Of a stretch of DNA of 64,000 bases, positions 1 through 64,000 are shown piece by piece. Positions within the stretch are counted from its first letter, which is position 1; every line of letters begins with the position of its first letter. A program made the position numbers and the translations under genes. The notes under the pieces are model-generated. The model worked only from the letters and a program-made list of their open reading frames with translations. It did no database searches and was not told the origin of the DNA. The stretch is from Streptococcaceae bacterium ESL0729 (GTDB lineage Bacteria > Bacillota > Bacilli > Lactobacillales > Streptococcaceae): positions 1,209,001 to 1,273,000 of the forward strand of contig CP113924.1 in the NCBI GenBank assembly GCA_029391995.1. Reading direction: 5' to 3'.

Positions 1-185
1 ACAATTGGTCCTGCAATGGCACCAATTATAGTATCTGGAATGAAGGAAAAAGTTAATTTCAAGTTTCCTGGAATAATCCAGATTGATAGTTTTTCAATAA
101 TGAATTTTAAGGCCATAAGCATGGCAAGGGCTACAGTCAGCCTTGTTGATGCCTTAGGTAAGTATTTGTTGACAATTTTTTGCAT
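1..185 (-). CDS. folT: Folate ECF transporter S component FolT (partial, N-terminal part)
   Basis: The first 61 codons are present; the gene runs off the left edge. The start ATG lies at 185-183 behind AGAGGAG. The protein begins MQKIVNKYLPKASTR and continues with a hydrophobic segment and an IPDTIIGAIAGPI stretch, typical of the FolT group of energy-coupling factor (ECF) substrate-binding membrane proteins. FolT binds folates in the membrane and works with the shared EcfA-EcfA'-EcfT energizer, which is not in this window. The assignment to folate rather than another vitamin rests mainly on the tetrahydrofolate riboswitch directly upstream (247-339). What is seen: start, RBS, hydrophobic N-terminus. 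Inferred: substrate. Confidence 0.85.
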   Translation of the reverse strand, partial: MQKIVNKYLPKASTRLTVALAMLMALKFIIEKLSIWIIPGNLKLTFSFIPDTIIGAIAGPI

Positions 186-246
186 TGAGCTCTCCTCTTT
201 TTTGGTGAGCTGTTAAAAATTTTCTGGACATACCACATAATTTTTC

Positions 247-339
247 ACAGCGAATGCGTTTCACAAACCGCACCAATTGGCTTCGTTCCAGGGCAACATC
301 CCATCCCGTGGACACTTGACGCTTGTAAAACTACTCTGT
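247..339 (-). ncRNA. Tetrahydrofolate (THF) riboswitch upstream of folT
   Basis: Read on the minus strand the element shows the conserved THF-riboswitch blocks in order: GAGUAG after the 5' P1 strand, GCGU..AGUGU, GGGAUG followed by UUGCC, CGAAGCC, GGUGCGGU, and GCAUUCGCUGU at the 3' end. The ends ACAG (339-336) and CUGU (250-247) close P1. It lies about 60 nt before the folT start. The 3' strand of P1 (251-239) can pair 12 of 13 positions with 221-209, an alternative to P1, so a translational on/off switch is readable (see findings). Confidence 0.9.
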
Positions 340-357
340 AATAGATATTACCTGATG

Positions 358-366
358 ATTATATCA
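358..366 (-). promoter_or_regulatory. Extended -10 promoter for folT
   Basis: TGATATAAT on the minus strand at 366-358. The start point would fall about 7 nt downstream, some 12 nt before the riboswitch P1. No good -35 hexamer is visible at the standard distance. Confidence 0.6.
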
Positions 367-424
367 TATAAAACCAAAAAATAATTGCCCTGGCAAATTT
401 TTTTACAGGTTCCCCAAAGGACAA

Positions 425-458
425 AAAAAGCAAATCATAAATTTATGATTTGCTTTTT
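425..458. terminator. Rho-independent terminator after ackA (bidirectional)
   Basis: A perfect 34-bp inverted repeat (17+17) with A5 on one side and T5 on the other. It starts 3 nt past the ackA stop codon and can end transcription in either direction. Confidence 0.9.
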
Positions 459-461
459 GCA

Positions 462-1652
462 CTAGTTTGTAAATTTTTCTACATCACGTGCAATGACCAA
501 CTCTTCATCAGTCGGTACTACAAGCACCTTAACTGCTGAATCAGCTGTTGTAATTACACCCTCATAGCCACGGACATTTTTTTCAGGGTCAAGCTTAATC
601 CCAAACCAGCTTAATTCTTCAGCTATCTGTGCCCTTAATTCAGGAGCATTTTCACCAATCCCAGCTGTAAAGATGATGGCATGTGCTCCGTTTAAAACAG
701 CAAGATACTGACCGATGTACTTTTTAATTCGATCAATGTACATGCGGTAGGCAAGATCTGCCTTTTCATTTCCTGCTTCAACACCAGCTGTAATGTCCCT
801 CATGTCACTTGAAATTTCACTGATTCCTAAAAGGCCAGATTCCTTGTTTAACATGTCAACAACATCTTGAGCATTAGTAAGTTTTTCATCCCTTGCAATA
901 ATATAAGGGAAGATTGATGGGTCAATATCACCTGAGCGAGTTCCCATCATAATTCCAGCAAGGGGGGTGAATCCCATTGAGGTATCAACTGACTTACCAC
1001 CATCAACAGCTGTAATTGAAGCTCCATTCCCCAGGTGACAGCTAATTAATTTTAAGTCCTCAAGCTTTTGGCCTAAAATCTCTGCAGCCTTTTGGCTAAC
1101 ATACTGGTGACTTGTTCCGTGGGCCCCGTACTTACGCACTGCATAATCATCATAGTATCTATTTGGCATTGGATAGCGGAAGGCCTGATCAGGCATGCTT
1201 GTGTGAAAGGCTGTATCAAAGACGGCAACACTTGTAATATCAGGTAAAAGTTCCTTGAAGGCTTTAATTCCAGCTAGATTGGCCGGATTATGAAGGGGAG
1301 CTAGGGGAGCTAGCTTGTCTATTTCTTCCATCACCTGGTCATCAATTAAGGTTGATTTTTTAAAAATTTCACCACCTGCAACCACCCGGTGGCCAACACC
1401 TGTGATTTCCTCGTATGAAGAAATTATGTCAAATTTAATGAGATCATCCAAAAGAATTTTTACAGCTTCTTCATGGTTAGGAATATCAAAAGTTTTTGTG
1501 TCAGCCTTATCATCCCACTTAACGGTTGAAATTGATGCAGGTAGACCAATACGCTCAATAATACCCTTGGCTAAAACTTCTTCCTCAGGCATTTTATATA
1601 ATTGCCATTTAAGGCTTGAGCTTCCAGCATTTATTGCAATTGTTTTTGACAT
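462..1652 (-). CDS. ackA: Acetate kinase
   Basis: Converts acetyl phosphate and ADP into acetate and ATP, the ATP-yielding last step of mixed-acid fermentation in the cytoplasm. 396 residues, the usual length. The ASKHA-type ATPase start is plain ([15 protein letters not shown], residues 5-19), followed by HRVVAGG near 88, [15 protein letters not shown], the SCHLGNGAS loop and [13 protein letters not shown] near the C-terminus. RBS GAGGAG precedes the ATG. Its minus-strand upstream neighbour is a SAM-dependent methyltransferase, a pairing common in Bacilli. It ends at a strong terminator (425-458). I see no cre-like site in the short gap upstream. Confidence 0.98.
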
Positions 1653-1726
1653 TTTAAAAATCTCCTCTTCTAGTAAAGGTATAAGGGTTAAAAGTTAGTA
1701 AGTTTGTTACTGATATTTTGTTAATA

Positions 1727-2662
1727 TTATATCATATTTTCCTTAAATTCTCGCATGAAATCTTGAATCAAACCAGGCTCAGTTAAACTTGACAGATTAT
1801 AAACAAAGGTCGGTTTTTTAGCTTCTGTTTTCCTAAAAACAAAGATGGCCTTGGGACTTGACTTAAATAAATTCTGCGGCAAAGCAATTAAAGCCTCGAG
1901 GCTTCCTGCCTCCTTAAGCCAATCCTTAAGTTCCAAAGCTTGTTCACTAGCCATTAAATCAAGGGGAGCTAGGAAGATAGCAAGACCGTCTTCTTTCAGG
2001 TGCTTAAGACCTTGTTCCATCAGAAGATGGTGGGCATAGGTATGGCCTTCCTTACGGCTTCTAACCGTAAAATTTTGGGCTTCTTGGTCGTCTGGATAAA
2101 AACCTACTGGTAGGTCACTAACAAGAACGTCTGATGGATCAAGAAGGAGAGGCTTCACTGCATCTTGCTGCATGTATTCAATGTCGTAACTAGCAACATC
2201 TGCCATGCTTGCAGCAAGGTCAATCAAGAGATCATCGACCTCAACTCCTGTGTAATGAATTTTTTTGTCACTTCCTGTCACAATTGTTGCAGCAAGATTC
2301 CCTGTCCCAGAACCAAATTCAGCTATCGAAAGCTCCTCCTGGGGTTTAAGATTACTTATAATAAAATTGATAATGTAGGCGATACTGTCTGGTGTAAACT
2401 GATGGTTGGCCTGAAGCTTAGCTGTCTGACCTCCTTTAATAAGGACAAATTGAAAGGCCTTCTGCCACTCAGCCTGGCTAAGTTTAAGCTCCTTAAGCTT
2501 GGCATTATTTTCTTCGACAAGCTTATTTTCAGACTTCCCTTCAACATAGGCCACATTTTGTTCAATTAAGGCCTCATAAAAATGAGTATGAAGCTCCTGC
2601 TCCAAGCTTTGCGTATTTTCAATTATTAGGTTGAATGCCTGTTCTACTTTTTCGATATTCAT
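1727..2662 (-). CDS. Class I SAM-dependent methyltransferase (YtxK/ComYH-like, N6-adenine MTase fold)
   Basis: 311 residues from MNIEKVEQAF. This start sits just after the stop of the upstream GNAT gene; an in-frame earlier codon would overlap that gene and lacks support. Seen: the SAM-binding FGSGTGNLA motif near residues 116-124 and SDLPVGFYPDD, a variant of the (N/D)PP(Y/F) catalytic motif of N6-adenine methyltransferases. Homologues lie between the comG/comY competence operon and ackA in many Bacilli. Here ackA is adjacent as expected but no com genes are present upstream; GNAT and rpsO occupy that side. The substrate is unknown. Probably cotranscribed with the GNAT gene. Confidence 0.85.
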   Translation of the reverse strand: MNIEKVEQAFNLIIENTQSLEQELHTHFYEALIEQNVAYVEGKSENKLVEENNAKLKELKLSQAEWQKAFQFVLIKGGQTAKLQANHQFTPDSIAYIINFIISNLKPQEELSIAEFGSGTGNLAATIVTGSDKKIHYTGVEVDDLLIDLAASMADVASYDIEYMQQDAVKPLLLDPSDVLVSDLPVGFYPDDQEAQNFTVRSRKEGHTYAHHLLMEQGLKHLKEDGLAIFLAPLDLMASEQALELKDWLKEAGSLEALIALPQNLFKSSPKAIFVFRKTEAKKPTFVYNLSSLTEPGLIQDFMREFKENMI

Positions 2663-2664
2663 TT

Positions 2665-3162
2665 TTAATCTATCTCCCATAACATGTTGTACCACTCTTC
2701 GCCCCCAAGATTTGAAGCTGATTTTCCTTCATTCTTAAAACCATATTTTTCATAGTAGCCAAGAAGATAGTCGTGACAGGTCAGAGTAATACCTGCCCTA
2801 CTTTTCTTCCTAGCTTCGTTTTGGGCAAAGGTGAGAAGTTTTGTCCCTATACTTTGACCATGAACCTTCTTATCCACTGAAAGGCTTGTGATGGCAAAAT
2901 AGCCCCCTTTTTCTGGATTCTTATCCACATGGCTAAAAAGGTCATCTGTCAGGTATTTATCAGCTATAACAGCCCCTTCAAGGTAGCCAACAAGCTTTCC
3001 GTCAATCTCTGCTACATAAAAGGTATCAGGTGTTTTATTGATCCTCTCTTCCATGGCAGCCCTAGTAGTTGCGACCCTTCCAAAGTTATCAAGCTCAAGT
3101 CGCATTACATGGTCGAGATCTATGGCTTCAACCGGTCTGATTTTAAAGTTACTATTTTCCAT
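2665..3162 (-). CDS. GNAT family N-acetyltransferase
   Basis: About 165 residues. GNAT fold features: N-terminal FKIRPVEAIDLDHVMRLE, a central FAITSLSVDKKVHG strand, and the acetyl-CoA loop QSIGTKLL, then HDYLLGYYEKYGFKNEG. Substrate unknown. Two starts compete. The ATG at 3162 has AGGAAAAGGAC upstream and is chosen. An ATG 24 bases earlier (3186) lies 9 nt after an extended -10 (TGTTATAAT at 3204-3196), so a transcript from that promoter would carry almost no leader in front of it. It abuts the downstream methyltransferase gene (stop and start 2 nt apart), implying one transcript. Confidence 0.85.
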   Translation of the reverse strand: MENSNFKIRPVEAIDLDHVMRLELDNFGRVATTRAAMEERINKTPDTFYVAEIDGKLVGYLEGAVIADKYLTDDLFSHVDKNPEKGGYFAITSLSVDKKVHGQSIGTKLLTFAQNEARKKSRAGITLTCHDYLLGYYEKYGFKNEGKSASNLGGEEWYNMLWEID

Positions 3163-3247
3163 ATGTATATAAGTCCTTTTCCTCATGCTAGCTTAATTAT
3201 AACATGGGCTTTCAGCTATTAAAATTATAATGGATATTTTCGCCAAC

Positions 3248-3270
3248 AAAAAAAGCCACCGAAGTGGCTG
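3248..3270 (-). terminator. Terminator of rpsO
   Basis: Minus strand: AGCCAC-TTCG-GTGGCT followed by T7, 8 nt after the rpsO stop. Confidence 0.92.
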
Positions 3271-3278
3271 ATTTCGAA

Positions 3279-3548
3279 TTAACGACGTAGTCCAAGTGAA
3301 GAAATTAGTTCACGGTAACGTTGAACGTCTTTTTCACGTAGGTATCCAAGAAGGTTACGACGGTGTCCGATTTTTTTCATAAGTCCACGGTAAGTAGCGT
3401 GGTCTTTTTTATGCTCTTTAATGTGTCCGTTTAGGTGGTTGATTTCCCAAGTAAGTACAGCGATTTGTACTTCAGGTGAACCAGTGTCCCCTTCGTGACG
3501 TGCGTATTGAGCGATGATTTCATTTTTTTTCTCTTTTGAAATTGCCAT
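3279..3548 (-). CDS. rpsO: 30S ribosomal protein S15
   Basis: 89 residues from [12 protein letters not shown], the family length. It binds 16S rRNA at the helix 20-22 junction early in small-subunit assembly. Conserved blocks seen: [45 protein letters not shown] and the C-terminal [16 protein letters not shown]. The start is set by AAGGAG 7 nt before the ATG; an upstream in-frame codon would add nine non-conserved residues. Monocistronic, with its own promoter (3637-3665) and terminator. The roughly 90-nt leader may carry S15 autoregulation as in other bacteria, which I infer only. Confidence 0.98.
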
Positions 3549-3636
3549 GATATTTCTCCTTTTTTGTAAGTACATCCGAGTTAACGTTTGGCGTTTCGTT
3601 TTACCAAGATGCCTTCTTGTAGAAAACTACTTGTTT

Positions 3637-3665
3637 ATGATAAACTATTATTATTGAAATTTCAA
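3637..3665 (-). promoter_or_regulatory. rpsO promoter
   Basis: Minus strand TTGAAA (3665-3660), 17-nt spacer, TATCAT (3642-3637). It gives a leader of about 80 nt. Confidence 0.7.
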
Positions 3666-3753
3666 GCATTGGAATATTTTTTTGTGCATTTAACTTGCAA
3701 TTTAAAGTAAAAAATGTAGGATTATAGGTATTAATTACACGGAGGAATACAAA

Positions 3754-4365
3754 TTGAGTAAAATAAAACATTTAACATCTGCCAGTCATCTGATTGATAT
3801 GAAGGATGTTATCAGAGAGGGTAACCCAACCTTAAGAGATGTTGCAAGCGATGTCGAGCTTCCCTTAACTGATGAAAATATCATCCTGGGAGAAAAGATG
3901 CTCAACTTCTTGAAGCATTCTCAAGATCCAGTTATGGCTGAAAAGATGAAACTTCGTCCAGGTGTTGGGATTGCAGCTCCTCAACTTGATGTATCAAGAA
4001 AGATTATTGCAGTCCTTGTACCCAAGGAAGATTCAGGTGATGATGCAGCAAATGATGCTTATAGCCTAGAAGAAATCATGTATAATCCGCGCGTGGTATC
4101 TCACTCTGTCCAAGATGCAGCCCTTGCTGACGGTGAAGGATGTCTATCTGTTGACCGCGAGGTACCAGGTTATGTTATCCGCCACGCCCGTACAACTGTT
4201 GAGTATTTTGATAAAAACGGCGAAAAGAAAAGAATCAAGCTTAAAGGATTTAATGCTATTGTTGTCCAACATGAGATTGACCATATCAACGGAATCATGT
4301 TCTATGACCGAATTAATGAAAAAAATCCATTTGCCATGCCAGAAAATCTCTTAATCATCGAATAA
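3754..4365 (+). CDS. def: Peptide deformylase
   Basis: Removes the formyl group from the initiator methionine of nascent proteins; a metal-dependent cytoplasmic enzyme. 203 residues, like the long type-2 deformylases of streptococci. All three motifs are present: GVGIAAPQ (motif 1), EGCLSVDR with the metal-binding Cys (motif 2), and QHEIDH with two metal-binding His and the catalytic Glu (motif 3). The start is a TTG at 3754, 8 nt after GGAGG, and the N-terminus ([21 protein letters not shown]) matches the family from there. Single gene ending at a bidirectional terminator. Confidence 0.97.
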
Positions 4366-4369
4366 AAAT

Positions 4370-4403
4370 AAAAAAACTTCCATCAGTCGGTGGAAGTTTT
4401 TTT
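4370..4403. terminator. Bidirectional terminator between def and a membrane protein gene
   Basis: A7-CTTCCA, 8-nt loop, TGGAAG-T7. The stop codon of the minus-strand gene lies in the loop, so its last codons are part of the stem. Confidence 0.9.
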
Positions 4404-4730
4404 GATTAGCTGTCCAAGTATCGAGCCCATAGCTGTTCCTAAAAGGATAGCAAGCATTCCGTATGGGCCTACAATTAAGCTATTGCATAGAAGGCCAAAA
4501 GATAGCCCCAGTAAGGGGGCAAGATTAGCTAGTTCCTTGCTTCCAAGCTGCTGCTTCTTTTTAAGGGCAACTATAGTAGCACCTAGGCCCAAAAGATAGC
4601 CCACTGATAGGCTAATATTCATCCAGTAAAGAAGATTACCTAAAAAAATGCCCAAGATATTTCCTACTGCAAAAAAGCCAAGCAGGCAAATTGCCAGACT
4701 GTAGTCCCAAAAGTTCGTCTCTGTCTTCAT
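4383..4730 (-). CDS. Small integral membrane protein, function unknown
   Basis: 115 residues from MKTETNFWDYSLA. The start has GGAGG with good spacing. Four hydrophobic segments are visible (roughly residues 8-27, 31-53, 70-90 and 92-108), with a KKKQQ positive loop near residue 57. It resembles no family I can name with confidence. It follows tyrS on the same strand but a hairpin (4797-4818 area) and a repeat lie between, and an extended -10 like sequence (TGTGATATTAT) lies just upstream of its RBS, so it is probably transcribed on its own. Confidence 0.65.
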   Translation of the reverse strand: MKTETNFWDYSLAICLLGFFAVGNILGIFLGNLLYWMNISLSVGYLLGLGATIVALKKKQQLGSKELANLAPLLGLSFGLLCNSLIVGPYGMLAILLGTAMGSILGQLIKKTSTD

Positions 4731-4794
4731 AAAATCCTCCGTCCCCTTAGATAATATCACAAAAACTTCCTCCAGTAAAAATTCACCAACAAAA

Positions 4795-4822
4795 CCTATT
4801 CCGCAGAATAGGTTTTGTTTTT
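4795..4822 (-). terminator. Hairpin downstream of tyrS
   Basis: AAAACCTATTC, CGCA loop, GAATAGGTTTT: an 11-bp stem. It follows the tyrS stop by about 55 nt on the minus strand. The T-run on the minus side is poor (TTTTGTTGG); on the plus side it is followed by a long pyrimidine tract. Confidence 0.6.
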
Positions 4823-4875
4823 CTTTTTTAGTTTTTCTTTTTTTCTTTTTTAGTTTTTCTTTTTTTCTTTTTTAT
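4818..4875. repeat. Polypurine/polypyrimidine tandem repeat
   Basis: On the plus strand a T/C tract broken only by AG dinucleotides. A 22-bp unit (C-T6-AG-T5-C-T7 pattern) occurs twice in tandem followed by a partial third copy that reaches the tyrS stop codon. On the tyrS mRNA strand it is nearly pure A/G. Confidence 0.85.
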
Positions 4876-6128
4876 TAGTAGGTTAAAATAAAATATTTTT
4901 TCTTACCACGGCGGATTACAGTCAGCTCGCCTTCCAGCTTGTCTCTATCAGTTAACTGGTAGTTAGTATCTTGAATTCTTTCACCGTTCACGTAGATTGC
5001 CCCATTTTGGACATCTTCACGGGCCTGGCGTTTAGAGTTTACAACACCAGACTGCACAAGAATCTCAACCAGGTTTAAGTTATCATCAACTTGAACTTGA
5101 TAGCTCGGCACATCTTTTAGACCTTGTTTGATTTCTTTTACAGAAAGTTCCTTGATGTTTCCGCTAAAGAGCATTTGTGAGATTTTCACAGCCTGCTCAT
5201 AGGCAGCTTCACCGTGGACAAGAGTTACTACCTCTTTAGCCAGAGTCCTTTGAGCTAAACGCTCATGTGGTGCTGCTTCAAACTGGCGTTCAATTTCAGC
5301 AATTTCTTCAAGACTTAGGAAGGTGAAGATCTTCATGAATTTAATGGCGTCAGCGTCAGCCACATTCAACCAAAACTGGTAGAACTCATAAGGGGAAGTC
5401 TTTTCTGGATCAAGCCAGACAGCATTCCCTTCAGATTTACCAAATTTTTTCCCAGTTGAGTCAGTGATTAAAGGTACTGTGACAACATGGGCTTCTTTAC
5501 CTGATTTTTTACGAATCAAATCAGTCCCAGCTACCATGTTCCCCCACTGGTCAGAACCACCAATTTGGAGGGTCACATTTTCACGCTCATTGAGCTCATA
5601 AAAATCATACCCTTGAAGGATTTGGTAGGCAAATTCGGTATAAGAAATCCCTGTTTCAATCCTACGTTTTACTGACTCCTTGCTCATCATGTAGTTGATG
5701 GTATAGTACTTACCAACATCACGCAAGAAATCAAGCACATTCATCTCTGAAAACCAGTCGTAATTATTGGCTACCTTGGCTGCATTATCCCCTTCAAAGC
5801 TTAAAAAACGTTCAAGTTGACTCTTAATGCCTGCACTCCACTCCTTAACTGTTTCAGTTGTTTGAAGGGAACGCTCGCTATCCTTAAAACTTGGGTCACC
5901 AATCATACCTGTTGCTCCACCAACAAGTGCCACAGGTTTGTGACCAGCAAGTTGGAGCCTTCTCATATTTAGGATGGGAACCAAATGTCCTAGATGGAGA
6001 CTGTCTGCTGTTGGGTCATAGCCGGTATAGAAAGAAACACTCCCTTCCTTTAGTGCTTTTCGCAATGCTTCTTCATCAGTTGTTTGAAAAACTAAGCCAC
6101 GTTCGACTAATTCATCAAAGATTTCCAT
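4875..6128 (-). CDS. tyrS: Tyrosyl-tRNA synthetase
   Basis: Charges tRNA-Tyr with tyrosine. 417 residues from [11 protein letters not shown]. The start is fixed by AAAGGAGG just upstream; a long in-frame extension of 34 codons lies in the promoter region and is not conserved. Class I signatures: HLGHL (about 45-49) and KFGKS (about 228-232, the KMSKS-equivalent of bacterial TyrS), tyrosine pocket GGSDQWGN, and a C-terminal S4 RNA-binding domain (about 350-417, [19 protein letters not shown]). Divergent from pbp1b with a 130-bp gap, too short for a T-box leader. An extended -10 (TGTTATAAT at 6174-6166) is the likely promoter. Confidence 0.98.
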
Positions 6129-6165
6129 GCCATAACCTCCTTTTAAAATAAATAGTAATATTTTA

Positions 6166-6174
6166 ATTATAACA
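6166..6174 (-). promoter_or_regulatory. Extended -10 promoter for tyrS
   Basis: Minus strand TGTTATAAT at 6174-6166, giving a leader of about 30 nt that contains AAAGGAGG. Confidence 0.6.
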
Positions 6175-6243
6175 AAATAATTACCAAATTGACCACGAAC
6201 TTTTATTTTTTTATCTTGTCCGTTAGGCAATTTTTAACAAATT

Positions 6244-6252
6244 TGGTATAAT
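6244..6252 (+). promoter_or_regulatory. Extended -10 directly in front of pbp1b
   Basis: TGGTATAAT; the T of the -10 ends at 6252 and the pbp1b ATG begins at 6259, which is where transcription should start. No -35 hexamer and no Shine-Dalgarno are visible. See the leaderless finding. Confidence 0.65.
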
Positions 6253-6258
6253 TCACTT

Positions 6259-8628
6259 ATGAATAATAATGAGAATGGACAAGGTGGCAGAAGGCCAGCC
6301 AAAAAAAATACGAGTAAGCCCAAGGCTAAACTCAAATTTACCAATTACTTTAATATCGCCTTTTTATCAGTCAGGGGGGTTGTCTTCACCCTTTTAACTA
6401 TCATTTTCTTAGGTGGCTTGTTTGTTGGATCAATCGGGATTGGATATTTTGCAAGTCTGATTGACGAGGTCAAGGTACCGGATAAGGAGGAGTTGACCCA
6501 AAAAATCAATAATATCCACGGAACCTCAAACATTGTTTACAGCAATAATAGTCTAATTTCACCAATTTCCTCAGATCTTGTCAGAACCAAGATTGGTAGC
6601 CAGGAAATCTCTCAAAACATCAAAAATGCCATCATCTCAACTGAGGATGAAAATTTTGAAAGTCATAATGGAGTGGTGCCAAAGGCTGTTTTAAGGGCAA
6701 CTATTGGTGCAACCATTGGTGTTGGTAGCTCGAGTGGAGGATCGACCATTACCCAACAGTTAATCAAGCAGCAAATTCTAGGGGATAGTCCAACCTTCAA
6801 GCGTAAGGCTTCTGAGATTGTTTATGCCCGTGCTGTCGAAAAGGATTTTTCAAAGGATGAAATCCTCACCGACTACTTGAATGTATCTCCTTTTGGTCGC
6901 AATAATAAGGGACAAAATATTGCAGGTGTTGAGGAAGCTGCTATGGGAATTTTTGGCAAACATGCCTCAGAAGTTAATATCCCCCAAGCTGCTTTCATTG
7001 CAGGACTTCCCCAAAGCCCAATCACCTATAGTCCCTATGCAGCTGATGCAAGCCTTAAAGACGGAGATAACCTATCTTACGGCTTAAATCGGAAGGATGC
7101 AGTCCTTTTCAACATGTACCGCAAGGGTTACATCAATCAGGAGGAATATGAACAATACAAGGCCTACAATCTGACCAATGACTTTCTTAAGCCAAGTTAT
7201 TCGGAAGCTGCTAGCCACGACTACCTCTACTATACTGTAATCGGTGAGGCCATTGATCATGTCTACAACTATCTACTAGCAGAAGATAAGGTTTCTGAGA
7301 GCGATCAAAAAAATGATGCTACCAAGGAAAAATACCAAAAGCTTGCTCTACAAAAGTTACAGCAGGGTGGCTATACCGTCCAGTCGACAATTGACCAAAA
7401 TATCTATGCTGCCATGCAGAATGCTGTAGCAAATTACGGTGGTTATTTGGATGATGGGACTGGGCAAGTTCAGACAGGGAATGTCCTAATGGACAATAAA
7501 ACAGGAGCTGTCCTAGGTTTTATTGGTGGTCGTAACTACCAAGAAAATCAAAATAATCATGCCTTTGATACCAAAAGAAGTCCTGGTTCAAGTATTAAGC
7601 CAATCCTAGCTTATGCTCCAGCCATCGATCAAGGAATCATCGGTAGTAAAAGTCGCCTAAGCAACTATCCAACCAACTACTCTACCGGTCAACCCATCCT
7701 TCACGTAGGTGACCGTGGAACAAATGAGATGATGACCCTCCAAGATGCCCTTGATTCCTCTTGGAATATTCCAGCCTACTGGACCTATCAGACCCTTCTA
7801 AAGGAAGGAAAACCAGCCCAGCCTTATATGGAAAAAATGAACTACCAGGTGGACAACTACTATATCGAAAGCCTGCCTATGGGGGGAGGGATTGATCAGA
7901 CTGTTGTCCAACAAACTAACGGTTTCCAAACACTTGCTAATAACGGCCAGTACCAGGAGCAACACGTTGTCCAAAAAATTACAGATGATACAGGCAAGGT
8001 AATCTATGAATGGAAGTCTAATCCAGTCAAAGTTTTCTCAAGAGCTACTTCAACTATTATGAATGAGCTTTTAAGGGGACCTGTTCGTTCTAAGAAAACT
8101 ACCAAATTCCTTGACTACCTATCAGTTGTAAATCCAGGTCTTGTGGATGCTGTTGACTGGACTGGAAAAACCGGGACAAGTGACGACTACGGGGATGCTT
8201 GGCTTATCCTTTCAACTCCAACTGTAACCCTTGGTGGTTGGATTGGTCATGACAACAATGCCTCAATGGCACCTTTAACAGGTTATGCTAATAATGGAAA
8301 TTACATGGCAAATCTAGTCAATGCTATCAATAGTGCTAGCCCAAATATCTTTGGTAATGGACAAAAATTCAAGCTTGACTCAAGTGCAACTGAAAGTAAG
8401 GTCCTTGTATCAACTGGAGAAAAACCAGGTAAAGTAACTGTGGGATCTAACACCATTGACCTTAGTGGCGAAACAACCAGCAGTTACTGGGCTACCAGCA
8501 AGGGAGCTCCTACGACCCAGTACAAATTTGCCATTGGTGGATCTGACGCCAACTATGCTGATGCCTGGTCTAAAATTGTCGGATCAAATCCAACAACAAG
8601 CCCGAGTTCATCAAGTGAAAGCCATTAA
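6259..8628 (+). CDS. pbp1b: Class A penicillin-binding protein 1B (transglycosylase/transpeptidase)
   Basis: Polymerises and cross-links peptidoglycan at the outer face of the membrane. 789 residues. Order: basic cytoplasmic tail (1-27), one membrane anchor (about 38-66), GT51 transglycosylase with catalytic Glu in STEDENFESH (Glu129) and STITQQLIKQ, then the transpeptidase with SxxK as SSIK (Ser444), SxN as SSWN, and KTGTS (about 640); a Ser/Thr-rich tail (PTTSPSSSSESH). The length fits streptococcal Pbp1b. The ATG at 6259 follows the -10 box by only 6 nt with no RBS, and no later Met precedes the membrane anchor, so the mRNA is probably leaderless. Divergent from tyrS; ends at a bidirectional terminator. 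Confidence 0.96.
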   Translation: MNNNENGQGGRRPAKKNTSKPKAKLKFTNYFNIAFLSVRGVVFTLLTIIFLGGLFVGSIGIGYFASLIDEVKVPDKEELTQKINNIHGTSNIVYSNNSLISPISSDLVRTKIGSQEISQNIKNAIISTEDENFESHNGVVPKAVLRATIGATIGVGSSSGGSTITQQLIKQQILGDSPTFKRKASEIVYARAVEKDFSKDEILTDYLNVSPFGRNNKGQNIAGVEEAAMGIFGKHASEVNIPQAAFIAGLPQSPITYSPYAADASLKDGDNLSYGLNRKDAVLFNMYRKGYINQEEYEQYKAYNLTNDFLKPSYSEAASHDYLYYTVIGEAIDHVYNYLLAEDKVSESDQKNDATKEKYQKLALQKLQQGGYTVQSTIDQNIYAAMQNAVANYGGYLDDGTGQVQTGNVLMDNKTGAVLGFIGGRNYQENQNNHAFDTKRSPGSSIKPILAYAPAIDQGIIGSKSRLSNYPTNYSTGQPILHVGDRGTNEMMTLQDALDSSWNIPAYWTYQTLLKEGKPAQPYMEKMNYQVDNYYIESLPMGGGIDQTVVQQTNGFQTLANNGQYQEQHVVQKITDDTGKVIYEWKSNPVKVFSRATSTIMNELLRGPVRSKKTTKFLDYLSVVNPGLVDAVDWTGKTGTSDDYGDAWLILSTPTVTLGGWIGHDNNASMAPLTGYANNGNYMANLVNAINSASPNIFGNGQKFKLDSSATESKVLVSTGEKPGKVTVGSNTIDLSGETTSSYWATSKGAPTTQYKFAIGGSDANYADAWSKIVGSNPTTSPSSSSESH

Positions 8629-8645
8629 TGAAAGCTACTAAATAT

Positions 8646-8681
8646 AAAAAAGTTACCTGCCAATAAACAGGTAACTTTTTT
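8646..8681. terminator. Bidirectional terminator between pbp1b and thiI
   Basis: A6-GTTACCTG, 8-nt loop, CAGGTAAC-T6: a 14-bp stem with A and T tracts serving both convergent genes. Confidence 0.93.
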
Positions 8682-8688
8682 ATATTCT

Positions 8689-9906
8689 TTAAAGGAAATC
8701 AGCTAGGACTTCTTCTTCCTCAGATAGATTGCTTCCTTCTTTTTTAATTGTTGAAACCATGATTCCGTCAACTGCACGGGCCACAAGTCCTTCAACATCC
8801 ATTCTGCTCTCATAGTTTTGAGCATGTTCAAGTTTTGGATTAGTCTTTGGACTTGGTGGGGCAAAGATTGTACAGCAGTCTTCGAAAGGCTGGATTGAAA
8901 GGTCAAAGGTATCAATCTTTTGAGCAATATCGATGATTTCAAGCTTGTCCATTGTAACTACTGGACGGATAACTGGTGTATTTGTTACCTCATTGATTAC
9001 CACCATACTTCCAAGCGTTTGGCTAGCAACCTGTCCAAGGCTTTCCCCGTTGATGATGATTGACCCTTCGCGGCGGGCACGGATTTCGTCAGTGATACGC
9101 ATCATGAAGCGGCGGGTAATTGTCATAAGGTAGGCTTGAGGCACCTTATCCTTAATTTCTTCCTGGATCTCCGTAAATGGAACCTCGATGAACTGGATGT
9201 TTCCACCAAATGAAGTTAGTTTTTCTGCTAGGTCCTTGGCCTTTTGGAGGGCACCAGGGCTTGTATAAGGTGGGCTTGCAAAGTGGACAGCTTCGATTTC
9301 AACCCCACGTTTTAGGGCCAGATAACCTGCTACTGGAGAGTCAATTCCTCCAGAAAGCATAAGCATTCCGCGGCCACTAGTTCCCACTGGAAGGCCACCA
9401 GCTCCCTTGATTGTTTCGTATGACAGGTAGCAGGCATCAGGACGGATTTCAACACGGAGGTTGATGTCTGGGGCCTTCATCTGAACCTTAGCATGGTCAA
9501 TAGTGTCAAATACGACACCACCAAGTTCACGGTTAAGTTCAGTACTGTCTAGTTCAAAGTCGTGGTCACTTCTTTTGGCTGTAATCTTAAAGGTCATCCC
9601 CTCAAGATAGATGTCAGTCATAAGGCTTGCGACTGCTTCCTTAATTGCCTCCATCTTTTTCTCAACCTTGATACTTGGTGAGAAGTTTTGGACACCAAAG
9701 ACCTTAGTCAAGCGGTCAGCAACTACCTCATAGTCTTCTCCGTTTAGGATGATGTGGGTGCGGTCCCTTTGGGCGTCAATTGTAAGGCGGGGCATGTCGC
9801 GAAGGACTTCCTTGATGTTTCTTGCAAGGCGGCCGATAAACTTACCGCGGTTTTTACCCTTGGTTGAAAGCTCACCGTAGCGAACCATAATTTCTGTATA
9901 ATTCAT
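8689..9906 (-). CDS. thiI: tRNA 4-thiouridine synthase / thiazole biosynthesis sulfurtransferase ThiI
   Basis: Adenylates U8 of tRNA and inserts sulfur. 405 residues: N-terminal ferredoxin-like plus THUMP domain (about 1-165) and an ATP pyrophosphatase domain with PP-loop SGGIDSP (185-191) and the [16 protein letters not shown] segment. It ends without the C-terminal rhodanese domain of the enterobacterial enzyme, as is usual in Firmicutes, so sulfur should come directly from the partner cysteine desulfurase encoded immediately upstream (14 nt gap). The window shows thiamine import (thiT) but no thiazole pathway genes, so tRNA modification is the likelier role here. Confidence 0.97.
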
Positions 9907-9920
9907 ATTTATCTCTCTTT

Positions 9921-11063
9921 CTACCTAATCTTTTGGAATTTATCATATAGGTGGTTTAGGACGGTTAGGAATTGTTCGATTTCTGCCATATTATTCTCAT
10001 CATCAAGACTGATACGGACAGCACTTGTGGCAAGGTCTGGCTTAACATTCATGGCAAGAAGGGTACTGGCTGCTGAACCTGCCTTTGAGCTACAGGCACT
10101 TGTTGTTGAAACAAAGATATCACGCTCTTCTAGGGCGTGGACTAAAACCTCACCACGCACCCCCTTGATTCCAAAGGTTATGATATTTGGAACAAAGTTC
10201 TCTGTGCCTGAGAAAATTTCAACCCCCTCATAGGTCTTAAGCTGCTTAAGGATAACTTCCTGCATGGCCCGCAGGCGTTTAAGCTTTGCCTCCTGGTTGT
10301 CAAGGGTCATCCTAAGAGCACGGGCAGTTGCTGCAATCCCTGCAATATTTTCAGTGGTTGAACGCTTGTTGCCCTCTTGTCCCCCTCCAGTTAAGAGGCT
10401 TTCAAGCTTCTTACCTTCCTTGATATAGGCAAGACCAACCCCACGAACCCCGTGAACCTTATGGCTAGAAAAACTTGCCATATCAACCCTTGAAGGGAGG
10501 TAGTTTACGTGCTCTGTTTTTCCAAGAGCTTGAACAGCGTCAACATGGAAGGTTACCCTTGGCCTGTCCTCAAGGATTTTTGCAATCTCAGCTAGGGGCT
10601 GGATGCTTCCGATTTCGTTATTTACAGCCATAACGGAAACAAGAATTGTGTCCTCACGGAGGAGTTCTTCAAGCTTTTCTGGGATGACAAAACCTTTTTT
10701 ATCAACGGGAGCATAGTCGACCGCAAAACCATGGCGGGAAAGCCAGTCTGCTGATTCACGGACTGCTGGATGTTCAATGGCTGAAACAATAATATGACGC
10801 CCGTACTTCTCCTTCTCAAAGGCCACTCCCTTTAACAGCCAGTTGTCGGACTCAGTTCCGCCACTTGTAAAAAAGAGCTCCTGGGGTTTGATAGCAAGAA
10901 GGTCAGCAATCTGCTTACGGCTTAGGTCAAGAAGCTTCGTTGCTGTCGCCCCAAGACCATGAAGGCTACTTGGATTTCCCCAGATTCTTGTTGCTACGTC
11001 TGTATATGTTTTCAAAACCTGTGGATAAGGCCTTGTTGTCGCAGCATTATCAAAATAAATCAC
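9921..11063 (-). CDS. Cysteine desulfurase (NifS/IscS family, ThiI partner)
   Basis: PLP enzyme that releases persulfide sulfur from cysteine; 380 residues. Seen: FDNAATTRP start, [15 protein letters not shown], the PLP-binding lysine in SSHKVHG, and the catalytic Cys in [13 protein letters not shown] (about 325). The short loop around that Cys fits the class I NifS/IscS group. It lies 14 nt before thiI in one operon, like the nifZ-thiI pair of Bacillus subtilis, so it most likely serves 4-thiouridine formation. No iscU or suf genes are nearby. The ATG is preceded by AGAGGAG. Confidence 0.94.
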
Positions 11064-11170
11064 AGTTTTCTCCTCTTATCTAATTTTATCTAATTTAAAC
11101 TTTGACTTTTCTTAAGCAAGAACTAGTATAGCAAAAATCACCCTCCTTTAATAGAAGGATGAGCTAAAAA

Positions 11171-11196
11171 AATCAGTGTCTCCACTGATTAGTTTT
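11171..11196 (-). terminator. Terminator of the antiporter gene
   Basis: Minus strand AATCAGTG-GAGA-CACTGATT followed by T5-7. The antiporter stop codon overlaps the foot of the stem. Confidence 0.88.
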
Positions 11197-13246
11197 TTAT
11201 GCCCTTGTAGTCCAAGAAATCATAGAGCAGGCTACTGTACTCTTCATTCATGGAATAATCTTCAAGGATATTTACATTATTACGAAGCTTGCGAGCCTTG
11301 GCTGAGGTGATTTCTCCCCTGTCTTCATACTCTGCAATTATCTTTCTTTCCAGATAGTAGCCGCGGGTCATCTCATCAATATTATTAGGCTTATACCTTG
11401 AAATGAGTCTCTTGGTAAAGTCCCCTTCAGCGACAATTTCAGCTGACCGTAACCTGTTTGCTGTCAAAAGATTAATCAGGTAGGGATCGTAAATATCAGT
11501 CAAATTGTAGAGGGCTGATAATATAAGCTCAGTATTGGCCAGATATAAATCCTTCAACTCCTGCTTAACTTCTGGACTTATGCTTTGCACCTTAGATGGC
11601 TTCTTTTTGGGGCGGCCCAAATGAATGATCTCTGCCACAGCCAGATGCACAGATCTAAACAAGATGGTCAGGGCAAATGTTAGGGAGGAAACCAGACTAT
11701 GTTTGATTGACCGCTCAAGCTCCTTTAGGTAGCCATGATACACCCTATAAGTATAGATGGAAATATCCCCGTCACTATAGGCCCGGTCCAAACTATCCTC
11801 TTCAATCCTTAAAGCCATAAGCTGCAAGTCATTGAAATCCTGGGTAGCCTCCTCACTTTCCTGCATAAGAATAAGCTGCTGGATGCGGTTGGTATAGTTG
11901 TCAATGGTTGCATAATAACCATCCTTAGACCGACTTTTGGCCAAATCCTCCTGAAGGGCTTCAACCACATCATTTAAGATAGAAATTTGACTAAAGTAGT
12001 TGACCTTTCGCTCCTTCTTAGGGGCAATAAGGGGAAGGATGATAATCCCTGAAAGAAAGGATAGGAGGGTAACCCCTGCCGTTGTGAAAATCATCATGTT
12101 ATATTTCTGGGCTATGGCCTGGGGAATAAGCATGATTGTTGCTATACTCACCGTTCCCTTTACACCTGCAAAAGTTAAAAGATTTATATCACTTTTATAC
12201 CTTTCAAAGGGCTGCTTCCTTTTAATGCTTACCAGCTTATAAAAAATTGAAAGTATTATGTACCTGGTCGCAAATAAGACAAGGGTTAGAATAACAATAA
12301 TTACTAGTAACTTAGAATTGCTGTAGGTATTATTTTTAAGGACGGGTAGGGCGATAGACTCAAGCTCAATCCCAAGGAATAAAAAGACAACCCCATTTAA
12401 AATAAAGACAATCATATCCCAAATGGTACTTGATACACGGTTTATCTGGGCATCAAAGAGGGTTATTTTTTTAAATCCTGCAGCCTGCATAATTCCAGCA
12501 ACAACGACTGCAATGATTCCCGACACCCCGACAAGCTCTGAAATACTAAAGGCCATAAGGGGCATTATAAGCTCCAAAAGTAGATAACCAACAACATCTT
12601 GGGCTGCTACATCTTCCATGAGAGACAAAACAGTACTATTGAGCCAGGAAATTAAATAACCAATGATAGCTCCCCCAAGAGCTGAGATGACGAACTGAAG
12701 ACTTGCATTTGCTAGAGAAAATTTACCAGTTGTCAGGGCCAAAAGGGCAAACTGGAAGGCGATAATTCCGCTAGCATCATTCAAAAGCCCTTCACCAGAC
12801 AAGATATTTCTAATTCTTTTGGGGAAGTCAAATCTTGAAGCCAGGGAAGATACTGCCACAGCATCAGTCGGGCCAAGACTTGCCCCAATGGCCACACAGG
12901 CAGCAAGGGGAATGGCAGGGAAAAATGAATGGGTTACATATCCAATCACTAGAGCTGTTATAAAGACGACAGCTAAAACCAAAACCAAAACAGTCTTAGC
13001 ATGCTTCATGATACCTGGAACATCAGCCTCTTCTCCTTCACGAAAGAGGAGGGGGGCAATCCCAAAGGCCAAGAACAGCTCAGGATCAAATTTCAAGATT
13101 CCATCTGCCCCAAAAAATGCCAAAAGCATTCCAAAGACAACCTGAATAAAAGGCAGGGGAATTTTAGGAAAGACTCGGTTAATTATATTTGATAAAATCA
13201 AAGCAAGTAAGAAACCAATAATAATAAACATAAGGTGATGGTCCAT
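11189..13246 (-). CDS. Na+/H+ antiporter, CPA1 (NhaP/NHE) family
   Basis: 685 residues. About 12 hydrophobic segments fill residues 1-410, with the CPA1 motifs GPTDAVAVSS and GEGLLNDASGIIAFQ carrying the acidic transport residues, followed by a hydrophilic C-terminal domain of about 275 residues (charged, helical) that probably sits in the cytoplasm and could be regulatory. The ATG at 13246 has AAGGAG at 6 nt; a TTG one codon earlier is too close to that RBS. It is 27 nt downstream of a small basic protein gene on the same strand and is likely cotranscribed with it. Ion preference (Na+ or K+) cannot be told from sequence. Confidence 0.92.
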   Translation of the reverse strand: MDHHLMFIIIGFLLALILSNIINRVFPKIPLPFIQVVFGMLLAFFGADGILKFDPELFLAFGIAPLLFREGEEADVPGIMKHAKTVLVLVLAVVFITALVIGYVTHSFFPAIPLAACVAIGASLGPTDAVAVSSLASRFDFPKRIRNILSGEGLLNDASGIIAFQFALLALTTGKFSLANASLQFVISALGGAIIGYLISWLNSTVLSLMEDVAAQDVVGYLLLELIMPLMAFSISELVGVSGIIAVVVAGIMQAAGFKKITLFDAQINRVSSTIWDMIVFILNGVVFLFLGIELESIALPVLKNNTYSNSKLLVIIVILTLVLFATRYIILSIFYKLVSIKRKQPFERYKSDINLLTFAGVKGTVSIATIMLIPQAIAQKYNMMIFTTAGVTLLSFLSGIIILPLIAPKKERKVNYFSQISILNDVVEALQEDLAKSRSKDGYYATIDNYTNRIQQLILMQESEEATQDFNDLQLMALRIEEDSLDRAYSDGDISIYTYRVYHGYLKELERSIKHSLVSSLTFALTILFRSVHLAVAEIIHLGRPKKKPSKVQSISPEVKQELKDLYLANTELILSALYNLTDIYDPYLINLLTANRLRSAEIVAEGDFTKRLISRYKPNNIDEMTRGYYLERKIIAEYEDRGEITSAKARKLRNNVNILEDYSMNEEYSSLLYDFLDYKGIKN

Positions 13247-13273
13247 CAAGTTCTCCTTATTCCAATTATTTTA

Positions 13274-13597
13274 TTATTTTTCGCGGGTTTTTGTAAAACC
13301 CCGATATATATTTTTGTATTTTTGCTTGAAGAGAGCCTTTTGCACTGCTAATTTTTCATCTAAGTCCGTACATGACTTATTGTCAAGCTTACGTTGGCAT
13401 CTTTTAAATTCAAGTTGGGCAGCACGACGTTTGATTCTAGCCTTTTTAGCTTCTGCTGAAGCAAAGCGTTCATAAAATTTTTCCTTATATTCTAAGTTTT
13501 TTTGAACCTCTTCACTAACATTTAACCGCTCCAAATAACGCTTACGCATGCCTTCTAAACGCTCCAGAAATTCTTTTTCTGAAATATTTTTCTTCAT
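13274..13597 (-). CDS. Small basic, helical protein of unknown function
   Basis: 107 residues from MKKNISEKEFLERL. Very rich in Lys, Arg and Glu, with long predicted helices (EFLERLEGMRKRYLERL; AEAKKARIKRRAAQLEFKR) and two Cys (about 66 and 76). No signal peptide or membrane segment. The start is the first ATG after a clear promoter (13655-13683); GGAG lies 13 nt upstream, somewhat far. It leads a two-gene transcript with the Na+/H+ antiporter. I do not recognise the family; RNA or nucleic-acid binding is a guess from charge only. Confidence 0.65.
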   Translation of the reverse strand: MKKNISEKEFLERLEGMRKRYLERLNVSEEVQKNLEYKEKFYERFASAEAKKARIKRRAAQLEFKRCQRKLDNKSCTDLDEKLAVQKALFKQKYKNIYRGFTKTREK

Positions 13598-13654
13598 TGT
13601 TAAAATTACGCTCCAAAAATTTGTAGGGTGGATTTTCTCCACAGTCAATGAGTC

Positions 13655-13683
13655 ATTCTACTACTATCCACCTTAAAAAGCAA
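13655..13683 (-). promoter_or_regulatory. Promoter of the small protein-antiporter transcript
   Basis: Minus strand TTGCTT (13683-13678), 17-nt spacer, TAGAAT (13660-13655). The leader then holds a small hairpin GTGGA-GAAAA-TCCAC. Confidence 0.6.
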
Positions 13684-13712
13684 GAGATAATAAAATAAAA
13701 ATTAACAAATAT

Positions 13713-13741
13713 TTTACAGCTTTATTTTTAAAGAGTAAGAT
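13713..13741 (+). promoter_or_regulatory. Promoter of the universal stress protein gene
   Basis: TTTACA (13713-13718), 17-nt spacer, TAAGAT (13736-13741), about 20 nt before the start codon. Confidence 0.6.
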
Positions 13742-13764
13742 AAAAGTATAGAAAAGGAGTGCTT

Positions 13765-14217
13765 ATGGAAGAAGAATACAAAAAAATATTGGTCGGTGTT
13801 GATGGTAGTATGGAAGCTGACAAGGCCTTTCAAAAGGCAATAGCTTCAGCCATCAGAAACAGGGCTCAGCTTATTATAGCAAATGTTATCGATTCTCGTG
13901 CCTTTCAAGGTCTTTCAGGCTTTGAAGGTGTCATTGCAGAAGATGCCCTCAAATCTTCAAAAGAATTCATGAAAAAATATGAGGATGCGGCCCACAAAAA
14001 AGGACTTAAGGATGTCAAAAGCTACATTGAATTTGGTAGCCCAAGGGCCATGCTTTCTGATACTATTCCAACACGGGAGGGCGTTGATCTAATAATGGTT
14101 GGCTCAACAGGTCAGTCTGCCATTGAAAGACTTTTGATTGGAAGTGTTGCAGAATATATTATCCGCCATGCCCCTTGTGATGTCTTGGTCGTTCGTGATA
14201 ATAAAAGTAAAAAATAA
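13765..14217 (+). CDS. Universal stress protein, UspA family (ATP-binding type)
   Basis: 150 residues from MEEEYKKILVGVDGS. The start has AAAGGAG at 6 nt. Rossmann-like Usp fold: KILVGVDGSMEADKAF at the N-terminus, central SYIEFGSPRAML, and the ATP-binding signature GSTGQSAIERLLIGSVAE (G-2X-G-9X-G-S), so this is the nucleotide-binding branch. Role in stress survival is known for the family only. Single gene with its own promoter and terminator, convergent with rpsA. Confidence 0.92.
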   Translation: MEEEYKKILVGVDGSMEADKAFQKAIASAIRNRAQLIIANVIDSRAFQGLSGFEGVIAEDALKSSKEFMKKYEDAAHKKGLKDVKSYIEFGSPRAMLSDTIPTREGVDLIMVGSTGQSAIERLLIGSVAEYIIRHAPCDVLVVRDNKSKK

Positions 14218-14220
14218 GGG

Positions 14221-14246
14221 AAAAGCTCAGTCTGGCTGGGCTTTTT
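14221..14246 (+). terminator. Terminator of the universal stress protein gene
   Basis: AAAAGCTCAG, short loop, CTGGGCTTTTT (one G-U pair), directly after the stop. Confidence 0.85.
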
Positions 14247-14260
14247 GTGTAGGGAACAAT

Positions 14261-14288
14261 AAAAAAAAGAAGCCCATGGCTTCTTTTA
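14261..14288 (-). terminator. Terminator of rpsA
   Basis: Minus strand AAAAGAAGCC-ATG-GGCTTCTTTT with T8, 10 nt after the rpsA stop. Confidence 0.9.
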
Positions 14289-14297
14289 AAATACTTT

Positions 14298-15521
14298 TTA
14301 GTCAAGTTTGAAGTCTTCACCAAGGAAGTCTGCAAGTGAGAATCCTTCTTGAGTTTCAGGAAGTTCATAATCACGTTGAGCTTTACGCTTGTTGTTACGA
14401 CGAGGTTTGTTTGAACGTTCTGAACGTCCTTCGTCATCGTTACGTGGAGCACGAGCTGGAGCTTCTTCAAGAGCTTTGATTGAAAGTGATACACGTTCTT
14501 CTTCAGGTTTCACGTCAAGTACTTTAACCTTAACTTCTTGTCCTGCAGAAAGTACATCTTTTGGATTTTCAACACGAGTGTGTGAAATTTGTGAGATGTG
14601 AACTAGTCCTTCAACACCAGGGAAGATTTCAACGAAAGCACCGAAGTCTGTAAGGCGTTTAACAACACCATCAAGAACAGTTCCAGCAGCAGCTTTTTCT
14701 TCGATGTTTTCCCATGGTCCAGGTGTAGTTGCTTTAAGCGATAGTGAGATACGGTTAGCATCTTCGTCAACTTTAAGAACTTTAACTTCAACCTTGTCAC
14801 CTACAGATACAACATCTTTAGGGCTTTTCACACGTCCGTGAGCAAGCTCAGTAACGTGAACAAGTCCGTCAACACCACCAAGGTCTACGAAAGCACCGAA
14901 GTCTGTTAGACGTGCTACAGTTCCTTCAACTACAGAACCTTCAGCGATTTTCGCAAATACTTCTTTACGAGCTTCTGCTGCTGATTCTTCAACTACTGCT
15001 TTACGAGAAAGGATGAAACGGTTTTCTGAAGCGTTAACTTCGATGATTTTAGCTTCAACTTCTTGTCCTACGAATTTAGCAGTATCACGAACGAAATATG
15101 TGTCAATCATAGATGCTGGGATGAATCCACGTACACCTTGATAATCCACTGAAAGTCCACCTTTAACGTTCTTAAGAACTTTAACTGTTACAACTTCACC
15201 TTCTTTACCTTCAAGAGCAGTCCATGCTTTACGAGCATCAAGACGTTTCTTAGAAAGTAGGAATACTGTTGCACCTTCAGATTCTTTACCAACGATTTGT
15301 TTTACAACTAAAAGTTCTAATTCATCACCTGATTTTACAAAAGTATTTATATCAGCGTCACGGTCGCTTGTAAGCTCACGTAAAGTAAGTACTCCTTCAA
15401 CACCAGTACCAACGATAGCTACAGAAGCTTGGTCGCCGTCAACTGAAAGGATTTCACCTTTAACGATGTCACCAACTTTGACATCTCCAACGCTGTTTAA
15501 TAGTTCTTCAAATTCATTCAT
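14298..15521 (-). CDS. rpsA: 30S ribosomal protein S1 (four S1 domains)
   Basis: 407 residues with four S1/OB RNA-binding repeats at about 14-83, 100-165, 190-260 and 275-348; repeats 3 and 4 share LTDFGAFV and DGLVH/EGLVHI motifs. A basic low-complexity stretch (about 355-385, rich in R, N, K) precedes the C-terminus. Gram-positive S1 proteins have four repeats instead of the six of E. coli. It helps the 30S subunit bind structured or weak-SD mRNAs. The codon usage is strongly biased, as in highly expressed genes. RBS AGGAGGAAG. Its relation to the leaderless genes in this window is a question, not a conclusion. Confidence 0.96.
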   Translation of the reverse strand: MNEFEELLNSVGDVKVGDIVKGEILSVDGDQASVAIVGTGVEGVLTLRELTSDRDADINTFVKSGDELELLVVKQIVGKESEGATVFLLSKKRLDARKAWTALEGKEGEVVTVKVLKNVKGGLSVDYQGVRGFIPASMIDTYFVRDTAKFVGQEVEAKIIEVNASENRFILSRKAVVEESAAEARKEVFAKIAEGSVVEGTVARLTDFGAFVDLGGVDGLVHVTELAHGRVKSPKDVVSVGDKVEVKVLKVDEDANRISLSLKATTPGPWENIEEKAAAGTVLDGVVKRLTDFGAFVEIFPGVEGLVHISQISHTRVENPKDVLSAGQEVKVKVLDVKPEEERVSLSIKALEEAPARAPRNDDEGRSERSNKPRRNNKRKAQRDYELPETQEGFSLADFLGEDFKLD

Positions 15522-15685
15522 TATAAAATTTCTTCCTCCTACGACTTAACTGACACACAGTCTTAAGAAGATTTTAACACATAAAGTAAAAAAATAAAAG
15601 AAATATTATCCTGATTAATAGATGAACAAAAAAAGAACACTAAAAAACATTGAATCTTATTTTTTAACTAATATGAATTTATAAC

Positions 15686-15712
15686 AAAAAAAAGACACCC
15701 GAAGGTGCCTTC
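15686..15712 (-). terminator. Terminator of rpmE2
   Basis: Minus strand AAGGCACC-TTCG-GGTGTCTT then T8. Confidence 0.9.
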
Positions 15713-15728
15713 CACAGAAAATAACAAA

Positions 15729-15992
15729 TTATTCTGCAGCGTTTTCGTCTTTGAGACCGTATTTTTTGTTGAAACGATCCACACGTCCGTCCGCTTGCGT
15801 GAATTTTTGACGTCCTGTGTAGAATGGGTGTGAGTCACTTGAGATTTCAACACGAATTAGTGGATAAGTGTTTCCGTCTTCCCATTCAACTGTTTCTTTA
15901 GAAGATTTAGTTGATCCGCTAAGGAATTTGAAACCAGTTGTTGTATCCATGAATACTACTGGTCCATAATTAGGATGGATATCTTTTTTCAT
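15729..15992 (-). CDS. rpmE2: 50S ribosomal protein L31 type B
   Basis: 87 residues from [14 protein letters not shown]. No CxxC zinc motif, which marks the zinc-independent type B paralogue; conserved [22 protein letters not shown] and [12 protein letters not shown]. The start is set by AAAGGAAAAAG. Long leader (to about 16070) with two hairpins on the minus strand (16032-16012 and 16056-16043). Monocistronic. Type B L31 is usually the form used when zinc is scarce, but in streptococci it is often the only copy. Confidence 0.97.
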
Positions 15993-16011
15993 TGTCTTTT
16001 TCCTTTCTGCC

Positions 16012-16056
16012 CTGGAATGTTTGCCACTCCAGAGATTAGTAGGGCTAAAATTAGCC
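16012..16056 (-). promoter_or_regulatory. Structured leader of rpmE2 (two hairpins)
   Basis: Minus strand: GGCTA-ATTT-TAGCC (16056-16043) then CTGGAGTG-GCAAA-CATTCCAG (16032-16012), just before the RBS. It could be a ribosomal protein leader that binds L31; this is inference. Confidence 0.45.
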
Positions 16057-16110
16057 GTGCACATAACATTTTATCAGGTTTTTAAAAGTTTTGCAATAAG
16101 AATTATTTTT

Positions 16111-17370
16111 TTATTCTTCAATAATTTTTATGTCAACACCAAGACCTGTCATTTTTTCAACAACATTGTCATAACCCCTTAAAATAAATTCAATATTATT
16201 TATTTTGGTCTGACCTTGGGCCATAATGGCCGCGTTCATGAGGGCTGCTCCTGCACGAAGGTCTGTTGCTGTAACTTCAGCTCCATGAAGGCTTCGAGGT
16301 CCCTTGTAAGAGACCAGGTCATTGTCTACTCTGATGTCTGCTCCCATCTTAGCCAGCTCAGGCACATGATTGACCCTCTTTTCATAAATGGTGTCAATAA
16401 TGGTACCCTGTCCGTGGCTTCTTAGAAGAAGAGGGGTTATGGGCTGCTGGAGATCTGTTGCAAACCCTGGATAGGGAACAGTCTTGATATTTATGGCCTT
16501 AAGGTCAGATGATTTTTTAACCTCAATCGAGTCTTCCCTAATAATCATCTTAACACCCATCTCTTCAAGCTTGGCTAAAAATGATTCCAGATGTTCATAA
16601 ATGACGTTGTTGACAGTAACACCTTCCCCGTAAGCTGCGGCAAGGGCCAGGTAGGTACCTGCTTCAATCCTGTCTGGAATGACCGTATGCCTTGCTCCAC
16701 CAAGTTTTTCAACTCCGTTGATTCTAATCTCATCAGTTCCTGCACCCTTAATGTCTGCACCCATGTTGTTTAACAGGGTAGCTACATCAATGATTTCAGG
16801 CTCACGTGCGGCATTTTCAATGACCGTGCGACCAGATGCTTTAACAGCTGCAAGCATGGTGTTGATGGTTGCCCCAACTGACACCATATCCATGTAAATG
16901 TGAGTTCCTCTAAGGTCTTGACCATCTGTTGTAAGGTGCATGGCATTATCCTGGTAGGTCATCCGAGCACCAAGGGCTTCAAAGGCCTTAATATGAAGGT
17001 CAATCGGACGAGGACCAAGGTCGCACCCTCCAGGTAGACCTACTGTAGCCTCACCAAATTTCCCTAAAAGGGCTCCGTTGAAATAATAAGAAGCTCTGAG
17101 GCTATTTATCTTGCCATAAGGAAGGGGCATACTCTTAACCCCCCTTGGATCGATTGTTAAAACTTCCCCTTGGCGGTCAATTTTAGCTCCGATGATTTCC
17201 ATTATTTCAATTAAGCTAGCTACATCAGAAATATCTGGAACACCTTCTAAGGTAACAATATCATCTGCTAAAATAGCTGCTGGAATCAGGGCTACAATAC
17301 TGTTTTTAGCCCCTGAAATGGTAACCTCTCCCTTGATTGGCTTACCACCGTTAATTAATATTTTTTTCAT
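16111..17370 (-). CDS. murA: UDP-N-acetylglucosamine 1-carboxyvinyltransferase
   Basis: First committed step of peptidoglycan precursor synthesis: transfers enolpyruvate from PEP to UDP-GlcNAc. 419 residues, family length. Seen: [17 protein letters not shown] at the N-terminus, the active-site loop [12 protein letters not shown] with the fosfomycin-sensitive Cys (about 116), and [18 protein letters not shown] near the C-terminus. Low-GC Gram-positives carry two paralogues (MurA1 and MurA2/MurZ); which one this is cannot be decided here. An extended -10 (TGATAGAAT) lies in the 70-bp gap upstream, so it may be transcribed separately from the nrnA-ytoI genes. Confidence 0.95.
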
Positions 17371-17440
17371 TTATCTATTTCTCGCTATATTTTAGTAACA
17401 CAAGCTATTCTATCACAGATAAGATAATTTTTACACAAAA

Positions 17441-18370
17441 TTATTTATTAGCTACAGCTTCTTGCAACTCCTTAAAAATTTGTGCATTCTCGCTTAGGTC
17501 ATAACTCTTGGCACCACTTGCAAAGATGTGACCACCTCCGTCATGCCTTTTAGCAATCTGATTTATAACTGTTGATTTACTCCTTAGATTAACCCTGTAA
17601 TAACCCTCTGGCTGCTCCACAAATAAGACCCAAGATTCAACAGATGCTATCCTACCTGGAGCTGCAACAATGGCACTAACTTCACTTTCGCTTACGCCGT
17701 ATTTTTTTAAGGTAGCTTGGCTAATGGTAATCTGAGCTGCTCCATTTTTATCAATGTCAAGATTTTCATAAAGATAGCCTTGAAGTTTAGCAATCCTTAG
17801 ATCAACGCTATCCATCCTGCGAGCAAGGCCTGCAAAGTCAAAATCTTCCTTCCTCAAGATAGATGCAATCATCATTGTTTTTGAAGTTGTTGACGGATAT
17901 AAGAAACGACCCGTATCACCAACGATACCAGCGTAAAGCATGCGGGCACTCTTACCATTTAACCTCAAATCATAGGTCAAGGCAAAGTCAGCAATGAGCT
18001 CACTAGCTGATGAGGCCGTATCTTCGACATAGTAAATATCGCCGTAGACGTCGTCATTAGGATGGTGGTCAATCTTTATCAGAAAGTCCCCTGTTGACCA
18101 GCGGGCGTCGTCAATTCTTGGTCTATTTGCTGTATCACAGACAATAACTAAGGCACCCTCATAGGTGGCATCACTTATTTGGTCCATTTTAGCTAGGTAG
18201 GTCAGACTTGGCTCATCATAGCCTACTGCATAAACTTTTTTATCTGGAAAATTTTCTTTAATTATTTCTTTTAAGCCAACCTGACTTCCTAAGGCATCTG
18301 GATCAGGATTTTGGTGGCGGTGGATTATTATCGTGTCATATTCTTTAATTTTTTTATAAATTTCAATCAT
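17441..18370 (-). CDS. DHH/DHHA1 phosphoesterase (NrnA/Pde2-like)
   Basis: 309 residues. DHH domain with HRHQNPDPDALGSQ (motif I), VIVCDTANRPRI (motif II), KIDHHPND (DHH motif III) and a C-terminal DHHA1 domain with GGGHIFASGAKS. Family members degrade short oligoribonucleotides (nanoRNA), pAp, and in streptococci pApA made from c-di-AMP (Pde2). No membrane segments, so it is the soluble type, not GdpP. It lies 24 nt downstream of a YtoI-like HTH-CBS protein, a neighbour pair also known in Bacillus (ytoI-ytqI), which suggests a nucleotide-linked role for both. Confidence 0.93.
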   Translation of the reverse strand: MIEIYKKIKEYDTIIIHRHQNPDPDALGSQVGLKEIIKENFPDKKVYAVGYDEPSLTYLAKMDQISDATYEGALVIVCDTANRPRIDDARWSTGDFLIKIDHHPNDDVYGDIYYVEDTASSASELIADFALTYDLRLNGKSARMLYAGIVGDTGRFLYPSTTSKTMMIASILRKEDFDFAGLARRMDSVDLRIAKLQGYLYENLDIDKNGAAQITISQATLKKYGVSESEVSAIVAAPGRIASVESWVLFVEQPEGYYRVNLRSKSTVINQIAKRHDGGGHIFASGAKSYDLSENAQIFKELQEAVANK

Positions 18371-18394
18371 TTTCTTTTTCCTTCCTTTTTCAAG

Positions 18395-19678
18395 CTACTG
18401 GATTTGTACAGTCACTAAAGCCTTACTTACAATCTTGTAACCCAGATAAACCTCAATATCAATTATTGCTTCCCTCCTACTTTCAGATATTACCTTGGGA
18501 TAGATTTCAAGAACATCGTCAATGTTTACCGCATCAATAAAATAAATATTTAATTGGTCAACTAAAATAGTTTTATTTTTACTTTTAGCCATCAGCCTGG
18601 CTGCTATATTAGAGATAATCTCGACAAGAACTCCATTTGAGATATTACCTGTCCCATTCATCATAAGAGGGTCAACCTTGAAGGTGTAGTGATTTTGCAC
18701 CTCCCTAACTAAAGTAGCCAAGTTGTCACTCATGGTATGGGAAAACTGATTTTGCTCTTCTGATTCCTGAAGACTTCTTAGGACATCAATCTTACTAACT
18801 AGACCCAAAAAGGTCTGCTCCCTACTTACAACAGGTAAAAGCTCAAAGCCATCAAAAATCATCCTTTGGCTGGCACTTGCGACCGTTGTATCAAGGAAGA
18901 CAGTTACTGGATTTCTGGTCATTATCTTATCAATGGTAAGATTTGAGGCCTTGCCTACCACATCCCTCATGGTGACTATCCCAACGACCATGCGATGCTG
19001 GTTGATAACGACAAAACGACTGCTATTGGTCTTTTTAACCAGGTCATTATAGTCCTTTACGGTGCTTGTCTCATTTAAGCTTGTAATATTCTCCCGGTAG
19101 ATGTCTGCAATGGTTAAAATATCTTTTTTAATCAGCTCATTACTAAGGGCTCGGTTGATTCGACTTGCCACTGTAAAGGTATCAAATGTTGTCCGCATAA
19201 TGGGGACCTTGACCTTATCAGCCCAGACGAGAACCTCATCTTCAATGGGGAAACCACCTGTTACTAAGACAGCATTATTTTCCTTAAGGGCTAAGATCTG
19301 GATGTCCTTTCTGTCACCAACAATTAAGAGGCCACCAACAGAAAGGTATTTTTTGATGTGTTCTTTGGTCATGGCACCGATAGCAAACTTATTAAATTCC
19401 CGGTCCATTCCTTCACGTCCACCCATGACCTCAGCATTTGAAATCTTAGCAATCTCCTCATAGGTCAAGCGTTCAATGATCTTTTGCTCCTTGGTCGCAA
19501 TCCTAATGGTTCCAGCCCGGTCAACAACGGCCACAAGACCCCGTCTTTCTGCCTCCTTGATGGCCCTGTAGGCTGTCCCATCACTAACGGAAAGCTTTTG
19601 CGATAGACCCCGTACACTAACCTTCTGGCCCACCTTTAAGTCTTCAATGTATTCAATAATTTCCTGGTGTTTACTCAT
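18395..19678 (-). CDS. HTH-DRTGG-CBS-hotdog domain regulator (YtoI-like)
   Basis: 427 residues. Order: winged helix-turn-helix (about 1-65, VSDGTAYRAIKEAERRGLV), DRTGG domain (about 75-185, VGDRKDIQILAL, VLVTGGFP), two CBS motifs (about 190-310, FVVINQHRMVVGIVTMRDVVG and ELLPVVSREQTFLGLVSKIDVL), and a C-terminal hotdog/thioesterase-like domain (about 315-427, MMNGTGNISNGVLVEIIS). CBS pairs often bind adenine nucleotides, so it may be a nucleotide-sensing DNA-binding protein; its targets are unknown. Its start overlaps the preceding GNAT stop by 8 nt (translational coupling) and it is followed closely by the DHH phosphoesterase. Confidence 0.9.
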   Translation of the reverse strand: MSKHQEIIEYIEDLKVGQKVSVRGLSQKLSVSDGTAYRAIKEAERRGLVAVVDRAGTIRIATKEQKIIERLTYEEIAKISNAEVMGGREGMDREFNKFAIGAMTKEHIKKYLSVGGLLIVGDRKDIQILALKENNAVLVTGGFPIEDEVLVWADKVKVPIMRTTFDTFTVASRINRALSNELIKKDILTIADIYRENITSLNETSTVKDYNDLVKKTNSSRFVVINQHRMVVGIVTMRDVVGKASNLTIDKIMTRNPVTVFLDTTVASASQRMIFDGFELLPVVSREQTFLGLVSKIDVLRSLQESEEQNQFSHTMSDNLATLVREVQNHYTFKVDPLMMNGTGNISNGVLVEIISNIAARLMAKSKNKTILVDQLNIYFIDAVNIDDVLEIYPKVISESRREAIIDIEVYLGYKIVSKALVTVQIQ

Positions 19679-20231
19679 TTTCCTTTAAATAATCTGCTCT
19701 TTCTATCCTATATTCAGAAAATAAAACAATTTCCTTGGTGTACTTATTTGAAGACTTGTATTCCCTAATCTTCTTCATCTGAGCCTTCTCAGCCACCCGC
19801 TTACTAGCAAGATTTCTAACATCAGCTACCAAATCAAGACTTGTAAGTCCAAATTTCCTAAAGGAGAAGTCAATCAAATTTTTAAGGGCCTCAGTCATAA
19901 GGCCACACCCCCAATAGTCTTTATTAATAACATAGCCTATCGTAGCTGATTTTTCCTTGTGATTGAGCTTGATAAAGTCAATGGTTCCAATCATCTTCCT
20001 TTCATCTTTGAGCACGATGGCCCATTTACCCAAAGGTTTTTCCATAAAATTTCGAGCCAGGGAGAGCTCAGTTTCAGCTAAATTTTTATGGGGCGGGAAA
20101 ATAAAGATTAAATTTTCTGGCTTTGACGCATACTCATACATATCTTCTGCATCCTGAATTCTTAAAGGTCTTAAAAGAAGTCTTGGTGTTTCAATAATAT
20201 TGTATCTGGCAAGCTCGACTAAAATATTCAT
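19671..20231 (-). CDS. GNAT acetyltransferase, RimJ/RimL type
   Basis: 186 residues. ETPRLLLRPLRIQDAEDMYEYAS is the typical RimJ-like N-terminus, followed by KMIGTIDFIKLNHKEKSATIGYVINKDYWGCGLMTEALK with the acetyl-CoA loop (WGCGLMTEAL). Substrate unknown; the family modifies protein N-termini or small molecules. RBS GGGGGA before the ATG at 20231. It heads the ytoI-nrnA transcript and overlaps ytoI by 8 nt. Divergent from the DUF1694 gene with only 63 bp between the starts. Confidence 0.87.
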   Translation of the reverse strand: MNILVELARYNIIETPRLLLRPLRIQDAEDMYEYASKPENLIFIFPPHKNLAETELSLARNFMEKPLGKWAIVLKDERKMIGTIDFIKLNHKEKSATIGYVINKDYWGCGLMTEALKNLIDFSFRKFGLTSLDLVADVRNLASKRVAEKAQMKKIREYKSSNKYTKEIVLFSEYRIERADYLKENE

Positions 20232-20278
20232 TACATCCCCCTGGTAAATAGTATATTCTAGCCTTATTGTACCATATT

Positions 20279-20287
20279 TGCTATAAT
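20279..20287 (+). promoter_or_regulatory. Extended -10 directly in front of the DUF1694 gene
   Basis: TGCTATAAT ending at 20287; the ATG begins at 20295. No -35 at the usual distance and no Shine-Dalgarno in the 7 nt between. Confidence 0.6.
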
Positions 20288-20294
20288 GCGGGAC

Positions 20295-20747
20295 ATGGAC
20301 ACTAATATAAATGATCGATTGGAGCGTTCTGCCTTAGGTGAGGGACGATTTAATCCAGATGAGCAAAAAAAATACCTAAATACCTTCAGGGAAAGAATTA
20401 TTTTAACCATTGACTTTGAAGACGCCAAAAAGAAGGAAGTTATTGATAATTTTGACGCTGTCTTATCTGATTTGGCTGGCAAATATGAAAATATGGCTGT
20501 CAAAATCAACGGAAATCTTGATGATAATATCAGTACCAAGTATGCTAAAATAGCCAAAACACATGGTATTCCGGCTTCTATAATTTCAACCAGCCTAACG
20601 GCCTCAAGATTTGGTGTTATTATCCACTCAAACACAGCCTTAAATGCTGACCATTTTGACATCTATGAGCGTTATAACAACCTACTCAAGGCCAAAGAAG
20701 TTATTAAAAAGAAAAAGGAAGGCTTTTTGAAGAGACTTTTCAAATAA
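20295..20747 (+). CDS. YueI-family (DUF1694) protein
   Basis: 150 residues from MDTNINDRLERSALGEGRF. The NPDEQKKYLNTFRERIILTI segment and the basic C-terminus (KKKKEGFLKRLFK) fit the YueI/DUF1694 family, whose function is unknown. An ATG three codons upstream overlaps the -10 box itself and cannot be used by a transcript made from that box. The chosen ATG lies 7 nt after TGCTATAAT, so the mRNA is probably leaderless. Single gene with a terminator at 20762-20786. Confidence 0.88.
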   Translation: MDTNINDRLERSALGEGRFNPDEQKKYLNTFRERIILTIDFEDAKKKEVIDNFDAVLSDLAGKYENMAVKINGNLDDNISTKYAKIAKTHGIPASIISTSLTASRFGVIIHSNTALNADHFDIYERYNNLLKAKEVIKKKKEGFLKRLFK

Positions 20748-20761
20748 ACTTCCCAGATTAA

Positions 20762-20786
20762 GGGCTAACTTGCAGTTAGCTTTTTT
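20762..20786 (+). terminator. Terminator of the DUF1694 gene
   Basis: GGGCTAACT-TGC-AGTTAGCT then T6. Confidence 0.88.
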
Positions 20787-20796
20787 ATTTTGCACA

Positions 20797-20874
20797 AAAA
20801 AAGGCACATACCCCACCTACTTAGTGCTGCTACCGTCAGGTCCTGACACGCTTCGTAAACAAGATATTGCCTCG
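20797..20874 (-). ncRNA. ffs: Signal recognition particle RNA, short bacterial type (4.5S/scRNA)
   Basis: Minus strand holds the conserved domain IV: GUCAGG, ACC-UGAC-GGU apical stem with a URRC-type tetraloop, then AGCAGC and ACUAAG. The ends GGCA and UGCC can close the long stem, and T7 follows at the 3' end (20803-20797). An extended -10 (TGTTATAAT, 20889-20881) puts the start near 20874, giving about 78 nt without an Alu domain. It lies directly downstream of tadA, a common arrangement in Bacilli. Confidence 0.93.
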
Positions 20875-20880
20875 AGTTCA

Positions 20881-20889
20881 ATTATAACA
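20881..20889 (-). promoter_or_regulatory. Extended -10 promoter of the SRP RNA gene
   Basis: Minus strand TGTTATAAT, located between the tadA stop and the RNA. Confidence 0.6.
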
Positions 20890-20893
20890 TACT

Positions 20894-21382
20894 CTATTTT
20901 TTTCGTCTAGCCTTAAAAAATTTTTTCATGATAGCACTACATTCTGCTTCAAGAAGGCCTGCTTCTACCTGGACCCTATGGTTAAGTCTTGGGTCCTCCA
21001 AAATTTGATAGAGGGAGACGGCTCCTCCGAATTTTTGATTGGCCGCCCCAAAATACACCTGGGGAATCCTCGCAAGTCCGATAGCTCCAGCACACATAAC
21101 ACAGGGCTCGATGGTCACAAAGAGGGCACAGTCAGTCAGCCGCCAGTTGCCGATAAAGTCATTGGCTAGATTAATGGCACATACCTCAGCATGATCAACT
21201 GCCCTTTGCTGCAACTCCCTTTGGTTAAAGGATCTGGCTATAATTTTCCCGTCCTTAACAAGGACAGCCCCAATTGGAACCTCCTCATTATCAAAGGCTT
21301 TTTGGGCCTCAAGAAGGGCTTGACTCATATAGTACTCTTTTTCTTCCTGGCTAAAAACCAGCTCCTTGTAATCAGATTTCAT
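20894..21382 (-). CDS. tadA: tRNA-specific adenosine deaminase
   Basis: Converts A34 to inosine in tRNA-Arg(ACG). 162 residues from MKSDYKELVFSQEEKEYYM. Zinc deaminase motifs HAEVCAI (His, catalytic Glu) and PCVMCAGA (two Cys) are both present, with VPIGAVLVKDGKII upstream. The start at 21382 overlaps the end of the upstream MBL gene by 11 nt; an in-frame extension further upstream would run deep into that gene and is not conserved. The RBS is weak, so translational coupling is likely. The SRP RNA follows. Confidence 0.95.
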   Translation of the reverse strand: MKSDYKELVFSQEEKEYYMSQALLEAQKAFDNEEVPIGAVLVKDGKIIARSFNQRELQQRAVDHAEVCAINLANDFIGNWRLTDCALFVTIEPCVMCAGAIGLARIPQVYFGAANQKFGGAVSLYQILEDPRLNHRVQVEAGLLEAECSAIMKKFFKARRKK

Positions 21383-22148
21383 TAAAATCCCATTTTCTGT
21401 GAGGAGCTGAAAGCTCAACCGGAATTGATTCAGCCTCATCTTTTGCTTCCTGTAAGAGGCTTTCCAAATAATTTTCTTTCGCAATGTGCTCTGGTGCGTG
21501 TTGAGGTAGGTGGGTTAAAACCAAAAGATCAACAGAAGCTTCTTTAGCAATTTTTCCTGCCTCATAGCTTGTAAGATGAGCCGGATGATGCTCCCGTCCC
21601 TTAAAGAAATAAACGTCAGCTAAAAACATTTGAGCATCCCTTGTAAAATCAACAAGTTCATCAAACCAGCCAGTATCACCTGTAAAGACTAAACTTTGGC
21701 CTGTCTTTCGCTCAACAATTCTCATGGCATAACAAACAACTGGGTGAACAGTTTTGATGAAGGTGATATCAAAGGGACCAATTTTTTGAAGGCCTGAAAC
21801 ATTATAGGCATGACCCTTAGAAACATCCTTTAAGGTCAGGCGTTTAAAACTTTCAGGGTCTTCGTCATGACCATAGATATCAAGAATTTTTCCGTCCCAC
21901 TCATCTTTAGGCCACAACTGGCGGTACTGCTGGAGTACGCCCAAATCTGCTATATGATCTTGATGGTAGTGACTAATAATCACTGCATCAAGCTCGAGTG
22001 GTGACAATTCATGCTCAAGCTCTGTAACAGCTCGGCTTCCTGCATCAATCAAAAGATTAAAACCAGATTCACTGGTCAAAAGATAGCTAGTTGTCCCAGC
22101 ATCCTTATAGGGATATCCTCCCCAACATCCTAAGCTTGTTAATTTCAT
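21372..22148 (-). CDS. MBL-fold metallo-hydrolase (YhfI-like)
   Basis: 258 residues from MKLTSLGCWGGYP. Metallo-beta-lactamase fold: SHYHQDHIADL (HxHxDH), VHPVVCYAMR, FTGDTGWFDELVDF, and a late THLPQHAP. This resembles the RNase Z-like/YhfI group of uncharacterised hydrolases; substrate unknown. The ATG at 22148 has AAAGGAGG at 11 nt; a TTG three codons earlier would be only 3 nt from the RBS. Translationally coupled to tadA by an 11-nt overlap. Confidence 0.88.
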   Translation of the reverse strand: MKLTSLGCWGGYPYKDAGTTSYLLTSESGFNLLIDAGSRAVTELEHELSPLELDAVIISHYHQDHIADLGVLQQYRQLWPKDEWDGKILDIYGHDEDPESFKRLTLKDVSKGHAYNVSGLQKIGPFDITFIKTVHPVVCYAMRIVERKTGQSLVFTGDTGWFDELVDFTRDAQMFLADVYFFKGREHHPAHLTSYEAGKIAKEASVDLLVLTHLPQHAPEHIAKENYLESLLQEAKDEAESIPVELSAPHRKWDFNEI

Positions 22149-22445
22149 TTTCGACAATCCCTCCTTTAGAATTAATAAGTTTATTATAACAAAATAAATA
22201 CCCCCGGTCGCAACCAGGGGTATTTAAGGAGTTTTATGAAAAAGAAAAGTTTACTGATAATTAATCAGTAGGATAAGTCGTTATGTACGACTATTTAAGG
22301 GCTGACGCTAGTATATAAATCAAACCTTAAAGAAAACTTAAAATAATTTTATTTTACTTAAAGTTTATTTGTTATCAAACTATAATTAAAAAAATTACAA
22401 TTTTTTAGAATTTGTATGCCCAAAATAACTGACTTAGCTCTATTA
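22149..22445. other. AT-rich intergenic region with hairpins
   Basis: No gene of normal size. It holds the met operon terminator (22198-22226), a plus-strand AAGGAG-ATG-11-codon mini-ORF (22226-22270, MKKKSLLIINQ), two small hairpins (ACTGAT/ATCAGT at 22252-22268; AGTCGT/ACGACT at 22275-22292) and a long A/T-rich stretch to the metP stop. Confidence 0.6.
22198..22226 (-). terminator. Terminator of the met operon
   Basis: Minus strand AAATACCCCTGGT-TGCG-ACCGGGGGTATTT, 13-bp stem with one G-U pair, then ATTTTGTT. It lies about 220 nt after the metP stop. Confidence 0.7.
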
Positions 22446-23129
22446 TCAAGATTTTTTATTTTTACTGGCTACTTTTATGGTCAAATTTCCGATTATTTGG
22501 GTAATAAAGACCAAAAGTAAAATTATCACTAAGGCAACAAGGGTCACATCATTGTGATATCTTTGGTAACCTTTAGAGATGGCAAGCTGTCCAAGGCCGC
22601 CTCCACCTACTGCACCGGCCATAGCAGTAAGTCCGATAATTGAAATCATTGTGAAATTACAAGCCCTAATAATCGGAACTAGCCCCTCCCTCAAGTAAAC
22701 CCTAAAGATAATACCAAGGTCGCTAACACCCATTGACTTTGCAGCTTCAATAACCCCAGGATTAACCTCCAGGAGGGCATTCTGAATTTGGCGGGCAAAG
22801 AAGGGTACAGTCCCCACAACTAGGGGGACAATGGCAGCTGTAGTACCTACAATAGTTCCTACAATTAGGCGGGTAAAGGGAAAAATTACGGCCAGCAATA
22901 TAACAAAGGGAATGCTTCGCCCGATATCAACTATCTTATCTAAGATAGTATAGATAAACTTATTTTCCTTGAGGCCCCCTTTACCGGTAACTAACAAAAT
23001 AATTCCTAAAATTAAACCTAAAAATCCTGCAATCAAGGCTGACACCAAGGTCATATAGATGGTCTCAAGACTTGCTTGGATAAAATCATCTGGAATTTGA
23101 CTGGCATAGGGAAAGTATTTTTCAATCAT
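22446..23129 (-). CDS. metP: Methionine ABC transporter permease
   Basis: 227 residues with five or six hydrophobic segments and the ABC permease EAA-type loop (EAAKSMGVSDLGIIFRVYL, about 137-155) that docks on the ATPase. Together with MetN and a MetQ lipoprotein it imports L/D-methionine. Overlaps metN by 4 nt. Last gene of the metQ-metQ-metN-metP transcript. Also named metI in other species. Confidence 0.95.
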   Translation of the reverse strand: MIEKYFPYASQIPDDFIQASLETIYMTLVSALIAGFLGLILGIILLVTGKGGLKENKFIYTILDKIVDIGRSIPFVILLAVIFPFTRLIVGTIVGTTAAIVPLVVGTVPFFARQIQNALLEVNPGVIEAAKSMGVSDLGIIFRVYLREGLVPIIRACNFTMISIIGLTAMAGAVGGGGLGQLAISKGYQRYHNDVTLVALVIILLLVFITQIIGNLTIKVASKNKKS

Positions 23130-24142
23130 TTTTTACCTCCAATTTTTTCAATGGTAACACTCTGTGTCCTTAAGTATTCCCTAAGCTCATCCAGATTAGG
23201 TTTTTGGTCAAAACTAACTAATAAACTACCAAAGGGTGTATCCTGTAAGTATTCAATATTTCCATATAATATGGTTGCAGTCAGGTTAAATCTCTTGTAA
23301 AGCTCAATGATAACCGGGTCCCCTGTGTTATTACCAGAAAATTTAAGCTCATAAATATCTGCATCCTTATTGTGGCTGATAATTTTCTTTTCAGCCTGCT
23401 CAATATGGGTAGCTGTTCTTATAAAGTCACGGGTTAAGACCTCTTCTGGTTCATTGAAAATATCAACTACCAGACCATGCTCAAGCACACGTCCCTCCTC
23501 CATAACAGCAACCTTATTACAAATCTCTTTGACTACTTGCATTTCATGGGTGATAACAATAATTGTAATACCAAGAACTTCATTAACTTCCCTAAGTAAA
23601 TCAAGAATGGCAAGGGTTGTCTTTGGATCTAGGGCACTTGTGGCTTCATCACAAAGGAGGATTTTAGGGTCATTTGCCAGAGCACGTGCAATGGCTACCC
23701 TCTGCTTTTGTCCACCTGAAAGTTGCGAAGGATAAAAGTTTTTCTTGTCCAAAATCCCAACTAAATCAAGCAGGCGTTCAACCTTTTGGGCTTCCTCATC
23801 CTTTGACAGGCCACTTCCCTTTAGGGGAAAGGCTACATTTTGATAGATGGTCCGGCTTTCCATGAGGTTAAAGTGTTGGAAAATCATCCCAATCTTTTTT
23901 CGCTCCTCCCTAAGTTCCTTACCACTTAGTTTTTCCAAATTCTTCCCATCAACAACAACCTGACCACTGGTCGGTTTTTGCAGAAGGTTGACTACCCGTA
24001 CAAGGGTTGACTTACCAGCCCCTGAGTAACCAACAATCCCGTAAACATCCCCCTTATCAATCTTAAGAGAGACTCCATTAACAGCAGTTACATCCTTTGA
24101 GCCCTGCCTAAATTTGACTACTATATCTTTTAAATCAATCAT
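23126..24142 (-). CDS. metN: Methionine ABC transporter ATP-binding protein
   Basis: 338 residues. Walker A GYSGAGKST (about 38-46), signature LSGGQKQRVAIARAL, Walker B LLCDEATSALDP, H-loop VITHEM, and a C-terminal NIL domain (about 262-335) that in MetN of E. coli binds methionine and shuts transport down. Lies between the two lipoprotein genes and metP, overlapping metP by 4 nt. Methionine specificity is inferred from the NIL domain and the MetQ partners. Confidence 0.96.
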   Translation of the reverse strand: MIDLKDIVVKFRQGSKDVTAVNGVSLKIDKGDVYGIVGYSGAGKSTLVRVVNLLQKPTSGQVVVDGKNLEKLSGKELREERKKIGMIFQHFNLMESRTIYQNVAFPLKGSGLSKDEEAQKVERLLDLVGILDKKNFYPSQLSGGQKQRVAIARALANDPKILLCDEATSALDPKTTLAILDLLREVNEVLGITIIVITHEMQVVKEICNKVAVMEEGRVLEHGLVVDIFNEPEEVLTRDFIRTATHIEQAEKKIISHNKDADIYELKFSGNNTGDPVIIELYKRFNLTATILYGNIEYLQDTPFGSLLVSFDQKPNLDELREYLRTQSVTIEKIGGKK

Positions 24143-24220
24143 TAACTACTCCATACTCTACTAAGCTAATAAAAAGAGGAAGGAAGTCCCAAAGGACCAT
24201 CTTCCTTAAACTACCTTTAA

Positions 24221-25054
24221 CTATTCCCAAGCTGGAAGGTCATTCCCACCTGTCTCATCCTTAATAAGTCCTGCTATCTTATCAGTCTGATAGGCTGCAA
24301 CAATCTTCTTAAAGTCAGGATTTGATGCGTCTTTCTTCTTAACTGCTACTAAATTTTTATAAATCTCGCCAACCTTTGATAGATTATCCGTATCAAGATA
24401 GATGGCATCTTCTTTTGGTTTTAAACCACTATCAACAGCGTAGTTGGTATTGATTACAGCTGCCGCTACATCTGGGAGGGCTGCTGGTGTTTGCGAGGCA
24501 TCAAGTTCCTTGATGTCCACTTGCTTTAAGTAGCTTTCAATATCATCCTTACTTGGAGATGATGGTGCATTATCCTTAAGCTTGATTACCTTGATGGCAT
24601 CCAGGAGCTGAAGGGCACGCCCTCCATTTGTAACATCATTTGGAATGGCTATAGTATCCCCTGATTTAATGTCTTGATAGCTCTTTAATTTGTCAGAATA
24701 TAGTCCCATGGGCGACACGTAGGTATAGCCAATGGATACTAGATCTTGATTTTTCTCCTTGTTATAGTTATTCATATAACCAATACTTTGGAAGGCATTC
24801 AAATCAAGGCTTCCATCAACTAGAGCATCATTGGGAGTATTGTAGTCACTAAACTGCTTGATTTTAAGATCAATTCCTTCATCCTTCAAATCCTTTGCGA
24901 CTGTCTTCCAAATCCTATCTTCTACATCAGACACTACACCAAGAGTATAGGTTTTTTTGCTATCAGAAGAACCACTCTTTTGATTACCACAGGCAGCAAG
25001 GCCCAAAAGGGCACATCCTGCAAATAATGTTACTAGTAACTTTCCTTTTTTCAT
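24221..25054 (-). CDS. metQ: MetQ-family methionine-binding lipoprotein, second copy
   Basis: 277 residues. Lipobox LAAC (Cys about 22) after a hydrophobic signal, so it is anchored in the membrane and faces outward. NLPA/MetQ family features: YTLGVVSDVEDRIWKTVAKDL, IKQFSDYNTPNDALVDGSLDLNAFQ, AIPNDVTNGGRALQLLD, and the C-terminal GNDLPAWE. It is roughly 70 percent identical by eye to the copy 31 nt upstream, and both share length and C-terminus, so they are a tandem duplication. metN follows after 78 nt. Which copy carries which substrate is unknown. Confidence 0.94.
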   Translation of the reverse strand: MKKGKLLVTLFAGCALLGLAACGNQKSGSSDSKKTYTLGVVSDVEDRIWKTVAKDLKDEGIDLKIKQFSDYNTPNDALVDGSLDLNAFQSIGYMNNYNKEKNQDLVSIGYTYVSPMGLYSDKLKSYQDIKSGDTIAIPNDVTNGGRALQLLDAIKVIKLKDNAPSSPSKDDIESYLKQVDIKELDASQTPAALPDVAAAVINTNYAVDSGLKPKEDAIYLDTDNLSKVGEIYKNLVAVKKKDASNPDFKKIVAAYQTDKIAGLIKDETGGNDLPAWE

Positions 25055-25085
25055 AAGGCACTCTCTCCTAAATTACCCCAAAATT

Positions 25086-25919
25086 TTATTTCCAAGCTGG
25101 AATATCGTTACCACCTGACTCTTTTTCAAGAAGGGCTGCTGTCTTATCTGTTTGGTAAGCTTTAACAATCTTCTTGAAGTCTTCATTTGATTCATTTTCT
25201 TTTTTAACAGCGATGACGTTCTTGTAGATATCGCCAACCTTAGACAGGTTATCTGTATCAAGGTAAAGAGCATCCTTCTTAGGTTTCAATCCACTGTCAA
25301 CAGCGTAGTTGGTGTTAATTACAGCTGCTGCTACGTCTGGAAGGGCTGCTGGAATTTGTGAAGCATCAAGTTCTTTGATGGTAACATCTTTTGTATTTGT
25401 TTCAATGTCATTTACTGACGGTGAAGCTGGAGCATTTGATTTAAGCTTGATGACACCAATGGCATCAAGTAGTTGAAGGGCACGTCCACCATTTGTAACA
25501 TCGTTTGGAATGGCGATAGTATCTCCTGCTTTGATATCCTTATAATCTTTTAATTTACTTGAATAAAGGCCAAGAGGTGAAATAAGGGTATAACCAATAG
25601 AGACAAGGTCACCATTTTTTTCCTTGTTATAGTTTTGAAGGAAGGCTACGTGCTGGAAGGCATTTAGGTCAATACTTCCATCTTCCAAGGCATCATTTGG
25701 AGTATTGTAGTCGCTAAACTGCTTGATTTTAAGATCAATTCCTTCATCTTTTAAGGTTTCAGCAACTGACTTCCAAACATTATGGGCTGAATCTGAAACA
25801 ACTCCCACTGTATAGGTTTTTTTCTCTTCCGATGCTGAATCTTTTTTACCACCGCAGGCTGTAAGGGTTAAAAGGGCAGCTCCTGCAAGTAGGGCTGTAA
25901 ATAACTTAAACTTTTTCAT
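25086..25919 (-). CDS. metQ: MetQ-family methionine-binding lipoprotein, first copy
   Basis: 277 residues, lipobox LTAC, then the same NLPA/MetQ body as the next gene (VGVVSDSAHNVWKSVAETL, GSIDLNAFQHVAFLQNY, AIPNDVTNGGRALQLL, GNDIPAWK). The region around residues 75-90 (HVAFLQNYNKEK against SIGYMNNYNKEK) is a main difference and lies near the ligand cleft of the family, so the two proteins may prefer different methionine forms or peptides. AAGGAG precedes the ATG. It is the first gene of the operon. The 95-bp upstream gap shows no SAM riboswitch or T-box; control is not visible. Confidence 0.94.
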   Translation of the reverse strand: MKKFKLFTALLAGAALLTLTACGGKKDSASEEKKTYTVGVVSDSAHNVWKSVAETLKDEGIDLKIKQFSDYNTPNDALEDGSIDLNAFQHVAFLQNYNKEKNGDLVSIGYTLISPLGLYSSKLKDYKDIKAGDTIAIPNDVTNGGRALQLLDAIGVIKLKSNAPASPSVNDIETNTKDVTIKELDASQIPAALPDVAAAVINTNYAVDSGLKPKKDALYLDTDNLSKVGDIYKNVIAVKKENESNEDFKKIVKAYQTDKTAALLEKESGGNDIPAWK

Positions 25920-26015
25920 ATTTATCTCCTTGATATGTTTTTTACTGTAAAACTATAATAACACAAGGAATAAAAAATTCGGCTTATCATTTATTTATAA
26001 GGCCATTAAGTTTTT

Positions 26016-26852
26016 TTATTGCCTAAGCTTTAGGTAGCCTGACTGGATTTTTTCAAGGCTTGCCGCAAATTTTTCGGCTTCTTGAATGGATAAATCAGGA
26101 TTAGTCTTCCTAAGCACTCCCCTTTCAAGCGAAATGTTACTTGGTGAGCCGTAAAAGCAATCCCTTTTAGCATCATAGGATGAAACTAAAAGGGATTCTT
26201 CAGATTCTTCTACAAGGGCTGTAATGATTCTTGCGACACTTGAGGCTATACCAAAGGCTGTGTGTCTTTTAGCCGAATAAATCTCCCAGCCAGTTTGGGC
26301 AGCAAGCCTTGCCTCAGCCTTTGAAGCATTCAAGGCCACCTGACTTTCCCCGTGCTCGCCAATGACCATGGAGTCAGCTCTTAAGCTTCTGTTAATTAGA
26401 CGGTTGCTATCAATCAAGGTTCCACTTCCGACAATCTTTTGCTTATCAAAAGAAAGTGAATCTGCTAGATAGTGGACAATAAGGTCACAGGGATTAGTGA
26501 TGGAGATGATAAAGCCATTAAAGCCCGATTCTTTAATTTTTGGTGCCACATCATCAACAACCTCCTTACTGACCTTCATTTCTGCAAAGCGATCAGTGGC
26601 GTTCTCTAAAATACTGATATCCCCCGCACAAAAAATCAAAATTTGAGCATTACTTAGTTCTCCGTAATCATTTTTTACAAGCCTTACATCCTTTGAGATA
26701 TTTAAGAGAACATCCTTAAGTTCCAGGTACTCGGCCTGGACTTTTGCTTCATTCTTATCAATTAAAATAAGTTCATCAGCAAGTCCTTGAAGGCATAAGG
26801 TATAAGCCAAAGTTGAACCCACATGCCCCATTCCTATAATTCCAATTTTCAT
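26016..26852 (-). CDS. Lactate/malate dehydrogenase family protein (L-2-hydroxyacid dehydrogenase, HicDH-like)
   Basis: 278 residues, shorter than true L-LDH (about 315-325). N-terminal Rossmann NAD site KIGIIGMGHVGSTLAY, FCAGD, ITNPCD, substrate Arg in GSGTLIDSNR and the catalytic His in IGEHGES. The substrate-specificity loop near residue 85-100 (ENATDRFAEMK) differs from the QKPGETR loop of LDH, which speaks for a bulkier 2-oxoacid such as 2-ketoisocaproate. RBS AAAGGAG is 8 nt from the ATG at 26852; a TTG two codons earlier is too close. Single gene, divergent from the TPP riboswitch. Confidence 0.85.
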   Translation of the reverse strand: MKIGIIGMGHVGSTLAYTLCLQGLADELILIDKNEAKVQAEYLELKDVLLNISKDVRLVKNDYGELSNAQILIFCAGDISILENATDRFAEMKVSKEVVDDVAPKIKESGFNGFIISITNPCDLIVHYLADSLSFDKQKIVGSGTLIDSNRLINRSLRADSMVIGEHGESQVALNASKAEARLAAQTGWEIYSAKRHTAFGIASSVARIITALVEESEESLLVSSYDAKRDCFYGSPSNISLERGVLRKTNPDLSIQEAEKFAASLEKIQSGYLKLRQ

Positions 26853-26965
26853 CTTCAAAGCTCCTTTTGCAATATTATGTTAAATAAATAATACCATAAT
26901 ATTTTTTAATCATCGATGAATCCTAGCTTTACTTAAAATTTAGTGTTTTAAATAAGGAATATTTC

Positions 26966-26974
26966 TGTTAGTAT
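26966..26974 (+). promoter_or_regulatory. Extended -10 promoter for the thiT transcript
   Basis: TGTTAGTAT at 26966-26974, with a weak TTTAAA 16 nt upstream. Transcription would start near 26981, exactly at the 5' strand of riboswitch P1. Confidence 0.6.
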
Positions 26975-26980
26975 TAAGGT

Positions 26981-27068
26981 ACACAAGGGGTACTGAAATT
27001 ATTTACTTAATTTTAGTTGAGATTCACCCTCAGAACCTGATACGGTTAATACCGTCGTAGGGATGTGT
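26981..27068 (+). ncRNA. TPP riboswitch (THI element)
   Basis: Conserved blocks in order: GGGGUACUGAAAU, UUGAGAUUCACCCUCAGAACCUGAU core (27017-27041 area), GGUUAAUACCG and GUAGGGAUGUGU. ACACA (26981-26985) and UGUGU (27064-27068) form P1. The thiT gene follows at 27121. The expression platform can be read in the sequence (27091-27119; see findings). Confidence 0.96.
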
Positions 27069-27090
27069 CGCTATTATTATAGCCATACTC

Positions 27091-27119
27091 CCTCCTTGTG
27101 AATTTTAGGAGGTTTTTTT
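27091..27119 (+). promoter_or_regulatory. TPP riboswitch expression platform / thiT SD-sequestering hairpin
   Basis: CCTCCT (27091-27096) pairs with AGGAGG (27107-27112), which is the thiT Shine-Dalgarno, followed by T7 (27113-27119) up to the start codon. One hairpin could therefore both terminate and hide the RBS. CCTTGTG plus neighbours (27092-27100) can instead pair with CACAAGGGG (26982-26990) in P1. Confidence 0.7.
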
Positions 27120-27120
27120 A

Positions 27121-27660
27121 ATGTCTACTAGTACAAAACTTGATTTACGGATTGCCCTTGAGGCTACCATTTGTGCCTCTTTGGCCATGGTTCTTTCCTT
27201 CTTAAAGGTTCGCTTTGGTTGGATCGATATAAGTCTTGGTCAGACCATCATCATCTTATTTGGTCTAAGAAGGGGACTTAAGGCAGGACTTTTTGCAGGA
27301 CTTATTTGGGGAATCCTACACTTTTTAACAGGGCAAGTTTACTATCTGTCTCTAGCTCAGGTTGTGGTTGAGTACATTCTTGCCTTTGTTTTTGCAGGAA
27401 GTTCAGGACTTTTTAGGGGGCAACTTAAAAAGAATCCCGAATCAACTGTCATTTTAGCTTCAATCTTTGCAACCTTTGCTCGCTTCTTTTGGCACTTTAT
27501 TGCAGGACTTATTTTCTGGGGCCAATATGCTTGGAGTGGCTGGAACCCGTTTTGGTACTCACTTGTCGTCAATGGGTCAAGTGCCATTCTGACAAGTCTT
27601 GTTGCCATCCTTGTTCTTTTATTTACCGTGCGGAAATTTCCAAAAATTTTTCAGCCATGA
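27121..27660 (+). CDS. thiT: Thiamine ECF transporter S component
   Basis: 179 residues, six hydrophobic segments. Family features: GLRRGLKAGLFAGLIWGILHFLTG, the VVEYILAF segment with the Glu-Tyr pair that contacts thiamine in ThiT structures, ARFFWHFIAG and a late VVNGSSA helix. It binds thiamine in the membrane and uses the shared ECF energizer. The TPP riboswitch directly upstream confirms the vitamin. SD AGGAGG 8 nt before the ATG. Confidence 0.95.
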   Translation: MSTSTKLDLRIALEATICASLAMVLSFLKVRFGWIDISLGQTIIILFGLRRGLKAGLFAGLIWGILHFLTGQVYYLSLAQVVVEYILAFVFAGSSGLFRGQLKKNPESTVILASIFATFARFFWHFIAGLIFWGQYAWSGWNPFWYSLVVNGSSAILTSLVAILVLLFTVRKFPKIFQP

Positions 27661-27666
27661 TATAAT
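27658..27666 (+). promoter_or_regulatory. Possible extended -10 overlapping the thiT stop codon
   Basis: TGATATAAT; its TGA is also the thiT stop codon. It could start a separate transcript for the DUF368 gene. Confidence 0.4.
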
Positions 27667-27693
27667 TAACCCTAATTAACTGATTAGGGTTAA
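27667..27693 (+). terminator. Hairpin between thiT and the DUF368 gene
   Basis: TTAACCCTAAT...ATTAGGGTTAA with a short loop and a weak T-run (TTTTATTTAT). It could be a leaky terminator for the riboswitch-controlled transcript. Confidence 0.55.
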
Positions 27694-27719
27694 TTTTATT
27701 TATAGAAGGAGAACAGTCA

Positions 27720-28568
27720 ATGAAAGATTGGTTTATTAGGATTATCAAGGGGATGATTATCGCTCTTGGCTTTATTTTACCCGGAGTGTCCGGTGGGGTT
27801 CTTGCGGCCCTTTTAGGACTTTATCACCGAATATTATCTTTTTTAGCTAATATTAGAAAGGATTTCACAGCAAATATCCTTTATTTTTTACCCGTTGGAA
27901 TCGGTGGAATTTTAGGAATTGGGCTCTTTAGCCGCCCCCTAGAATATCTACTTGCAAACTATCAGGTGCCAGTCTTGTGGGGGTTTGCAGGAGCTATTAT
28001 TGGAAGCATTCCAGCCCTTTGGAAGGAAGCAGCCAGCCAAAATAAGGGGATTCATTCAAAAAGTGACTGGGGCTATTTACTAGGGACTTTTGTTGTCTCA
28101 AGTATCTTCCTCTATTCTATGCCCTATATCTTTGGTACCCTACCAGCTAACTTTCTAAGCTTTGTCCTAGCGGGAGCCTTAATTGCCCTTGGTGTTCTGG
28201 TACCAGGTCTGAGTCCTTCAAACTTCCTTTTGATTTTAGGGCTATATAATCCCATGCTGACAGGTTTTAAAAACTTTGACCTCTTGGGCGTCTTCTTACC
28301 CATTGCAATCGGTGGCGTAATCACCATTCTTTTATTCTCTAAATTTATGGAGCATTTACTTGATAGGCATTTTTCTTATGTTTACCATTTTATAATTGGA
28401 ATCGTTCTTTCAAGTACTCTTTTAATCCTGCTGCCAAATCCTAAATCAGCTGACACCATAAACTATGCTGGAACGAGCTTTCCAACAATCATTACATCCT
28501 TAGTTCTTTTAATCCTTGGGATAATTCTTGGCTACTGGATGAGTAAGCTTGAGGAGAAATATGAATAA
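27720..28568 (+). CDS. DUF368 membrane protein (candidate polyprenyl-phosphate transporter, PopT-type)
   Basis: 282 residues, about eight hydrophobic segments. The family hallmark LPGVSGGVLAALLGLY (about 20-35) and the mirrored second-half motif VPGLSPSNFLLILGLY (about 159-174) indicate an inverted repeat fold. DUF368 proteins (PopT) have been reported to recycle undecaprenyl phosphate across the membrane in Gram-positives and Vibrio. RBS AGAAGGAG. It overlaps the next gene by one base (TAATG) and may have its own promoter at the end of thiT. Confidence 0.87.
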   Translation: MKDWFIRIIKGMIIALGFILPGVSGGVLAALLGLYHRILSFLANIRKDFTANILYFLPVGIGGILGIGLFSRPLEYLLANYQVPVLWGFAGAIIGSIPALWKEAASQNKGIHSKSDWGYLLGTFVVSSIFLYSMPYIFGTLPANFLSFVLAGALIALGVLVPGLSPSNFLLILGLYNPMLTGFKNFDLLGVFLPIAIGGVITILLFSKFMEHLLDRHFSYVYHFIIGIVLSSTLLILLPNPKSADTINYAGTSFPTIITSLVLLILGIILGYWMSKLEEKYE

Positions 28569-29038
28569 TGGCAAAGAAAAAAAATAAAAAAACGCTGGTC
28601 GAACAGATTCTTGACCAAAAGAAAATTCCCCATGAGGGAATCGAGATGAATATCTCAGAAGGGATTAATCCCCTCAATATTGAAGAAAAAGATGTCTACA
28701 AAACCCTAGCCCTAAAAAACAATCTGGGCCAGGCCTTGATTGGAATTGTCCCTATCAACCAGCACCTGTCGATTAAAAAACTAGCTCAGGCAAGCTCCAG
28801 TAAAAAGGTTGCCATGATTCCCTTGAAGGACTTACAAAAGACAACAGGCTATGTTCACGGGGCCAATAATCCTGTTGGAATCTGGCAAACCAAGAAATTT
28901 CCCATTTTTATCGATCAGCTGGCTAAAGAAGAAGACTTCATTATCGTATCAGCAGGGGAGATCGGCAAAAGCATTAAGATTAATCCAAGGGATTTGGCAG
29001 GTCTTGTTCACGCCCACTTCCATGATTTGATTGACTAG
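28568..29038 (+). CDS. ybaK: YbaK/EbsC family Cys-tRNA(Pro) deacylase
   Basis: 156 residues. Features of the YbaK fold: VYKTLALKN with the conserved Lys, IVPINQHLSIKKLAQASSSKKVAMI, GYVHGANNPVG (GxxSP-like loop) and FIIVSAGEIGKSIKINPRDL. The enzyme hydrolyses Cys-tRNA(Pro) formed by misacylation. The ATG shares its first A with the TAA stop of the DUF368 gene (TAATG), so translation is coupled. Confidence 0.92.
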   Translation: MAKKKNKKTLVEQILDQKKIPHEGIEMNISEGINPLNIEEKDVYKTLALKNNLGQALIGIVPINQHLSIKKLAQASSSKKVAMIPLKDLQKTTGYVHGANNPVGIWQTKKFPIFIDQLAKEEDFIIVSAGEIGKSIKINPRDLAGLVHAHFHDLID

Positions 29039-29047
29039 GGCACAAGC

Positions 29048-30145
29048 ATGCTAAAAGGAAAGCAAAAAAACTTTAAAGTTTTAAAAAAATCCCTCTTAAT
29101 TGTCCCCTTTCTTGGCCTCCTCCTTTTACTGGCCTTTACCCACGATAAGGAAAGAAAGAGCAACCTGGCAGAACTTACACCAGCAGATAGCTATCACTTG
29201 ATCAACCAGCTTGTAGAAGACTCAAAGATTGATGGAAATCTTCTGGTCACTAAAAAAGACCAGAAAATTATCGGCCAGGCTTATGGTTATTCGGATAAGG
29301 ATAAGACCCGTCCTAGTGATAGTGATATCATTTATCCGGTAGCTTCCATTCAAAAAACCTTCACAGCCCTTTTAATCGCACAACTTATTGAAGAGGGAAA
29401 ACTTAGCTATAACTCAAAGTTAGAAGACTTTAGACCTGATATTGCCAGGTCAAATAATGTCACCATCAGAGAACTTCTTGAACATACTTCTTCTTATGTC
29501 ATGCCTGAAACTGCCAGCCAGGATATTTTAAAGACTGAGGAAGAGCAGATTGAATATGCCAAGGAAACTACCAGCTACACAGGCTACCATAGTTTTTTCT
29601 ATACAAATGTAAACTATACCTATCTGGCTGCTGTCATCAAACAAATTGACGGTGGCTCCTATGAGGAAAGCATAAAAAGAAGGATTATAAGTCCCCTGGG
29701 TCTTAAAAACACCTACTTTTGGGATGACTTACCTCCTACTGCAAGTCTTGCTGAGGAGATTCAATCAGATAATTCCAAGGCAGAGATTTACTCCGAGGAG
29801 CTGATGAGTACCCTTTTAGGGGCAGGAAATCTTTACATGTCTGTTGCAGATTTGGCTACCTATCAAGAAGCCATCAATCACAATCTGCTAGTCAGTCAAG
29901 CTTCTTTTGATGATTTAACTACGCCCCAAACCAATCCAAACTATGCTGGCGGATATTTTTTGGCAGGAGACGGTAGTCTTGTAGTCAGCGGAAATATATC
30001 AACCAGCCAATTGGGAAGTAGTGGTTATGTCAGTATGCTTTATGGTAATCAGGAAAAGGACATTGTCATTGCCTGGTTGGGTAATAGCCTCCCTACAAAC
30101 TCCCTTGTGAATCTTGGCAAATCAATCTATCAAGATATTCCTTGA
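29048..30145 (+). CDS. Beta-lactamase-fold serine hydrolase, membrane anchored
   Basis: 365 residues. Short basic N-terminus and one membrane segment (about 15-33), then an extracellular class C-type domain. SxxK is SIQK in VASIQKTF (about 100-103); the YxN equivalent is in FYTNVNYT; the third motif is unclear (SGNISTSQLGSSGY). ELLEHTSSYVMPE is typical of the family. Such proteins act as penicillin-binding-like esterases or carboxypeptidases on cell-wall polymers; substrate unknown. The RBS is weak (AGGG) and the start lies 9 nt after the ybaK stop, so coupling is likely. It ends at a strong perfect terminator stem. Confidence 0.88.
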   Translation: MLKGKQKNFKVLKKSLLIVPFLGLLLLLAFTHDKERKSNLAELTPADSYHLINQLVEDSKIDGNLLVTKKDQKIIGQAYGYSDKDKTRPSDSDIIYPVASIQKTFTALLIAQLIEEGKLSYNSKLEDFRPDIARSNNVTIRELLEHTSSYVMPETASQDILKTEEEQIEYAKETTSYTGYHSFFYTNVNYTYLAAVIKQIDGGSYEESIKRRIISPLGLKNTYFWDDLPPTASLAEEIQSDNSKAEIYSEELMSTLLGAGNLYMSVADLATYQEAINHNLLVSQASFDDLTTPQTNPNYAGGYFLAGDGSLVVSGNISTSQLGSSGYVSMLYGNQEKDIVIAWLGNSLPTNSLVNLGKSIYQDIP

Positions 30146-30148
30146 AGC

Positions 30149-30186
30149 AAATTAAAAGAGAAAGCCTGGGCTTTCTCTTTTAATTT
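30149..30186 (+). terminator. Terminator after the serine hydrolase gene
   Basis: Perfect 18-bp inverted repeat (30149-30166 with 30169-30186), 2-nt nominal loop, starting 3 nt after the stop codon. Confidence 0.85.
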
Positions 30187-30230
30187 AAAGCTTATTTAGC
30201 AAGTTTTTTTCATCCTTCAATTGTGATTTG

Positions 30231-30239
30231 TGCTATAAT
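30231..30239 (+). promoter_or_regulatory. Extended -10 directly in front of the DUF3397 gene
   Basis: TGCTATAAT ending at 30239; the ATG begins at 30246. No -35 hexamer and no Shine-Dalgarno in between. Confidence 0.65.
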
Positions 30240-30245
30240 GGGGGC

Positions 30246-30596
30246 ATGATTTTAAGAATATTTACCTTACTGTATCCCCTTTTGATAATTTTTATCCTAA
30301 ACTACCTGTTTAAGTTTTTTAAGATTAGGAAATACATTGGGATTAGGGTTCCTGATATAGCCACCCTCTTTTTAATCCTTGGGATTTACCTTTTTTCCTT
30401 AAAACTTACAACAACAAGTATGCTTCCCTACTTTATCATTATGATGAGTGGTCTTGGAATAGTTATCCTTTTAGTTGATCTTTTTTATGTTAGAAAATTC
30501 GACCGAAGTAACTTCTTTAAATTATTTTGGCGGCTCGCCTTCCTTGCATCCTTCATCATGTATTATATGATGGCTATCTTGTCACTTCTCAAGTAA
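30246..30596 (+). CDS. DUF3397 family membrane protein
   Basis: 116 residues from MILRIFTLLYPLL, four hydrophobic segments (about 3-22, 34-52, 60-78 and 95-114). This matches DUF3397, a small membrane protein family of lactic acid bacteria and relatives with no known role. An ATG six codons earlier overlaps the -10 box and cannot be used by this promoter. The chosen start is at the predicted transcription start, so the mRNA is probably leaderless. It meets ydbC tail to tail with no base between the stop codons. Confidence 0.85.
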   Translation: MILRIFTLLYPLLIIFILNYLFKFFKIRKYIGIRVPDIATLFLILGIYLFSLKLTTTSMLPYFIIMMSGLGIVILLVDLFYVRKFDRSNFFKLFWRLAFLASFIMYYMMAILSLLK

Positions 30597-30812
30597 TTAC
30601 TTGCTTGAAAGGGCCTCAAGAAGAACTTGAAATTCTTCATTGGTAAGGGTTACTCCCTTACTCATTTTTGTGTGGTCAGGACTCCAAGTACGAATGTCAT
30701 ACTTGGCCTGTCCCCCATTCCAACTCACTCGGTTGAGCTCCTTGGTCCAGCCCTTGTCATTTTCTGATAAAACAATCAGTGATTCTTCTATTTCAAATTT
30801 TAATTCTGCCAT
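30597..30812 (-). CDS. ydbC: YdbC-family single-stranded nucleic-acid-binding protein (PC4-like)
   Basis: 71 residues. MAELKFEIEESLIVLSE, WTKELNRVSWNGG, KYDIRTWSPDHTKMSKGVTLT: the YdbC/PC4 fold, whose Lactococcus member has been shown to bind single-stranded DNA as a dimer. Likely role in nucleic-acid metabolism or transcription; exact function unknown. RBS AGGGAGG. Its stop codon is directly next to the stop of the convergent DUF3397 gene and no terminator is visible on either side. Confidence 0.92.
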   Translation of the reverse strand: MAELKFEIEESLIVLSENDKGWTKELNRVSWNGGQAKYDIRTWSPDHTKMSKGVTLTNEEFQVLLEALSSK

Positions 30813-30871
30813 TACAACTTCCTCCCTATAAATAATACGATTTTTAAATCATCTTTTATCCTAAAAAATTC

Positions 30872-30893
30872 AAAAACGCCAAGGGGCGTTTTT
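30872..30893 (-). terminator. Terminator of nadR
   Basis: Minus strand AAAAACGCC-CCTT-GGCGTTTTT; the first bases of the stem are the nadR stop region. Confidence 0.85.
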
Positions 30894-32035
30894 TAATACT
30901 CTAAACGTTTAATCACAACACCTGTATGCTCCTTAACGGCATCAATGGCGTGATGGTAGCGAGCTAGATAACCATACTCATCTCGAAGTCCGTCCCCTCG
31001 GTCATCCAAGATTACAACCTTATCCATCAAGTCAAATTCCTCAAGTTGACGCATAAGCTCCTCATGAAACTCAAGGCGTGAATCCTCCCACTCCATATTC
31101 CTAAAGCCATCATCTACATAGCGGGTAATGGGTGGAATAACCAGGATTAAATCCATTTTTTCCTGCTCGATGGTTCTTAAAAATAGGGGTTCAAGAGCTT
31201 CTTGGTCTTCAAGGGGAAGATAAAGCTTGGCATAAACACGCGTTACAATGGCGTCTGTATCCAAAAAGACAATTCCATTATTTGACGGAGAGCAAATTTC
31301 ATGCGAGTTGGCATCATACTGGCCTGTAATTAACCTAGCATAATCATCCACACGAAGCTCATCATCATCAATATTTGACTCTTCCTCATAGATCCGAGCG
31401 TATTCTTCTGAGAAGGGAGCATTGATGGATCTAGCAAGTCTCCTTACCAAGGTTGTTTTACCAGTTGAAGCACCTCCCATAAAGGTTACAATCTTACTAA
31501 AATGACGCCTGAAAACCCTATTGATATCATTCCAGTATTTTTGCGGATTCTCCCTAATCATGGTCGAAGAAATGGCTATATCATGACGGTCAGCCCGCTC
31601 AACTGAATAGGTATTCCCGTCATCAGGGAAGCGTTTTGAAAGCTCCTCAACATACTCCTCTTCCCCCACATAAAAGGTTACTTGGAGGTTTTCTTGAATA
31701 GTATTTTCATGAAGAATCTCAATGACCCGGTCAGTCCAAACATCCCAACCAAGGGGCATAGGAGGCATGCCATTTTCATCAAGTTTTGCGACCTTAATAT
31801 CAGGCTCATCATTGAAGGCCTGACGCAGGTAGCGAAATCTCTTTTCAAGATTTAAGCCAATCTGGTCACCTCGGTCATTATCATAGCCTGATGCAATCAG
31901 TAAAACCCCATCATTCAAGGCTGCTGTCTTATAAATCTGCTGCTGGTGTCCTGTATGAAGGGGGGCAAATGTTCCAAAGTAGATACCAATTTTTTGGCCC
32001 TTTAATTTTCCCTTGGAAATATTATTTGTAATCAT
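30893..32035 (-). CDS. nadR: NadR-type bifunctional NMN adenylyltransferase / ribosylnicotinamide kinase
   Basis: 380 residues. N-terminal nucleotidyltransferase with GTFAPLHTGH (about 21-30) and ISSTMIRENP; C-terminal P-loop kinase with GGASTGKTTL (about 186-195), EYARIYEE and FLDTDAIVT. It makes NMN from nicotinamide riboside and then NAD+. The N-terminal HTH repressor domain of the enterobacterial protein is absent, as in Lactococcus, so it should be an enzyme only. RBS AAAAGG. No pnuC transporter gene is in the window. Confidence 0.95.
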   Translation of the reverse strand: MITNNISKGKLKGQKIGIYFGTFAPLHTGHQQQIYKTAALNDGVLLIASGYDNDRGDQIGLNLEKRFRYLRQAFNDEPDIKVAKLDENGMPPMPLGWDVWTDRVIEILHENTIQENLQVTFYVGEEEYVEELSKRFPDDGNTYSVERADRHDIAISSTMIRENPQKYWNDINRVFRRHFSKIVTFMGGASTGKTTLVRRLARSINAPFSEEYARIYEEESNIDDDELRVDDYARLITGQYDANSHEICSPSNNGIVFLDTDAIVTRVYAKLYLPLEDQEALEPLFLRTIEQEKMDLILVIPPITRYVDDGFRNMEWEDSRLEFHEELMRQLEEFDLMDKVVILDDRGDGLRDEYGYLARYHHAIDAVKEHTGVVIKRLEY

Positions 32036-32134
32036 GTCTATAACCTTTTCTTAAATATTTGCTTCTTTGCTTCTTTTATCGAAATTTCCAGCTAAAAATT
32101 AGCCAGGCATTTCCTAATAATATTTTAATTATAG

Positions 32135-32160
32135 CAAAAAAATGTGTGAAATTCACACAT
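32135..32160 (-). terminator. Terminator of the ctsR-clpC operon
   Basis: Minus strand ATGTGTGAA-TTCACACAT palindrome (19 bp) followed by T7, about 47 nt after the clpC stop. Confidence 0.85.
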
Positions 32161-32206
32161 CTCCTTGGCTGGGACCATATGGATATAAGTTTTTGGCCCG
32201 TAATTA

Positions 32207-34675
32207 TTATTTAACCTTAAAGTTAATCTTGTCAGCAGAGCTTCCAACAGTGACTGTTTGTCCGGCTGAAATTTCACCACTTAAAAGCTTCTCACTTAGC
32301 TTGTCTTCAACCTCCCTTTGGATGGCACGTCTTAAAGGTCTTGCCCCGTATTCTGGATCAAAACCAACCTTGGCAATATGTTTACTTGCCGCTGGTGTAA
32401 TCTTAAGTTCTATATCCTGCTCCTTGAGACGATTTACGACGCCATTAAACATTAGTTTTACGATTTCTTGAATCTCTTTTTCTGATAGGTTGTGGAAGAC
32501 CAAAATCTCATCAACCCGGTTTAAAAATTCAGGTCTATAAGCCTTCTTAAGCTCCTCTAAAATCTTAGCCTTCATGGCCTTGTAGTCGCGAGCTTCATCC
32601 TTGCTTGAAAAACCAACTGTTTTTTCATCCCTAAGGGCAGTCGCTCCAATATTACTTGTCATGATAATAATGGTATTTCTAAAGTCAACCTTACGGCCCT
32701 TACTATCAGTTACAAAGCCATCATCAAGAATCTGTAAGAGAACATTAAAGACATCCGGATGAGCCTTTTCAATTTCATCAAGTAGGACTACTGAATAAGG
32801 TTTTTGGCGGACTTTTTCAGTCAATTGTCCGCCCTCATCAAAGCCAACATAACCCGGAGGAGCTCCAATCAAGCGACTGGTTGAAAATTTTTCCATGTAC
32901 TCACTCATGTCGATACGGATTAGATTGTCCTCGCTACCAAAGATAGTAGCTGAGAGGGCTTTAGCAAGCTCCGTTTTACCCACCCCTGTCGGTCCAAGGA
33001 ACATAAATGAACCAATTGGCCTACTTGGATCAGAAATCCCACTGCGTGACCTTCTAATTGCCCGGCTGACAGCTTCAATGGCCTCATCTTGGCCAACCAC
33101 TCGTTCATGAAGCTCCTTTTCAAGATGAATCAGACGACTGGCTTCTGACTGGGTCATTTGACTTACAGGAACCCCTGACAAATCACTTACAACTTCAATA
33201 ATATCAAGCTCTGACACCTTTAAATTACCAAGGGATTTTGGCTCATTTTTAATGTCTACAAGCTCCTTAAGGACAGCTTCTCTCTCCCTACGTAAATCCC
33301 TAATTTCACTTATCTTATGCTCTAAAAGGGCTGATTCGATTTCAAGATTTAAGAATTTTAACCTATCCTGTAAGTTTTGATAACCTTCCTTAGATTCCAG
33401 GCTATTAATTTTTACCCGAGCTGAAGCCTCATCAAGTAGGTCAATTGCCTTATCAGGTAGTTTACGACTTGGCATGTAGCGGACGCTATTTTTAACGGCA
33501 GCTTCAAGGGCACTATCTTCAATGGTCAAACCATGATAGTCTTCGTATCTGGCCTTTAGACCCCTTAAAATTTGAAGGGCTTCTTCTTCACTAGGCTCAT
33601 TAATTACTACCCGAGCCAGGCGTCTTTCAAGGGCTGAGTCCTTCTCAATCTTCTTTTGATATTCATCAAAAGTTGTTGAACCCATAAGCTGTAAGTCACC
33701 GCGAGCAAGGGCTGGTTTTAAAATATTTGAAGCATCAAGGGTTCCATCCATTCCACCACCTGAACTCATGATTGTATGGATTTCATCGATGAAAAGAATG
33801 GCATCTTGAGCCTTACTTACCTCATCAATAATGGCTGTCATCCTATCTTCAAATTCCCCCCGGAATTTAGTTCCCGCAAGGATTGATGAGATTTCAACTG
33901 ACATTAGTCGTTTGCCCTTTAAGTCCTCAGGGACCTCATCACGGGCAAGTTTAATGGCTAAACCTTCAGCAATAGCAGTCTTTCCGACCCCAGGCTCACC
34001 CACAAGGACAGGATTATTTTTACTTCTACGGCTTAAAATTTGAAGCACCCGTTCAACTTCCTTATCCCGACCAATCATAGGATCTAGCTTGTCCTCACGA
34101 GCCAGGCGGGTCATATCCCGAGCCACACTATCTAAGGTAGGCGTCTTGCTGTTGGGTGAAACATCAGCTGCTGTTCCCCTCTTTGAAGCTGGTAAAACAG
34201 GCTTGCGGCTAAGAAGAGCCTTGACGTCAAGGTGGGATTTATCAAGAAAACTCTTGAGTAATTTGCCTATATCAATGCCTAGGCTGACCAAGATTCTTCT
34301 GGCAAAAGAGTCATTATCAGAAACAAGAATATAAAAGAGATGCTCTGACCCAATCTCTTCTTGACCATTTTCTTGGGCCAAATATTGTGCTACTTCCAGA
34401 AGGCCTTCAAGCCTTGGCGATACCTGTAAAAGATCATCAAGGGTAAGGTCTAGCTGATTTGAAGAAAGAGCAGCTAGCTCAATATCAAAATCATCCCTAC
34501 CAAGGTTTAAATCCTTAAGTGCTGTTGATCCATAATTATCATAAAATTCCGCATAGGCTGCTAAAACATGACCAGTCCCAACCACCCTTGAATTGTAAGA
34601 AAAGGCAATCTTTTCTGCCTCCTCAAGTATTGACCTTACGGTCGGAGTAAACTTTAAGTTACTATTTAATTTCAT
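32207..34675 (-). CDS. clpC: ATP-dependent Clp protease ATP-binding subunit ClpC
   Basis: 822 residues. Clp N-domain repeats (about 1-145), NBD1 with Walker A GEPGVGKT (about 226-233) and FIDEIHTI, a middle coiled-coil (about 425-475, the ClpC-type M domain), NBD2 with GPTGVGKT (about 561-568) and VLLDEIEKAHPDV. It unfolds substrates and feeds them to ClpP, whose gene is at 41783-42379. Starts inside the end of ctsR (14-nt overlap). mcsA and mcsB, which lie between ctsR and clpC in Bacillus, are absent, as in streptococci. Controlled by CtsR through the operator upstream of ctsR. Confidence 0.97.
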   Translation of the reverse strand: MKLNSNLKFTPTVRSILEEAEKIAFSYNSRVVGTGHVLAAYAEFYDNYGSTALKDLNLGRDDFDIELAALSSNQLDLTLDDLLQVSPRLEGLLEVAQYLAQENGQEEIGSEHLFYILVSDNDSFARRILVSLGIDIGKLLKSFLDKSHLDVKALLSRKPVLPASKRGTAADVSPNSKTPTLDSVARDMTRLAREDKLDPMIGRDKEVERVLQILSRRSKNNPVLVGEPGVGKTAIAEGLAIKLARDEVPEDLKGKRLMSVEISSILAGTKFRGEFEDRMTAIIDEVSKAQDAILFIDEIHTIMSSGGGMDGTLDASNILKPALARGDLQLMGSTTFDEYQKKIEKDSALERRLARVVINEPSEEEALQILRGLKARYEDYHGLTIEDSALEAAVKNSVRYMPSRKLPDKAIDLLDEASARVKINSLESKEGYQNLQDRLKFLNLEIESALLEHKISEIRDLRREREAVLKELVDIKNEPKSLGNLKVSELDIIEVVSDLSGVPVSQMTQSEASRLIHLEKELHERVVGQDEAIEAVSRAIRRSRSGISDPSRPIGSFMFLGPTGVGKTELAKALSATIFGSEDNLIRIDMSEYMEKFSTSRLIGAPPGYVGFDEGGQLTEKVRQKPYSVVLLDEIEKAHPDVFNVLLQILDDGFVTDSKGRKVDFRNTIIIMTSNIGATALRDEKTVGFSSKDEARDYKAMKAKILEELKKAYRPEFLNRVDEILVFHNLSEKEIQEIVKLMFNGVVNRLKEQDIELKITPAASKHIAKVGFDPEYGARPLRRAIQREVEDKLSEKLLSGEISAGQTVTVGSSADKINFKVK

Positions 34676-35129
34676 CTTCTCTATCCAATCTTTGTAAAAA
34701 TGATTTCATCATTAGTGATCTTATGGCATCCTTATCCTTTGAATTAAAATTTGAATCATTCAAAACCGAAATCATAAGATTACCCTCCCGGTAGCTAATT
34801 ATCTCCTCTTCAAAGAGAAATTGAATTATATCCTTACTTGCTTTTTCATCAAGGAGTTTTGGCAGTTTGTCTTGCATATCTTGCAAAAATAGGTGCCTAT
34901 TTGAACACCTAACCCTTACAATTCTGATATAGCCACCACCTCCTCGCTTACTTAAAACTTCATAACCTCGAAGTAGGGTAAAGCGAGTTTTTATAACATA
35001 ATTTATCTGACTGGGAACTACATCAAAGGTCTCTGCAAGTTCAGAGCGTTTGATTTCAATTTCTGAAGCTTGCTCAAGAAGTCGCTTCAGATACTCTTCA
35101 ATCAAATCAGATGTATTCTTCCTACTCAC
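34662..35129 (-). CDS. ctsR: Transcriptional repressor CtsR
   Basis: Represses clp genes and releases DNA on heat stress. 155 residues from a GTG at 35129, giving SRKNTSDLIEEYLKRLL like other CtsR proteins; AAGGGAG is 7 nt away. The ATG two codons upstream (35135) almost touches that RBS. Winged HTH with FDVVPSQINYVIKTRF and the glycine-rich wing KRGGGGYIRIVR that contacts the operator. No McsB is encoded nearby. Overlaps clpC by 14 nt. A CtsR operator at 35156-35172 shows autoregulation. Confidence 0.94.
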   Translation of the reverse strand: MSRKNTSDLIEEYLKRLLEQASEIEIKRSELAETFDVVPSQINYVIKTRFTLLRGYEVLSKRGGGGYIRIVRVRCSNRHLFLQDMQDKLPKLLDEKASKDIIQFLFEEEIISYREGNLMISVLNDSNFNSKDKDAIRSLMMKSFLQRLDREDEIK

Positions 35130-35155
35130 CTTCATTCTCCCTTCCCATAAATTTA

Positions 35156-35172
35156 TTGACCTATACTGACCT
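35156..35172 (-). promoter_or_regulatory. CtsR operator upstream of ctsR-clpC
   Basis: Minus strand GGTCAGTATAGGTCAAT-type direct repeat (two GGTCA heptads, 10-bp period), against the consensus GGTCAAANANGGTCAAA. It lies just downstream of a TATAAT -10 (35185-35180), so bound CtsR would cover the start point. Confidence 0.85.
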
Positions 35173-35439
35173 TAGCTTAATTATAAACAAATTTTATAAA
35201 ATATTCCATGCTTATACCTTATAAAACTAACTTTAAGGCCCTCATGACTAATTTTAATGAAATAAAAGACCAGAAATTAATCTGGTCTTTCATGTAGGAG
35301 TTTTTAGGAGTTTTGTTTACTTAGGATTTAGAATCCCTTAGGAGTTTTGTTATTTATGAAAAAGTTTTACGACCTTGGTCGATAGATATATAATAAAACT
35401 TTTTGCCTGATGGTACATCAGTCTAAAGTACCATTTATT
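35173..35439. other. Structured intergenic region between ctsR and recG
   Basis: About 300 bp without a gene. It holds the ctsR promoter, a terminator-like hairpin (AAAGACCAG/CTGGTCTTT, 35266-35291), three copies of TAGGAGTTTT (35295-35348), a plus-strand ATG mini-ORF (35357-35386, MKKFYDLGR), an 11-bp inverted repeat AAAAAGTTTTA/TAAAACTTTTT (35360-35405) with CGACC/GGTCG inside, and ATGGTAC/GTACCAT (35410-35434). Confidence 0.6.
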
Positions 35440-37455
35440 TTAATCAAAGATATCAAGATCAGATAAGTTTTCAAAGAGCAGCCTATACTGGGGATTGGAC
35501 CTTAAGTTATCATCCTCAAATATCGCTTCTGCCTCAAGTCTTGCTGCTTCTAAGATATTATAGTCAACAACAATATCAGACACCGTAAACTCTGGTAGAC
35601 CTGATTGACGAAGGCCAAATATCTCACCAGATCCCCGCATCCTAAGATCTGCTTCTGCTAAAACAAAGCCATTATTCGTCTCAGTCATAATTTTCATCCG
35701 CTCCTTTCCTTGATCACTTTTAGGATTGGCGACAAGGATGGCGTAGGACTTTTTGCTTCCCCGACCAACCCGACCCCTAAGCTGATGGAGCTGGCTGAGT
35801 CCAAAGCGGTCAGCATTCATAATCACCATAATTGTTGCATCAGGCACATTAACCCCAACCTCAATTACAGTCGTTGACACTAGAATATCATATTCCTTGG
35901 CCTTAAAAGAGGTCATGATTTCATCCTTTTCCTGGGCCTTCATCCGACCATGCAAAAGGGCAATCTTAGCCTGATCTCCAAAGTAATCTTTTAAATCCTG
36001 GTAAAGATCTTGGGCATTTTTAAGGTCCAAGGTCTCACTTTCTTCAATTAAGGGAGAAATAAAATAAACCTGGGCCCCTTTCTTAAGTTCATCCTTAATC
36101 CATGCCAAGACTTGAGAAAATTGCTCCTGCCTGGTCCACCTGGTTGTGATAGGAACACGCCCCTTAGGTAATTCATCAATGATTGAAACATCCATATCCC
36201 CGTAGGAGGTAATAGCAAGTGTCCTTGGAATAGGAGTTGCCGTCATCATGAGAACATCAGAATTTTCACCCTTTTCCCTAAGGAATTTTCTTTGTTTGAC
36301 CCCAAAACGGTGCTGCTCGTCTGTAATAACTAAGCCCAAATTTTTAAACTCAACCCCATCCTGAATCAGAGCATGGGTTCCGACAACCATATCAACTGAA
36401 CCTGCTACAAGCCCAGCCAAAACCTCCCTTTTATCAGCAGGCTTCATCCCACTAGTTAGAAGACCAACCCTAAGTTCTGGAAAGAGTTCCTTTAGACTTA
36501 AAAGATGCTGGTTGGCCAAAATTTCTGTCGGTACCATCATGGCTGATTGAAAACCCGCCGTATGGGCTGCGTACATGGCTAAAGAAGCTACAGCCGTCTT
36601 ACCTGAGCCAACATCTCCTTGCAGGAGACGATTCATGTGGTTATTAGATCTTAAATCCCTACATATTTCATCAAGAGCCCTCTCTTGAGCCTGGGTCAGG
36701 TCAAAGGGTAGTTGATTTATTTTTTCTAATAAAAGCTTATCATCATAGGGCAGACTTAGGCCCTTAGTCAATTTTTTATCCCTATATTTCAAGGCCTGCA
36801 TCTTAAGTTGAAAGTAAAATAATTCCTCAAATTTTACCCTCCTTAGGGCTTGCCTGTGGGCCTCATCATCTTCTGGAAAGTGCATATTAAAAACAGCAAG
36901 ACTTCTTGGGAGCAGGCGATACTTTTCAAGAAGATAGGCCGGTAGGGTTTCCTCTATAAGATTAAGGGCTCCAAGGTCCATAACCTGCTTGATTAAAGAT
37001 ACAAGCTTTCCCTGTTTAACCCCCTCCTTGAGCCGGTAAACAGGCTCACGCCCATTGTCAATCTGAGCCAAAAGCTTGATTCCAGACAGGGCTGCCCTTC
37101 TAGCATCCCACTTTCCGTAAATAGCAAGGTTTGCCCCGACTTCGATTTTTTGAGCCAGGTAGGCCTGGTTAAAAAAGCTGACTGAAATTACCAGCTCATC
37201 TTGCTTAATTTTAAAATTTAGACGATTTTTCTTAAATCCATAGTACCGACTAGAGACTGGTGTTACAACTACTCCAACTACTGTCGCCTTCTCTCCGTCC
37301 ATTAGTTCAAGGGCTGACTTACCTGAAAAGTCCTCGTACCTAAAGGGAAAGTAAAAAAGTAGGTCTTCAAGGGTTGAAATACCAAGTTTCTGATAATTTT
37401 CAAGGGCCTTGGGACCTACACCCTTAAGATACTGAATTGAATCACTTAATTTCAT
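35440..37455 (-). CDS. recG: ATP-dependent DNA helicase RecG
   Basis: Remodels stalled replication forks and Holliday junctions. 671 residues. N-terminal wedge/OB domain (about 1-150), helicase motif I GDVGSGKTAVA (280-290), DEQH box ITDEQHRFG (379-382), motif III MMTATPIPRTLA, and the C-terminal helicase domain with VIEVGVNVPDATIM, QLRGRVGRG and the TRG segment GSGEIFGLRQSGLPEF. Full length. Flanked by a 300-bp structured gap downstream and a lipoprotein gene further along; no operon partner is obvious. Confidence 0.97.
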   Translation of the reverse strand: MKLSDSIQYLKGVGPKALENYQKLGISTLEDLLFYFPFRYEDFSGKSALELMDGEKATVVGVVVTPVSSRYYGFKKNRLNFKIKQDELVISVSFFNQAYLAQKIEVGANLAIYGKWDARRAALSGIKLLAQIDNGREPVYRLKEGVKQGKLVSLIKQVMDLGALNLIEETLPAYLLEKYRLLPRSLAVFNMHFPEDDEAHRQALRRVKFEELFYFQLKMQALKYRDKKLTKGLSLPYDDKLLLEKINQLPFDLTQAQERALDEICRDLRSNNHMNRLLQGDVGSGKTAVASLAMYAAHTAGFQSAMMVPTEILANQHLLSLKELFPELRVGLLTSGMKPADKREVLAGLVAGSVDMVVGTHALIQDGVEFKNLGLVITDEQHRFGVKQRKFLREKGENSDVLMMTATPIPRTLAITSYGDMDVSIIDELPKGRVPITTRWTRQEQFSQVLAWIKDELKKGAQVYFISPLIEESETLDLKNAQDLYQDLKDYFGDQAKIALLHGRMKAQEKDEIMTSFKAKEYDILVSTTVIEVGVNVPDATIMVIMNADRFGLSQLHQLRGRVGRGSKKSYAILVANPKSDQGKERMKIMTETNNGFVLAEADLRMRGSGEIFGLRQSGLPEFTVSDIVVDYNILEAARLEAEAIFEDDNLRSNPQYRLLFENLSDLDIFD

Positions 37456-37579
37456 ACACTCTACCAGATTACCTGGCGTCCTTTCTGTAACTTTTCTTGC
37501 CTTCAGTATAGCATAAATAGTTACACTTTCAGATGATGGCTAATCAGCAAGACTGCTAAGAAAAATAAGTAAAATAAGT

Positions 37580-37605
37580 AAAAAAGACAAACTAAGTTGT
37601 CTTTT
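37580..37605 (-). terminator. Terminator of a lipoprotein gene
   Basis: Minus strand AAAAGACAA-CTTAG-TTTGTCTTTTT with T6, just after the stop of the gene ending at 37607. It is followed by a short direct repeat (AAAATAAGT twice). Confidence 0.8.
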
Positions 37606-37606
37606 G

Positions 37607-38239
37607 TCAAAAAATAAATTTGTCTTCCAAATACTTATAAGCAAAAGCCTTATCATAATCCTGAACAGTAAAAGTTAAATCATCACCATGACCTAAGACC
37701 ACATTACAAGCAGTTGACCCATAAGTAGTTCCCCCATCATAAAAATCACCATTTAAGGTATAAAAAATAGTAGTAGCGTCTTCAAGATTAGCATAAATAT
37801 GACCATTGAATTCCTTGGTCAGGCCTCTGTAATTTCGATCAAAATATATTCGAAAAACTTTATCAATTGCCCTAGATTCTCCTTCTTCACTTGTTTGACA
37901 GTAAAATTTAATCCTTGGACGGTAGTCATCAGTGACTAAAATTTCCCTCGAAAAAATTCGGAAGGTCTCTCCTACTTGATTCTCTCCTTCAATTATATTT
38001 TGATTGATTTCCTCTGTTGCAAGATTCCTAGTAATCCCTTCAGTCTTAGCAATTTCTGCCGCAAGCTGATCCTTGGTTAAAGGCGGTGTAATATTAGTCT
38101 GCTTGTCTACATCCCCAATTTTAGAACTACTGGATGTGGAATCAGTAGTAGAAGGTTTAGAGACAGCTCTCCCCTGTTTACAGCCAGTTAAAGAGGTAAA
38201 GGTAAAAGTTAAAATTATTACTGCTAGTATTTTTTTCAT
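37607..38239 (-). CDS. Putative lipoprotein of unknown function
   Basis: 210 residues. Signal peptide MKKILAVIILTFTFTSLTGC with lipobox LTGC (Cys 20), then a Ser/Thr-rich linker (about 28-45) and a folded domain (about 55-210) rich in aromatic residues (IFSREILVTDDYRPRIKFY; FYTLNGDFYDGGTTYGS). Exposed on the outer face of the membrane. Family not recognised. Monocistronic, ends at its own terminator. Confidence 0.8.
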   Translation of the reverse strand: MKKILAVIILTFTFTSLTGCKQGRAVSKPSTTDSTSSSSKIGDVDKQTNITPPLTKDQLAAEIAKTEGITRNLATEEINQNIIEGENQVGETFRIFSREILVTDDYRPRIKFYCQTSEEGESRAIDKVFRIYFDRNYRGLTKEFNGHIYANLEDATTIFYTLNGDFYDGGTTYGSTACNVVLGHGDDLTFTVQDYDKAFAYKYLEDKFIF

Positions 38240-38319
38240 TCTAAACTCCCATCTACCTCTGACTCTACCACAAAATTAGATTTTTGTGAAATAAATATCT
38301 ATTTTTATAAGCAAATCAT

Positions 38320-38344
38320 AAAAAAAGACCCCATAAGGGTCTTA
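38320..38344 (-). terminator. Terminator of asp23-fakA
   Basis: Minus strand AAGACCC-TTAT-GGGGTCTT followed by T6-7. Confidence 0.85.
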
Positions 38345-38350
38345 TATTTA

Positions 38351-40024
38351 TTATTCAACACTAAATAGGTAAGGATAAACTGGTTGATCTCCTTGATGAA
38401 TTTCAACTTCAACTTCTGGATAGTCTTCTTCGATATCCTCAGCAAGACTTTCAGCAAGTTCGCGGCTTCCATCTTCACCGACATAGATGGCTACAATTTC
38501 ACTTTCATCAGTAAGCATCTTGTCAAGAGTTGCACTCAGTGCATCCCCCATGTCAGGGGTTGACACAACGATTTTGTTATCAATCATTCCTAGTATGTCA
38601 TTTTCATGGATTTCAAGGCCATCAATCGTAGTATCACGAACAGCATTGGTTACTGATCCGCTAACAACATCAGAAAGGGCTTGAGTCATACGTTCCTTGT
38701 TCTCTTCCAGGCTACGGCTTGGATCAAAGCTTAAGAGGGCCGTAAATCCTTGAGGAACGGTTCTTGATTCAACAACAAGGGCTGGCTTTTCAACAACATC
38801 TGCCGCTGTTTGAGCAGCCATAAAGATATTCTTGTTATTTGGTAGGATAATAATATTTTTAGCATTAACACTTTCGATGGCTACAACAATATCCTCAGTT
38901 GATGGATTCATTGTTTGACCACCACTTATAACATAGTCAACACCTAGGCCCTTAAAGACCTTAGCTAGTCCATCACCGGCAGCAATTGCAATTATCCCAA
39001 ATTCCTTAGCTTCTTCTAAAGGAGCTGTTGGAGCTTGTTGGGCTTCTTTTTCAAGGACATCGTCATGCTGGTTACGCATGTTGTCAACTTTTACCTTAAC
39101 CAGGCTTCCGTATTTAAGACCTTCTTGCATGACAAGACCTGGATCTTCTGTATGAACATGGACTTTTACAATCTCATCATCATTTACAACTAAAAGAGAG
39201 TCACCTAGATCATTAAGGTAGGTACGAAATTCATCATAGTCAAATTCTTTTCTAGCAGTAGGACCCTTACCTAGGGCAACCATAATCTCGGTACAATAAC
39301 CAAACTTAATATCTTCCGTTGCCACATGTCCTGCGACTGACTTATGGTGTTCTGCATTTACCATCTCATCCATGACAGCTGGTGTCGCAACAAAGTCAAC
39401 ACTTTCTAGGTACTCACCAGTCGCTGCTGCAAGGAAGCCTTCATAAATGTAAACTAGACCTTGTCCGCCTGAATCAACTACACCAACCTCCTTAAGAACT
39501 GGAAGCATGTCAGGTGTTTTGGCAAGGGCAACATTTGCTCCCTCAAGGGTAGCACGCATGACCTCAATTGCATCATCAGTTTCTTCAGCCTTTTTTAGGG
39601 CGTAAGTGGCTGCCCCGCGGGCAACTGTAAGGATGGTCCCCTCAACTGGTTTCATAACAGCCTTATAGGCAACCTCAACTCCTCCTTGAAGGGCAGAAGC
39701 TAGTGCCTTACCATCAAGGACATCAAGGTCTACGATTTTCTGACCAAAACCACGGAAAAGCTGGCTTAGGATAACTCCACTATTACCACGTGCTCCCATT
39801 AGAAGCCCTTTTGATAAAATCTGTGCTACCTGCCCAACTGTCGCTGCTGGCTTATCTGCTACTTCCTTGGCACCATTTGTGATTGTCATACCCATGTTTG
39901 TCCCAGTGTCACCATCTGGAACAGGGAATACATTAAGGGAATTCACATATTCTGCTTGGTTATTCAGACGAGAACTTCCTGCTTGAACCATTTCTTGAAA
40001 TAGACTTGCATTAATTTTTGACAT
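38351..40024 (-). CDS. fakA: Fatty acid kinase catalytic subunit FakA (DAK2/DegV-associated, YloV-like)
   Basis: 557 residues. N-terminal DAK2 kinase domain (about 5-200) with NVFPVPDGDTGTNMGMT, the nucleotide and Mg site, and GARGNSGVILSQLFRG; middle and C-terminal domains with IIILPNNKN and GDQPVYPYLFSVE. With a FakB fatty-acid-binding protein it phosphorylates exogenous fatty acids for membrane lipid synthesis; FakB genes are not in this window. It starts directly after the asp23 stop (TAA-A-ATG), and the pair is conserved through Bacilli. Confidence 0.94.
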   Translation of the reverse strand: MSKINASLFQEMVQAGSSRLNNQAEYVNSLNVFPVPDGDTGTNMGMTITNGAKEVADKPAATVGQVAQILSKGLLMGARGNSGVILSQLFRGFGQKIVDLDVLDGKALASALQGGVEVAYKAVMKPVEGTILTVARGAATYALKKAEETDDAIEVMRATLEGANVALAKTPDMLPVLKEVGVVDSGGQGLVYIYEGFLAAATGEYLESVDFVATPAVMDEMVNAEHHKSVAGHVATEDIKFGYCTEIMVALGKGPTARKEFDYDEFRTYLNDLGDSLLVVNDDEIVKVHVHTEDPGLVMQEGLKYGSLVKVKVDNMRNQHDDVLEKEAQQAPTAPLEEAKEFGIIAIAAGDGLAKVFKGLGVDYVISGGQTMNPSTEDIVVAIESVNAKNIIILPNNKNIFMAAQTAADVVEKPALVVESRTVPQGFTALLSFDPSRSLEENKERMTQALSDVVSGSVTNAVRDTTIDGLEIHENDILGMIDNKIVVSTPDMGDALSATLDKMLTDESEIVAIYVGEDGSRELAESLAEDIEEDYPEVEVEIHQGDQPVYPYLFSVE

Positions 40025-40025
40025 T

Positions 40026-40388
40026 TTACTTTGCTACCACCTTCACATCTTGCACAAAAATATTTACTGAGTCAGCAACAACACCAAGTTGATTTTCTAG
40101 GTTAAACTTGACCCGCTCCTGAATATTTTTAGCAACCTCATTTATTTTTACACCATAACTAACAACGACATAAACATCGACAGTTATGCCTTCTTCTTTA
40201 TTGGAGATGACTACACCTTTTGAATAATTTTCCTGACCTAAAATAACCTTAAAGCTATCTTTGACTGCACTCTTGCTCGTCATACCAACAACTCCGAAAA
40301 TTTCAGTCGTGCTCGCACCAACAACTGTCGAAAGAACATCATTTTCAATTTCGACAGCACCGTTCTTTGTATTAATAGTAACAGTCAT
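40026..40388 (-). CDS. Asp23/Gls24 family envelope stress protein (YloU-like)
   Basis: 120 residues. Asp23 domain: GAVEIENDVLSTVVGASTTEIFGVVGM, KGVVISNKEEGITVDVYVVVSYGVKINEVAKNIQERVK, DSVNIFVQDVKVV. No membrane segment. The family is linked to cell-envelope stress; YloU homologues always sit before fakA/yloV, and the exact role is unsettled. The next gene starts after one base. Confidence 0.93.
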   Translation of the reverse strand: MTVTINTKNGAVEIENDVLSTVVGASTTEIFGVVGMTSKSAVKDSFKVILGQENYSKGVVISNKEEGITVDVYVVVSYGVKINEVAKNIQERVKFNLENQLGVVADSVNIFVQDVKVVAK

Positions 40389-40500
40389 TTTTTCTGCTCC
40401 TTAGAATTTAATTACTGTAATTCTATCATAATTCTTGAAAATAAAAAAGTCGCGACTCAGCACGACGGTCTTTTATTCTATTGATTAATCAATAATAAAA

Positions 40501-40689
40501 TTAGATACGTTCAACTTTACCTGATTTAAGAGCACGAGCTGAAGCCCAAACTTTTTTAGGTTTACCATCGATAAGAACAGTTACTTTTTGAAGGTTTGGT
40601 TTGAAAGTACGCTTAGTTTTGTTCATAGCATGTGAACGGTTGTTTCCTGATACAGTCTTACGACCAGTAAAATAACAAACTTTAGCCAT
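40501..40689 (-). CDS. rpmB: 50S ribosomal protein L28
   Basis: 62 residues, family length: [55 protein letters not shown]. No zinc motif. In many Firmicutes rpmB is divergent from asp23; here both are on the same strand with 112 bp between them. The leader (about 60 nt) has a small ATAGAT/ATCTAT hairpin. Likely promoter TTGCAA-16-TAAAAT on the minus strand at about 40765-40738. Confidence 0.97.
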
Positions 40690-40880
40690 TTTTATATCTC
40701 CTGTTAAATTTTTTTGTTAATCATAGATAACATACTAATCTATTTTATCATAATTATAACTTATTGCAAGAGGTTTATTAGCTTTTTTATCTTTCAAAAA
40801 TACCAAGTCAACACCTTAATGAAGATTATAACAGCCTTTATATTAAGCCAATTCCACTGGATTGATCTACTTATTGCGAA

Positions 40881-40903
40881 AAAAGACCTCCAAGGGAGGT
40901 CTT
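40881..40903 (-). terminator. Terminator downstream of the 40973 lipoprotein gene
   Basis: Minus strand AAGACCTCC-CTT-GGAGGTCTT then T4-6, about 70 nt after the stop codon. Confidence 0.8.
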
Positions 40904-40972
40904 AAACATATTTACTGGTAAGATAAAAAATAGCTACCGGGAAAAATTATTTTAAGAAGAAAGATTTTTCTT

Positions 40973-41635
40973 TTATCCTACAATCTGCCAACTTCCATCA
41001 TTTTTTACAAAACAAGGGAAAGTACCACCATACTCGCCTGGATAATTTTTTAGGACAACATTAACTGTAATTCCATTCTTATTTTTCATACCTGTGCTAA
41101 GGAGTAAGCCATATTTTTCATCATATTCTTTCAGACCTTCTCTAATAATTCTCATAGCTACTTCTTCATTTAAGCTTGATGAATCAACGGGAAAAGACGC
41201 CTTTCCACGTGAACGACGGGGCAAACCATCTTCCCTAGCTGGTAACTCTGCATCAATTGCATCTATCTCCTCATCAGTCATACTTACCCCGTTATACTCC
41301 TCATTGCGGGCAATATCTTCTGGGGTCAACCCAGCATTATAGTCTACTTCCTTGGATCCATCGCTTGAAGTGACTGTATCTCCACTATTTTCTTGGTTAG
41401 GTGAAACTATAGCAATTGCTTCCTGGCTTGCCTTGTCTTCTACTAAATCAAGGTCCTCACTTTTATCTTCATTGACCTGAATGTCTTTATTACTAGATTT
41501 ATTGGCTGTATTTTCATTAGTCAGCCCAGATTTTTCAGTTTTTACCTCGTTCATAGTTTTGACTTCAGATGTCTTGTGATTGCCACAAGCAGTAAGAATA
41601 ACGACTGAAGATAAGATAAATAGATACTTTTTCAT
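40973..41635 (-). CDS. Acidic putative lipoprotein of unknown function
   Basis: 220 residues. Signal MKKYLFILSSVVILTAC with lipobox LTAC (Cys 17), then a long charged, Asn/Ser/Glu-rich linker (about 20-95) and a C-terminal domain (about 145-220) with a repeated-looking LKEYDEKYGLLLSTGM and FPCFVKNDGSWQIVG end. PAREDGLPRRSRGK near residue 130 resembles a dibasic cleavage-like spacer but nothing firm. Surface exposed; family not recognised. Located between rpmB and clpP on the same strand, with its own terminator. Confidence 0.78.
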   Translation of the reverse strand: MKKYLFILSSVVILTACGNHKTSEVKTMNEVKTEKSGLTNENTANKSSNKDIQVNEDKSEDLDLVEDKASQEAIAIVSPNQENSGDTVTSSDGSKEVDYNAGLTPEDIARNEEYNGVSMTDEEIDAIDAELPAREDGLPRRSRGKASFPVDSSSLNEEVAMRIIREGLKEYDEKYGLLLSTGMKNKNGITVNVVLKNYPGEYGGTFPCFVKNDGSWQIVG

Positions 41636-41747
41636 TTTTGCTCCTTATAAGTTTTTATCTAAGTTTTTATCGTTTTATGATATAAAAATCACAAATAACC
41701 CCATAATTATAGCTTTTTATCTGCTAAAAACAAAATTTTTACCAGAT

Positions 41748-41777
41748 AAAAAAGACTCCTCACTCGAGGAATCTTTC
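41748..41777 (-). terminator. Terminator of clpP
   Basis: Minus strand AAAGATTCCTC-GAGT-GAGGAGTCTTT then T-rich tail. Confidence 0.85.
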
Positions 41778-41782
41778 ATATC

Positions 41783-42379
41783 TTATTTTAACTTATTATT
41801 TTCCATGATTTGATCAATAAAACCATAGTCAAGTGTTTCTTCAGCACTCATCCAGTTATCACGCTCAGCGTCCTTATTAACACGCTCAATTGGTTGACCT
41901 GAATTTTCGGCAAGAATTTTTTCCAAGGTATTACGGGTTTTTAGTAGGTGTTCTGCAGCAATGGCCATGTCAGTCTGCTGGGTTCCACCACCAGTACCAC
42001 CCATTGGTTGGTGAATCATATATTCAGCATGAGGTAGCATGAAACGTTTACCAGGAGTCCCACTAGAAGCGATAATGGTTCCCATTGAAGCAGCCATTCC
42101 CATAACGATTGTTTGAACGTCTGACTTAATGAAGTTCATGGTATCAACAATAGCAAGACCAGCCGATACAGAACCACCAGGTGTGTTTACATAAAGGTAG
42201 ATGTCCTTTGTGCTATCTTGAGCGTCTAGGAAAAGAAGTTGGGCAATGATGGAATTGGCCATATTATCTTCAACCTCACCAGTAAGCATGATGATACGGT
42301 CCTTTAAAAGACGTGAGTAGATATCATAAGCACGCTCTCCGCGGCTTGATTGTTCAATAACTGTAGGTACTAGATTCAT
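41783..42379 (-). CDS. clpP: ATP-dependent Clp protease proteolytic subunit
   Basis: 198 residues. Serine protease triad: Ser98 in GMAASMG, His123 in YMIHQPMGG, and Asp in the KDAERDNW region (about 172). It forms the double-ring chamber used by ClpC and other Clp ATPases. RBS AAAGGAG. A perfect CtsR operator (42458-42474) overlaps the -35 of a strong promoter (42445-42473), so clpP belongs to the same regulon as ctsR-clpC. The leader also has a GGTC...GACC hairpin. Confidence 0.98.
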
Positions 42380-42444
42380 AATTTTCTCCTTTTTAGTTTA
42401 GTAAAAATTAGCATGGTCACAAATCTCAAGCGACCTTTTTGTTA

Positions 42445-42473
42445 ATTTTACACTTTTGGTCAAGAATGGTCAA
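42445..42473 (-). promoter_or_regulatory. clpP promoter
   Basis: Minus strand TTGACC (42473-42468), 17-nt spacer, TAAAAT (42450-42445). The -35 is part of the CtsR operator. Confidence 0.85.
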
Positions 42474-42474
42474 A
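42458..42474 (+). promoter_or_regulatory. CtsR operator upstream of clpP
   Basis: GGTCAAGAATGGTCAAA matches the consensus GGTCAAANANGGTCAAA at all but one defined position. It sits on the strand opposite to clpP and covers the -35 region. Confidence 0.93.
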
Positions 42475-42550
42475 TAGTTCGTGTTACGAGGGACAATTAT
42501 TTTACCTCTACTTTTAAACTAGCTCCCACTAGCCTAGGGCCCAATAATAA

Positions 42551-42559
42551 TGGTATAAT
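42551..42559 (+). promoter_or_regulatory. Extended -10 directly in front of the membrane protein gene
   Basis: TGGTATAAT ending at 42559; the ATG begins at 42566. No -35 hexamer near 42531-42536 and no Shine-Dalgarno. Confidence 0.65.
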
Positions 42560-42565
42560 TTCCAC

Positions 42566-43096
42566 ATGAATATCCAAATTATCTTATCAATTTTAGCCGG
42601 CATGCTGCTGGGCATTGTAGGGATGGGACTTGGTTTTTACCTCTACCACCTCTATGACGAAAATCGCTACAAAAAACAACTGGCCATCGACAAAAAATTA
42701 AAGGAGCTTGAAGTAAGAAATATCTTAAATAAGAAGATTAATGAACTTTTAAATCGTCCCCTGGACACGGGAAATGATCTTCTAATCATCCCCCAAAAGG
42801 ATATTAAAATCCCCTTCTATGACTATAATTTTCTTAAGAATTTCACTTCCATGTATAACCTTTACCTGCCTGCCTACTTCCTTGAAACCTTCTTTAAGGA
42901 CTTATCACACAGGCTTGCAACCTATTCAGATGAAGATGACATGAAAAATGGGGGCTATATCTTTAAGGATGCAAGGATTATCCTTGAAAATTTCTCCAAG
43001 GAAGTGACCCACGACATGAAAAAGAAGCAAAAGGAGCTCGAAAAACTCGCAAATATCTACCCAAGTATCCTGAAAAAGCAGTATTTTGACCTCTAA
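42566..43096 (+). CDS. Membrane-anchored protein of unknown function
   Basis: 176 residues. One N-terminal membrane segment (about 4-27, glycine-rich), then a basic turn (ENRYKKQLAIDKKLKELEVRN) and a helical, mostly cytoplasmic body; two charged helices near the C-terminus (MKKKQKELEKLANIYP). No signal peptidase site. Family not recognised. The start is 6 nt after TGGTATAAT with no RBS, so the mRNA is probably leaderless. Divergent from clpP, sharing the region with the CtsR box, and convergent with ftsY through a bidirectional terminator. Confidence 0.7.
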   Translation: MNIQIILSILAGMLLGIVGMGLGFYLYHLYDENRYKKQLAIDKKLKELEVRNILNKKINELLNRPLDTGNDLLIIPQKDIKIPFYDYNFLKNFTSMYNLYLPAYFLETFFKDLSHRLATYSDEDDMKNGGYIFKDARIILENFSKEVTHDMKKKQKELEKLANIYPSILKKQYFDL

Positions 43097-43127
43097 TAAA
43101 AATGAAGACCACGGGTCTTCATTTTTA
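43097..43127. terminator. Bidirectional terminator between the membrane protein gene and ftsY
   Basis: TAAAAATGAAGACC-ACG-GGTCTTCATTTTTA, a 14-bp stem with A and T tracts for both directions. Confidence 0.92.
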
Positions 43128-43136
43128 TTTTGTCTT

Positions 43137-44318
43137 TTATAGTAGTGATGAGAAAACGCCAACGACAAAGTTTTCTGGTGAAAAATCTTCTAAATCATCA
43201 ATCTTCTCACCCAGTCCAACGAGTTTAACGGGAATCTTAAGGGTACTTTCAATGGCAAAAACAATACCACCCTTGGCACTTCCATCAAGCTTGGTCAAAA
43301 TAATTCCTGTCAAAGGAGCCACGCTTGAAAACTGCTTGGCTTGCTCAATCGCATTTTGCCCAGTCGTTGCATCAACTGCAAGCAGGGTCTCATGAGGAGC
43401 ACTTGGAACCTCCCTTTGGATAATTCTAATTATTTTTTCAAGTTCCTTCATCAGATGGTCCTTGTTTTGTAAACGCCCTGCTGTATCAATTAAAAGAACA
43501 TCATATCCTTCATCACGGGCCCTTTTAACTGCATCAAAGACTACACTTGCAGGGTCTCCCCCTTCCCGTCCAACAACGACAGGAACTTGACTCCTTTGAC
43601 CCCACTCAACCAATTGGTCAGTAGCACCAGCTCTAAAGGTATCAGCAGCTGCTAGGAGAACCTTCTTACCTTCCAGGCGGTAGCGATTTGCAAGCTTACC
43701 GATGGTTGTTGTTTTACCAACACCATTTACCCCCACAAAGATAAAGACAGAAAGCCCGTCCTTTTGAAGGTTTAGGCTGTGATTTAAGCCATTATCATCC
43801 AAGGTGTCAGCAAGCTTTTCAATGATGACATTTTTTACATCCTCACGCTTCTTAGCGTTCTTAAACCTGACTTCTTCCCTTAATTCTTCAGCAATATCTA
43901 GGGATAATTCATAACCCACATCGCTTAAAATCAAAGCCTCTTCAACCTCTTCAAAGAATTCTTCGTCTACTCCCCTAAAGTTTGCCATAAGGGCATTAAA
44001 CCTATCCCCAAAGGAGCGGCTTGTCTTCTTAAGTGACTTTTGATATTTTTCTTCAAGTTTTTCTTCAGGCTCAATTTTTACTGGCTGATGAGCTTCTTCA
44101 AGCCCAAGCTTTTTATCTTCTACAGGAGCTAGACTACCAATAGACTGATCACTAGGAGCCTCTTTCTCCTCCTGAATAAAAGCCTGGAAACTTTCATTAG
44201 CAGAAGATGCATTCAAGTCTTCTGATTGATTAGAAGGTGATTCTAAAGGAGCTTCCTCAACCTGCTCCTCTTTTTTATCCTTGTTTTTTCTTTTAAATAA
44301 TTTATCAAATAAGCCCAT
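43137..44318 (-). CDS. ftsY: Signal recognition particle receptor FtsY
   Basis: GTPase that docks SRP-ribosome complexes at the membrane. 393 residues: acidic, poorly conserved A domain (about 1-90), four-helix N domain, and G domain with GVNGVGKTTTIGKLA, DTAGRLQNK and TKLDGSAKGG. Last gene of the rnc-smc-HAD-ftsY group. Its SRP RNA partner is encoded at 20797-20874; ffh is outside the window. Confidence 0.97.
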   Translation of the reverse strand: MGLFDKLFKRKNKDKKEEQVEEAPLESPSNQSEDLNASSANESFQAFIQEEKEAPSDQSIGSLAPVEDKKLGLEEAHQPVKIEPEEKLEEKYQKSLKKTSRSFGDRFNALMANFRGVDEEFFEEVEEALILSDVGYELSLDIAEELREEVRFKNAKKREDVKNVIIEKLADTLDDNGLNHSLNLQKDGLSVFIFVGVNGVGKTTTIGKLANRYRLEGKKVLLAAADTFRAGATDQLVEWGQRSQVPVVVGREGGDPASVVFDAVKRARDEGYDVLLIDTAGRLQNKDHLMKELEKIIRIIQREVPSAPHETLLAVDATTGQNAIEQAKQFSSVAPLTGIILTKLDGSAKGGIVFAIESTLKIPVKLVGLGEKIDDLEDFSPENFVVGVFSSLL

Positions 44319-44361
44319 AATATCCTCCTTCTTAAATTAAGCTAAATTTTACCTACAAAAT

Positions 44362-45156
44362 TTATAAAATATACTCTTCAATTGCCCAGGCAACACCATC
44401 TTGATCATTTGTCAGAGGAATCGTGTGATTAGCTAAGTCTTTTATCAAATCAACTGCATTAGCCATAGCCATCCCGTATCCTGCCCATTCAATCATCGAC
44501 CGGTCATTTTCTTCATCACCTATGGCCATAACCTCTGATTGATCAATATTTAAGATGTCAATTAGCCCCTTAAGGCCTGTCGCCTTAACCACACCCTTGG
44601 GCATAACCTCAAAAATTATATCCCTTGATTTAAAGGATTCAAAAGAGCTTGCTAATTTTGTTTGGAGCTCTTTAACATGGCTGTCAAGAATCTCAGCCTC
44701 TGCACAGAAAATAGCCTTATTATAGATACGATCAGACGGTAAATCCTCAACCGATGATTCAAAATAGTTAAGGGCTGGATTAATCTTCCTGTAGTCAGTC
44801 GGCCCATCAAGTTCATAGACCCTGTCATCGCTTAAGATTGAAAGAGGCAGACCAAAACTTGAACCCAGCTTATGAATTTCCTTAATTTCAGCAAGACTTA
44901 GGGAAGACTTACTTAAAATCTCGCCTGTATTCCTTTGGACCAAGCCCCCATTGAAGGTAATACTGTATTCGTCTGGGTCAATTAAATCCAAATCCTCTAG
45001 GAGGTATTTAATCGATGTCAAAGGTCGGCCTGTGGTAATAACTAGTTTGACCCCTTTTTTTCTAGCCTCATCAAGGGCCCATCTGTTTTTATCAGATACC
45101 TTTTTTTGACTATCTAAAAGAGTTCCATCTAAATCAAGGGCCAGTAATTTTATCAT
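44362..45156 (-). CDS. HAD superfamily Cof-type phosphatase
   Basis: 264 residues. HAD motif I ALDLDGTLLDSQKK, motif II ITTGRP, a C2 cap (about 80-190), motif III Lys in VVKATGLKG and motif IV GDEENDRSMIEW. Family members hydrolyse sugar phosphates or cofactors; substrate unknown. 10 nt downstream of smc; Cof-type genes stand between smc and ftsY in streptococci too. Confidence 0.92.
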   Translation of the reverse strand: MIKLLALDLDGTLLDSQKKVSDKNRWALDEARKKGVKLVITTGRPLTSIKYLLEDLDLIDPDEYSITFNGGLVQRNTGEILSKSSLSLAEIKEIHKLGSSFGLPLSILSDDRVYELDGPTDYRKINPALNYFESSVEDLPSDRIYNKAIFCAEAEILDSHVKELQTKLASSFESFKSRDIIFEVMPKGVVKATGLKGLIDILNIDQSEVMAIGDEENDRSMIEWAGYGMAMANAVDLIKDLANHTIPLTNDQDGVAWAIEEYIL

Positions 45157-45166
45157 CTTATCTCCT

Positions 45167-48100
45167 CTAACTATCTTCTTTTATATCTTGCAACTTGACT
45201 GATACAATTTTTGAAATCCCAAATTCCTGCATGGTTACCCCATAAATGGAGTCAGCAGCAGCCATGGTTCCCTTTCTATGGGTGACCACAATAAATTGAT
45301 TGGCTCCGTCAAAATGAGTCATGTAATTTCCAAAACGCTTAACATTTGCTTCATCAAGAGCCGCTTCAACCTCATCTAGGACAACAAAAGGTACCGTTTT
45401 AACCTTTAAGATGGCAAACAAGAGGGCCAGGGCTGTTAAGGATTTTTCTCCCCCACTCATTAGATTAAGGCTTAGAAGTTTTTTGCCTGGTGGTTGGACA
45501 ACAATCTCAATACCAGCTTCAAGAAGATTATCACTAGTCAGCTCAAGGTCGGCCTGCCCACCATCAAACATCTGTTCAAATGTCTTCTTAAAGCTTTCTC
45601 TCACGGCTTCAAAGGTGTTTTTAAAACGAATTTTAACCTCATCATCCATCTCAAGGATGGTATCAAGGAGCATCTCCTTTGACCTTAGGAGGTCATCTTT
45701 TTGGGTGCTTAAAAATTCATACCTGCCACTAACCTCATCATACTGACTAATAGCATCTAGGTTAACAGTCCCAAGAGCTCTGATTTGCTTTTCAAGCTCC
45801 CTAAGTTCAAGCTCGCAAAGCTTTAAATCTTCCAGATCTTGAGCCTGATTTTTAGCTTCCTCAAAACTCATTTGATAACTATCAGTTAGGATAAGCTGCT
45901 TGTCCATGAGGTATTTTTTTGACTGTTCAAGCTCAAGTTCAAGTCTTGTGTGACTGTCCCCGTACTCTTCCCGGGCCTTGATATTTTTACTACTTAAATC
46001 ATCAAGGTCATCAAGCTGGCCTTGAAGGTCATCAAGCTCAAACTTGATCTGAATAATTTTGTGGTCACAAGCAGTAAGCCTGGTTTCAACTTCAGAAAGT
46101 CTGACTGAATACTTATCCCTGTCTTCTAGGCTTAATTTTCCACTTTCAGTAAGGCTCTTCTGATAATTTGAAATTTGTTCCTTGAGGTCAAAAATCATCT
46201 CTTCAAGGCCTTCTTTTTCTGACAGCCTAAACTTGATTTCACTTGTAATCTCAGTAAGTTTCAAGTGACTGGTCTGAATTTTCTCCTTGAGACCTTCCTT
46301 CATTTCCTTAAGGCTGGTCTGATTTTTTTTCAGATTCTCTATTTCTTGGGTGATCTTAACTTTTTCAAGTCTTAAGCTCTCAAGCTGAATCTTAATACTC
46401 TCTGCCTGCTCAGCCAAGGCATTAAGCTCTAGGGACTTGTCCTTTGAAGTTAACCTTGCAAGCTGGGCTTCAAGTTTTTTCTTCTCTTCCATTAAGTGTT
46501 CAACCTTTAAGGTCTTCTCTTGTTTTTTAAGACGTGCATCTTGAGTTGAACTACTATTTTGTTCAAGTTTGCTAAGGAGGTCTTGGCCCCTTTCTTGAAT
46601 CTTTTTAACATCTTGCTCCAAGGCCTTTAACTCAGATTCCAAGGAAGGCAATAATTTTTTCAGATTTTTAATCTCAGCCTGGGTAAAGGTGGTTGAATTT
46701 TTCCTATTCGAACCACCCGAGTAGGAACCACCTGGCATCAAAATAGTGCCATCCAAGGTGACTATTTTGAATTTATAGTCCATAGATCTTGCAATCTGGC
46801 TGGCATTTTCTATAGTATCAACCACCACTGTTGTTCCAAGAAGGCTTGAAAGGGCTGGCTCGATTTTTTCTTGAAAATGAATCAAATCAAGGGCCAGACC
46901 AACAAATCCGGCCAGGTCTCTAAGCTTATCCAGATGATTCTGCGACAATTGCCTGGCTTTAATTGTTGTTAAAGGCAGGAAGGTTGCCCGTCCGCTCTTA
47001 CTCTCCTTAAGAAAATTAATGGCTTGTTGGGCAGAAGCTTCATCTTCAACAATCAGATTTTGGGCACTGCCGCCTAGAGCAACTTCAAGGGCTGTCGAAT
47101 ATTTGCTGTCAAAGCTAATTAAGTCGGCAACAGGTCCTATGATACCACCAATTTTTGAGGCATGATTAAGAACAGCCTTAACCCCTTGATAGTAATTGCT
47201 GTGGTTGGCCTGAATATTTTCAAGACTTTCAAGCTTGGCCCTTTGACTTTTAAGTTGGTCAAGCTTATCAAACATTAGATTTTGGGCTCTTTGGAAGTTC
47301 CTGTCAATCTCTTCCCTCCTTTGAATAAGAGCCTTCTTATCGTCTGAAAGCTCAGCAAGGAGTTCGCTTGTTTGGTCAACTTCCTTTTGGCTACTAATGA
47401 GCTGGATTTTGTTTTGTCCATAAGCTTCTTCAAGCTCTTTTGAACTATCATCTTGCTCCCTTGATGCCCTTAAAATATTTTCTACATCTGAATCATTTTT
47501 GACCAGTTGATTATTTAGACTGGCCTCTTGGTCGACCAGACTTACATAAGCCTGCCTGAGCTCTTCCATGACAAGCTCTGGATCATCTGAATATCTGTCC
47601 TCTTCATGCTCAAGTTTTTTGATGGCTGAAAGAAGGGTGTCTTTTTCCGCTTCATTTTTCCCTAAAAGGAACTCAACTTCCTCAAGTTTGCCTTGGTAAC
47701 CTTCAAGCTTACCGCAAGCTTCCTCCAAGCGACCTTCAAGTTCAGCCTTACTTTTATCAGAAGCATCCTTTTGGCTGTCAAACAGCTCAAGTTTTCCTTG
47801 GTAGTCTGCCCTAAGCTTGGTTAGACTAACCACCTCAGTTTGAAGGTCCTCTCGCTCAAGGTTTAGTTTACGTCTGCTATCCTTGATGGATGCAACCTTA
47901 CCCTCATAGACTGATTTTTTCTGCCTTAAATCTGCTAAAAGACTTGAAATTTCTTCAAAGGCTTCACTTCTAGCTTGGTATTTTATTTTTTCTTCAATAA
48001 TTTGAGCCACAACAACGGATAGCTCAAGCTCCATCCTCTTACCATCTAGCTGCTTATATTTAAGGGCCTTATCCCTTTGTGCCCTTAGGGGAGCAAGCTG

Positions 48101-48697
48101 GCTATCTAGCTCATAAATAATGTCTTCCAGGCGGTCGATATTTTCCTGGGTTCCATTAAGTTTACCTTCAGTTTCCTTCTTCCTGGTCTTATACTTTAAA
48201 ACACCCGCAGCTTCTTCAAAGATTAGCCTACGGTCTTCTGGCTTACTGCTAAAGATTTCTTCGATTTTACCTTGAGAAATTATAGAAAAAGAGTCCCTGC
48301 CAAGCCCCGTGTCAGTGAATAAACTATGTACATCCTTCAAGCGAACCTTCTTACCGTTAATCAAGAATTCACTATCACCATTGCGGTAAAGACGTCTTGT
48401 AATAGTAAGGTCTTGATCAGCCTTGAGGTACTTATCCTTGTTGTCAAAGCTTACAATAACCTCAGCAAAATTTAGGGCCTTGCGGCTTTCAGTACCTGAG
48501 AAGATAACATCTGGCATCTTGGTTCCACGGAGGCTTTTGGCGGACTGCTCCCCAAGAACCCAACGCAAGCCTTCTGCTATATTTGACTTACCAGACCCAT
48601 TTGGTCCAACAATTGCCGTAATTCCTGCATCAAAATCAATCTTGGTCCTATCAGCAAAAGACTTAAAACCAACCATTTCTATTCTTTTAAGAAACAT
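45167..48697 (-). CDS. smc: Chromosome segregation protein SMC
   Basis: 1176 residues. N-terminal Walker A GPNGSGKSN (about 32-40), long coiled-coil (about 165-495), hinge (about 505-650, with IGGIIGPVADLI), second coiled-coil (about 675-1010), and the C-terminal head with signature LMSGGEKSLTALAL and Walker B FVVLDEVEAALDE. Dimers load with ScpAB to organise the chromosome. The start shares one base with the rnc stop (TAATG), implying coupled translation. Confidence 0.97.
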   Translation of the reverse strand: MFLKRIEMVGFKSFADRTKIDFDAGITAIVGPNGSGKSNIAEGLRWVLGEQSAKSLRGTKMPDVIFSGTESRKALNFAEVIVSFDNKDKYLKADQDLTITRRLYRNGDSEFLINGKKVRLKDVHSLFTDTGLGRDSFSIISQGKIEEIFSSKPEDRRLIFEEAAGVLKYKTRKKETEGKLNGTQENIDRLEDIIYELDSQLAPLRAQRDKALKYKQLDGKRMELELSVVVAQIIEEKIKYQARSEAFEEISSLLADLRQKKSVYEGKVASIKDSRRKLNLEREDLQTEVVSLTKLRADYQGKLELFDSQKDASDKSKAELEGRLEEACGKLEGYQGKLEEVEFLLGKNEAEKDTLLSAIKKLEHEEDRYSDDPELVMEELRQAYVSLVDQEASLNNQLVKNDSDVENILRASREQDDSSKELEEAYGQNKIQLISSQKEVDQTSELLAELSDDKKALIQRREEIDRNFQRAQNLMFDKLDQLKSQRAKLESLENIQANHSNYYQGVKAVLNHASKIGGIIGPVADLISFDSKYSTALEVALGGSAQNLIVEDEASAQQAINFLKESKSGRATFLPLTTIKARQLSQNHLDKLRDLAGFVGLALDLIHFQEKIEPALSSLLGTTVVVDTIENASQIARSMDYKFKIVTLDGTILMPGGSYSGGSNRKNSTTFTQAEIKNLKKLLPSLESELKALEQDVKKIQERGQDLLSKLEQNSSSTQDARLKKQEKTLKVEHLMEEKKKLEAQLARLTSKDKSLELNALAEQAESIKIQLESLRLEKVKITQEIENLKKNQTSLKEMKEGLKEKIQTSHLKLTEITSEIKFRLSEKEGLEEMIFDLKEQISNYQKSLTESGKLSLEDRDKYSVRLSEVETRLTACDHKIIQIKFELDDLQGQLDDLDDLSSKNIKAREEYGDSHTRLELELEQSKKYLMDKQLILTDSYQMSFEEAKNQAQDLEDLKLCELELRELEKQIRALGTVNLDAISQYDEVSGRYEFLSTQKDDLLRSKEMLLDTILEMDDEVKIRFKNTFEAVRESFKKTFEQMFDGGQADLELTSDNLLEAGIEIVVQPPGKKLLSLNLMSGGEKSLTALALLFAILKVKTVPFVVLDEVEAALDEANVKRFGNYMTHFDGANQFIVVTHRKGTMAAADSIYGVTMQEFGISKIVSVKLQDIKEDS

Positions 48698-49437
48698 TAG
48701 TCCTCCTTTTTCTGGTTGATAATACTTGTTTCAAGCACCAAATTGTCATTGCTTTCAAGGGCATTTTTAGCCGCAGCCTGCTCAGCATTTTTCTTTGATT
48801 TACCTAAACCGTGACCGATCTCATCTCCATTAAGAAAAACTGTAACCTCAAACACTCTTTCGTGGGCTGGTCCGCTCTCCTTAACTACCTGATAGCTGAT
48901 ATCAACATCTCCATTGGCTTGAAGGGCCTCTTGCAGGCTGGTCTTAAAGTCCACAATCTTTTCAAATTCACCACTTTGGATGGTCGGAATAATCACCTGG
49001 TAGATGAAGGCTTCTGCTGCCTTAAAGTTCTCATCTAGTAGGAGGGCACCCAAAAATGACTCAAAAAGATTCTCAAGATTGGTATCCCTATTTCTTCCAC
49101 CACTTTTTTCTTCCCCATGACCTAAGAGAAGGTATTTGTCAAAATTACATTTACGGGCAAAATTGGCAAGACTCTCTGTCCTTACAATATTTGACCTCAT
49201 TTTTGAAAGTTCACCTTCTGGCCGATCTTCATATTTTTTAAATAAGAATTCTGAAATCGTTAGTCCCAAAACGGCATCTCCAAGAAACTCCAACCTTTCA
49301 TTATTTGAAGCTTTTGGGAGACGTTGTTCATTTGCATAACTCGAATGGGTAAACGCTTGTTTTAAAAGCTTGAGATTCGTAAAGTTAATTCCGTATTTTT
49401 CCTGTAATTCAAGATTTAATTCTTCAATATTATTCAT
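48697..49437 (-). CDS. rnc: Ribonuclease III
   Basis: 246 residues. RNase III signature [18 protein letters not shown] (about 45-62), catalytic E region [14 protein letters not shown], and a C-terminal double-stranded RNA-binding domain (about 160-235, [18 protein letters not shown]). Processes rRNA precursors and double-stranded mRNAs. First gene of the rnc-smc-HAD-ftsY group; RBS AGAGGAG. Confidence 0.97.
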
Positions 49438-49505
49438 TTTTTTCTCCTCTTTTCTGTATTATATCAAAAAAAACGATTGAATTCTTCAATCGTCTTCCGT
49501 CCCTC

Positions 49506-50309
49506 CTAGATATCAAAAAGGGGACTAGCTTCGATATGGGAGGTGTCATAGATTTTAATTTCTTTTTTAACGTCAATATCATTTTGCATGAGCGTTGTTT
49601 CCATGGTCATGTGGGCCAAGTCCTTGATATTATTCTGTTGACTTCTGTGACCCAAAAATATCTTCTTGGTCTTATTACCCAAAACATCAAGTGCTGCACG
49701 AGCTCCGTCCTCATTTGATAAGTGTCCATGGTCACTTAAGATACGCTGCTTTATCCGCCAAGGGTAAGAACCCATCCTAAGGATTTCCACATCGTGGTTA
49801 CTTTCCATCAAATAAGCGTCAGCATTTTCGATGGTTTTAGCCACCCTTTCACTAACGTAGCCTGTATCAGTAAGCATAACAAAACTCTTGTTATCCTTCA
49901 TAAACCTGTAAAACTGGGGTGCTGCTGCGTCATGGCTGACACCAAAACTTTCAATGTCCAAATCCCCCAAGGTCATGGTCTGACCCAGTTCAAAAATATT
50001 TTTTTGCTCACTGGGAATCCGACCACAAGATTCACCAATCGCGTCCCAGGTCGGCTGATTGGCATAAAGATCAAGCTTGTACTTTCTGGCTAGAACACCA
50101 AGTCCTGCCACATGATCCTTGTGTTCATGGGTGACCAAGAGGGCATCAACCTCCCCTAAATCTCTACCGATATCTGCCATTAGACCTTCTATTTTTTTAC
50201 CTGAAAGCCCTGCGTCAACCAAAATCTTCTTCTTGGGACTTTCCAGATAAAAGACGTTCCCACTGCTTCCTGAAGCTAAAATACTGTATTTAAATGCTGA
50301 ATCTTCCAC
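49506..50309 (-). CDS. vicX: MBL-fold protein WalJ/VicX
   Basis: 267 residues from a GTG at 50309, which has GAGG at 6 nt and gives a start like VicX of streptococci (EDSAFKYSILASGSSGN). A GTG four codons earlier has no RBS. Metallo-beta-lactamase motifs VTHEHKDHVAGL (HxHxDH), GVSHDAA, TDTGY and GHRSQQNN. Third gene of the vicRKX operon; the family influences cell-wall homeostasis and competence, and related proteins are DNA/RNA processing nucleases. Biochemical substrate not settled. Confidence 0.92.
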   Translation of the reverse strand: MEDSAFKYSILASGSSGNVFYLESPKKKILVDAGLSGKKIEGLMADIGRDLGEVDALLVTHEHKDHVAGLGVLARKYKLDLYANQPTWDAIGESCGRIPSEQKNIFELGQTMTLGDLDIESFGVSHDAAAPQFYRFMKDNKSFVMLTDTGYVSERVAKTIENADAYLMESNHDVEILRMGSYPWRIKQRILSDHGHLSNEDGARAALDVLGNKTKKIFLGHRSQQNNIKDLAHMTMETTLMQNDIDVKKEIKIYDTSHIEASPLFDI

Positions 50310-50338
50310 TACTTTCCTCACTTTAAAAACTGGGGAAC

Positions 50339-51763
50339 TTAGCCCCAGTCATCTTCTTCTGTAACAACCTCTGTTAGGGTTGGATTATAAGGGAGAATGA
50401 TGGTAAATGTTGTACCATGCTCCCCATCACTAGATGCCCAAATATAGCCGTTATGTAATTTTATCACATCACGCACAATGGCAAGACCTAGACCAGTTCC
50501 CCCTTGCTTTCTGTTACGGTCCTTATCAACCCGGTAAAAACGATCAAAAATCTTGGGTAAATCCTTTTTAGGAATCCCTATTCCTTCATCTGTAACCTTG
50601 AGTAAAATTTGATTGTTGGTATCTTCCAAGGAAACGGTAATGGTTCCGCCTTCTGGTGAATACTTGATGGCATTATTCATGATATTATCAATAACCTGAC
50701 CCATCTGGTCGGTATCAATCTCGACCCAAACAGGCTTAAGGGGAATCTTTCTGATAATCTTAATGGTCTTATCAAGTCCCGTACTTACAGACATCTGATC
50801 AAAGCGGTTGAGCTGAAAGTGAAGAAAGGCTACGAGATTGACCATCTCCTTGTCAGCAACCATATCCTCCCGGTCCATTCTTGACAGGGTCAAAAGATCG
50901 CTAATCATCCTAATCATGCGGTCCGTTTCACCCAAAGACACGGCCAGAAAATTAGGAGCAATCTCAGGATCCATCCAAGCTCCCTCTTCCAAGGCTTCCA
51001 GATAACTTTTCACACTGGTTAAAGGAGTTCTCAGTTCGTGAGATACATTGGCTACAAAAAGTCTACGCTCCCGCTCTGCCGTCTCTTGCTCAGTCACATC
51101 ATGAAGAACAACTACAAGACCCGAAATAAAGCCGTTGTCTCTTCTAAAAAGAGCAAAGTGAAGCTGGATACTTGCATACTCACCCATCTCGTTTTCCCTG
51201 TCAATAATAACCTCAGGTGACTGAGTTAGAAGGTCCCTAAAGCTATATTTACTTGATAATTTTAAGACGTCAACTATCCTTTTATTTAATATTTTCTTCT
51301 CATTAAGGCCAAGCATGGTCAGGGCTGCAGCATTTGCAGTTACAATTTTACCCCGCCGATCAGTGGCAATAACCCCATCAGTCATATAAGTTAGGATACC
51401 ATTTAAACGATTATGCTGGCTCTCTAGCGTATCTTGCGTTTTTTCAATCTCCTCACCAAGCCTTACAACATTATCATAAAGCAGGGTTATCTCATTATTA
51501 CCTGAAATATTTTTACGCTCAGAATAATTTTTATTGGCATAGTCTTCCACCTGCTTGGAGACCTTAAAAATCACACCTGAAAGCCTTTGAGCCACAAAGA
51601 TTGTAACAACCAGGCAAATCAAGCTAAAAACCATAAAACTTCTATAAAGAATCAAATTTTGGATAAGCAGGTCATAACTAAAGGCTATAAAGATAGAAAA
51701 AAGCAGCACGACCGCAAGGGCTGCCTTAAAAACTATCGAATTATAAAATTTTATTTTCTTCAC
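50339..51763 (-). CDS. vicK: Sensor histidine kinase VicK (WalK)
   Basis: 474 residues from a GTG 6 nt after the vicR stop (AAGGA upstream). Two membrane segments (about 11-30 and 40-58) with only about ten residues between them, then HAMP (60-110), PAS (about 118-215), HisKA with His242 in VANVSHELRTPLTS, and HATPase_c (DNIMNNAIKYSPEGG, DEGIGIPKKDLPKIFDRF, GGTGLGLAIV). Bacillus WalK has a large outer sensor domain and streptococcal VicK a single membrane segment; this one is in between and has no room for an outer domain, so sensing must be intramembrane or cytoplasmic. Confidence 0.95.
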   Translation of the reverse strand: MKKIKFYNSIVFKAALAVVLLFSIFIAFSYDLLIQNLILYRSFMVFSLICLVVTIFVAQRLSGVIFKVSKQVEDYANKNYSERKNISGNNEITLLYDNVVRLGEEIEKTQDTLESQHNRLNGILTYMTDGVIATDRRGKIVTANAAALTMLGLNEKKILNKRIVDVLKLSSKYSFRDLLTQSPEVIIDRENEMGEYASIQLHFALFRRDNGFISGLVVVLHDVTEQETAERERRLFVANVSHELRTPLTSVKSYLEALEEGAWMDPEIAPNFLAVSLGETDRMIRMISDLLTLSRMDREDMVADKEMVNLVAFLHFQLNRFDQMSVSTGLDKTIKIIRKIPLKPVWVEIDTDQMGQVIDNIMNNAIKYSPEGGTITVSLEDTNNQILLKVTDEGIGIPKKDLPKIFDRFYRVDKDRNRKQGGTGLGLAIVRDVIKLHNGYIWASSDGEHGTTFTIILPYNPTLTEVVTEEDDWG

Positions 51764-51769
51764 ACTTAT

Positions 51770-52486
51770 CTAGTTATCCTTATCATTCTTAGCCTCACTC
51801 AGATAATAGCCAACGCCACGACGAGTGGCCACATATTCTGGGCGACTTGGAGTGTCTTCAATTTTTTCCCTCAAACGACGAACAGTTACGTCAACTGTCC
51901 TCACATCACCAAAATAATCATAACCCCAAACAGTTTGAAGAAGGTGTTCACGGGTCATAACCTCACCAATATGTTGGGCCAAATAATGAAGGAGCTCAAA
52001 CTCCCTATGCGTAAGTTCAAGGGGCTCATCCCTTTTGTAGGCCACATATTTTTCTGGAATAATCTTTAGATCCCCAACAATAATTTCTTGCTTGGAATCA
52101 TCTTCTTGGGCCAAATTTTGGGCGGCCTTAATCCTTCTAAGATTGGCCTTAACCCGGGCTAGGAGCTCACGGTTTGAAAAGGGCTTGGTCACATAATCGT
52201 CAGCCCCAAGCTCCAAGCCAATCACCTTGTCAAACTCACTATCCTTAGCCGAAACCATAATGATTGGTATATCACTTGACTTTCTAATCTCACGTGCGAC
52301 TTCAAGTCCATCAATCTTAGGAAGCATCAAATCAAGAAGAACCAAATCAGGATTCTCCTCATCAAATAATTTGAGGGCCTCTTCGCCATCAAAGGCAGTA
52401 ATTACCTCGTAACCTTCTTTAGTCAAATTAAATTTTACTATATCACTAATCGGCTTCTCATCATCAACTACCAATATTCTCTTCAT
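51770..52486 (-). CDS. vicR: Response regulator VicR (WalR)
   Basis: 238 residues from [14 protein letters not shown]. Receiver domain with phospho-acceptor Asp52 (LVLLDLMLP), Lys in [10 protein letters not shown], and an OmpR-type winged helix (about 135-232, [27 protein letters not shown]). The essential regulator of cell-wall hydrolase genes in low-GC Gram-positives. First gene of vicRKX. The RBS is weak (GGATGGATGA); a TATAAT about 40 nt upstream is a likely -10. Confidence 0.96.
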
Positions 52487-52609
52487 AGTCATCCATCCAT
52501 TCAAATATCTTTTACTTTATTATACATTTTTTTAGAATTTATTACAAAAAAGCTGGTTTAGCCAGTCAATTAGCCTAATTGGTCTAATTGGTCGAATTTT
52601 TCTGAATAT

Positions 52610-52638
52610 TTGACGAATTCATATTTTTTTGTTAGAAT
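52610..52638 (+). promoter_or_regulatory. Promoter of the polar amino acid ABC operon
   Basis: TTGACG (52610-52615), 17-nt spacer, TAGAAT (52633-52638). A 9-bp tandem repeat TAATTGGTC lies about 25 nt upstream. Confidence 0.75.
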
Positions 52639-52679
52639 ATGCCAATGTCAGAAAAAGTGACAATAAGAAAGGAGTTTTT

Positions 52680-53420
52680 ATGGCACTCATTGAATTTAAA
52701 AATGTAGAAAAGTACTACGGGGATTACCATGCCCTAAAAGATATCAATTTAGAGGTTGAACAGGGACAAGTCGTCGTTCTCCTAGGCCCATCTGGTAGTG
52801 GTAAATCAACTCTTATCCGTACCATAAATGCCCTTGAAAAAATTGACTCAGGTGAATTAATCGTAAACGGTCACCATGTCGATTCAGCAAGTGCCCAAGA
52901 TTTAATTGACCTTCGAAAAGAAGTTGGTATGGTTTTCCAACACTTCAATCTATACCCCCACAAAACCGTCCTTGAAAATGTAACTTTAGCACCAATCAAA
53001 GTCCTCAAAGAAAGTAAGGCTGATGCTGAGAAAACTGCCCAAGAATATCTTGAGTATGTAAATATGTGGGATAAAAAAGATAGCTACCCTGGCATGCTTT
53101 CTGGTGGACAAAAACAGCGTGTGGCCATCGCCCGCGGTCTTGCCATGCACCCTAAATTGCTTCTTTTTGATGAGCCAACAAGTGCTCTTGACCCAGAGAC
53201 AATCGGTGATGTTCTTGAGGTTATGCAAAACCTAGCCAAACAAGGTATGAATATGCTTGTTGTAACCCACGAGATGGGCTTTGCCCGTAATGTTGCTGAC
53301 CGAATTATTTTTATGGCTGACGGTGAAATCTTACAAGATACAACCGACGTTGAAGGATTCTTTGATAATCCTACTGAAGAGCGTGCCAAACAATTCCTAG
53401 GTCAAATCATTTCCCACTAA
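52680..53420 (+). CDS. glnQ: Polar amino acid ABC transporter ATP-binding protein
   Basis: 246 residues from MALIEFKNVEKYYG; GAAAGGAG precedes this ATG, and an in-frame upstream codon lies in the promoter. Walker A GPSGSGKST, signature LSGGQKQRVAIARGL, Walker B LLFDEPTSALDPE, H-loop VTHEMGFARNVADRI. The GlnQ/GltL subgroup energises uptake of glutamine, glutamate or aspartate. First gene of a four-gene operon (ATPase, binding protein, two permeases). Confidence 0.95.
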   Translation: MALIEFKNVEKYYGDYHALKDINLEVEQGQVVVLLGPSGSGKSTLIRTINALEKIDSGELIVNGHHVDSASAQDLIDLRKEVGMVFQHFNLYPHKTVLENVTLAPIKVLKESKADAEKTAQEYLEYVNMWDKKDSYPGMLSGGQKQRVAIARGLAMHPKLLLFDEPTSALDPETIGDVLEVMQNLAKQGMNMLVVTHEMGFARNVADRIIFMADGEILQDTTDVEGFFDNPTEERAKQFLGQIISH

Positions 53421-53470
53421 TTCGATTGGTTACTAATTTTTAAAGTATTATAAATCAAAAAGGAGGAATG

Positions 53471-54295
53471 ATGAAAAAATTTAAAAAACCGCTGATGATT
53501 TTCACTGGATTCCTGGTCGCCTTATCTTTAGCTGCCTGTAGCTCATCTACCAAAACAAGCTCAGATGGTGCAAGCTCAACCAGTAAGGCCTTAGATAAGA
53601 TAAAGGAAAGTAAAAAATTCAGAGTCGGTGTTAAGCAGGACGTACCAAACTTTGGTTTTAAAGATCCAGAAACTGGTAAATTCTCAGGAATTGAAATTGA
53701 GCTAGCACAAATGATTGCTGACGAGCTTGGAGCAAAACCTGAGTATGTTCCTGTAACTGCTCAAACAAGGGGACCACTTCTTGACAACAACCAGATTGAT
53801 GCCGTGCTTGCAACATTTACCATTACCGATGAAAGAAAATTAACCTACAACTTTACAGAGCCTTACTTTACAGATGAAGCTGGCTTCTTGGTTAAAAAGA
53901 AATATGGTTACGAGAGCATCAAAGACCTTGACGGTAAAACAATCGGGGTTGCCCAATCATCAAGTACCAAAAAGAACCTTGAAAAACTAGCCCAAGAAAA
54001 TGGGATTAGCTTCAAGTACACTGAGCTTTCAGACTATCCAACCCTTAAATTATCTTTAACAGCTGGAAGAATTGATGCCTTTGCTGTTGATAAGTCAATC
54101 CTTACAGGTTATGTGGACGGAGAAACTGAAATCCTAGACATTGGATTTGCTCCACAGAAATACGGGATTGCAAGTAAAAAATCAAGTACCGATTTAAACG
54201 ACTATATGAATCAATTGCTTGAAAAATGGAAGACAGACGGTACTCTTGACAAGTTATATACTAAATATAATTTAAAGGATGCCTCAAACAAATAA
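53471..54295 (+). CDS. Polar amino acid binding lipoprotein (SBP family 3)
   Basis: 274 residues from the second of two adjacent ATGs (AGGAGG is 5 nt away; for the first it is too close). Lipobox LAAC (Cys about 22), then a periplasmic-binding-protein type II fold: FRVGVKQDVPNFGFKDPETGKF, GIEIELAQMIADELG, LLDNNQIDAVLATFTITDER and GKTIGVAQSSSTKKNL. The Arg and Asp pattern fits glutamate/glutamine/aspartate binding; the exact ligand is not determinable by eye. Confidence 0.93.
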   Translation: MKKFKKPLMIFTGFLVALSLAACSSSTKTSSDGASSTSKALDKIKESKKFRVGVKQDVPNFGFKDPETGKFSGIEIELAQMIADELGAKPEYVPVTAQTRGPLLDNNQIDAVLATFTITDERKLTYNFTEPYFTDEAGFLVKKKYGYESIKDLDGKTIGVAQSSSTKKNLEKLAQENGISFKYTELSDYPTLKLSLTAGRIDAFAVDKSILTGYVDGETEILDIGFAPQKYGIASKKSSTDLNDYMNQLLEKWKTDGTLDKLYTKYNLKDASNK

Positions 54296-54320
54296 GCATC
54301 TATCTTAGAAAGGAGTTTTT

Positions 54321-55001
54321 ATGAGCCCATTTGCTCTTGAACGTTGGCAGGCACTATTCAATGACTTTGGTATCTTTGGTAAAGCATTTTTATATACCTT
54401 AGCAATATCAATCTGTGCCCTCATCCTTGCCTTGGCCCTTGGAATCATCTTTGGTTCCATGTCAGCAAGTAAAAATAAATTTCTCAAGGGAGTTTCTAGG
54501 GTCTATGTTGAACTTTATCAAAATATTCCCCTCCTTATCCAATTTGTTGTCGTTTATTATGGTTTCCCTATAGTGAATGAACATCTCATGCTAAGTGCCT
54601 TTTGGACAGCTGTGCTCTGTGTGGGACTTTACCACGGAGCTTACATTTCAGAAGTTATCAGAAGTGGGATTGAAGCTGTACCTCGCGGACAACTTGAAGC
54701 TGCTGAGTCACAAGGCTTCTCCTATCAGGAATCAATGAGATTAATTATTCTGCCACAGGCGATAAGGATGATTATCCCGCCACTTACCAACCAGGTTGTT
54801 AACCTAATTAAGAATACTTCAACCATCGCCCTAATCGGTGGTGCAGATCTAATTTTTACAGCCAAAAGCTGGTCATCAGGAAACTTAAGCTTTATTCCAG
54901 CCTTTATCGCTGTTGGTGTTCTCTACTTTATCCTTTGCTTCCCTCTTGCTACATATGGTCGCAAAATTGAAGAGAGAAATAAAGATTCTTACAGCATTTG
55001 A
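54321..55001 (+). CDS. Polar amino acid ABC transporter permease
   Basis: 226 residues, His/Glu/Gln/Arg/opine family permease with five hydrophobic segments and the EAA loop (AVPRGQLEAAESQGFSYQES). AAAGGAG before the ATG, 26 nt after the binding protein gene. It pairs with the next permease to form the channel. Confidence 0.94.
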   Translation: MSPFALERWQALFNDFGIFGKAFLYTLAISICALILALALGIIFGSMSASKNKFLKGVSRVYVELYQNIPLLIQFVVVYYGFPIVNEHLMLSAFWTAVLCVGLYHGAYISEVIRSGIEAVPRGQLEAAESQGFSYQESMRLIILPQAIRMIIPPLTNQVVNLIKNTSTIALIGGADLIFTAKSWSSGNLSFIPAFIAVGVLYFILCFPLATYGRKIEERNKDSYSI

Positions 55002-55028
55002 TGACTTTCATCAATAGAAAGGAGACTC

Positions 55029-55697
55029 ATGTCATTATCTGAACAAGCACAACAAGTATTTACTCCTGCAAATATGAAGTTTTTGATGGAAGGACTCATG
55101 CTAACCCTTTGGATATCACTTTTAGCCATTGTCTTTAGTACCTTCTTTGGAACTATCCTAGCTGTCATGAGAAATGGGAAGAATAAATTTTTCAAAATTC
55201 TTGCAGGTATTTATATTGAAATCGTCCGTAATGTACCCAACCTACTTTGGATTTTCGTAATTTTTCTTATCTTCAAGCTAAAATCAGTTCCAGCGGGTGT
55301 AACAAGCTTTACGGTCTTTACTTCTGCAGCCCTGGCAGAGATTATCAGGGGTGGTTTAAATGGTGTCCCTAATGGACAAGTTGAAGCTGGTAAATCACAA
55401 GGGTTTTCAGACTTCCAAATCCTTACCATCATTGTCTTGCCACAGGCCATTAGAAAGATGTTACCTGCGATTATTTCTCAGTTTGTAACAGTAATCAAAG
55501 ATACCAGCTTCCTTTATTCAACAATTGCCCTTCAAGAGCTGTTTGGTAGCTCACAAATTTTGATGGGTAAATACTACCAGGCCGGACAAGTTTTCATGCT
55601 TTATGGAACGGTAGCCCTAATTTATTTCGTCATCAACTTTGTCATTAGTCAGTTTTCACGCAAACTTTCAAAAAGTTGGGCCAATTCCCTTGAATAA
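55029..55697 (+). CDS. Polar amino acid ABC transporter permease
   Basis: 222 residues, same family as the gene before it; EAA loop GVPNGQVEAGKSQGFSDFQ. AAAGGAG before the ATG. Last gene of the operon, ending at a strong terminator. Confidence 0.94.
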   Translation: MSLSEQAQQVFTPANMKFLMEGLMLTLWISLLAIVFSTFFGTILAVMRNGKNKFFKILAGIYIEIVRNVPNLLWIFVIFLIFKLKSVPAGVTSFTVFTSAALAEIIRGGLNGVPNGQVEAGKSQGFSDFQILTIIVLPQAIRKMLPAIISQFVTVIKDTSFLYSTIALQELFGSSQILMGKYYQAGQVFMLYGTVALIYFVINFVISQFSRKLSKSWANSLE

Positions 55698-55717
55698 AAA
55701 TTAAATAAAAAAATGAG

Positions 55718-55746
55718 AGGACAACCTAAGGGTTGTCCTTTTTTTG
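55718..55746 (+). terminator. Terminator of the amino acid ABC operon
   Basis: AGGACAACC-TAA-GGGTTGTCCT then T7. Confidence 0.93.
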
Positions 55747-55807
55747 TGAATTTTTTTGGTTTAAATAGCTAAAAACACCAATAAAACACTAGTATTTAGC
55801 TATATTT

Positions 55808-55836
55808 TTGACATAAATTTTGTGGTAGGGTAATAT
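55808..55836 (+). promoter_or_regulatory. Promoter of the GH13 amylase gene
   Basis: Consensus TTGACA (55808-55813), 17-nt spacer, TAATAT (55831-55836). An inverted repeat ATAGCTAAA/TTTAGCTAT (55765-55803) lies just upstream and could bind a regulator. The leader is about 70 nt. Confidence 0.85.
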
Positions 55837-55912
55837 CTTAATAAAGGTAGCTCTTACTATATAGACCATATAATTCAAGGGACTTCCCACTACTTAATTA
55901 AAGGAGCACAAA

Positions 55913-57739
55913 ATGGCTGATGTTTTTTTCAATCCCTGGGATGAGGCTTACAAATATCCCTTTGGAGCCTGTAAAAAAGATAGCGACATTCACCTTAAAA
56001 TAAGGGCTGAAAGCCTTAATAAGCTTGATGTCACGCTTATTTTACAGGGGGAAGATGGGCGTGAGCAGGCATTTTCCATGGATAAGCTAAAAGATAGTGA
56101 TTTTTATCAAATTGACTTAACAAGCTTTGATCAAATCGGTAGCTACTCCTACTTTTTTCAGATAGAAGAGTATGATTACGATAACGACAAAACTTATCTT
56201 TTTTTCTACGGGGCATCAAATCCCCATTTAGGCCAAGGACAAAGCTATGAGAAAAAAGAAGATGTCACACCCTTTACCCTCACTATTTTTTTAAGTGACG
56301 ATAAGGCACCAGACTGGTATCAAGAAGCCATTTTCTATCAGATTTTCCCAGACTCTTTTGCCAAATCTACTGTAGAGAAAATTGAAAACCCTTACGACAA
56401 TATCCTCTTTTACGGCAAGAGTTCAGATCGCCCTTACTATGCCAAAGAAAGTAACGGCGATATTGCTCGCTGGACCTACTACGGAGGTAACCTAGCAGGT
56501 ATTAAGGAGAAGATTCCCTACCTGAAAGATTTAGGAGTCACAGCCCTTTATCTAAATCCTATTTTTATGGCTTCAAGTGTCCACCGTTATGATACAGCTG
56601 ACTATATGAAGATAGATCCCCTTTTAGGGAGTGAAGACAACTTTTTAAGCCTTCTCAAGGAGCTTCACCAGGCAGGAATGCATCTCGTTCTTGACGGAGT
56701 CTTCTCTCATGTCGGTAAAAATTCAATTTATTTTAACTATGATGGTCGCTTCGGGCAGGATTTAGGGGCCTATCAAAATCCTCAAAGTCCTTATATGGAT
56801 TGGTTCAAATTTGAAAATTATCCAGATGACTACAAGTCTTGGTGGGGCATTAAAGACCTGCCAGAGATTGATAAGAATCAGGAAAGTTTCCAAGACTACA
56901 TTTATAAAAATAAAAATTCAGTCATTAAAAAATGGACAGACCTTGGCGTTGACGGCTGGCGGCTTGATGTGGCTGATGAACTTCCTGATTTCTTTATTGA
57001 GGGCATTAGAAAGTCCCTCGATGACTATAGTGATAAGGTTTTAATTGGTGAGGTTTGGGAGGATGCAAGCCGCAAGGTATCCTACGGGGTTAAAAGAAAA
57101 TATATCCTTGGAAAATCCCTTGAGGCGGTAATGAACTACCCCCTAAGAAAGATGATTATTGACTTTTTAAATCAAAAAATTTCAGCCAAGGATGCCTATA
57201 GCTTAATCATGGGACTTAGGGAAAATTACCCCAAGGAAATTTTTTACAATAGCTTCAATAATCTAGGTACTCATGATACCCCAAGAATTTTAACTGAGCT
57301 GGCTGAAAATACTAAGAGTCTTGAGCTTGCAGTCCAAATGCTCATCTCCCTTCCTGGGGTTCCTTGTTTCTACTACGGGGACGAGGCTGGTTTGAATGGT
57401 CAAGCTGATCCTGATAATAGAGCCTTCTTCCCTTGGGATAACATCAATCAAGAGCTTACTAGTTTCTTTAAAAAATGGATTAGCTACCGCAAGGAAAATA
57501 AGCTACTCACCAGTGGTGATTTACTAGCTTTCTACACAGATAAGAGTCTTGGAATAATCCGATTTGAAGCTTCAAGTGCTAGTATCTTTATCTTCAACCC
57601 TAGTGGTCAAGATGACTTTATCACAAGGGAGCATGTGAATTCTTCGCAAAATATTCCTAGTGCCTTCTTAGATTTAATCCACGAAAGCACTGTTTTAGCC
57701 CATGATGTCCTGCATTTACATGAAGATAAACTTAGTTAA
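55913..57739 (+). CDS. GH13 alpha-amylase family enzyme (neopullulanase/maltogenic amylase-like)
   Basis: 608 residues, no signal peptide, so intracellular. N-terminal beta-sandwich (about 1-125) typical of the cyclomaltodextrinase/neopullulanase group, then the GH13 barrel: AIFYQIFPDSFA, DGVFSHVG, catalytic Asp352 (GWRLDVADE), Glu380 (IGEVWED) and Asp455 (GTHDTPR), and a C-terminal sheet domain. It should cleave maltodextrins or debranched glycogen, fitting its place before the glg genes, as with apu/amy genes in lactic acid bacteria. RBS AAAGGAG. Separate promoter from glgB. Confidence 0.93.
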   Translation: MADVFFNPWDEAYKYPFGACKKDSDIHLKIRAESLNKLDVTLILQGEDGREQAFSMDKLKDSDFYQIDLTSFDQIGSYSYFFQIEEYDYDNDKTYLFFYGASNPHLGQGQSYEKKEDVTPFTLTIFLSDDKAPDWYQEAIFYQIFPDSFAKSTVEKIENPYDNILFYGKSSDRPYYAKESNGDIARWTYYGGNLAGIKEKIPYLKDLGVTALYLNPIFMASSVHRYDTADYMKIDPLLGSEDNFLSLLKELHQAGMHLVLDGVFSHVGKNSIYFNYDGRFGQDLGAYQNPQSPYMDWFKFENYPDDYKSWWGIKDLPEIDKNQESFQDYIYKNKNSVIKKWTDLGVDGWRLDVADELPDFFIEGIRKSLDDYSDKVLIGEVWEDASRKVSYGVKRKYILGKSLEAVMNYPLRKMIIDFLNQKISAKDAYSLIMGLRENYPKEIFYNSFNNLGTHDTPRILTELAENTKSLELAVQMLISLPGVPCFYYGDEAGLNGQADPDNRAFFPWDNINQELTSFFKKWISYRKENKLLTSGDLLAFYTDKSLGIIRFEASSASIFIFNPSGQDDFITREHVNSSQNIPSAFLDLIHESTVLAHDVLHLHEDKLS

Positions 57740-57766
57740 TACAATTAATTATAATTACAATTAATG

Positions 57767-57795
57767 TTGATATTATTAATTAAAAACTATATAAT
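57767..57795 (+). promoter_or_regulatory. glgB promoter
   Basis: TTGATA (57767-57772), 17-nt spacer, TATAAT (57790-57795); start expected near 57802. Confidence 0.85.
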
Positions 57796-57804
57796 TGTTA
57801 GCGA

Positions 57805-57818
57805 AGATAACGCTTTCA
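57805..57818 (-). promoter_or_regulatory. cre-like site (CcpA) at the glgB transcription start
   Basis: Minus strand TGAAAGCGTTATCT matches TGWAANCGNTNWCA at 13 of 14 positions. It lies at about +3 to +17, where CcpA usually blocks transcription. Confidence 0.65.
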
Positions 57819-57846
57819 TAATTTTAGAAGATAAGGAGATAGGACA

Positions 57847-59694
57847 CTGACTAAGGCATACAAAACTTTTACCACTGGAGAAAATTTTAAGGCACAGGAC
57901 TACTTTGGCCACCATCGCCGTAAACATGGTTTTGTCTTTAGACTCTGGGCACCAAATGCCCAAAAAGTGGACTTGGTTGGCGATTTTACCAATTGGGTTG
58001 ATAATCGCCTGGCCATGAAAAAAATTAACGACGAGGTTTGGGAAATAATGACTGATTTGCCCACAGATGGAGACCTCTATAAATTCCTTGTAACCCGTGC
58101 AAACGGTGAGGAAATCATGAAAATTGACCCTTATGCCCTGGAACTTGAGGAAAGACCAGGAACAGCTTCAGTTGTCAGAGACTTTCCTAAAAGGGAATGG
58201 AAGGATAATAAGTGGATTAGAGCCCGCAATAAAAAAGACTATTCCAAGGAAGCTGTAAACATTTACGAAATCCATGCTGGAAGCTTCAAAACCCATGCTA
58301 ACGGGAGTCCTTTGACCTTCAAGGACCTCAAAAAAACGCTCATCCCCTACCTTAAGGAGATGAATTATACCCATGTAGAATTCATGCCCCTTATGGCTCA
58401 TCCTCTAGGCATGTCTTGGGGCTACCAATCAGTGGGCTATTTTGCCCTGGAAAAGACCTTCGGCCAACCCGAAGAACTGAAAGATTTCATTGAAAGTTGC
58501 CACCTTAATGGAATTGGTGCCATTGTTGACTGGGTTCCTGGCCACTTTTGTATCAATGATGATAGCCTGGCCTACTATGACGGAACCCCAACCTATGAAT
58601 ACCAGGACCCAAACAGGGCCAACAACTACCGCTGGGGGGCTTTAAACTTTGACCTTGGGAAACCCCAGGTTCAGTCATTTTTAATCTCGTCTGCCCTCTT
58701 TTGGCTTAACTACTACCACTTTGATGGAATCAGAGTTGATGCGGTAAGTAATATCGTTTACCTGGACTATGATGAGGGCCCATGGCAGCCAAATCACGAA
58801 GGAACAAATGTTAACCTAGAAGGCTATCACTTCCTTAGGAAGCTAAATGCCGTCATTAAAAAGAAACATCCAAGTGCTTTAATGATTGCTGAAGACTCAT
58901 CAAGTCAAATTAAGGTTACAGGAAGTCTTGAAGAAGGCAGTCTCGGCTTTGATTACCGATGGAATATGGGCTGGATGAATGATATTTTAAAATTCTACCA
59001 GCTTGATCCCATCCACAGAAAGAATAACTTTACCCTTTTAACATTTAGCTTCATGTACATGATGAGTGAAAGGTATATTTTGGCCCTATCTCATGATGAG
59101 GTCGTTCACGGTAAGAAAAGTCTCATGCATAAGATGTGGGGTAACCGGGAGCAACAATTTTCTGGCCTAAGAAATCTTTATGCCTATCAAATGTGCCATC
59201 CAGGTAAGAAACTCTTATTTATGGGCAGTGAATGGGGACAATTTTTAGAGTGGAAATTTGATCATGCCCTCGAATGGGTCGACCTTGATGATCCACTCAA
59301 TAAAAAGATGCAGACCTATACCAAGGAACTTAATAGCTTTTACAAAAAAAATAAAGCCCTGTGGGACATTGACCACGACTATGCAGGAATTGAGATTATC
59401 GATGCTGATAATGTTGATGAAAGCGTTTTAAGCTTTGTTAGGAAAAGTGACACAGACTTCCTAGTCTGCATCTTTAATATGACCCCTGTCGAAAGGCATG
59501 ACTTTACCATTGGTCTCCCTGTTGGGGGTACCTACAAGGAAGTCTTTAATAGCGAGCTTGAAAAATTTGGTGGCAAATGGGAAAGACGCAATCCGACAAA
59601 AAAAAGTAAAAAGGAAGAGTGGAAGGCCTATCAGGATACCCTATCATTTACCCTACCAGCGTTTGGGGTCTCAATTTGGAAGTTAAAAAAATAG
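57847..59694 (+). CDS. glgB: 1,4-alpha-glucan branching enzyme, probable CTG start
   Basis: 615 residues from CTG at 57847. The frame runs back through [18 protein letters not shown] and [16 protein letters not shown], the conserved GlgB N-domain (CBM48), to a TAA at 57832. In that stretch there is no ATG, GTG or TTG before the GTG at 57967, which would cut the domain. AAGGAG (57833-57838) is 8 nt from the CTG. GH13 residues: Asp about 298 (GIRVDAV), Glu about 349 (MIAEDSS), Asp about 420 (LSHDEVVHG). It adds alpha-1,6 branches to glycogen. First gene of glgB-C-D-A-P under a cre-like site. Confidence 0.93.
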
Positions 59695-59742
59695 TTTTAT
59701 AAGTTAAGGAAGTTAAAAAATTTAAAGTAGTTTTATGAATTA
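59678..59742 (+). repeat. Imperfect tandem duplication across the glgB stop codon
   Basis: A unit beginning GGAAGTTAAAAAA and ending AGTTTTAT(A/G)A occurs at 59678-59706 and again at 59708-59742. The glgB stop lies in the first copy; the second is noncoding. Confidence 0.75.
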
Positions 59743-59752
59743 AAAAGAAAGG

Positions 59753-59775
59753 TCTTCTTATAAGCGATAAGAAGA
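59753..59775 (+). other. Intercistronic hairpin between glgB and glgC
   Basis: TCTTCTTAT-AAGCG-ATAAGAAGA, a perfect 9-bp stem with no T-run after it, 17 nt before the glgC start. More likely an mRNA processing or stability element than a terminator. Confidence 0.65.
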
Positions 59776-59791
59776 AAATAAGGTAGCTCAC

Positions 59792-60934
59792 ATGTCTAAT
59801 GGAATGCTTGCATTAATTTTAGCCGGGGGACAAGGAACCCGACTTGGAAAGTTTACTCAATCAATAGCAAAACCTGCTGTGCCCTTTGGAGGACGATATC
59901 GAATCATTGATTTCGCCCTTTCAAACTGTGCCAACTCTGGCATTAAAAATGTTGGTGTTATCACCCAATACCAACCACTGGCCTTAAATGAGCATATCGG
60001 TAATGGTTCATCTTGGGGACTTGATGGAGTTGATTCTGGAGTATCAATCTTACAACCCTACAGTGCTGCTGAGGGGAACAAATGGTTTGAAGGTACAAGC
60101 CACGCCATTTACCAAAATATCGACTACATTGACCATATCAACCCAGAGCATGTCCTCATCCTTTCAGGAGACCATATCTATAAGATGGACTATGATGACA
60201 TGCTAAGGGCCCACCGTGATAAACTAGCAAGCCTTACAGTGGCAGTAATTGATGTTCCCCTAAAGGAAGCAAGTCGTTTTGGGATTATGAATACCGACTC
60301 TTCTAACCGGATTGTTGAATTTGAGGAAAAACCAGAAAATCCAAAATCAACTAACGCTTCAATGGGAGTTTACATCTTCAATTGGAAGGAACTTAGGGAA
60401 ACCTTGGTTAATGGAGCTAAAAATGGGGTTGATATGAATGACTTTGGAAAGAATGTTATTCCAGCCTTTCTCGATGCAGGTGAAGGTGTCTATGCTTATG
60501 AATTTGATGGCTACTGGAAGGATGTAGGTACAATTGATTCCCTCCACGAGGCAAATATGGAGTATATCTCACCAGATAATGAACTAGATTCAAGAAACCG
60601 CCAGTGGAAGATTTACTCTCGCAATGAGATTGCTCCACCAAACTTCATTACTGACAAGGCTGATATCAAAGATTCCTTGGTTGTCGATGGGTGCGTTGTT
60701 TCAGGTAGTGTTAAACATTCCATTCTTTCAACCAATGTCCAGGTCAAGGAAGGTGCTGTGATTGAGGATTCCTTTATCATGCCAGGAGCTATTATTGGGG
60801 AGAATGCTGTAATTAAAAATGCCATTATCGGGTCTCATGCCATCATTGGTGAGGGAAGTGAGATAATCGGCGAAGGTGAAGTTCAAGTTGTAGGATATGA
60901 AGAAGTTGTGGGGGTACCAAGTGATGAAAATTGA
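59792..60934 (+). CDS. glgC: Glucose-1-phosphate adenylyltransferase, catalytic subunit
   Basis: 380 residues. Makes ADP-glucose from ATP and glucose-1-phosphate. Nucleotidyltransferase signature [13 protein letters not shown] with the catalytic Arg/Lys, [30 protein letters not shown], and a C-terminal left-handed beta-helix (about 290-380, repeated I/V hexapeptides). It works with GlgD encoded next. The RBS is weak (AAGGT). Overlaps glgD by 11 nt. Confidence 0.96.
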
Positions 60935-62063
60935 TAAATACTGTGCGATCTTAGGAAATGCTGTCGGCTGCCATGAAATGGGAGAGTTAACTGCTAGCCG
61001 TCCCATTGCTACCCTCCCCTTTGACGGGAAATATCGTCTAATTGACTTTCAGCTGTCAAATCTGATTAATGCTGACATCCACAATGTTTATGCAATTTTT
61101 CATGATAACAAGGTCAATAGTGTCCTTGATCACATCAGAAATGGGCGGGAATGGGGCCTAAGTGGCCTACTTAGCCACCTGTTTATCGGCTTTTACAATC
61201 AGGATTTTAATGATCACTATGCTGACCATACCTACTATGAGAAGCTTCTGACCTACCTAAAAAGAACAGGTAGCGACTATACAATCTTTTCAACCTGTGA
61301 CATTCTTTGTAATATCAACCTAAGCCAGGTTATCCACGTCCACAGCGTTTCTCAAAGAACTATGACTGTTGTTTATAAAAAACTTTCAAGGGACATGATG
61401 TCACTTGAAAACCAGGTCTTAGAAATTGATGAAACAGATACTGTTGTTGGAACCAAGGACTTTACAGATGATTCTGCAGCCGAAGAAGAGACCATGTCGA
61501 CTGGTATTTATGTTATCAACACTGACTGGCTGATTGAACAAATGGAGGCTGAACAGACCAAGGACAGACCCCGTAAACTTCGCTACCTACTTAGCAGTCT
61601 TGTGGCTAATGTTGATGCCTTGGCCTATGAATATACTGGCTACTTATCAAATATCCATGATATCAACTCTTACTATCAATCAAACATGGACATGCTTAAT
61701 CCCCAAAAATTCAATTCCCTCTTTTACAGCAGTCAAAGGGTTATCACCAAGGTTAAAAACGAGGAAGCAACTTACTACTCAAATGATTCGCATGTAGAAA
61801 ATTCACACTTTGCCTCAGGGTCAATTATTGATGGTCGAATTGAACATTCTATTGTTTCAAGAAACTGTAGGGTTAATAAGAATGCGGTAATCAAGGACTC
61901 TATCCTCTTCCCAAGAGTTAGGGTTGGAGAGAATGCTAGCCTTGAGTACGCAATTGTCGATAAGGGTGTTGTTATTTCTGACAATGTTAAAATCAAGGGT
62001 CGACCTGATTCACCAGTTGTTATTGGTAAATCTCGTAAAATCACAGAGGACATCATTCTATGA
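60924..62063 (+). CDS. glgD: Glucose-1-phosphate adenylyltransferase, regulatory-type subunit
   Basis: 379 residues from [15 protein letters not shown] at 60924. Same fold as GlgC, but the GGxGxRL nucleotide motif is replaced by [17 protein letters not shown], so it is unlikely to catalyse alone; GlgD raises GlgC activity in Firmicutes. The start lies inside the glgC 3' end (11-nt overlap) after GGGGG. C-terminal beta-helix with [19 protein letters not shown]. Overlaps glgA by 4 nt. Confidence 0.95.
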
Positions 62064-63496
62064 AAATATTATTAGTTGGAGCTGAAGCGGCTCCCTTTAT
62101 CAAAACAGGGGGACTTGGGGACGTTCTTGGAGCCCTACCAAAAAGTCTCAATAAAAATGATGACATTGATGCTAGGGTAATCATCCCCTACTACAAGAAT
62201 ATTCCAGAAAAGTACCGCAGTGAAGCAGAAGACCTCTTCTTCACTCATGTCGATGTCGGCTGGCGTAAGATGTATGCTGGGGTTAAACACCTACTCTTTG
62301 GAAATGTTCACTACTACTTCATCGACAATGAATACTACTTCAACCGAGATGATGTATATGGCTACTATGATGATGGTGAACGTTTTGCCTTCTTCCAACA
62401 GGCTGTCTTACAGGTTCTTCCAGAGATTGGCTTTGTCCCTGATATTTTGCATGTCAATGACTACCACACAGCCATGATTCCCTACTTACTAAGGGAAAAA
62501 TATGCCTGGATTGAAGGCTATCCACAAATGAAGACAATCCTTACCATTCACAATATTGAGTTTCAAGGGCAGTATGGCCCAGAAATGCTTGGGGATTTAT
62601 TCTCCATGGGACTTAATAAGTATCAGGATGGAAGTCTTGAACAAGATGGCTGCCTCAACTGGCTTAAGGCTGGAATTATCTATTCAGACAAGGTTACAAC
62701 GGTCTCTCCAAGCTATGCCAAAGAGATTCAAACCAAGGAATTTGGTAAGGGACTTGATCCTGTTCTAAGGCTTGTTCAGGGGAAACTTTCAGGAATAGTT
62801 AACGGAATTGACACTGAGATTTACAACCCCGCTACTGATAAAAATCTGGTTAAAAATTACTCCCTCAAGCACATGAAGGGTAAGAAAATCAACAAGAGGG
62901 AGCTCCAAAAACAAGTGGGGCTTCCTCAAAGAGATGATGTCCTCCTGATTGGAATTGTAAGTCGCTTGACCTATCAGAAGGGCTTCCAGCTGGTTGTTGA
63001 AAAATTAAATGAAATCCTTTCCTGGGACAAGGTTCAAATCATTGTTCTTGGAACAGGGGATGAACGTTTTGAATACGACTTTTCTTGGTTTGCTGGTGTA
63101 TTTCCTGAAAAAATTTCAGCCAATATCAGCTTCAACCTAAAACTTGCCCAAAGGATTTATGCTGGCTGTGACCTATTCTTAATGCCAAGTGCTTTTGAGC
63201 CTTGTGGTCTCTCTCAAATGATGGCCATGCGTTATGGTAACCTTCCCCTCGTCCACGAAATTGGAGGACTAAAGGATACAGTTATCCCTTACAACAAGTA
63301 TACCCAGACAGGTGATGGTTTTGCCTTTAATAATTTTAATAGCTACTGGATGATGGAGGTGCTAAAAAATGCCTACGACATCTTCATTAATGACCAGCCA
63401 ACCTGGAGAATGCTTCAAAAAAATGCCATGGAAAAAGATTTTTCTTGGGATACAGCAAGTCTTGCCTACCTAGAGCTTTACAGGGAAAGCAAATAA
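62060..63496 (+). CDS. glgA: Glycogen synthase (ADP-glucose)
   Basis: 478 residues, GT5 family, GT-B fold. KTGGLGDVLGALP (about 15-27) binds ADP-glucose; HVNDYHTAMIP, TIHNIEFQGQY, VNGIDTEIYNP and the C-terminal ISRLTYQKGF-like VSRLTYQKGFQLV, SAFEPCGLSQMMAMRYG. Extends alpha-1,4 glucan chains. Starts inside the glgD stop region (ATGA overlap). Confidence 0.97.
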   Translation: MKILLVGAEAAPFIKTGGLGDVLGALPKSLNKNDDIDARVIIPYYKNIPEKYRSEAEDLFFTHVDVGWRKMYAGVKHLLFGNVHYYFIDNEYYFNRDDVYGYYDDGERFAFFQQAVLQVLPEIGFVPDILHVNDYHTAMIPYLLREKYAWIEGYPQMKTILTIHNIEFQGQYGPEMLGDLFSMGLNKYQDGSLEQDGCLNWLKAGIIYSDKVTTVSPSYAKEIQTKEFGKGLDPVLRLVQGKLSGIVNGIDTEIYNPATDKNLVKNYSLKHMKGKKINKRELQKQVGLPQRDDVLLIGIVSRLTYQKGFQLVVEKLNEILSWDKVQIIVLGTGDERFEYDFSWFAGVFPEKISANISFNLKLAQRIYAGCDLFLMPSAFEPCGLSQMMAMRYGNLPLVHEIGGLKDTVIPYNKYTQTGDGFAFNNFNSYWMMEVLKNAYDIFINDQPTWRMLQKNAMEKDFSWDTASLAYLELYRESK

Positions 63497-63550
63497 ATTA
63501 ATTCTTAACATTCTTAGTACTTACTAAGCCTAATCAAAAAGAGGACATCT

Positions 63551-64000
63551 ATGGAACTTACAAAAGAACAATTTATTCGCGATTTTAAAAATCAACTACA
63601 TGAGGATTTCATGATTAAAATAAAGGATGCTACGACTGATGAATACTTCGTAGCCCTTGCCCACCTGCTAAAAAATTATGCCAGTAATGAATGGATTAAA
63701 AGGCGTCACGATTTAGCAGAAAATCAAGAAAAGACAGCCTACTACTTCTCCATCGAATTTTTACCTGGAAGAATGCTTGAAACCAATCTCCTAAATATGG
63801 GTCTCTTAACTTTGGTTGAGGATGCCTTGGCGGAGCTTGATATTGATTTTGATGCCCTTGTTGCTTCTGAAAACGATATGGCCCTTGGAAATGGAGGGCT
63901 GGGTCGTTTGGCTGCTGCCTTTATGGATTCCCTGGCCACTATTTCAGCCCCAGGATTCGGGAATGGTATCCGCTACAAGTATGGTCTCTTTAAGCAAAAA
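63551..64000 (+). CDS. glgP: Glycogen phosphorylase (partial, N-terminal 150 residues)
   Basis: Starts at ATG 63551 behind GAGGA and runs off the right edge. The visible part shows TAYYFSIEFLPGRMLETNLLN and ALGNGGLGRLAAAFMDSLATI followed by GNGIRYKYGLFKQ, the N-terminal signatures of GT35 phosphorylases. It releases glucose-1-phosphate from glycogen. The PLP-binding C-terminal half is outside the window. Confidence 0.96.
   Translation, partial: MELTKEQFIRDFKNQLHEDFMIKIKDATTDEYFVALAHLLKNYASNEWIKRRHDLAENQEKTAYYFSIEFLPGRMLETNLLNMGLLTLVEDALAELDIDFDALVASENDMALGNGGLGRLAAAFMDSLATISAPGFGNGIRYKYGLFKQK

Follow-up and report, generated by a model that had tools for sequence, protein, structure and literature searches.

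A CTG codon conserved within a genus of Streptococcaceae is very probably the start codon of glgB

The DNA studied here, called the window, is a stretch of 64,000 nucleotides from the forward strand of Streptococcaceae bacterium ESL0729 (contig CP113924.1, positions 1,209,001 to 1,273,000), the genome of which is a single contig of 1,448,317 bases. It carries the glycogen genes glgB, glgC, glgD and glgA, and glgB is preceded by a gene of the alpha-amylase family, ending at 57739 (Table 1). The longest frame of glgD, beginning at 60897, shares 38 nt with the end of glgC; a start at the second ATG of this frame, 60924 (MKIDKYC), agrees better with the GlgD family and reduces the overlap to 11 nt.

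Table 1. Position of the genes and signals of the glg locus in the window.
Feature	Position	Strand	Remarks
Predicted sigma-70 promoter of the glg operon, TTGATA-17-TATAAT	57767..57795	+	11/12 consensus matches
cre-like site AGATAACGCTTTCA	57805..57818	+	13/14 to the presumed consensus; putative CcpA-type control
In-frame TAA, upstream bound of the open glgB frame	57832..57834	+	
Shine-Dalgarno sequence AAGGAG	57833..57838	+	8 nt to CTG; duplex with the 16S tail -9.6 kcal/mol
CTG, proposed glgB start codon	57847..57849	+	CTG in 4/4 genus genomes; Leu-codon control
glgB, 1,4-alpha-glucan branching enzyme, 615 aa	57847..59694	+	profile NF008967; CBM_48 from residue 20
GTG, glgB codon 41, first canonical codon in frame	57967..57969	+	rejected as start; GTA in G002
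glgC	59792..60934	+	ATG start
glgD	60924..62063	+	probable ATG start
glgA	62060..63496	+	ATG start

Read in the frame of glgB, the start region is TAA GGA GAT AGG ACA CTG ACT AAG GCA ... AAA GTG (57967). ATG, GTG and TTG are absent from this frame between the stop at 57832 and codon 41, and a list of open reading frames restricted to these three codons places the start of the gene at 57967, which would cost GlgB 40 residues. The original prediction had described the open frame correctly, with the stop at 57832 and the GTG at 57967 as first usual start, and was also right in placing the CTG exactly 8 nt behind AAGGAG and in expecting a gene caller to begin 40 codons too late. From CTG, the whole protein scores 927.9 bits on NF008967 (cut-off 577) and 646 bits on TIGR01515 (cut-off 463.95), and contains the domains CBM_48 (residues 20-97), Alpha-amylase and Alpha-amylase_C (residues 518-613). 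The NF008967 score falls to 882.2 bits when the protein begins at GTG, showing that the family profile includes residues 1-40.

The genus sample consists of four genomes forming two close pairs, all of which contain glgB: the window genome (G000), its nearest relative G002, and G003 and G001, with GlgB identities to the window of 100, 89, 72 and 72%, respectively. In each of the four a CTG stands behind a Shine-Dalgarno sequence, despite diverged leaders, the context being AGG ACA CTG ACT AAG in the window genome, AGG GCA CTG AGT AAG in G002 and ACT ACT CTG AAT AAG in both G003 and G001. An alignment of orthologues had been proposed to see whether close relatives carry ATG at this codon, and the answer is CTG throughout. 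Substitutions at codon positions 1, 2 and 3 amount to 2, 1 and 8 in codons 2 to 28 when the window genome is compared with G002, and to 5, 6 and 14 when it is compared with G003; in the 20 triplets upstream of CTG the corresponding numbers are 7, 8 and 9 (G002) and 14, 11 and 13 (G003). The third-position bias present after CTG is absent before it, so that coding constraint starts at about CTG.

Conservation of a codon might simply reflect conservation of the residue, and the Leu codons of the same gene provide a control. CTG makes up 8.2% of 11271 Leu codons in the sampled genes. If the start column is read as Leu, the four GlgB proteins have 42 Leu columns in common, the first of which is CTG in all four genomes, whereas none of the 41 internal columns is. 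Four of these 41 keep one identical codon across the genomes, in no case CTG; the five internal columns that are CTG in the window genome are CTG in no other genome, and G003 glgB does not have a single CTG among its 50 other Leu codons. Since the internal columns do not keep CTG, the codon itself is constrained, beyond the residue.

Translation could instead begin at the GTG at 57967, the first canonical codon in the glgB frame, in which case the conserved residues upstream would not be made. We consider this extremely improbable, since GTG is replaced by GTA in G002, coding constraint extends upstream of it and a start at this position would cut CBM_48. The claim that CTG is the start and GTG comes too late is thus well supported by the four genomes and by the loss of GTG in one of them. 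In both G000 and G002 an in-frame stop is located 15 nt upstream of CTG, which excludes a longer glgB frame there, and the next canonical in-frame codon past CTG is codon 41 and codon 43, respectively; neither genome has a usable canonical start within the conserved frame. G003, with an in-frame TTG at -18 and GTG at codon 33, and G001, with an in-frame GTG at -33 and ATG at codon 9, are weaker witnesses than G002, and CTG is picked in these two by its position behind the Shine-Dalgarno sequence and not by exclusion. Their canonical codons are neither shared nor positioned behind a Shine-Dalgarno sequence, and CTG is favoured as the only candidate that both is shared and has its proper place behind GGAAGGGAG or GAAGGGAG. 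A start at one of these canonical codons is improbable, and so is one at the AAG two codons after CTG, which is likewise common to all four genomes: AAG is 14 nt away from the Shine-Dalgarno sequence in the window, the TTG, GTG and ATG alternatives occur in one genome each, and stops exclude upstream alternatives in G000 and G002.

The rarity of CTG starts is all that speaks for an error of sequencing or assembly that turned an ATG or TTG into the CTG at 57847. Such an error, raised as a concern in the original prediction, is excluded by the same codon in three other genomes, and its probability is negligible. An out-of-frame start followed by a frameshift was rejected as well, since in the window genome no ATG, GTG or TTG is found in any frame between -52 and CTG. 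The sole codon of this kind in the 60 nt upstream of CTG is the TTG at -52, which overlaps the final base of the predicted -10 box. Out-of-frame codons are located upstream in G002 (two ATG, at -50 and -47), in G003 (ATG and GTG) and in G001 (ATG), none of them shared by position with the window genome.

Outside the genus, 106 loci were compared, 80 of them named (from at least 596 matches) and 26 being the best family matches, all from genus g4; at least one gene occurs in both sets. All 106 have ATG, GTG or TTG at or upstream of the aligned GlgB N-terminus in an open frame, the nearest such codon being ATG in each of the 26 family loci, with the proviso that a canonical codon upstream in a distant relative is no proof of its start position. 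The same holds for ten more stretches from genera g4, g6, g7, g9 and g10 (10/10), one of which repeats an earlier gene. Genus g4 is presumably Streptococcus, since one g4 match shares its coordinates with a match from Streptococcus pseudopneumoniae (NZ_JVKV01000105.1), and the window genus g1 would then be another genus of the Streptococcaceae. Among the matches listed, streptococcal GlgB proteins start two residues earlier, as judged by eye. Given the canonical starts outside the genus, the CTG of glgB is probably derived and would have arisen on the branch leading to this genus. The open frame of glgB is 671-743 codons long in most of 11 genomes of family f1, mostly from genus g9 (G009, G011, G019, G025, G030, G034, G037, G040, G049, G052, G055), and about 615-660 codons long in most others; the upstream frame is short, so that the extra length would sit at the C-terminal end.

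The conservation of codon and frame, the loss of GTG in G002 and the canonical starts outside the genus together argue that CTG is very probably the real start, and we estimate the probability that glgB is translated from the CTG at 57847 at roughly 0.93. From the arrangement of signals we infer initiation at this codon, its decoding as fMet and the site of transcription start. A transcript beginning just past TATAAT would have a leader of about 45 nt, predicted to hold no competing canonical start in any frame apart from the TTG overlapping the -10 box. Pairing of AAGGAG with the 16S tail would bring the CUG into the P site for initiation by fMet-tRNA, as is ordinarily assumed for such a codon, giving a protein that begins Met-Thr-Lys-Ala-Tyr. 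The CTG very probably predates the split of the four species and would have been retained since. The output from CTG is likely to be well under that of an ATG.

The promoter from which this leader would be transcribed is a prediction only, as shuffled regions yield an average of 1.5 sites each in the same scan. Between it and the Shine-Dalgarno sequence of glgB lies the cre-like site, recognised with a consensus that we presume to apply; sites of this quality occur five times on both strands of the 64-kb window. G003 and G001 have a 14/14 match at -54/-55 relative to CTG, and in G002 no match reaches 12. The site suggests that the glg operon is under carbon catabolite control.

The Shine-Dalgarno sequences of the four genomes form duplexes with the 16S tail of -9.6 (window), -10.1, -13.0 and -13.0 kcal/mol. 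Compared with 306 sampled genes of the window genome, that of glgB is moderate in G000 and G002, with 33% and 26% of genes being as strong or stronger, and strong in G003 and G001 (3%); each sampled gene was represented by whichever of its first four canonical codons scored best, so that the comparison leans against glgB. A very strong Shine-Dalgarno sequence as a general compensation for the weak codon was therefore rejected, since it is only moderate in G000 and G002. A conserved structure of the leader was not found in the folds of the four genomes, with z values of 1.78 in G000 (unstructured), -1.52 in G002, -0.64 in G003 and 0.28 in G001; the folded stretches of the latter two begin 15 nt before CTG and thus cover a different region.

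Further non-canonical starts were searched for by comparing 424 kb of the window genome with 400 kb of G002, which covers 29% of the chromosome. A first pass flagged 411 of 762 pairs; among the matches listed, most were shadow frames or regions conserved for ribosome binding. Keeping one open reading frame per place left 366 gene pairs, in 18 of which the alignment extends 15 codons or more upstream of the first canonical start of both genes. A clear third-position pattern, as judged by eye, is present in two of the 18: glgB (42 codons; 4, 2 and 12 substitutions) and a gene for an S1-domain protein (56 codons; 4, 0 and 17). A pair at 1180422 on the plus strand of G000 is borderline (38 codons; 2, 4 and 8); a few codons further on it carries an ATG preceded by a GGAGG-like sequence. 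Several more of the 18 are shadow frames in rRNA genes. The resulting count is a lower bound, because genes with a canonical codon upstream in frame, such as infC, escape the test. With glgB being one of two among 366 pairs, no general relaxation of start choice was seen in this test and this 29% sample.

The S1-domain gene (PF00575) is located outside the window on the minus strand of G000 (C1, about 1062900-1063450; L132 and L160, relatives L161-L163) and has no ATG, GTG or TTG of its own at the conserved start in any of the four genus genomes. The gene before it, by eye a cyclophilin-type PPIase, ends in AAA AAA AAC TAA in all four; this A run contains A AAA AAC in the PPIase frame, relative to which the S1 gene is read in the -1 frame. 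Elsewhere in the family, 26 of 26 loci carry an ATG near the beginning of the S1 gene, and in genus g2 PPIase and S1 form one open frame of 334-357 aa in all four stretches. The arrangement suggests that a PPIase-S1 fusion is made, either by programmed -1 frameshifting or by RNA polymerase slipping on the A run, and a frameshift perhaps explains this case better than a non-canonical start; the rival reading is that the S1-domain gene uses a near-cognate start (CTA, ATA/ATT). A shared downstream structure at the PPIase-S1 junction was not evident from single folds, and a literature search on frameshifting, PPIase and S1 gave nothing relevant among the matches listed.

In infC, an ATA (or the adjacent ATC) is located behind AGGAGA in all four genus genomes (L172-L175: G002, G000, G003, G001), making a near-cognate start likely in each of them. 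An in-frame TTG is present upstream in all four, so that the start of infC, too, is one that we infer. Judging from this gene, near-cognate initiation seems not to be foreign to the genus.

It is possible, although doubtful, that CTG has been kept since weak initiation is useful, keeping GlgB scarce compared with the other enzymes that the operon encodes and thereby setting the chain length of glycogen. The CTG found throughout the genus could then act on the first gene of the glycogen operon as a translational brake that has been maintained, setting branching against elongation within one transcript. Such a brake would add a selective reason to the CTG start and does not conflict with it. CTG is retained in all four genomes although a single substitution would give ATG, GTG or TTG, and the genes downstream, glgC, glgD and glgA, start with ATG. 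Published work reports that near-cognate starts lower the output and that a changed GlgB shifts the glycogen chain lengths of E. coli (PMC4433092); tuning of branching enzyme against synthase by weak initiation, which the original prediction had raised as a possibility, would be a guess compatible with the published effects of near-cognate codons. However, conservation of CTG across two close pairs may also be inertia, no conserved leader structure accompanies it, and the strength of the Shine-Dalgarno sequence is not uniform across the four genomes.

For annotation, the CTG start means that common gene finders would truncate the front of GlgB, as would any that accept ATG, GTG and TTG only. 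The gene offers a clean and testable CTG start in a chromosomal enzyme gene, kept across four species of a genus, and comparing the conservation of the frame with that of the codon is a cheap route to more such cases. If the brake were real, the strength of the start codon would fix the balance between branching and elongation and hence the structure of glycogen.

Near-cognate starts have been described before, and the following comparisons rest on the available parts of the papers cited. The closest parallel is the rep gene of the FIB replicon of F-like plasmids, where N-terminal analysis showed a CTG start and a change from CTG to CTC abolished function (PMC11983097). As in glgB, this CTG is conserved, stands behind a good ribosome-binding site and is commonly annotated at a downstream GTG; however, rep is a replication gene of enterobacterial plasmids, whereas glgB encodes a chromosomal enzyme of Streptococcaceae that is known from sequence only. 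In E. coli, CTG gives about 10 times less product than TTG (Hecht et al. as cited in PMC11983097), and CUG complexes are less stable than those with AUG, GUG and UUG (PMC11497404). Conserved near-cognate starts with strong Shine-Dalgarno pairing have been found in another member of the Bacillota, S. aureus, for cvfC1, ccpN and infC (PMC13009471). ccpN encodes a regulator of central carbon metabolism and infC starts with AUA; the output of the conserved AUU/AUA starts is about 10% of that of AUG, and up to 30% for ccpN. These starts differ from glgB in being AUU/AUA instead of CUG and in having been shown by ribosome profiling and reporters, and their extended Shine-Dalgarno sequence is matched better in G003 and G001 than in the window. 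Six core genes of Listeria monocytogenes have non-canonical starts (ATA, ATC, ATT, CTG) that are fixed species-wide (PMC13068326); glgB is not among the genes named with such starts in the available text. In carbohydrate regulators of Enterobacteriaceae the strength of the start codon likewise serves as a setting of carbohydrate metabolism, but these are GTG/TTG-type starts in regulators, and CTG does not appear in the text available (PMC11445065). A search of the open-licence literature for glgB together with the phrase 'CTG start codon' gave no match. Conserved near-cognate starts are thus already known from other bacteria, and the CTG of glgB adds a further case.
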